A DNA stretch of 23,919 bases. Origin: a virus. The stretch's first letter is position 1; each line of letters opens with the position of its first letter. Made by a program: the position numbers and the translations under genes. The notes beneath the pieces were generated by a model. That model had not been told where the DNA came from. It saw only the letters and a program-made list of their open reading frames with translations, and did not search any database. Positions 1 through 23,919 of this stretch are shown here, in pieces. The DNA lies in IMG/VR virus record IMGVR_UViG_3300030098_003677, positions 1-23,919 of that record; one strand, given 5' to 3'.

Positions 1-1
1 C

Positions 2-505
2 TGGTTTCAAACAAATAGAGTCGAAGGTTCGTGGCATATAAATATAATAGATGAAATTATTCATAAAGAAAACATTAAAACAGATGAACTTGTTAGACAA
101 ATTAAACGAAGACCATATAATGTTCAAGTTTACTTTGGAGATCCCGCAGGAAAATCAGTTCAAGGACAAAGTGGTTTGGGAGATATAGAAATCTTTCGTA
201 AGTTTGGCATAAGTATTCGTTCTGTTAAAGACAGAGTTAGTACTAATATTGTATCAGGAGTTTCACATGTTAGAAGTTTTATAGAGAATGCGGAAGGCGA
301 TAGATTCGTCCATTTAGATCATAAATGTAAAGGACTTGCAGAAGATTTTGAGAACTATAGATACCCTGAACATAAAGAAGGAGCTAATTTGAAGTTAGAT
401 CCTATAAAAGATGGATACCATGATCATGGAATGGATATGGTACGATATTTTTTTATAAACAGATTCCCAATCCGAAACACTAAACTGAGGTTAGAGCCAA
501 GATGA
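2..505 (+). CDS. terL: Terminase large subunit, C-terminal nuclease part (5' truncated)
   Basis: The frame is open from base 2 to the TGA at 503-505, giving 167 residues with no natural start, so the N-terminal ATPase half lies off the left edge. A TTG at 176 can be read as a start, but coding clearly continues upstream of it. The segment VYFGDPAGKS (Asp about residue 47 of the visible part) and the ending YHDHGMDMVRYFF (Asp about 141 and 145) match the RNase H-like nuclease of large terminases, where such acidic residues bind the metals that cut concatemeric DNA during packaging. The stop overlaps the portal start as ATGA, and terminase followed by portal is the standard order. The family call is confident; the subfamily and packaging strategy cannot be judged from this half. 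Confidence 0.9.
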   Translation, partial: WFQTNRVEGSWHINIIDEIIHKENIKTDELVRQIKRRPYNVQVYFGDPAGKSVQGQSGLGDIEIFRKFGISIRSVKDRVSTNIVSGVSHVRSFIENAEGDRFVHLDHKCKGLAEDFENYRYPEHKEGANLKLDPIKDGYHDHGMDMVRYFFINRFPIRNTKLRLEPR

Positions 506-1821
506 GTTATGCAGAAGATATTATAAAAAATTCAATACAAGATTTAAAGTTAGATAGATCAAGAGCTAGACGTAAACATATAGAAAAGCTATTAAATTAT
601 TATACAGGGACTAATACTTGGAAATATATTGCGGGAAATGAAGGGAACTATTTTGACTCTCAGTCTTTTAATGAAGTTCCTCCATATCAAATGAATTTAA
701 CTAAAAAGTTTATTGATAAAAAATCAAGAATTTATACCCTTTCTCCAAATAGAAACCTTGGGAATAAGAGTGCAAACAAGCAATATGACCAGTTACTATT
801 TTATAAAAACCTCAGAATGAAACATATAGAAAGAATGACAAATTTAATAGGTACTCCAGCTGTAAGAGTTACGTGGGAAGAGAATGAAGATAAAAAATGC
901 TTTGAATATCGTGTAGTTTATTACTATGATGCCTTTTTTTCTCCCACAAGTCCATATAAACCCTATGCGATAGTATATCCTGTTCTCAATCCCACACAAG
1001 AAGTTAGTTATGCAGATCCGAATCTTATGTTTTCCTATTGGGATGCGAATACAAATATTATTTATGATGAAGATGGAAAGGTTAAAGCAGAATATCCAAA
1101 TCCTTATGGAGTGCTACCATTTGTATTCCCAAGAGATACAGAACAAATTGATGATTTTTATGGTGAAGGTTCGACAGATGTCGTTGCCACCAACGAACAT
1201 GTGAATATCCTGATGACAGAGCTTATGTTAGGCTTGAGATTTCAGATGTTCGGACAATCCTGGGCATCTGGTGTATACGAGGATCAGCCAATTGCCAGAG
1301 TTGGTTCTGATAAACTGATCAATTTGCCTGATGGAGGTAGATTTGGAATAGAATCCCCAGGAGGCGATCCTCAAAAAGTAATGGAAATTGCTAAAGGTAT
1401 GATTGAGATGTTGGCAATTTCAAAACATATGTATGTTACTTTTGACTCTAACCAAGATAGACCTTCTTCGGGTCTAGCTCTTAGAATTAAAGATTTTGAG
1501 TTTGTTGAAGATTATAAAGATGATATTGAAACTTGGCGAATCTTTGAAGATGAACTTTATAAACTAGAGAGAGTAATTGCAGATGCAAATGATGTTAGTC
1601 TGCCAGATAAATTCTCTGTAGATTTCAAAGAACCTGAATATCCTCGTTCAGTTTCTGAGCAAATTCAAAAAGATGATTGGGAATTGGCTAATGGATTAAT
1701 TACATTAGAAGAGATTCTAAAGCGTAATAATTCAGACTTGTCTTTAGAACAGGCAAGAGAAATTATAAATCAAAATAAGAGTAATATAGAAATTAATCAA
1801 GATATGAGTTCAGATGACTAA
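502..1821 (+). CDS. Portal protein (SPP1 gp6-like family)
   Basis: This 439-residue protein follows the terminase with an ATGA overlap and has the usual portal length. The N-terminal pattern (LLNYYTGTNTWKYI, then NEVPPYQMNLTKKFIDKKSR at about residues 30-80) resembles SPP1/gp6-type portals. The centre has the expected YYDAFFSP and PFVFPRD segments, and an Asn/Glu-rich helix (TNEHVNILMTELMLGLRF) sits where the channel helices usually begin. The portal forms the dodecameric ring at one capsid vertex, docks the terminase and later joins the tail. The last 40 residues are acidic and Asn-rich. The gene ends with a stop that overlaps the next start by 8 bases. The assignment rests on motif resemblance plus position between terminase and a gpG-like gene. 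Confidence 0.88.
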   Translation: MSYAEDIIKNSIQDLKLDRSRARRKHIEKLLNYYTGTNTWKYIAGNEGNYFDSQSFNEVPPYQMNLTKKFIDKKSRIYTLSPNRNLGNKSANKQYDQLLFYKNLRMKHIERMTNLIGTPAVRVTWEENEDKKCFEYRVVYYYDAFFSPTSPYKPYAIVYPVLNPTQEVSYADPNLMFSYWDANTNIIYDEDGKVKAEYPNPYGVLPFVFPRDTEQIDDFYGEGSTDVVATNEHVNILMTELMLGLRFQMFGQSWASGVYEDQPIARVGSDKLINLPDGGRFGIESPGGDPQKVMEIAKGMIEMLAISKHMYVTFDSNQDRPSSGLALRIKDFEFVEDYKDDIETWRIFEDELYKLERVIADANDVSLPDKFSVDFKEPEYPRSVSEQIQKDDWELANGLITLEEILKRNNSDLSLEQAREIINQNKSNIEINQDMSSDD

Positions 1822-2314
1822 AGGGCAATTTGAAAAAAAACTTTTTAATTTAGAATTAGAATATATAGATGATATTTTAAAAGAAAGTAAGTCTTTAGTT
1901 TTAGAAAGATTTGATAATGAAAAAGATGTTGATGGACATAGTTTTGCACCTTTAAAACAATCTACTATACTTGAAAGAGGATCTTCTAATCCTATTTTAA
2001 AAAGAACAGGCAAACTTAAAGATAGTATTAGGTTTACAAATGATGGCAAGGGAAAGTTAAATATATTTAGTACACTTAGCTATGGTCAGGATTTAAATGA
2101 TGGTAGGCATAGTGGATTTTGGGGAAGGTATGCAGATGGAACCCCTAAGACTATAAATGCAGAGATGGAGCCTAGAAAATTTTTAGATTTTCCTAAAGAA
2201 ATTAAAGTAACTAATAGCTCTAATATACAAAAACTAATAAAAAAAACTGCTGAAAAAAGAAATCGACTATTCAGAGAATACTATAAAAGTAATGGAATAG
2301 TTTTTAAAAAATAA
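1814..2314 (+). CDS. Phage virion morphogenesis protein (Mu gpG-like tail completion family)
   Basis: The 166-residue product has the characteristic layout of the gpG-like virion morphogenesis family: an N-terminal helical part, then DGHSFAPLKQSTILERG (about 36-52), NPILKRTGKLKDSIRF (about 55-70) and a later PRKFLDFP (about 117-124). The 'F.PL..ST' and 'NPIL..TG.L..SI' spacing is what I recognise from this family, which in Mu and relatives helps complete or join the tail. Its place directly behind the portal is seen in many phages. The start overlaps the portal stop by 8 bases, so translation is probably coupled. The sequence is Lys-rich. The family call is fairly secure; whether it acts on head or tail is inferred. 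Confidence 0.8.
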   Translation: MTKGQFEKKLFNLELEYIDDILKESKSLVLERFDNEKDVDGHSFAPLKQSTILERGSSNPILKRTGKLKDSIRFTNDGKGKLNIFSTLSYGQDLNDGRHSGFWGRYADGTPKTINAEMEPRKFLDFPKEIKVTNSSNIQKLIKKTAEKRNRLFREYYKSNGIVFKK

Positions 2315-2327
2315 ATAAGGCAAACCT

Positions 2328-2504
2328 ATGACTAAAAAAGATTTAAGAATTATAGAAAAAATGATTAAAAAGATGCTAGAAGAAATGCTCTATGAACAGC
2401 CTCTAGAATTACAAGGATATGATCAGGCAAAGTTTTCTTTAGGGTTATTAGAAGAGATGGAGGCATTTCTAGGACATCCGATTGACTTTATGGGAATTTC
2501 CTAG
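2328..2504 (+). CDS. Small hypothetical protein (58 aa)
   Basis: ATG at 2328 opens a 58-residue frame ending in TAG at 2502-2504, preceded by a TAAGG-like ribosome site at about 2316-2320. The product begins MTKKDLRIIEKMIKKMLEEM and is mostly predicted helix, with many Lys and Glu in the first half and a more hydrophobic end (HPIDFMGIS). It sits between the gpG-like gene and the scaffold gene, in the same direction and without room for its own promoter. I do not recognise a family. Because it is short the coding call is moderate; the ribosome site and helical, charged composition favour a real gene. Confidence 0.55.
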   Translation: MTKKDLRIIEKMIKKMLEEMLYEQPLELQGYDQAKFSLGLLEEMEAFLGHPIDFMGIS

Positions 2505-2560
2505 TTGCATAGTATTTCTAGATTATCTTAACTTTACCACGAAAAAAACCGGAGAAAATT

Positions 2561-3091
2561 ATGATAGAAGAAGGAGTTCAGATGAACGAAGAAGCAAAAC
2601 CAGTACAGGAAAGTACACCTAAGATTCAAGACGAATCTGTTGACTATAAAGCACTCTATCTTGACGAAGTGCAGAATGCAAAAAAACTTCGCAAGAGAGC
2701 GCAGGATGCAGAAGTAACGATTCAAGAAAATATGAAGAGACAGGAAACCTTGAAAGTTAAACGAATGCAGGAACAGGAAAAATATAAGGAATTATATGAA
2801 TCCGTTGCTCCGTTTAAAGACAAATGGGAATCTTATGAGTCTGCTCGTAAAGAAGCGTTACTCTCAAAGCTGCCAGAGGAAGATAGAGAAGATTTAAATC
2901 AGAAAGATTTAGAAACTCTCGAATATATTGTAAGACTCAAAGAAGAGTCTAAGCCTGTTAATCCAGCACATAATCCAGGAATGCCTAGAAGTATTCCTTT
3001 AGAATTTAATAAGCCTTATTCTGAAATGAGTGAACAAGAAAAAAGAGCTTATTATACTCACAAAGCTAATGAACAGGCTAATCGAAATTAA
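2561..3091 (+). CDS. Probable capsid scaffolding protein
   Basis: The 176-residue protein lies immediately upstream of the major capsid gene, the classic scaffold position. It is highly charged and cysteine-free. A long predicted coiled coil (about residues 27-95, for example VQNAKKLRKRAQDAEVTIQE) is followed by an acidic segment and a Pro-containing tail ending YYTHKANEQANRN. Scaffolds of this type fill the prohead and leave before or during packaging. Two starts are plausible: ATG 2561 with GGAG about 7 bases upstream, or ATG 2582 with AAGGAG about 5 bases upstream giving MNEEAKPVQ; the second has the better ribosome site. No capsid protease gene is visible between portal and capsid gene, so the scaffold probably exits without a phage maturation protease. 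Function is inferred from position and composition. Confidence 0.7.
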   Translation: MIEEGVQMNEEAKPVQESTPKIQDESVDYKALYLDEVQNAKKLRKRAQDAEVTIQENMKRQETLKVKRMQEQEKYKELYESVAPFKDKWESYESARKEALLSKLPEEDREDLNQKDLETLEYIVRLKEESKPVNPAHNPGMPRSIPLEFNKPYSEMSEQEKRAYYTHKANEQANRN

Positions 3092-3093
3092 TA

Positions 3094-3130
3094 ATCCTAC
3101 CCGAAGATGGCTTATGCCATAGTTGAGGAT
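3094..3130 (+). promoter_or_regulatory. Stem-loop in the leader of the major capsid gene
   Basis: Two nested inverted repeats lie in the scaffold-capsid spacer: inner ATGGC (3107-3111) pairs with GCCAT (3116-3120) around a TTAT tetraloop, and outer ATCCT (3094-3098) pairs with AGGAT (3126-3130). No T-run follows, so it does not look like a terminator. It may be an mRNA-processing or stability hairpin that raises capsid protein output. The capsid ribosome site (AGGAG at about 3143) stays outside the stem. Confidence 0.4.
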
Positions 3131-3153
3131 GGATAAAATATTAGGAGCTTAAA

Positions 3154-4236
3154 ATGGCATTAGCACCAACAAATGCAGTTGCTTTAGCTGGTGGTCTTCA
3201 GGATTCCGGTGTAGACGCGACTTTACAACATTTCATACCCGAAGTTTGGGGTGCATCAATTATGGACTATATGGAAAAAAATCTAGTATTTGCAAAATTA
3301 GCGACTGACCAGTCTGCTATGGTTGCAGGTGGTGGAGATTTGATCCATCTTCCAAAACACACAGAAGTTACAGCAAGTGATACCTATGGTGGTGGAACAG
3401 TAGCTGTCGAAACTTTGATAGATTCTAATTTAGCGTTTGATGATTCAACTGCTAAAGAAGATGAATATCAATTAGCTATCAATCAGGGTATCCATAGTGC
3501 AATAGCTATTACCGATGTTGCAAAAGTACAAGCTAGTTACGATGTGATGAATCTTTATACATCAAAACTTGGTTATGCTTTAGCTAAGAAGATAGACGCT
3601 TATGTCGCAATAAAATTATTTGAGCATATCTCATATAATTATGCTAATGGAACTGATGATGGCAATGGAGCAGGTAATCTTATCTTATTGGCAAGTGGAA
3701 GTCATGATTCATATGATATAACAACTACTGGAGTTGCATCTATGATAGAGAAAATTTATACTAACGATTCCAATATTGAAGATTGGACTATGGTATTAGT
3801 ACCTAAATGTTATTCTAGTCTATTTAAACTAGGTGACTTTGCTAGATATGATGGCATTGGTACATCTCTTGGTGGCGAAGTTCCATTTATTAGCGGTTAT
3901 GCTGGTAAATTGGCTGGAGTAAATGTTGTAGTTGCAAATAACTTTCAGCATTATGGTTCTAGTTCTTCTACTCAAGCACAGTCAGCAGTTCCTCAAGGTA
4001 ACTTTAGTGCAAATGGTGTAGCAGATGAAAGTGAATTACTTGTTGGATATTTAGTTCACAAGGATGCTATACATATTGCCTACTCACGAGGCATGAAAGC
4101 TAGAGTTCAAAGCGACTATCATCTACCAACTCTATCTACAAGATTTGTTGCAGATAGTGTATATGGATGTACAGTTACTGGAAGCGGAACTGCCGGAAAT
4201 CAAAAGGTATTCTGTCTTACAAGTCCAGCTAGTTAA
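3154..4236 (+). CDS. Major capsid protein (HK97-fold)
   Basis: This 360-residue protein follows the scaffold and has an AGGAG ribosome site about 6-7 bases before ATG. The N-terminal segment FIPEVWGASIMDYMEKNLVF (about residues 27-46), then GGGDLIHLPKHTEVTASDTY and DEYQLAINQGIHSAIAITDV, is the pattern of tailed-phage coat proteins in which an N-arm leads into the E-loop and spine helix (VMNLYTSKLGYALAKKIDAY). Composition is Ala/Gly/Ser-rich with few Cys, as expected for a virion protein made in bulk. Strong flanking hairpins on both sides of the gene agree with a separately tuned, abundant transcript. No N-terminal protease-cleaved domain is evident. The call is confident; subfamily is not assigned. 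Confidence 0.87.
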   Translation: MALAPTNAVALAGGLQDSGVDATLQHFIPEVWGASIMDYMEKNLVFAKLATDQSAMVAGGGDLIHLPKHTEVTASDTYGGGTVAVETLIDSNLAFDDSTAKEDEYQLAINQGIHSAIAITDVAKVQASYDVMNLYTSKLGYALAKKIDAYVAIKLFEHISYNYANGTDDGNGAGNLILLASGSHDSYDITTTGVASMIEKIYTNDSNIEDWTMVLVPKCYSSLFKLGDFARYDGIGTSLGGEVPFISGYAGKLAGVNVVVANNFQHYGSSSSTQAQSAVPQGNFSANGVADESELLVGYLVHKDAIHIAYSRGMKARVQSDYHLPTLSTRFVADSVYGCTVTGSGTAGNQKVFCLTSPAS

Positions 4237-4260
4237 TAGCTAGATAAAATAATAATAATA

Positions 4261-4285
4261 ATAGGGGGGTGTAATGCCCCCCTAT
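4261..4285 (+). terminator. Strong GC hairpin after the capsid gene (terminator or transcript 3' end)
   Basis: A perfect 9-bp stem ATAGGGGGG (4261-4269) / CCCCCCTAT (4277-4285) encloses the loop TGTAATG. It begins 25 bases after the capsid stop. On the + strand it is followed by ATTTA, a weak T-tract, so read-through into the next genes is likely. On the - strand it would be followed by a T-rich (TTA)n run. It is the most GC-rich structure in its surroundings. I read it as a partial terminator or mRNA end protector that gives capsid protein excess. Confidence 0.65.
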
Positions 4286-4299
4286 ATTTAGGAGATTTT

Positions 4300-4446
4300 A
4301 TGAAACTTACAATTACAAAGTCAAGTGGCAAAGTATTAATAAAAGAATTTAAAGATGTAGATGTTGAAACTGCAAAAGCAAATGGCTGGGAAGAAGCTGA
4401 TAAGCCAAAGCCTAAAGTATCTAAAAAATCTAAAGGAGCTAAATAA
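4300..4446 (+). CDS. Small lysine-rich protein downstream of capsid gene (48 aa)
   Basis: ATG at 4300 follows TAGGAG at good spacing and reads 48 residues to TAA 4444-4446, whose last base is the first base of the next ATG. The product starts MKLTITKSSGKVLIKEF, has the short segment ETAKANGWEEA, and ends in a Lys/Pro/Ser tail (KPKPKVSKKSKGAK). Small proteins of this general shape are common behind capsid genes in marine phages; some bind or decorate the capsid, but I cannot assign this one. The ribosome site, overlap coupling and composition make it a probable real gene. Confidence 0.65.
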   Translation: MKLTITKSSGKVLIKEFKDVDVETAKANGWEEADKPKPKVSKKSKGAK

Positions 4447-4967
4447 TGAGCAATCCATTAGTTTCGGTGTCAAAAAAGGTAATTAAAATTCAACCTACTT
4501 TTACAGCTGATGACAATGCAGATAATGATGTAGCTTTTGATTGGACTGAAATACCAAATGCTTTTTCTAATAAAGGTAAAGCAGCAACTTTGCAAAGTAT
4601 ATTTATATTAAATGGGTTTGATAGAGCAGATGTTATTGAACTTGTTTTTTGTAGAGGAGGCGATGCAAGTGGAACTGCTCCAACTTCAGATCAAAAACTA
4701 GGTGTCGGTTCAGCAGTTGTAGATATTACACAGGCTGAAACACAAGAAATAGAAATATGCGGTCATGTGAATATAGTTGCAGGTGATTATGTTGAAGGAG
4801 ATCTACTAACTGCAACATTAGCTCAAAAAACTGAAATAGGCTTAGTTATGTCCCCAGGAGTAAATTCAACATCTCTTTATGTAGGTGGTATATGGAGATA
4901 TGATCCAGCTGACAATAGTTCTTTAGGCACTAATATAGTAGATATGTATTTTGGATTTGAAGATTAA
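4446..4967 (+). CDS. Putative capsid decoration or virion protein
   Basis: A 173-residue protein translationally coupled to the preceding small gene. The sequence is acidic, rich in Asp, Thr, Val and Gly with alternating hydrophobic residues, suggesting an all-beta fold; stretches such as AATLQSIFILNGFDRADVIE, QEIEICGHVNIVAGDYVEGD and SLYVGGIWRYDPADNSSLGT are typical of virion surface domains. There is no signal peptide, transmembrane segment or enzyme motif. Position two genes after the capsid protein makes decoration (capsid cementing) the best guess, but this is inference from location only. A small head-fibre base is the alternative. Confidence 0.5.
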   Translation: MSNPLVSVSKKVIKIQPTFTADDNADNDVAFDWTEIPNAFSNKGKAATLQSIFILNGFDRADVIELVFCRGGDASGTAPTSDQKLGVGSAVVDITQAETQEIEICGHVNIVAGDYVEGDLLTATLAQKTEIGLVMSPGVNSTSLYVGGIWRYDPADNSSLGTNIVDMYFGFED

Positions 4968-5005
4968 CAATAATCTTTCTTTTTTTATTTAGTTTCTATT
5001 GTTAA
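4964..5005. repeat. AT-rich 9-bp inverted repeat in the head/lysis junction
   Basis: TTAACAATA (4964-4972, covering the stop of the upstream gene) is perfectly inverted as TATTGTTAA (4997-5005), with a 24-base pyrimidine-rich spacer containing a run of seven T. It lies exactly between the head genes and the lysis-like genes. It could be a weak terminator or a protein-binding site; in such AT-rich DNA chance is also possible. Confidence 0.3.
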
Positions 5006-5014
5006 ATTACTTTA

Positions 5015-5479
5015 ATGATTAAAGAGATAAAATCAATCGTAGAGTATGCACTCTATAAGATAGACTCTTATAGTGATGATGCTCTAGCGTTAGTTGTTCG
5101 TACAGGAATGGCGGAATCAGGGTATAGAGCATTAAAGGGTTACGGAGAAGGCAATCCAGCGATAGGATTTTGGCAGATAGAACCAGCAACGTTAAACGAT
5201 ATGATAGATAATTATATTCACTACCGATCACATTATAAAAAGAACCTCATTTCTCTAGGAATAAATTTTGAAAAAGATACAAAAATGTCTGTTATGTCGA
5301 ATATGGCAGTACAAGCAGCACTATGTCGACTTCATTATCGTAGAGACAAAGACCCAATACCATCTTGGGATGATTTGGAAGGTCAAGCAAGTTATTGGAA
5401 GCGAGTATATAATACTGTTGAAGGCAGAGGAACAATTCAGCATTTTATGAAAGCCAATAACGATGTTAGATTCGGCTAA
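5015..5479 (+). CDS. Lysozyme-like muramidase / endolysin
   Basis: This 154-residue protein has the lysozyme-superfamily (transglycosylase-like) signature: VVRTGMAESGY with candidate catalytic Glu34, followed by GNPAIGFWQIEPATL (about 46-60), equivalent to the 'ES.y......G.wQi' pattern of SLT and phage muramidases. A later helical part and SYWKRVYNTVEGRGTIQHFM close the domain. It is predicted to cleave the glycan backbone of peptidoglycan. There is no signal peptide, so export would need a holin, and single-pass membrane proteins are encoded directly downstream. A virion-associated lysozyme is the alternative. The start at 5015 lacks an obvious ribosome site. The end overlaps the next gene by 17 bases. 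Confidence 0.82.
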   Translation: MIKEIKSIVEYALYKIDSYSDDALALVVRTGMAESGYRALKGYGEGNPAIGFWQIEPATLNDMIDNYIHYRSHYKKNLISLGINFEKDTKMSVMSNMAVQAALCRLHYRRDKDPIPSWDDLEGQASYWKRVYNTVEGRGTIQHFMKANNDVRFG

Positions 5480-5696
5480 GTCATTAATTTCTAATAGACC
5501 TTTTTCCAGCCTAACAACATCATTTAGCGGTTATCTTATATCATTAACAGAAGTATTAAGCCCGTTGTTAAGATTTTTAATACTATTTTTTAGCACCGTC
5601 ACAGCTTTCTCCGTAGCTTATGTTCATTATAATATAGCAAGGAGAGAGTGGGATGCCAAGAAAGACACCAGTAAAGAGAACAATAGTAACTCCTGA
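5463..5696 (+). CDS. Single-pass membrane protein, holin candidate
   Basis: A 77-residue product beginning inside the last codons of the lysozyme gene. One hydrophobic helix at about residues 38-55 (FLILFFSTVTAFSVAYVH) is preceded by a semi-hydrophobic Ser/Thr-rich segment and followed by a strongly charged C-terminal tail (ARREWDAKKDTSKENN). Small size, one or possibly two membrane passes, a charged tail and adjacency to a muramidase fit a holin that releases endolysin through the inner membrane. The last 44 bases overlap the metallophosphoesterase gene. A spanin-like or antiholin role cannot be excluded. I recognise no specific family. Confidence 0.6.
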   Translation: MLDSAKSLISNRPFSSLTTSFSGYLISLTEVLSPLLRFLILFFSTVTAFSVAYVHYNIARREWDAKKDTSKENNSNS

Positions 5697-6429
5697 TAAA
5701 CATTTTCCATTAGCTGACATGCCGGCTATAAAAGTTGTATGTAAAGCTATAGAAATTTTAAAACCTGACTCTTATGTTGACTTAGGAGATACAGGAGAAT
5801 GGGAATCATGTTCTCATTGGAAATGGAAAAAAAGAAAAAGACCTCCATTAGAATACCAAATGCCATCAATCAATAAAGATATTATTGAAGTCAATAAAGG
5901 TATGGATATTATTGATGAATCTCTAGATAAAATTAATTGTAAAAATAAACATTTTTGTGAGGGAAATCACGAGGATTGGCTTAATCGATTTAATGACGAA
6001 CATCCATATTTAAAATTATCTGTAAATAGTGCTTTAAAATTAAAAGAAAGAGGTTATAATTATCATCCTCTAGGTAAATATTTAAAAATGGGGAAATTAC
6101 ATTTTTATCATGGGCATCATTATGCTAGTGTTAATCACGCTAGGAATCATCTTATGAAGCTAGGAGTTAATATTATGTATGGACATCATCACGATGTACA
6201 ACAGGCTTCTATAACTCATATGGATGGACAGAAGTCTGCCTGGTCAATTGGATGTCTAAAAGATATGAAAGATGAAGAAAATGAATGGCTAGGATATAGA
6301 AAAACTAACTGGAGTCATGCTTTTTCTATTGTAGATTTCTTTGAAAGTGGGTATTTTACGGTACATGTAATACAGATAATTAAGGGCAAAACCTCCCTAT
6401 GGGGTGAGATTATAGATGGGAATATATAA
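5653..6429 (+). CDS. Calcineurin-like metallophosphoesterase
   Basis: The 258-residue protein carries the whole metal-binding set of the calcineurin-like superfamily in order: D15-x-H17 (TPDKHF), G45-D46-x-x-E49 (DLGDTGEWE), G104-N105-H106-E107 (CEGNHEDW), H153-G154-H155 (FYHGHHY) and G177-H178-x-H180 (YGHHHD). These residues hold two metal ions in phosphodiesterases, phosphatases and nucleases of this fold. It lacks the long cap and C-terminal parts of SbcD/Mre11, so the substrate is unknown; nucleic acid, nucleotide or phosphoprotein are all possible. A GGAGAGAG ribosome site precedes the chosen ATG. It lies between holin-like genes, so it is co-expressed late. Enzyme class is secure; role in the phage is not. 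Confidence 0.85.
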   Translation: MPRKTPVKRTIVTPDKHFPLADMPAIKVVCKAIEILKPDSYVDLGDTGEWESCSHWKWKKRKRPPLEYQMPSINKDIIEVNKGMDIIDESLDKINCKNKHFCEGNHEDWLNRFNDEHPYLKLSVNSALKLKERGYNYHPLGKYLKMGKLHFYHGHHYASVNHARNHLMKLGVNIMYGHHHDVQQASITHMDGQKSAWSIGCLKDMKDEENEWLGYRKTNWSHAFSIVDFFESGYFTVHVIQIIKGKTSLWGEIIDGNI

Positions 6430-6698
6430 TGGATATATTACAGGTTATAGAGACATTAGGCGTTCCCATAGCGGTATCAGTTGGTCTAGGATATGCACTT
6501 ATGTATTTAATAAGGTTCATTACTAAGGATATTAAAGCCGATATCAAAAACTTATATGATATTACCGTTAAGCTCATAGATAGTAATAGGATATCTAAGG
6601 ATGAAAGCAAGAAGACAATGACTGCTGTGAATACAATTAAAGATATAATGATAAAAATATTTAGAAATATTAATGGAATCGGAAAGAAAAAAGATTGA
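6429..6698 (+). CDS. Holin-like single-pass membrane protein A
   Basis: An 89-residue protein coupled by a one-base overlap to the metallophosphoesterase stop (TAATGG). The N-terminal helix LGVPIAVSVGLGYALMYLI (about residues 10-28) is the only membrane segment; it is followed by Arg-Phe and a charged, probably coiled-coil cytoplasmic part ending GIGKKKD. The 'lGxPIAxxV' start of the helix and Lys/Asp-rich rear match the layout of small BhlA/UviB-like holin-type proteins. It is clearly similar to the protein encoded at 6850-7149, so the two look like paralogues. Holin, antiholin or a pinholin partner are the main options. Confidence 0.6.
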   Translation: MDILQVIETLGVPIAVSVGLGYALMYLIRFITKDIKADIKNLYDITVKLIDSNRISKDESKKTMTAVNTIKDIMIKIFRNINGIGKKKD

Positions 6699-6846
6699 AT
6701 GGGAAAGATTAGAACAGAGGGTATCTCTTTTAGAGTCTATCTCTCATCCTCCTACAAATTGGGAACAAAAAATAAAATCTTTAGAAGATGCTTATAATAG
6801 ATTGTATGATTTAATTATAGATAAATTAAATAATAAAAAAGGTTAA
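6673..6846 (+). CDS. Small coiled-coil protein between the holin-like genes (57 aa)
   Basis: ATG at 6673 lies inside the end of the upstream gene in another frame and reads 57 residues to TAA 6844-6846. The product begins MESERKKIEWERLEQRVSLL, continues through a short HPPTNW break and ends in a second helix LEDAYNRLYDLIIDKLNNKK. Heptad-like Leu/Ile spacing suggests a short two-helix coiled coil with no membrane segment. It exactly fills the gap between two related holin-like genes, so it might modulate them (antiholin or assembly factor), but this is inference. No good ribosome site is seen; expression probably relies on coupling. Confidence 0.5.
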   Translation: MESERKKIEWERLEQRVSLLESISHPPTNWEQKIKSLEDAYNRLYDLIIDKLNNKKG

Positions 6847-6849
6847 TAT

Positions 6850-7149
6850 ATGGCAGATGATGTAATAAAATTAATATCAGAATTAGGCTTTCCAATAGCA
6901 ATAGCAGTAGCATCGATAGGGATGTTAGCTTGGGTAGTTCGCTATATTTTAAAAGACAAGGTAGAAGATACCTTGAATCGCTTTGATCAGAGGCACGATC
7001 ACTTATTAAAAGAAGTAGATGAAATTAAGAAAGAAATGCACCTGCGATTTGATCAGGAAAGAGATGATACAGAAAAAATTAAAAAGTGGTGTAGTGAAAT
7101 AAAATCAGATTTAAAAGTATATATTGACTTAACAATGAAGGGGAAATAA
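6850..7149 (+). CDS. Holin-like single-pass membrane protein B
   Basis: A 99-residue protein with one membrane helix at about residues 12-30 (LGFPIAIAVASIGMLAWVV), then RYILKDK and a long charged helical tail (about 40-95) rich in Asp, Glu, Lys and His. Its N-terminus parallels protein A at 6429: both have a VI..(E/S)LG(V/F)PIA(V/I) entry, an Arg just after the helix and a Lys-Asp pair. I infer a duplication followed by divergence of the tails. A holin/antiholin pair, or two subunits of one lesion, would fit. The following ATG overlaps the stop by one base. Family placement as holin-like is by layout, not by a search. Confidence 0.6.
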   Translation: MADDVIKLISELGFPIAIAVASIGMLAWVVRYILKDKVEDTLNRFDQRHDHLLKEVDEIKKEMHLRFDQERDDTEKIKKWCSEIKSDLKVYIDLTMKGK

Positions 7150-7313
7150 TGACTATAAAAGAACTATTAGCAAGTGAAGAAACAAAAGATAAGGTAGCAA
7201 AAGCAATTAATGATGCTATAGATATACCTATGATTTCAGAAAAAACAGAAGGCAAAATAGCTTATAAGGTAGTTGATGTAGTTTTTGATACACTATTAAA
7301 GATTATTGGTTAA
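7149..7313 (+). CDS. Small hypothetical protein (54 aa)
   Basis: Starts at ATG 7149, sharing one base with the upstream stop (TAATG), and reads 54 residues to TAA 7311-7313. The product is MTIKELLASEETKDKVAKAI followed by NDAIDIPMISEKTEGKIAYK and a hydrophobic end (VVDVVFDTLLKIIG). The last helix is amphipathic rather than a clear membrane segment. The 'IDIPMISEKTEGKI' motif looks like that of small proteins found near lysis genes in other marine phages, but I know no function. The tight coupling supports it as a gene of the lysis-like operon. Confidence 0.6.
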   Translation: MTIKELLASEETKDKVAKAINDAIDIPMISEKTEGKIAYKVVDVVFDTLLKIIG

Positions 7314-7314
7314 A

Positions 7315-7872
7315 ATGGCAAATGATGTAAAATTACAAGAAGGACACCCTGTTGATTCTAATCTTCGACCTATTAAGGTTGGCGATGAATCCACATCATT
7401 AGAAGTAGCAAAAGAAAATGCAAGAGTAAGAGGTAATTTTGAAAACACAGGGGATATGACTTCAGCTAATTTTGTATCAAATTCAGACAGATTTAGGTTC
7501 GGAACAAGTGTAGGGTTTGATCAAGTTACTGCAACTTTTGATGCAACTGATACAATTATAGATTTTACTGTAAGTAATAAACAATTATTGACACTTACAA
7601 ACAATGTTCAAGATGTTCATTTTAAATTCCCTGCTGTATCAGGTAATTTTCTATGTATAGTATTACAAGACGGAACAGGGGGCTGGGATGTTTCAAATTG
7701 GAAAACACAAGATTTTGAAGGAAATGCAGGTGCAGGTAATAGTGGTGTTGTTAAATGGGCAGGTGGAACTGCTACAAGTTTAACAGAAACAGCAGACAAA
7801 GCAGATATAGTTAGTGTATATTGGGATGCAACTAATGGAATGGCTTATGCAGTAGCATCGGAGAACTTCTAA
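7315..7872 (+). CDS. Virion fibre-like protein with beta-rich C-terminal domain
   Basis: I start the protein at ATG 7315 (MANDVKLQEGHPVDSNLRPI, 185 residues) rather than at the in-frame TTG 7306, because the motif at the ATG resembles N-termini of other phage surface proteins. The first 60 residues look like a virion-attachment segment (LRPIKVGDESTSLEVAKENA). The C-terminal part, LCIVLQDGTGGWDVSNWKTQ and VVKWAGGTATSLTETADKAD, has the Trp/Gly pattern common in tail-fibre and receptor-binding domains. It is the first of four consecutive beta-rich genes. A head- or tail-fibre component is inferred; which part of the virion carries it is unknown. Confidence 0.55.
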   Translation: MANDVKLQEGHPVDSNLRPIKVGDESTSLEVAKENARVRGNFENTGDMTSANFVSNSDRFRFGTSVGFDQVTATFDATDTIIDFTVSNKQLLTLTNNVQDVHFKFPAVSGNFLCIVLQDGTGGWDVSNWKTQDFEGNAGAGNSGVVKWAGGTATSLTETADKADIVSVYWDATNGMAYAVASENF

Positions 7873-8543
7873 TGCCTGATTCTTCATTAAATCCAAGTTT
7901 AGATGGGTATCAAAGAAGGATTTCAAGCACAAGTTGGTCAGATGCAAAAGGTAGTGCTACAACTAATGCAACATCATATAGTTATACAACTGCTTCTTCT
8001 AATCTTGGTGTATATGCAAGAGCAACATCAGGAAGGGGAGTAACTACCTATTATTGCTATCGTAGTTATTTTCAATTTGATGTATCAGGAGAAAGTGGAA
8101 CAGTAGATTCTGCTGTTATAAAATTAACTTTAGATGCTTTGGGAACACCTGATCCAACAAGTAGAACCTGTGTATTAAAAGGTGCTTCAACTCTTAGTGG
8201 AAATGCAACTGATCACGGAAATGTATATTCAAGTGGAACAACATATTATGCAAACTATTCCGATGCAGTTGCTGTAAGTTCTACGGCAGGGATACATACA
8301 TTTACTTTAAATTCAGATGGAATATTACGATTAAATAGTGCAATAGGTAGTGGCACTTTTACAGTAGGGCTTGTAAGTTCAAGTTATGATGGAGGTATAG
8401 GAACACCATCAGCAGGTGGTAATTATACAAGAACCGATGTAACTTATGTTGAATCAACAAACTCAGCAAAACGACCAATTTTAGAAATAGATTACGAAGC
8501 AGTAGTAGCAAGAAATTCAATATTATTTGGAACAAATTTTTAA
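7872..8543 (+). CDS. DNRLRE/CBM-like jelly-roll surface protein
   Basis: This 223-residue protein begins MPDSSLNPSLDGYQRRISST and has the pattern of DNRLRE-type carbohydrate-binding-like jelly rolls: an early DGY strand, an aromatic strand TTYYCYRSYFQFDVSG (about 58-73), VDSAVIKLTLDAL (about 78-90), and a C-terminal KRPILEIDYE strand. Such domains occur in secreted and cell-wall proteins and in some phage fibres, where they may bind glycans. It is very rich in Ser, Thr, Gly and Tyr. The start shares a base with the preceding stop and has GGAG about 8 bases upstream. I infer a glycan-binding virion appendage; the enzymatic alternative has no support. Confidence 0.6.
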   Translation: MPDSSLNPSLDGYQRRISSTSWSDAKGSATTNATSYSYTTASSNLGVYARATSGRGVTTYYCYRSYFQFDVSGESGTVDSAVIKLTLDALGTPDPTSRTCVLKGASTLSGNATDHGNVYSSGTTYYANYSDAVAVSSTAGIHTFTLNSDGILRLNSAIGSGTFTVGLVSSSYDGGIGTPSAGGNYTRTDVTYVESTNSAKRPILEIDYEAVVARNSILFGTNF

Positions 8544-8556
8544 TGGAGATTGACTA

Positions 8557-9375
8557 ATGCCAACATTTACAGGGAAAAAGTTTAGCGATTTTTACAAAAA
8601 TCTTTTAAGTATAAGTCAATCTTCTAATACAGGTGTTGATGCGACTACAAGGCAGGTAGAAGATGGAGATGGAAATAATACTTGCTTTAGAATTAGTGAT
8701 GATAGAATGACAATATTACCTAATAATGATAATATGACTAATACATTCGGAGTTGGTAATACAGCAGGTAGCGAGTGTTTTGCAGTTGATACTGTCAATC
8801 AAATAGTAAAAATTGGTCAAACAGGAACATCAGCAAACACTCAGTATGCACATTTTGGGATACATGGTAATGACTCAGGCTGGGCAGGTGCTTCAGCAGA
8901 TACTCATTATGCAGTTCCATTTACACCAATAGGCACATTAAGCAATTTGGTTTCTCTTGGAAGTTCAACGAGTTCAAGTTTTAACGATACAAACCCAGCA
9001 ACAAGTTTAACTATATCTTCTACTGCAAATTCAGCTACATCAGTATATTGGTATGTAATGGATGATATAACAATAGATGCAGTTAAATGGCTTCATGGTG
9101 CTGATACTGCTACAGGAGAAGCTACTGCAGGTCATTTGATGGCATATTCAGTAGATACAGCCAATGGTTCAACAGGAGGTGATTTATCGTCAGGGGTGGT
9201 TGTAGCAGATGGAAGCAATATAACAAATGCAGGAAATGAACAAATATATTATCAGTCTATGACAATACAGTCGGCAGATGTAGATGCAGGAAAGATTATA
9301 TTATTTGCATTTGCATCAGATACTGTAAATTCAGACTACACAATTAATGCAACAGTAAAATATCATATAAGGTAA
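8557..9375 (+). CDS. Beta-rich virion surface protein (fibre-like)
   Basis: A 272-residue protein with a GGAG ribosome site before ATG. The N-terminus (MPTFTGKKFSDFYKNLLSIS) is a short helical, basic segment of the sort that anchors fibres, followed by QVEDGDGNNTCFRISDDRMT, reminiscent of the bead-on-string start of fibre stems. The C-terminal two thirds (about residues 120-272) alternate Ser/Thr and small residues, for example SVYWYVMDDITIDAVKWLHG, and end in TINATVKYHIR, compatible with a jelly-roll or concanavalin-like head. No enzymatic motif is visible. It belongs with its neighbours to a run of surface-exposed proteins. Specific role not assigned. Confidence 0.5.
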   Translation: MPTFTGKKFSDFYKNLLSISQSSNTGVDATTRQVEDGDGNNTCFRISDDRMTILPNNDNMTNTFGVGNTAGSECFAVDTVNQIVKIGQTGTSANTQYAHFGIHGNDSGWAGASADTHYAVPFTPIGTLSNLVSLGSSTSSSFNDTNPATSLTISSTANSATSVYWYVMDDITIDAVKWLHGADTATGEATAGHLMAYSVDTANGSTGGDLSSGVVVADGSNITNAGNEQIYYQSMTIQSADVDAGKIILFAFASDTVNSDYTINATVKYHIR

Positions 9376-9387
9376 AAGGAGAAAATT

Positions 9388-11037
9388 ATGCCATCTAAAC
9401 CATTACAGGCATCGCCATTAAGCAAGTCAAGAGTTCTTAGAAAAAAAAGAACACCAGCTACATCAACTAAAAAAGATGTTAGTTATGTTGCAAGTGGAAC
9501 AAAATCAAGTCAAATTGTAGCTTTTGCAGGAACAGATAGTGATACTGTAACAACAGCAGAGGTAACAAAAGAGGTAACAATACAGAATGTTGGTAATTTT
9601 CCTGTAGTTGCGATGATAGGTTATCAGGGCTATAGTGATGAGGATACACAAGGACAAACAATTTTTCTTCATACCTTATTAAAGCCTAATGAAATGATAA
9701 GTCCAAGTTTAAGAGGTATAATAAGCACACAAGGTTCAAACGATGATCATACTAATGGAAGTTTTGCAGATAGATCATTGTGGAACTTAGATGGCGAGGT
9801 ACTTGATTGGACTGCTCCAAATACAGCTTTAAAAGTAGATGCAGGGGATAATGTTGCATCAGGTGAAGCTAATAATACAACTGATCCTGTTGTTTTTGAG
9901 CTTGATAATGGACACGAGAAGTATCGTGTAGGAGATTATTTAAGAATAGAAAATGAAATTGTAAAAGTAGAAGGAACTTACGATGATAATCCAACAAGTT
10001 CAACAGTTGCAGATAACCATATAGTAGTGTCGAGAGGTCATTTTGGTAGCACTACAGCTTCACATAGTAGTACCCCTGATGTTTATTTTGCAATAGCAAA
10101 TGAGCATTATGATTTTGATAGACCTTTGTCAGGTAGCTCACAACTTGTTCAAACAGATGGACTTGGAAGATTTAAAGTATCTAATTTCTTTGGATATGGG
10201 AGAGATAATTCTGCTTCAGCACCTTTTGGATTGGTTGCTGGAACAGTAGCTTTTAGATTTTATAGTTCTGCTTATCAAGAAGTTATGTGTGGTGGAACAG
10301 GTGCAGATGGTGGTGCTGCAGGTGCAAATTTACCTATAACAGCATCAACAGATAGTAAGCTCACAGCAGGTGGAACTGCCTATGCTTTTAATATCACGAT
10401 TGATGATAGTTCTGCAACAACAGTTAGCTTTACTACTGATACTTCTAATACAAACTTTGGTGGAACAAATGGTATAATAAGCAAAATACAAGCAGCACTT
10501 GATACTGCATCAACAACGGCAGGAAATGGTCTTTTTGGTTATACTTGCACAGTAAGTATTGTAGATGGAAAGTTGAGATTTACTTCAAATTCGCATTTAC
10601 TACCTCACGATGGAACAAATGGTTCAAAAATATTACTTGCAGATGCAGGAAGTGGAACAAATCTATTTGCTGGAAGCTCAGGTATATTCCCTGATATAGT
10701 TATGGTTAATGCTCCAGTTGCTCCAGCACTACCTGATCTTAATGTTTATGATCTTATAACTTATGGGAAAAGTGTTAATATGGTAGGTATATGTTATGAC
10801 GATGCGAATGGTAATTTAGTAGGAGCAGCAAGTGGAACAGTAAATTATGAAACAGGTGCGATTGATATGGTAAATGCACCAAAAAATGCTTCGTTTGAAA
10901 TATCTGTAACTTACAATTCGCCTTTTAGTGGTAAATTAGATGCGAATAAAAGTGATGCTAATATGATTAAATCAATTCATGCGAATACACTAAGCAAGAA
11001 TATGACAAGTCAAATAGAAGTTAAAACTTACAAATAG
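9388..11037 (+). CDS. Large multidomain virion protein
   Basis: A 549-residue protein with AAGGAG upstream of ATG. Residues 1-30 are basic and probably unstructured (SRVLRKKRTPATSTKK). About residues 175-235 contain KYRVGDYLRIENEIVKVEG and VVSRGHFGSTTASHSS, a small beta domain I have seen in many phage structural proteins ('vGd.i.i..E...V' then 'v.RG..Gt.a..H'). About 320-430 form a second beta/alpha unit (AYAFNITIDDSSATTVSFTT, then GIISKIQAALDTA and DGKLRFTSNSH). The C-terminus reads VNYETGAIDM and ends QIEVKTYK. The segmented make-up suggests a fibre, collar or capsid-surface protein. It closes the fibre-like block and precedes the connector gene. Confidence 0.55.
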   Translation: MPSKPLQASPLSKSRVLRKKRTPATSTKKDVSYVASGTKSSQIVAFAGTDSDTVTTAEVTKEVTIQNVGNFPVVAMIGYQGYSDEDTQGQTIFLHTLLKPNEMISPSLRGIISTQGSNDDHTNGSFADRSLWNLDGEVLDWTAPNTALKVDAGDNVASGEANNTTDPVVFELDNGHEKYRVGDYLRIENEIVKVEGTYDDNPTSSTVADNHIVVSRGHFGSTTASHSSTPDVYFAIANEHYDFDRPLSGSSQLVQTDGLGRFKVSNFFGYGRDNSASAPFGLVAGTVAFRFYSSAYQEVMCGGTGADGGAAGANLPITASTDSKLTAGGTAYAFNITIDDSSATTVSFTTDTSNTNFGGTNGIISKIQAALDTASTTAGNGLFGYTCTVSIVDGKLRFTSNSHLLPHDGTNGSKILLADAGSGTNLFAGSSGIFPDIVMVNAPVAPALPDLNVYDLITYGKSVNMVGICYDDANGNLVGAASGTVNYETGAIDMVNAPKNASFEISVTYNSPFSGKLDANKSDANMIKSIHANTLSKNMTSQIEVKTYK

Positions 11038-11045
11038 GGGGATGT

Positions 11046-11123
11046 ATGCCTAAAGGTAAAGGGAAATATAGTAAAAAGCCTACTAAGTCTAAAAAGAAAA
11101 TACCTAAAAGAAGGAGATACTAA
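11046..11123 (+). CDS. Tiny strongly basic peptide (25 aa)
   Basis: ATG 11046, preceded by a G-rich ribosome site (AGGGGG), reads 25 residues to TAA 11121-11123. The peptide starts MPKGKGKYSKKPTKSKKK and ends IPKRRRY, with 15 of 25 residues Lys or Arg. Very small basic proteins with an MPxGKGxY start are recurrent in tailed phages, although usually unannotated; DNA or capsid-interior binding is a natural guess. Its last Arg codons (AGAAGGAGA) double as the ribosome site of the connector gene, whose ATG shares a base with this stop. Confidence 0.55.
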   Translation: MPKGKGKYSKKPTKSKKKIPKRRRY

Positions 11124-12085
11124 TGGCTACCTCATCAACATATTGTACACATAGAGATTTAAAAGATATATATCCTAATCTAGATGAGTTTGATGCTAAG
11201 ACACCTTTGTATGGCTGGGCAACAGTATCAACTAATAAGTATGCTGCACATAATAGTGGTTTAGTTACTCAGTTATTTGCAGATGGAGAAGATTTAGGTC
11301 CAGCACAATCTGCCCATACTGATTTAAATGTTGAAGGAGAATGGTTTTATAATTCAGCAGAAGATATATGTTATTATTATTCAGCAAGTACACCAGATGA
11401 TAAATTAATGGAGGCAGGAGAAGAGTTTTCAACTCTAATTACTAGAATTATGAAAAATGCTTCACGATATGTTGATTCTCGTATTGATGGTGGTGTTCCA
11501 AGAGATGCATTTAAAGATAAAGAAGGTAATTATGACTACTTTCTTATAAGGACCGCTTCTTTAGTTTCTATATATTTTCTTATAAATTCTATGAACCCCG
11601 GATCCGATGTAGCAGAGAAATTTTTACAAGAAGCTAATTTTAATATTGATCAAATAAATTCAGGTAAAACAAAGTTATCTTATCAAGTTACAGCAGATTC
11701 TGCAGGTGGAGTTCTTAGAGAAGTAACATCTCCACAAGCAGGTAATCCTTTATATATAGTGGATACTAGAGGAAGATATACAGGAGTTTATGATCTTATG
11801 AAAATAGTTATAACTACTGCAGGAGCTATAGGTGTATCTAAGTTTGATGTATATCATGGCGATACTACAGGATTAAAGAAGAATAAAGTTGTAGATGCAG
11901 AGCTTATTACAGGAGATTATCAATCTGTAGGTAGTGGACTACAAGTAAGGTTTTCAGGTAGCACAGATGCATCTGAGGCTACAGTTAATGATGAATGGGA
12001 ATTAGAATGTTGGGGTCAATATGAATCTTTAGATGATTCTCCTGGTAGTGGCACAAATACTAGATTGACTCGTAGAACATATTAG
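11123..12085 (+). CDS. Head-tail connector/adaptor protein with an inserted beta domain
   Basis: The N-terminus STYCTHRDLKDIYPNLDEFD (about residues 4-23) is the Tyr-x-[TS]-x-x-[DE]-L pattern of gp6/gp15-like and DUF1320-like head-tail adaptors, which bind the portal ring. In those proteins a helical bundle follows directly; here about 70 beta-like residues intervene before the helices ITRIMKNASRYVDSRIDGGV and TASLVSIYFLINSMNPGSDV (about 105-165). The last 130 residues form another beta-rich domain (VYDLMKIVITTAGAIGVSKF, DEWELECWG). At 320 residues it is about twice the family's usual length. It heads the tail module just before the terminator-like gene, which supports the call. Confidence 0.65.
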   Translation: MATSSTYCTHRDLKDIYPNLDEFDAKTPLYGWATVSTNKYAAHNSGLVTQLFADGEDLGPAQSAHTDLNVEGEWFYNSAEDICYYYSASTPDDKLMEAGEEFSTLITRIMKNASRYVDSRIDGGVPRDAFKDKEGNYDYFLIRTASLVSIYFLINSMNPGSDVAEKFLQEANFNIDQINSGKTKLSYQVTADSAGGVLREVTSPQAGNPLYIVDTRGRYTGVYDLMKIVITTAGAIGVSKFDVYHGDTTGLKKNKVVDAELITGDYQSVGSGLQVRFSGSTDASEATVNDEWELECWGQYESLDDSPGSGTNTRLTRRTY

Positions 12086-12094
12086 GGTTAAATT

Positions 12095-12529
12095 ATGCCT
12101 ACAACTTTTACAAACAATTGGAAGAATATTCTAGATAAGTTGCAAAGTACTATCAGATCTGAATTTGGTAATACTTTACCTGCTTATAGAGGCTTTGATA
12201 ATGATCCATCAGGATCTCAATATTTAAGGATTGTGCCTACAGGTAGTACTCTTTTAGAATATAACTCAACATCAGAAACAAGAGAATTTAGTATAAATAT
12301 GATACTACATTTTAAAAGTGCAAATATAAGAGAAAAAGCATTAGATCATATTTTAAGATTAGTGTCTAGATTAGAGTCTCTTATAGTAGACAATATTGCT
12401 ATGACTCTTACTGATAATAGTAGAGTTTTTAATTGCAGGATTGAATCTACATCTTTTGATTCAACTGATTCAGAAGAGCATATTGTTGCTTTTGATTTTA
12501 GGGGTGTTCATATGGGAAACTTTAACTAA
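12095..12529 (+). CDS. Tail terminator/completion-like protein
   Basis: A 144-residue protein between the connector and tail tube genes, where tail terminator (gpU-like) or minor tail proteins are usually encoded. The sequence shows an N-terminal helix (WKNILDKLQSTIRSEF), beta strands around YLRIVPTGSTLLEY and EFSINMILHFK, a long helix (EKALDHILRLVSRLESLI, about 84-101) and a final strand pair ending AFDFRGVHMGNF. This alpha/beta layout and the length suit a terminator ring that caps the tail tube at the head side. The motif evidence is weak, so the call leans on gene order. Confidence 0.55.
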   Translation: MPTTFTNNWKNILDKLQSTIRSEFGNTLPAYRGFDNDPSGSQYLRIVPTGSTLLEYNSTSETREFSINMILHFKSANIREKALDHILRLVSRLESLIVDNIAMTLTDNSRVFNCRIESTSFDSTDSEEHIVAFDFRGVHMGNFN

Positions 12530-12538
12530 GGGGATAGT

Positions 12539-12709
12539 ATGAAAATTAAATTAAAAAAAGATATAAAGGGAATACCATCACACTCATCTTGCTGTGGTTT
12601 CGATCCTGATGTTAGGACAGCATTAAATCAGGGCAAGTCTGTTGATGTTGATAGTATTCCAGAACTAGGAAAAGAATATGTAGATCAAATTAAAAAAGGA
12701 GGTAAGTAA
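12539..12709 (+). CDS. Small hypothetical protein before the tail tube gene (56 aa)
   Basis: ATG at 12539, preceded by AAGGGGA, reads 56 residues to TAA 12707-12709, and that stop shares its last base with the tail tube ATG. The product begins MKIKLKKDIKGIPSHSSCCG and contains LNQGKSVDVDSIPELGKEYV. The 'G.sVdVdsIPe....yV' segment recurs in small phage proteins at this locus, as far as I recall, with no assigned role. Two adjacent Cys are present, not enough for a zinc site. Coupling to the tail tube gene suggests a tail-assembly function. Confidence 0.6.
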   Translation: MKIKLKKDIKGIPSHSSCCGFDPDVRTALNQGKSVDVDSIPELGKEYVDQIKKGGK

Positions 12710-13731
12710 TGGCTGTTTTTGCAGGCGATAGTGCGGCTTATAGTCCGAAAGAATTTAAAGTTGGCATTCAATTAGAGGCAGTAACAGGTACAGCAGATAC
12801 AGATGGAATGACTACAATGGATATTGATAGTATCTCTATGCCATCTTTAAATGTAAATCAAGCCTTAGATGTTAGAGCAGGTACAGGAAGGACTGCTAAA
12901 CAAGTAGATGCATTTCAAAGTAATAAGGGAGTAGTTAGAGAATTATCATTTTCTGGAACTGTTTGGTCAAATTTTATAATTAATCTTCTTATAAATATAA
13001 CTACAAAGACAGTTGGAAGTAGTCCTGCTGGATATGAAGTGCCATATAATTATAGTCCTACCGAAGTTGAAAATGAAACAGGCTCTGTTAGTGATTTTAC
13101 AAAAACATTTACTGTTGCTATTCACTCACCTGAAAGCAATTCTACAATGGTATTTCCAGGATGTGTATGTACTTCTTTATCAATAACTGGAGATATGGGA
13201 ACTGAGTCTGGAAGATTAAAATATTCTACAACTTTTAAAACAGGATATGTTCCAAGCATGTCTGCAAGTGATGTGACTATGAATGTACTTTATTCTGCAG
13301 GTAATCAAAGGTTTATGACGGATTGGACAGGGAAGAAAACTATTTATGGTATAGATGATTGTGTAATTCAGTCATTTGCTTTAAATCTTGAGAATGATGC
13401 AATAATGCTTGGCTATCAAGGTTCTAATGGTGATCCTGAAGTAATTGGAAGAGCTAGTGAATTTATTGCCACTCTAGACACTCAAGTTAAATATGATTCT
13501 AATACTGAGCCACTTTTAAATTCCTTTGAAGCACAGGCAACTGGAGCAGGTGCAATAACACAGTTGGCAAATCATGCTACCTGGTCAAGTGCTACCAATA
13601 ATGGTATATATATTGGAGATGGATTTTTAACTAATGTTGCATTATCTGAAGGTGATGTTATGATGCTTGATATATCACAAAAAGCTGTTGCTACAACATC
13701 AGGGAATTTAGTAGAAACTATTATAGCATAA
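12709..13731 (+). CDS. Major tail tube protein
   Basis: A 340-residue beta-rich protein placed between the terminator-like gene and the chaperone genes, the usual location of the siphovirus tail tube. The N-terminal KEFKVGIQLEAVTGTADTDG and VRELSFSGTV segments, followed by strands such as KTFTVAIHSPESNSTMVFPG and GRLKYSTTFKTGY, fit tube proteins that stack as hexameric rings. There is no second, larger sheath gene next to it, which argues for a non-contractile tail. It is longer than minimal tube proteins and may carry a surface domain in its last 100 residues. An AAGGAGG ribosome site precedes ATG, consistent with high expression. Confidence 0.75.
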   Translation: MAVFAGDSAAYSPKEFKVGIQLEAVTGTADTDGMTTMDIDSISMPSLNVNQALDVRAGTGRTAKQVDAFQSNKGVVRELSFSGTVWSNFIINLLINITTKTVGSSPAGYEVPYNYSPTEVENETGSVSDFTKTFTVAIHSPESNSTMVFPGCVCTSLSITGDMGTESGRLKYSTTFKTGYVPSMSASDVTMNVLYSAGNQRFMTDWTGKKTIYGIDDCVIQSFALNLENDAIMLGYQGSNGDPEVIGRASEFIATLDTQVKYDSNTEPLLNSFEAQATGAGAITQLANHATWSSATNNGIYIGDGFLTNVALSEGDVMMLDISQKAVATTSGNLVETIIA

Positions 13732-13741
13732 AGGACTTAAA

Positions 13742-14053
13742 ATGAATAAAAAAACCGTAGAGTTAAAATCTAAGAAAAAGGTTCAGATTAGAGAGATGTT
13801 AGAAGACGAGATGGATGATTGTAAAGATCTTATAATTTATCATAGGACTGATGATGGAAAGTTTTCTCATTTTACTGGACTTTCAAAATCTCGTACTGCA
13901 TGGCTTAGAAGAGGAATTGTAGGTGGAGATTTTAAAAAATTTGAATCAGATGAAAAAGGATATCCTACAGATTCAGTTTTAAAAGAACTGTCTGATGATG
14001 AGAAAAATGAATTAACTCAATTAATACAGGACTATCAAAGCCTGGGGGAATAG
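13742..14053 (+). CDS. Tail assembly chaperone, short (G-like) product
   Basis: A 103-residue acidic/Lys-rich protein (MNKKTVELKSKKKVQIREML...) located between tail tube and tape measure, the position of lambda gpG. It has no cysteine, is largely helical and ends YQSLGE just before TAG at 14051-14053. Tail chaperones bind the tape measure and recruit tube subunits; a minority are extended by a -1 frameshift near the 3' end. Here the run of five G directly before the stop provides the slip site, and an open -1 frame follows. AAGGA lies about 8 bases before ATG. The function is inferred from location, size and the frameshift arrangement. Confidence 0.75.
   Translation: MNKKTVELKSKKKVQIREMLEDEMDDCKDLIIYHRTDDGKFSHFTGLSKSRTAWLRRGIVGGDFKKFESDEKGYPTDSVLKELSDDEKNELTQLIQDYQSLGE
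14042..14053 (+). promoter_or_regulatory. Probable -1 programmed ribosomal frameshift site
   Basis: Zero-frame codons CTG-GGG-GAA-TAG contain GGGGG (14044-14048). A glycyl-tRNA on GGG 14045-14047 can re-pair with GGG 14044-14046, so the next codon read is GGA 14047-14049 in the -1 frame. The -1 frame is open from 14011 to 14508, and the slip occurs one codon before the zero-frame stop, as in lambda G/GT-type genes. Confidence 0.7.
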
Positions 14054-14508
14054 AATCCCTCATACTTTCATTAAATGTCCTAAATGATAATTGGTGTGAG
14101 GGGTGTAATTTTCATAGCTACCCTTATAAAGCTAAAGCTCCTATAGTTGGAGCAAAAAATAAAATTTTTAAATGTGATGATGATGTATGGGATGTAGTTA
14201 AACTATTAGCGGATGAAACTAGGAATATGAATAAAATGACTAATAAAAATTTTGACATTGTAAGCTCAGTATCACATCAATTGCCTCATTTCAGCTGTAT
14301 AAATATTATATTTGATAAGAAATATCAACGAGATATTTCAAAATATTTATACTGTAAAGAATTTTCTGTTCCTCCTTTTAAAGGTTCTTATGAAGATCAA
14401 CCTTATAAATGGATTCAAAAAGTAAATATTATACAACATGCTATTGCAAAAAGGAATGAAATGGAAAGAGTAAAAATCAAGAATAGCACAGGAGCTAACA
14501 ATGGCTGA
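14047..14508 (+). CDS. Tail assembly chaperone T-domain, made as a frameshift extension (GT-like)
   Basis: This frame is -1 to the G-like gene, is open from 14011, and has no ATG, GTG or TTG before ATG 14227. A slip at 14044-14048 would yield a 255-residue fusion reading ...YQSLG then GIESLILSLNVLNDNWCEGC. The added 153 residues contain Cys-x-x-Cys (WCEGCNFHSYPYK), a later Cys-Asp-Asp-Asp, and C-terminal helices (WIQKVNIIQHAIAKRNEMER). The T part of such fusions binds the tape measure. Its end overlaps the tape measure start by 8 bases. Separate initiation at ATG 14227 (AGGA only 3 bases upstream) is possible but would waste 180 bases of open, well-composed coding sequence. Confidence 0.7.
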   Translation, partial: GIESLILSLNVLNDNWCEGCNFHSYPYKAKAPIVGAKNKIFKCDDDVWDVVKLLADETRNMNKMTNKNFDIVSSVSHQLPHFSCINIIFDKKYQRDISKYLYCKEFSVPPFKGSYEDQPYKWIQKVNIIQHAIAKRNEMERVKIKNSTGANNG

Positions 14509-16492
14509 ATTAGATTTAAGTTCCCATTTAAGAGAAGCTAGACAAGCAGCAAAGAATATGGCAGATTCCATGGCAGGTAGCGTCAATCAAACTAAAAATT
14601 TAAATGATGCTGTCAGTCAAGGAGCTACAGGTGTCAAAAATTTAAGAAATCAAACAAAATTAGCAACCCTTGGATTTGCAAATTTTAATAGAATATTGTC
14701 TATAGTTCGTTCTAGAATGTTAATAATTGCTTTTGCATCAAGCAAAACTATAGGAGTTCTTAATAGATTAGCCAAACAGGGTGCTAGAGTTGAATCTATG
14801 GCTCGTGCATTTGATACATTATCAGGTTCTGCTCAGAAGTCTAGACTTGCAATGAGAAGGCTTCAAGAAGCTACAAATGGCACTATGTCTCAAATGGACT
14901 TACTTAAACAAGCAAATAATGCTATGGTTCTTGGAGTTAGCAAAAATTCTAAAGAAATGGCTGAAATGTTTGATATTGCACAAAGGCTGGGTCGTGCATT
15001 AGGACAAGATACTGCAAAATCTGTAGAATCTCTTATTACAGGTATAGGTAGACAATCTCGTCTCATGTTAGATAATATTGGTATCATTGTTAAATCTGAT
15101 GAAGCATATGAAAAATATGCAGAAAAAATAGGAACAACTGCTAGTAAATTGACAGATGCAGAGAAAAAACAAGCATTTTTTAATGCTACTATGGAATCTG
15201 CTAGAGAAAAGGTTGAAACATTAGGAGATGAAACTCTTACATCTCAAGATGTATTTGATCAATTTGGAACAGCTGCTGAAGATTTTGGCATAGCTATAGG
15301 TAAATTTGTTTTACCTGTTTTTGTAGATATGCTTGAAACAATAACTCCTGTAATTACCGGTATAAATGATTTTTTTCATTTAATGAAACACGGGCCGCCA
15401 ACATTTAATCCTTTTGAAGATTGGGCAGATAGTATCCCTGATAATATAGAAGCAGTAGAAAAAGAGTTAAATGTATTAAAACAGCAAAGACAAGCTCTTT
15501 TAAAAACCAATGAAGATACTAAAGAGACTGTCAAGTCAAATGAACAGCTTGGAGAGAGCTTTGAAATTCTAGGAATGCATACCGAAAATACTGCGAATGG
15601 TATAATAACAGTTGTTGGACAAGGTGCAGACGAACTTGCCGCCTATACTCTGGCTCACGGTGTAACAAAAGAATCTATGGATGCTTTTTATTTGGCTCAA
15701 ACTAATGCTACAGAAGGTGTAGCAGAATTTGCTGAGAATATTGATACAATTAATCCTACTATATCAGACCTAGAGGCAAAAATTGCACATCTTGTAGATT
15801 TATTGAAAGTTCTAAGAGGAGCAACAGATAATTCTAAAGATGGTTTGCAAGAATGGGCAAAAGGATTTGAAAAAGAATTTGTCCATCCTATAATGCAAGG
15901 ATGGGGAATGGCAACAGAAACTGCCAATATGTATTTTCAATCTGTTCAGCAAGGCTTTGCACAGGAAATGCGAGAACTAAAGAAAAGTGAAGAATTTCAA
16001 AACATGTCAAGAGAACGTCAAAGACAAGAAATTAAAAAACTAGAAAATAGTCAACGCCAAGGTAAACAGACTGCCTTTAAACAGCAAAAAGCATTAACTA
16101 TGGCTAATATTGTAATGAGTACGGCAGAAGCTATAATTAATGCATTAACTGTAAAACCTCTAATTCCTACTGGATACGCTTTAGCTGGTTTTGCAGGAAC
16201 AATGGGTGCGGCTCAACTTGCTATTGCCTCTAAACAAAAAATGCCTGCTTTTGCTACAGGTGGTGATTTTATTACTGCTGGACCACAAGCAATTATGGTT
16301 GGAGATAATCCCGGTGGTCGTGAAAGAGTTCAAGTTACACCTTTATCTTCTCCAAATATAGCTGGACCGCAAGGTGGATCGGTAACAGTAAATATATCTG
16401 GAAATATTATGTCACAAGATTATGTAGAAGAAGTTCTATCAGATCAAATTAAAGAAGCTGTAAGAAGAGGAAGTGACTTTGGAATTGGTTAA
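14501..16492 (+). CDS. Tape measure protein
   Basis: A 663-residue, mostly helical protein after the chaperone pair, with GGAG at good distance from ATG. It has long coiled-coil-like stretches (first 60 residues, about 310-350 and 480-545), a hydrophobic segment near residue 75 (RMLIIAFASSKTIGVLNRL), and a second Ala/Gly-rich hydrophobic region near 550-578 (GYALAGFAGTMGAAQLAIAS). The end has the typical MPAFATGGDFITAGPQAIMV and GGRERVQVTPLSS motifs of tape measures. Tape measures set tail length at roughly 0.15 nm per residue, so a tail of about 100 nm is expected. It also probably forms the membrane channel for DNA entry. Confidence 0.9.
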   Translation: MAELDLSSHLREARQAAKNMADSMAGSVNQTKNLNDAVSQGATGVKNLRNQTKLATLGFANFNRILSIVRSRMLIIAFASSKTIGVLNRLAKQGARVESMARAFDTLSGSAQKSRLAMRRLQEATNGTMSQMDLLKQANNAMVLGVSKNSKEMAEMFDIAQRLGRALGQDTAKSVESLITGIGRQSRLMLDNIGIIVKSDEAYEKYAEKIGTTASKLTDAEKKQAFFNATMESAREKVETLGDETLTSQDVFDQFGTAAEDFGIAIGKFVLPVFVDMLETITPVITGINDFFHLMKHGPPTFNPFEDWADSIPDNIEAVEKELNVLKQQRQALLKTNEDTKETVKSNEQLGESFEILGMHTENTANGIITVVGQGADELAAYTLAHGVTKESMDAFYLAQTNATEGVAEFAENIDTINPTISDLEAKIAHLVDLLKVLRGATDNSKDGLQEWAKGFEKEFVHPIMQGWGMATETANMYFQSVQQGFAQEMRELKKSEEFQNMSRERQRQEIKKLENSQRQGKQTAFKQQKALTMANIVMSTAEAIINALTVKPLIPTGYALAGFAGTMGAAQLAIASKQKMPAFATGGDFITAGPQAIMVGDNPGGRERVQVTPLSSPNIAGPQGGSVTVNISGNIMSQDYVEEVLSDQIKEAVRRGSDFGIG

Positions 16493-16862
16493 ATTAAAAA
16501 TAGTTAATTTTTTATTAAAAATAAATATAACAATAGGTAAAAGATTAGCATTTTATCAAGCTAAATTTAAAGCATATCAAGAAGTTGAAAGTGCAGTTAA
16601 GAAAGAAAAGTTTGATCTTCGTGGAATGGGCAATAGATTAAAAAATGTTTTTTTACACGATCAGGATATTATAGATAAAAGATGGGCAGAATGTGAAAAG
16701 TGTGAATTTTTGATAAAATCAACAAATCAATGTGATAAATGTAAATGCTTTATGAAAGTGAAGACGAGAGTAGCTACAGCTTCTTGTCCTATTGGAAAGT
16801 GGGGAAAAGAATATAATTTTATTGAAGGCAAAAAAGTAAATGGCATTAACACTACCACCTAG
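16473..16862 (+). CDS. Cysteine-rich zinc-ribbon-like protein
   Basis: A frame of up to 129 residues that starts inside the tape measure end; possible starts are GTG 16473, TTG 16479 and TTG 16485, so the N-terminus is uncertain. The C-terminal half has C74-x2-C77-x9-C87-x2-C90-x-C92 and a later C105 within ASCPIGKWG, six Cys arranged like a zinc ribbon or knuckle. Small proteins ending 'C....A.CP.gkW' occur in many marine phages; their function is unknown to me. The first 50 residues are basic and hydrophobic, possibly amphipathic helices. The end overlaps the tail-tip gene by 23 bases. A metal-binding tail-assembly factor or small virion protein is the best guess. Confidence 0.65.
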   Translation: MTLELVKLKIVNFLLKINITIGKRLAFYQAKFKAYQEVESAVKKEKFDLRGMGNRLKNVFLHDQDIIDKRWAECEKCEFLIKSTNQCDKCKCFMKVKTRVATASCPIGKWGKEYNFIEGKKVNGINTTT

Positions 16863-19800
16863 CTTTAACAAAGACTTAGAAAGCCAATCTATATCATTAA
16901 TTCCAGTTGTTGTTATTGGTAATTTCCCATTACAAGGTAGTAGTATAGAATGGAGTAATTATGTAGGATATTTTTCAACTAATCAATTAAGCATACCTAT
17001 TCAAGGAATAGCAACAAACGATGGTATAGCAGCACCTACATCATCAATTCCAACTCTTATAAGTATACCATCTTTAAAAGAATCAATAGATATAGAAAAG
17101 CGAAATTATAAAATAAGTTCTGTTAATATAAGAATTTCAAATTTACCTTATAATGATAAGCGATTTTCGGAAATGGTAGATACATCTTTAATTAATTTAG
17201 AATGTAGAATATTTTGGTTATCCCCTTCTACTAAAATTATTTATACAGAAAAACATAATACTACACAGGAACAAAGGATAAATTCAGCTTTTCAAATGTA
17301 TTATGGAGTAATTAGAAGGTATGAACACAATGATTCTGAGGTAAATATAACTTTAGAAGATAAAAGTCAAGACCTTTTTCATAATGATATTGTAACAGAA
17401 ACTTTGTCAGGAGATGTTCCTGATAAATATATAGATAGTCCTATTCCAAAAGTATATGGAAATGTAGATAGAAGTCCTATTATATGGAATAAATCAGAAA
17501 CAGTTGAATCTGCAGCTTTTACTGGAATGGCAAAAGGTGTTGTTAACTATAATTTACATTGTGAAACAGAAGATGTAACATATAATGATCCACCTTTATA
17601 TATTTATACATCTGATGGACATTGTGAAGTTTTAGAAAATAAAGAAAGAGACTTAGTTCAAAAACTTGATGTAAATCAAACAATGCCAGAAGCATTTTAT
17701 GATTTTCAAGTTAATGATATTTATAGAATATCTAATAATTCTCCAAATATTATATTGCCTTCAATTTTTTATTTTTCTTATCACTCTGCTATGGGTCTTG
17801 ACGATTTAGATGAATTATTAACAACTGTAAAAAATAAAAATTTAATTTCATCAGGACTTGTTCAATGTAAAAGAGAAAATGTAATTGAACAATGGATAAT
17901 TAATGATCCGTTTGAAGGATCATGGTCAGCATATGGACATGATATTATACCAGAGAAACCATCTGGTATAGATAATAAATTTAGATTTGGATATACAGGT
18001 AATAATGGAAATATACAAAATCAAGGAATAATACAATCAAATTTAGATATGACCAATATCAATAATTTAATATTTTCAAATGCAGCTTTAAGAATAGTGT
18101 TTCCAAATATTACAGATTTTGAAGGCTCAGTTCATACAGAGCTATCAGGTGTTATAAATATTGCAATAATAGGATATGGAGGATCAATTAACCTTGGATT
18201 TAATATAGTTGACAATACATCAGAAGAAAATGGAAAAGTATTAGAAGAGGTACTTACTTTTACAACTGATGGCTCTAATGTATCAGAGTATAATGAAAAA
18301 CAGCTAAATATAACACGTTTATGGCATATAGCTATGCACGAATATACTTTAGAATTTAGACCTTTACAATGGGGTGGGCAAACTTATCTTAATTTGCTTG
18401 TAGATACTCATGGAGTTGGATTAACTCATACATATTGGTGGAATGTTAATTTTTTAGATAAAAATTTTTATGCAAATATAGTTGGTAGACTTAAAACGCC
18501 TACTATAGCATCTTTATTTTCTAGTATTTCAAATTCAGAGCTTGGACAAAATATTAATTTATCAGAAGGTAATTATACAGGAAGCGGAACAAATGATAAT
18601 GGTGATTTAGCAAATAATTTTATATATGATGTAACTTTAAATAAAAAAATAAATTCTAAGAAGTTATTTGAAACAATAGCATCATCTTCTCCTTATATAC
18701 CAAGATATAATACAATAAAAGGTTTTACGTTAAATGAAATACCTTTTAATGGTGGAAGTGTTGTTAAGACAATAAAAGCAAAAGATTGTATTGATTTTAC
18801 TTATAAAAGAACTAAGATAGAAGAAGTATATAATAGGGTGGAATTGCATTACCATTATGATTATGGAGCAAGAAAATTAACAAAAAAAATTACAGCAGAA
18901 CTTGAATATCCACAAGATACTTATGATTACTATGGATTAAAACAGCCTTCAACTCTTATTATAGATGATGATAGAGGTAAATACATTAGAAGAACTTGTA
19001 CTGCTGAAATGGTAGCAAAGTGGCTTTTATCATGGTATAGAAACCAAAAGCTAATTTTAAAAGTAAAACTACCATTGTATTATATGGAGTTAGAGATTGG
19101 TGATGTAATTGATTTTGATGAACTGCTTGGTGCAAGTGTAAAGCCATATAATATAGATTATACAAAGAATAATACTTTTATGCCTCCTATTGAAACAGGA
19201 GAAGTTAGTACAACATCGCAAATTATGTATGGAAGATTTTTTATATTAAAAACAAATAAAAATTTAGATTTTTGTGAAATTGAATGTATACAGCTACCAC
19301 ATCTTGTAAATTATTCAGAAGCAAATTGTGTAGATGATCCTGATAGCAATATAACTGGATCCCCTGATGGTATGTGTTCACAGGATAGCGTAGAAGATGC
19401 ATGTGGTGAATGTGGTGGAATAGCAAGACAAGAAGGTGAATTTATTTATTACGGAGATAATCCACAGCCATATATTAATTGTGATGGTGTTCCTGCCGCA
19501 TTTTGTTATCAATGCGAAGATAGAGAGAAATATGGAGATATAGGTTGTGGGCAGGGGCAATATTATCCAATAGAAAATTGTCAAGATTGGTTTGTAGAAG
19601 ATGTGCTTTCACCACTATGCGATAATAATGATGGAGGAGTTTGCAATGATTGTCCTTCTGATACTTTTGATTGTTTAGGTGAGTGTGATGGTAATGCAGT
19701 TGTAGACTGTAATGGTATTTGTAATGGCGATGCAGTTGAGGATCAATGTGGAGTTTGTGGGGGAGATTGTGAGAATTTACTTGATCCTACTGTTGGGTGT

Positions 19801-21684
19801 AATAACTGTGGAGATGAATATGCGATTAATTATATAGGTTGTAATACAGGGCAAACACATGATTGCAGAGATGCTTTAACTGTAACTGCTTGTCTTGATG
19901 ATTCTACTGATCCTAATTATTTATGGAATTTGATGCCTGATAGACAAGGATTAACTGACGAGGGAAAAAGAGCAGGATGGTTTTATGCAAGAGATTATAT
20001 GTATCCAAACGGAGGTGATGATGTAGATTGGCAAAAATTATATAGAGTTATACAAGCATATTGTAATGGTGAAGATTTAGCAGATGCAGATAATTTTGAT
20101 TTAGGTGATGAATTTGGAAGTGCAGGAGTAGACTTTGGAACAAATACAGACGATTGTACTTGGAAGAGCCAAAGACCTGCAGGTGATCGCTTAACTGGAT
20201 ATTATGGAAACAGGTTATCAACAGGAGAAGTTTTTCCTGATGTTTGTAGTTCTCAGAATAAATCGCTTGACCGTATTCCTCATAATGAGACTTCTGAGTT
20301 AGTTACATATGGATATTATCCTGTAATTGTTTTTAGTGCTTATGATTGGCAACCAAGTCCTAATGGAAAAGTACCTTGTAATACTCCTGTATGTATTAAT
20401 AGCGATGAAATTCCTGAACAAGATATATATCAAGAAGAAAAAGATCAGTTATTATTTGCACATATAGCAACATCAGGATTTGAAGATGGGCAGAATCAAA
20501 TATATAAAAAGGTAAATGGAGCTTTAGTAGAGTTAACAGATGAAGAATATAATACTTTTCCAGCAGGATATAAAGATGGCAAATATGTATATTCAAAACC
20601 CATATTAACAACTAATATAATAAGAGCCTGTAGTACTTTAGATTTTAATTTATACTCAAATTATTATAATAAAAATGGTTATCCATTAGCTGGTTATTTA
20701 GAAAATGGTGATGCTTTTACAGATTTAGACAATTACGATCAATTAGAAACTGAAGATGGTGGAAATTGTATAGTTAAAAACGATTGTCCTGAAGGAACAT
20801 TTACAGAAGATTGGTTAAATCAGGTGTCTGAAACAGGTGAAATTGAAGAAAACGTATTTGATATAAATTGCACTCCAAATTTAAATAAAAATTCCCAAGA
20901 ATTTACAGGAATTAAAATAGCTTCTAATTCAAGTGAATATGCCTCTGTTCTTGGTGATGCTTTTATAAGGGCAAAGTTTCATGGAATAAATGATTTTGTT
21001 AATTCTGATCATTGGAAATTTAGAATTTACCAAGACATAGAAATTCAAATAGATGATGACGAAGGTGGTTGGTATGTAATAAATAGAAATTTAAGCCAAG
21101 CATTAAATAATGAAAATGTTGATTTTATATGTGGAGAGGGTTGGGAAAGCTGTGAAGTTCAAGCTACTATAGAAAATTATGACGAAGTAAATAAAACATT
21201 AGAAGTTACACTACCTTTATTTAGACATAGATCATTTTTAGAATGGTTAAGCGATAATTATGATTCAACAGAATTAACAAATAGTTATGATTCGTCAGGT
21301 TGGAGAGGAGAGGAAGGAAAGATAGCAAAATTTAGATATAGATATAAAATATATTTAATTCCTAATTCTTATAATACAATTTATGACAGTTATGGGCAAT
21401 TAAATGAGGGTGTATATGTTTTTGGAGACGGTGCATATAAAAATTTAATATTTTCATCATGTGAAACAGGAGATTGTTGTACTGTAGCACAGCAAGGAGA
21501 TTTAAATAATGATGGCTTATACAATGTATTAGATATTGTTACTTTAGCTCAATGTATACTTTCTAATGATTGTGCTGAAATAGGTGCAACTTGCACAGCA
21601 GATTTAAATGAAGATGGAAGTTTTAATGTATTAGATATAGTTGCTTTATCAAATTGTGTATTAGAAGGAAATTGTGGTACGTAA
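16840..21684 (+). CDS. Giant tail-tip/hub protein with Cys-rich repeats and dockerin-like C-terminus
   Basis: The largest gene, 1614 residues. Residues 1-840 look like a tail hub: early beta domains (SLKESIDIEKRNYKISSVNI, FQMYYGVIRRYEHNDSEVNI), an insertion at about 250-620, and a conserved-looking core near 660-830 (EEVYNRVELHYHYDYG; WLLSWYRNQKLILKVKLPLY; LEIGDVIDFDE) as in gpJ/hub proteins. Residues about 842-992 are Cys-rich, with CLGECDGNAVVDCNGICNGD and CGVCGGDCENL resembling ADAMTS and bacterial surface 'CGVCGGD' repeats. The far end (1553-1614) holds two dockerin-like Ca loops: D1554-N1556-D1558-G-N1562-D1565 and D1588-N1590-D1592-G-N1596-D1599. It follows the tape measure region, as expected of a tip protein. 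The C-terminal 770 residues are unusual for a phage and probably face the host. No signal peptide is seen. Confidence 0.75.
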   Translation: MALTLPPSFNKDLESQSISLIPVVVIGNFPLQGSSIEWSNYVGYFSTNQLSIPIQGIATNDGIAAPTSSIPTLISIPSLKESIDIEKRNYKISSVNIRISNLPYNDKRFSEMVDTSLINLECRIFWLSPSTKIIYTEKHNTTQEQRINSAFQMYYGVIRRYEHNDSEVNITLEDKSQDLFHNDIVTETLSGDVPDKYIDSPIPKVYGNVDRSPIIWNKSETVESAAFTGMAKGVVNYNLHCETEDVTYNDPPLYIYTSDGHCEVLENKERDLVQKLDVNQTMPEAFYDFQVNDIYRISNNSPNIILPSIFYFSYHSAMGLDDLDELLTTVKNKNLISSGLVQCKRENVIEQWIINDPFEGSWSAYGHDIIPEKPSGIDNKFRFGYTGNNGNIQNQGIIQSNLDMTNINNLIFSNAALRIVFPNITDFEGSVHTELSGVINIAIIGYGGSINLGFNIVDNTSEENGKVLEEVLTFTTDGSNVSEYNEKQLNITRLWHIAMHEYTLEFRPLQWGGQTYLNLLVDTHGVGLTHTYWWNVNFLDKNFYANIVGRLKTPTIASLFSSISNSELGQNINLSEGNYTGSGTNDNGDLANNFIYDVTLNKKINSKKLFETIASSSPYIPRYNTIKGFTLNEIPFNGGSVVKTIKAKDCIDFTYKRTKIEEVYNRVELHYHYDYGARKLTKKITAELEYPQDTYDYYGLKQPSTLIIDDDRGKYIRRTCTAEMVAKWLLSWYRNQKLILKVKLPLYYMELEIGDVIDFDELLGASVKPYNIDYTKNNTFMPPIETGEVSTTSQIMYGRFFILKTNKNLDFCEIECIQLPHLVNYSEANCVDDPDSNITGSPDGMCSQDSVEDACGECGGIARQEGEFIYYGDNPQPYINCDGVPAAFCYQCEDREKYGDIGCGQGQYYPIENCQDWFVEDVLSPLCDNNDGGVCNDCPSDTFDCLGECDGNAVVDCNGICNGDAVEDQCGVCGGDCENLLDPTVGCNNCGDEYAINYIGCNTGQTHDCRDALTVTACLDDSTDPNYLWNLMPDRQGLTDEGKRAGWFYARDYMYPNGGDDVDWQKLYRVIQAYCNGEDLADADNFDLGDEFGSAGVDFGTNTDDCTWKSQRPAGDRLTGYYGNRLSTGEVFPDVCSSQNKSLDRIPHNETSELVTYGYYPVIVFSAYDWQPSPNGKVPCNTPVCINSDEIPEQDIYQEEKDQLLFAHIATSGFEDGQNQIYKKVNGALVELTDEEYNTFPAGYKDGKYVYSKPILTTNIIRACSTLDFNLYSNYYNKNGYPLAGYLENGDAFTDLDNYDQLETEDGGNCIVKNDCPEGTFTEDWLNQVSETGEIEENVFDINCTPNLNKNSQEFTGIKIASNSSEYASVLGDAFIRAKFHGINDFVNSDHWKFRIYQDIEIQIDDDEGGWYVINRNLSQALNNENVDFICGEGWESCEVQATIENYDEVNKTLEVTLPLFRHRSFLEWLSDNYDSTELTNSYDSSGWRGEEGKIAKFRYRYKIYLIPNSYNTIYDSYGQLNEGVYVFGDGAYKNLIFSSCETGDCCTVAQQGDLNNDGLYNVLDIVTLAQCILSNDCAEIGATCTADLNEDGSFNVLDIVALSNCVLEGNCGT
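19363..19815 (+). repeat. Cys-rich CGVCGGD-type repeat region inside the tail-tip gene
   Basis: Codons 842-992 encode repeated Cys-Gly/Asn-x-Cys units, densest at codons 944-977 (19669-19770). The motif CGVCGGD is shared with ADAMTS cysteine-rich domains and with surface proteins of some marine bacteria. DNA repeats such as GATGCAGTTG-type segments recur imperfectly within it. Confidence 0.7.
21496..21681 (+). repeat. Tandem dockerin-like Ca-binding repeat at the tail-tip C-terminus
   Basis: Two copies spaced 34 codons apart encode GDLNNDGLYNVLDIV (from codon 1553) and ADLNEDGSFNVLDIV (from codon 1587). The copies share the exact run AATGTATTAGATAT. Each copy is followed by a Cys (C1572 and C1606), and further Cys (C1578, C1585, C1612) could add disulphides in an extracellular setting. 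Confidence 0.8.
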
Positions 21685-21698
21685 AGCGAGGAATAAGA

Positions 21699-22391
21699 AT
21701 GGCTAAATTATATTATGGATCAGGAAATTGTAGTATAGATGGGGAAGGTACTGAAATAATGGGTGTAGAAATTCGCTATTCGGGTGCGATTTCAATAATA
21801 GACAAAACACCTGAGCATTTTACTATAATGACAGGAGCAGATGGAATTTTAATATTTCCTATAACAAATATGAATATGGAATTTAGCACTTTTTTGTCTA
21901 ATTTATTTGATTATGAAGGTAGATTTGAAATTAAATCAATATTAGTAGCAGGAATTGGTGGTGTAAGGGTTCAAACATCTATTAATAGAGTAATGGATTA
22001 TGCAGAACTTATAGATACAAATGCAGAAGATATGGATATAGTAAGCGAAGATATGTCTGCTGGATATATATCAGGTAAAAGGAAAATAACTAAAACTGTT
22101 ATTGATAAAAGTACTATAGATCGTTTACATACTAATGATTATGATATAACACTATTTAATGAAGATGGAGATGTTTATAATGGCGAATTTCATGTGCATA
22201 AAAATGGAACTGCAATGTCAGGTGCTATACATACAGAAGAATCACAAGTGCTTTATTTATTAACCAAAAAGCAAAAAAGAAGAAAAACATATACAGTTGG
22301 ACTTAAATCAACTAAAACAAAAAAGGAAACAACAAAAGCAAAACAAATAGTACGGTCTATGACAGCAAGTAAAACATCAGGAGGATATTAG
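21699..22391 (+). CDS. Conserved-looking tail-associated virion protein
   Basis: I start this 230-residue protein at ATG 21699, which has GCGAGGA about 8 bases upstream, rather than at in-frame TTG 21654 inside the tail-tip gene. It begins MAKLYYGSGNCSIDGEGTEI and continues through IMTGADGILIFPITNMNMEF, NRVMDYAELIDTNAEDMDIV, LHTNDYDITLFNEDG and HKNGTAMSGAIHTEESQVLY, then a Lys-rich tail (KKQKRRKTYTVG). I recall similar proteins in uncultured marine phages, without assigned function. The folded part appears alpha/beta; the tail may bind nucleic acid or a charged surface. It lies next to the tip gene, so a baseplate or late-assembly role is likely. Confidence 0.6.
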   Translation: MAKLYYGSGNCSIDGEGTEIMGVEIRYSGAISIIDKTPEHFTIMTGADGILIFPITNMNMEFSTFLSNLFDYEGRFEIKSILVAGIGGVRVQTSINRVMDYAELIDTNAEDMDIVSEDMSAGYISGKRKITKTVIDKSTIDRLHTNDYDITLFNEDGDVYNGEFHVHKNGTAMSGAIHTEESQVLYLLTKKQKRRKTYTVGLKSTKTKKETTKAKQIVRSMTASKTSGGY

Positions 22392-23330
22392 ATGGCACAA
22401 ACAGTACAAACTCCACGATTTTGGATAAATGAGTTACAATTTTGTAATTTTAATAACTACAATCCAATTGACAATCAATCATATAATTCTATTTTTAATA
22501 CATTGCCAGTTCAACTAAAAGAACCAACGTTAATTACACAAGATTTAATTATTGATAATAATATTTATGATGAATACCATGCTAATTTTAAGTTTCCATA
22601 TCAATTAAATAATCCATTTATAGCAGTTCTTGGGCATAAAAATTTAGATGATTTTGGAATAATTGGTGATGTAGATCATAATAACCCTGTATCTATAAAT
22701 TTTGAAAATGGTTCTATTAATGATGGTTGGAGTTTAAAAACTACAGGAAATACTATTGCTCAAATTAAAATGAGTTCTACAACAAATCTTGAAATAGGTT
22801 CTATTATAATAGGCTCATATTTTGATACACCCCATTCTCCTGATCTTTCATTAAAAATAAACTATGATTACTCAGGTGTAAAAAAAACAACAACTAGAGG
22901 AGGCTCAACGCTTATTAATACACAGTATTATAAAAATCCTAAGTGGGGCAATGATCTTGGTGCATGGGAAATAGCAAGAGAAAATAATCAAACTTATACC
23001 ATATATAACAATTTATCAAAATCAGGAAGTAGAATATGGGATCTATCTTTTTCATATTTCAATGATTCTGACATATTCCCTGATACTTTAAATTTAACAA
23101 ATATGAATAGTAGTAATTTTGATGGTGGATTAAATACAGGAACAGATTTTTATGGACAGGTAATACATAGAACTGCAGGTGGTGCTTTGCCTTTTATCTT
23201 CTCTCCAGACGGGTCTAGTACCGATCTAGACAATTTTGCAATATGCACATTTGATCAAAACTCTTTTCAATTTGATCAAGTTGCACCTGCAGTCTATAAC
23301 GTATCATTAAAAATAAGGGAGATATGGTAA
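22392..23330 (+). CDS. Distal-tail/baseplate-like virion protein
   Basis: A 312-residue protein directly abutting the preceding stop, with AGGAGG at about 22380-22384. It is beta-rich and Asn/Asp-rich: PRFWINELQFCNFNNYNPID at the start, DGWSLKTTGNTIAQIKMSST in the centre, and a C-terminal stretch SRIWDLSFSYFNDSDIFPDT ... LPFIFSPDG ... FAICTFDQNSFQFDQVAPAV ending YNVSLKIREIW. The final part (image: 'lPFif.pd...fAi..f....f...qva..vYn..lkIrEvW') is the layout of distal-tail type domains that bridge tube and hub. A Dit-like or minor tail function is a moderate inference; a fibre attached to the tip is the alternative. It is the last + strand gene. Confidence 0.5.
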   Translation: MAQTVQTPRFWINELQFCNFNNYNPIDNQSYNSIFNTLPVQLKEPTLITQDLIIDNNIYDEYHANFKFPYQLNNPFIAVLGHKNLDDFGIIGDVDHNNPVSINFENGSINDGWSLKTTGNTIAQIKMSSTTNLEIGSIIIGSYFDTPHSPDLSLKINYDYSGVKKTTTRGGSTLINTQYYKNPKWGNDLGAWEIARENNQTYTIYNNLSKSGSRIWDLSFSYFNDSDIFPDTLNLTNMNSSNFDGGLNTGTDFYGQVIHRTAGGALPFIFSPDGSSTDLDNFAICTFDQNSFQFDQVAPAVYNVSLKIREIW

Positions 23331-23337
23331 AACATAC

Positions 23338-23361
23338 CTCCCCTCAAGCTATGCAGGGGAG
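23338..23361. terminator. Two-way terminator hairpin between convergent operons
   Basis: CTCCCCT (23338-23344) pairs perfectly with AGGGGAG (23355-23361) around a 10-base loop, 8 bases after the + strand stop. A short T-rich stretch follows on the + strand (GTTTAT), and a TATGTTTT run follows on the - strand. The stem contains the last codons of the - strand resolvase gene. It would end transcription from both sides. Confidence 0.65.
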
Positions 23362-23900
23362 TTTATACGGTTTCTTCCCTGCATACTTGCCAACTCTTTA
23401 TAATAGATTTCTTTATTATAATTAGCAATAAGTAAAGCATCACTAATATTAAAAGTCATCTTAATGTTTGGAAACAGTTCTTCTGCCAATCCCCTTAAAT
23501 ATCTTTTTCTATCTTTTTTATCCATATTAGGCTTACAATCATAATGACTCATCCAAGATCTAGGACCAGCATATGATACATTGAGTTCAAATGCTCCTAA
23601 TATACCTTCCCATTGACCTAAGTTTTGACCAAAGGAAAACATTGAAACTACACCATTCTTTGGCATAGCATGTACATGCTCAATTGTTACAAGAACATCC
23701 TTATAAGGAATGTCTGAAGGTATAGCTGATATTAATGTATAAGCCATATCAATAGGTGTCTTAGGACATCTAAAGCATATAGTTCCTTCAAAATTAGGAA
23801 CTTCATTTATAATTGCTACCCCTCCATTCTTGCCCGGATCAATTCCTATAAATATTTTAGGACTAATCTTTTTTTTCTTTATATTTCCATTATATTTCAT
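23349..23900 (-). CDS. RuvC-like Holliday junction resolvase (phage type)
   Basis: A 183-residue protein on the - strand. KIFIGIDPGKNGGVAII (Asp21) is the first RNase H-like strand with catalytic Asp; VLVTIEHVHAMP (Glu74) is the second acidic site; the segment SMFSFGQNLGQWEGILGAF is typical of phage RuvC-like enzymes; and FNISDALLIANY (Asp154) supplies the third. The position three residues before Asp154, Asp in E. coli RuvC, is Asn151 here. The enzyme cuts branched DNA before packaging or during recombination. A Lys-rich N-terminal extension precedes the first strand. AGGAG lies about 11 bases before ATG, rather far. It likely belongs to a replication/recombination operon continuing beyond the right edge. 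Confidence 0.82.
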   Translation of the reverse strand: MKYNGNIKKKKISPKIFIGIDPGKNGGVAIINEVPNFEGTICFRCPKTPIDMAYTLISAIPSDIPYKDVLVTIEHVHAMPKNGVVSMFSFGQNLGQWEGILGAFELNVSYAGPRSWMSHYDCKPNMDKKDRKRYLRGLAEELFPNIKMTFNISDALLIANYNKEIYYKELASMQGRNRINSPA

Positions 23901-23919
23901 TTAATTTACTACTCCTATA

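Follow-up and report, generated by a model that had tools for sequence, protein, structure and literature searches.

The last 62 residues of a phage tail-tip protein are, as judged by profile, sequence and predicted fold, a genuine type I dockerin, and the module is conserved over a large family of uncultured marine phages. The protein is encoded in a stretch of viral DNA of 23,919 nucleotides, referred to here as the window (positions 1 to 23,919 of the IMG/VR record IMGVR_UViG_3300030098_003677). Few protein-protein pairs are known to bind as tightly as dockerin and cohesin. What would a phage do with one half of this pair? We think it fairly probable that the phage mimics a dockerin tag of its host and uses it to dock on cohesins at the host surface; the host, the partner and the role in adsorption are the inferred parts of this explanation.

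The tail-tip gene (16840..21684, plus strand) encodes 1614 amino acids, and the dockerin occupies residues 1553-1614 (GDLNNDGLYNVLDIVTLAQCILSNDCAEIGATCTADLNEDGSFNVLDIVALSNCVLEGNCGT; 21496..21681, plus strand). It contains two loops of the form DxNxDGxxNxxD, whose first aspartates lie 34 residues apart at positions 1554 and 1588, and each loop is followed by LDIV and then a helix. The initial annotation had read this arrangement as the layout of a type I dockerin, and both the pattern and its interpretation hold. The first loop is DLNNDGLYNVLD (residues 1554-1565; 21499..21534) and the second DLNEDGSFNVLD (residues 1588-1599; 21601..21636), both on the plus strand. Each has aspartate or asparagine at positions 1, 3, 5, 9 and 12, the predicted calcium ligands. 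When 42 phage and host dockerins are aligned, D1 and D12 of loop 1 and D12 of loop 2 are invariant, and D5 of loop 1 and both D1 and D5 of loop 2 are conserved at 90% or more.

Profile searches and structure prediction, both proposed earlier as checks, agree with this assignment. On their own, the 62 residues match PF00404 (Dockerin_1) with 36 bits and E = 8.1e-9 over nearly the full profile, so the match is not due to chance. Within the whole 1614-residue protein the score is 28.3 bits; both values exceed the curated cut-off of 22.9 bits, and the dockerin is the sole Pfam match in the protein. The single tip sequence finds cellulosomal dockerin structures (2y3n, 5e-5; 1daq, 8e-5), and a profile of the tip dockerin and its relatives finds solved dockerins at 7.6e-12 (2ccl) and 3.4e-11 (1ohz). 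From the 42-sequence alignment of dockerins from phages and hosts, AlphaFold2 predicts three helices at dockerin positions (residues 22-34, 43-46 and 56-68 of the modelled stretch) with a pLDDT of 86.7. The top 31 Foldseek matches of this model in the PDB are all dockerins, many of them solved bound to cohesin, with probabilities of 0.85-1.00 and TM-scores by target of up to 0.89; the best E-value is modest (4e-3) because the module is short, about 60 residues. As a dockerin, the module would probably bind calcium and a cohesin. The same tip gene occurs in a second record, IMGVR_UViG_3300030329_003210, with 99.8% DNA identity and no differences within the dockerin; this record is part of the sequence collection itself, and the two may represent close strains of one sample.

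What kind of protein carries the dockerin? The first 828 residues (16840..19323, plus strand) form a conserved core that has no significant sequence match in Pfam, PHROGs, the PDB or INPHARED, and the tip protein as a whole has none in PHROGs. The AlphaFold2 model of the core is of mixed quality, with a mean pLDDT of 64.5 and blocks over residues 701-760 at about 83-92. Its top Foldseek matches in the PDB are the tail tips of T5, DT57C, lambda and T1, with probability 1.00 and E-values of 1.3e-14 for the best, T5 pb3, and 2.1e-12 for lambda gpJ; TM-scores against known tail hubs are about 0.2-0.4, the model being good only in parts. Because of this mixed quality, the identity of the hub rests on fold together with gene order. 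The tip follows the tape measure gene in the tail gene block (14501..16492, plus strand; phrog_3779, tail length tape measure protein, E 1e-20), as do the T5 pb3 and lambda gpJ hubs. On these two grounds we identify the carrier as the tail hub of a siphophage, similar to pb3 and gpJ, in keeping with the tail-tip setting proposed at the outset. The likeness extends to the presence of a C-terminal extension, whereas sequence identity between the cores is about 10%. In lambda, the C-terminus of gpJ binds the receptor: gpJ contacts LamB through its own fibre domain, while T5 uses a separate protein, pb5. To our knowledge neither pb3 nor gpJ carries a dockerin.

A cysteine-rich stretch and a variable region separate the core from the dockerin. 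The former, read from the sequence as a linker of DCxGxCxG-type repeats, spans residues 846-1018 (19375..19893, plus strand); repeats of this type also occur in two other loci (L004 and L039) and in a cohesin protein of Neomarinimicrobiota (L031). The whole tip contains 51 cysteines, five of them inside the dockerin, a feature not known to be typical of cellulosomal dockerins. Directly after the tip lies an open reading frame (MAKLYYGSGNCSIDG...; 21699..22391, plus strand) that is conserved in the phage family and whose counterpart in three relatives is preceded by a dockerin-bearing gene. Next comes a conserved gene of the MAYQNVGTPRFYV type that probably encodes a virion protein (22392..23330, plus strand). 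In L046 its relative (9221-11032), which is of the MAYQNVG type and located two genes past the tip, contains a second dockerin. Between tape measure and tip, a small open reading frame (16473-16862) contains a Cys-x2-Cys cluster (WAECEKCEFLIKSTNQCDKCKCF) and is also found in L004.

How widely is the tip dockerin distributed among phages? Searches with the full-length protein and with a 120-residue N-terminal stretch returned only the record itself, so an alignment of the core was needed. Scanning 2.9 million viral contigs with this alignment gave 35 loci, in which the section found corresponds to residues 581-824. Gene ends could be read in 28 of these relatives, and 23 have a dockerin, which in 20 forms the C-terminus of the tip and in three lies in the next gene; this count was made by hand and takes in two loci whose scores fall under the Pfam cut-off (L044 and L071) and one, L058, assigned to the tip class by inference since its tip is split over contig ends. 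Pfam at E <= 0.01 calls a dockerin in 17 of the 28 aligned tips. Where the dockerin is in the next gene (L045:9044-9694, L048:9086-9736 and L053:9383-10033), the tip lacks one and a separate gene of 217 amino acids ends in it. The remaining five relatives are without a proper dockerin, and three of these end in a single degenerate loop. In two loci (L042:6072-10934 and L071:5676-9860) tip and next gene share one open frame and the proteins look fused.

Scans led by the dockerin give a similar view of its position. The 42-sequence dockerin alignment was too varied for scanning and two tighter alignments were used instead. Among 97 dockerin open reading frames of the fetched viral loci, 61 contain the hub core, and in 58 of these the dockerin lies within 10 residues of the C-terminus. 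When all core-bearing frames are clustered at 90% identity, 58 of 71 clusters have a tip dockerin, a count biased towards dockerins by the scans that supplied it, unlike the core-led 23 of 28; no more than 10 residues follow the dockerin in 55 of the 58. The homologues sought among viral proteins thus exist, and conservation at the C-terminus of the tip is the rule among them.

Where else do such dockerins occur? Among 84,980 species genomes, the cellular protein that best matches the window dockerin is a secreted one from Neomarinimicrobiota (Marinimicrobia, SAR406), with 62% identity at 1e-20; here too the dockerin is C-terminal, with the same cysteine pattern and layout. The genome encoding it has 67 dockerin matches in 1.9 Mb. 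Across the phylum, dockerins are found in 150 of 244 genomes and cohesins likewise in 150. Both occur together in 116 genomes, more often than expected by chance (Fisher p 2e-10), and a cohesin is present in 26 of the 28 dockerin-rich genomes; in 34 genomes with dockerins, no cohesin was detected. In 30 of 38 parsed host dockerins the protein ends within 25 residues of the second loop. The majority of 36 cohesin loci carry a lipobox-like signal or a T9SS sorting domain, as assigned by motif and not by a localisation test, and their cohesins are thus probably located at the cell surface. The simplest reading is that the pair appears to serve surface display, secreted proteins plugging through C-terminal dockerins into anchored cohesins.

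Marinimicrobia are the probable hosts of the window phage, a proposal drawn from the likeness of the modules and from distant prophages. Cysteine-rich repeats are common to the tip protein and to Neomarinimicrobiota proteins. Four genomes of the phylum contain prophage-like regions with the same core, and in two of these (L079 and L080) the gene neighbours, read from the sequence, resemble those of the window. We had expected the prophages found in the phylum to carry dockerins, but their tips end after the core. The genomes that bear them have 0-2 dockerin matches each, and the prophage contigs are GC-rich, 52-63% where read at length, versus 33% for the window. These regions show that the wider family infects Neomarinimicrobiota; they are not evidence for the window phage itself. 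Weaker core matches in 2 of 395 Bacteroidota genomes mean that the core occurs in more than one phylum. One hub core in a Bacteroidota genome (G509:C1:633364-634197) lies on a 3.6-Mb contig, and related phages may infect Bacteroidota.

Several comparisons bear on the history of the module. Divergence of the dockerin is correlated with that of the core (Mantel r 0.37). In a comparison that took in only 22 host sequences, several phage dockerins nevertheless have their nearest relative in the set on the host side and not among the other phages, as in L047 (74% versus 65%) and L043 (70% versus 62%). For the pair L066 and L068, amino acid identity is 70% in the dockerin and 91% in the rest of the tip, and dN/dS is 0.78 in the dockerin versus 0.48 elsewhere in the tip, a mild excess from one pair and 57 codons. 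The likeness between phage and host modules and the divergence of this pair are compatible with turnover at a recognition site, although the numbers are small.

We propose the following model. The tip dockerin would have been captured from the probable Marinimicrobia hosts and kept similar to theirs. In the host, secreted proteins would be fixed to the cell surface by inserting C-terminal dockerins into cohesins on lipoproteins or T9SS-sorted proteins, and the phage tail would present the same plug at its distal end. With calcium, the tip dockerin would dock on these surface cohesins much as the C-terminal domain of lambda gpJ does on LamB, and docking would precede opening of the hub, as in T5 and lambda. 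Docking to a host-surface cohesin was one of three roles put forward by the initial annotation. It is the best supported of them, given the C-terminal dockerins and the lipobox or T9SS cohesins of the likely host phylum. Whether the model extends to the whole marine siphophage family, so that all would adsorb through a host-copied C-terminal dockerin renewed from the host repertoire as hosts diversify, we regard as evenly balanced.

A second proposed role was that of a joint in the virion, the dockerin holding a cohesin-like virion protein such as a separate receptor-binding protein. Dockerin-cohesin pairs do build protein assemblies elsewhere, and this role would suit both the small dockerin gene beside the tip in L045, L048 and L053 and the additional dockerin on a neighbouring virion-type gene in L046. 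The cohesin sought in the phages themselves was not found, in contrast to the candidate host phylum: PF00963 has no match at E <= 1 in the window and none at E <= 0.1 in 26 related viral records, although cohesin-like folds with low scores would escape this profile. A joint in the virion should also be conserved together with its partner, yet some of the phage dockerins are nearer to those of hosts. The negative cohesin search weakens this proposal, and we consider it quite unlikely.

The calcium loops might instead merely stabilise the end of the tip or, as in the third role put forward, make it a calcium-dependent adhesin for a target other than cohesin, such as a polysaccharide or another surface protein. 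It is true that the ligand positions are the best conserved, that calcium is plentiful in seawater and that five relatives have a single degenerate loop or none. What is matched, however, is the full two-loop dockerin solved with cohesins and not a single EF hand, and dockerins co-occur with cohesins in the probable hosts; this makes such a role rather unlikely. Could the module be a recent host fragment without function, or a misassembly of host and phage DNA? Its resemblance to host genes would be explained, but the gene recurs in the second record, tip-ending dockerins are found in dozens of diverged relatives, and the calcium ligands are kept with dN/dS below 1. Misassembly and chance matching are ruled out by the PF00404 score, the second record and the family-wide conservation, and we find this last explanation as a whole barely credible. 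Docking on host cohesins remains the reading we prefer.

How does this module compare with known ones? It shares the two-loop pattern, length, fold and C-terminal position of the type I dockerins of clostridial cellulosomes (PF00404; 1ohz, 2ccl, 6kgf). It differs in sitting on a phage tail hub, and no scaffoldin with cohesins, the mark of a cellulosome, was found in the window or in the 26 related viral records. Closer are the non-cellulosomal C-terminal dockerins of Neomarinimicrobiota (for instance L007, ORF 2958-4109), with 61-62% identity and the same cysteine pattern and C-terminal layout; the L007 protein starts like a secreted protein, whereas the phage tip is made in the cytoplasm as part of the virion.

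Dockerin-like modules in phage proteins have been named before. Examples are three proteins called 'Dockerin type 1' (A0A8S5M688, A0A8S5UCJ3 and A0A8S5NQH0) and the product of gene 40 of phage VvAW1 (PMC3558961). The names come from similarity alone, the fold matches here are weak (E 0.05-0.4), and we found nothing that would tie such modules, across a family, to a tail hub or to cohesins of a host. Neither the whole tip protein nor its dockerin has a relative in 50,697 phage records. Two unannotated human gut phages (MT835815.1 and MT836518.1) have a dockerin-like stretch that matches the dockerin of a relative at about 38% (E 3e-4 and 3e-3). A literature search that covered few subscription papers returned nothing linking Marinimicrobia with dockerins and nothing on dockerin-based phage adsorption. 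The presence of a dockerin in a phage protein is thus already known; what appears to be new is that it recurs on the tail hub across a family and is matched to a host phylum with cohesins.

Dockerins also occur in other viral settings. In four marine viral contigs (L190:5143-6267, L186:5071-6408, L206:3076-6285 and L212:4918-6159) a dockerin is joined to an enzyme, either a protease (trypsin, subtilase) or an arylsulfotransferase. Several of these contigs have genes that, read from the sequence, look T4-like (polymerase, clamp loader), and some of the enzyme-dockerin proteins begin like lipoproteins or with a signal-like stretch, which would suit export followed by docking on the host surface. 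A protein of a 131-kb viral contig (L237:5830-6465) has at its end the T9SS sorting domain PF18962 (1.7e-8), which is a surface-export signal of host type.

If the docking model is correct, these phages would recognize cells by a new route, borrowing the pair that the host itself uses for surface display. The lipobox and T9SS-sorted cohesins would become testable receptors for the phages of an ocean phylum that is abundant but uncultured, and such phages could be assigned to their hosts by a rule based on sequence. It would also raise the question of what the many dockerins and cohesins of Marinimicrobia do for the cell.
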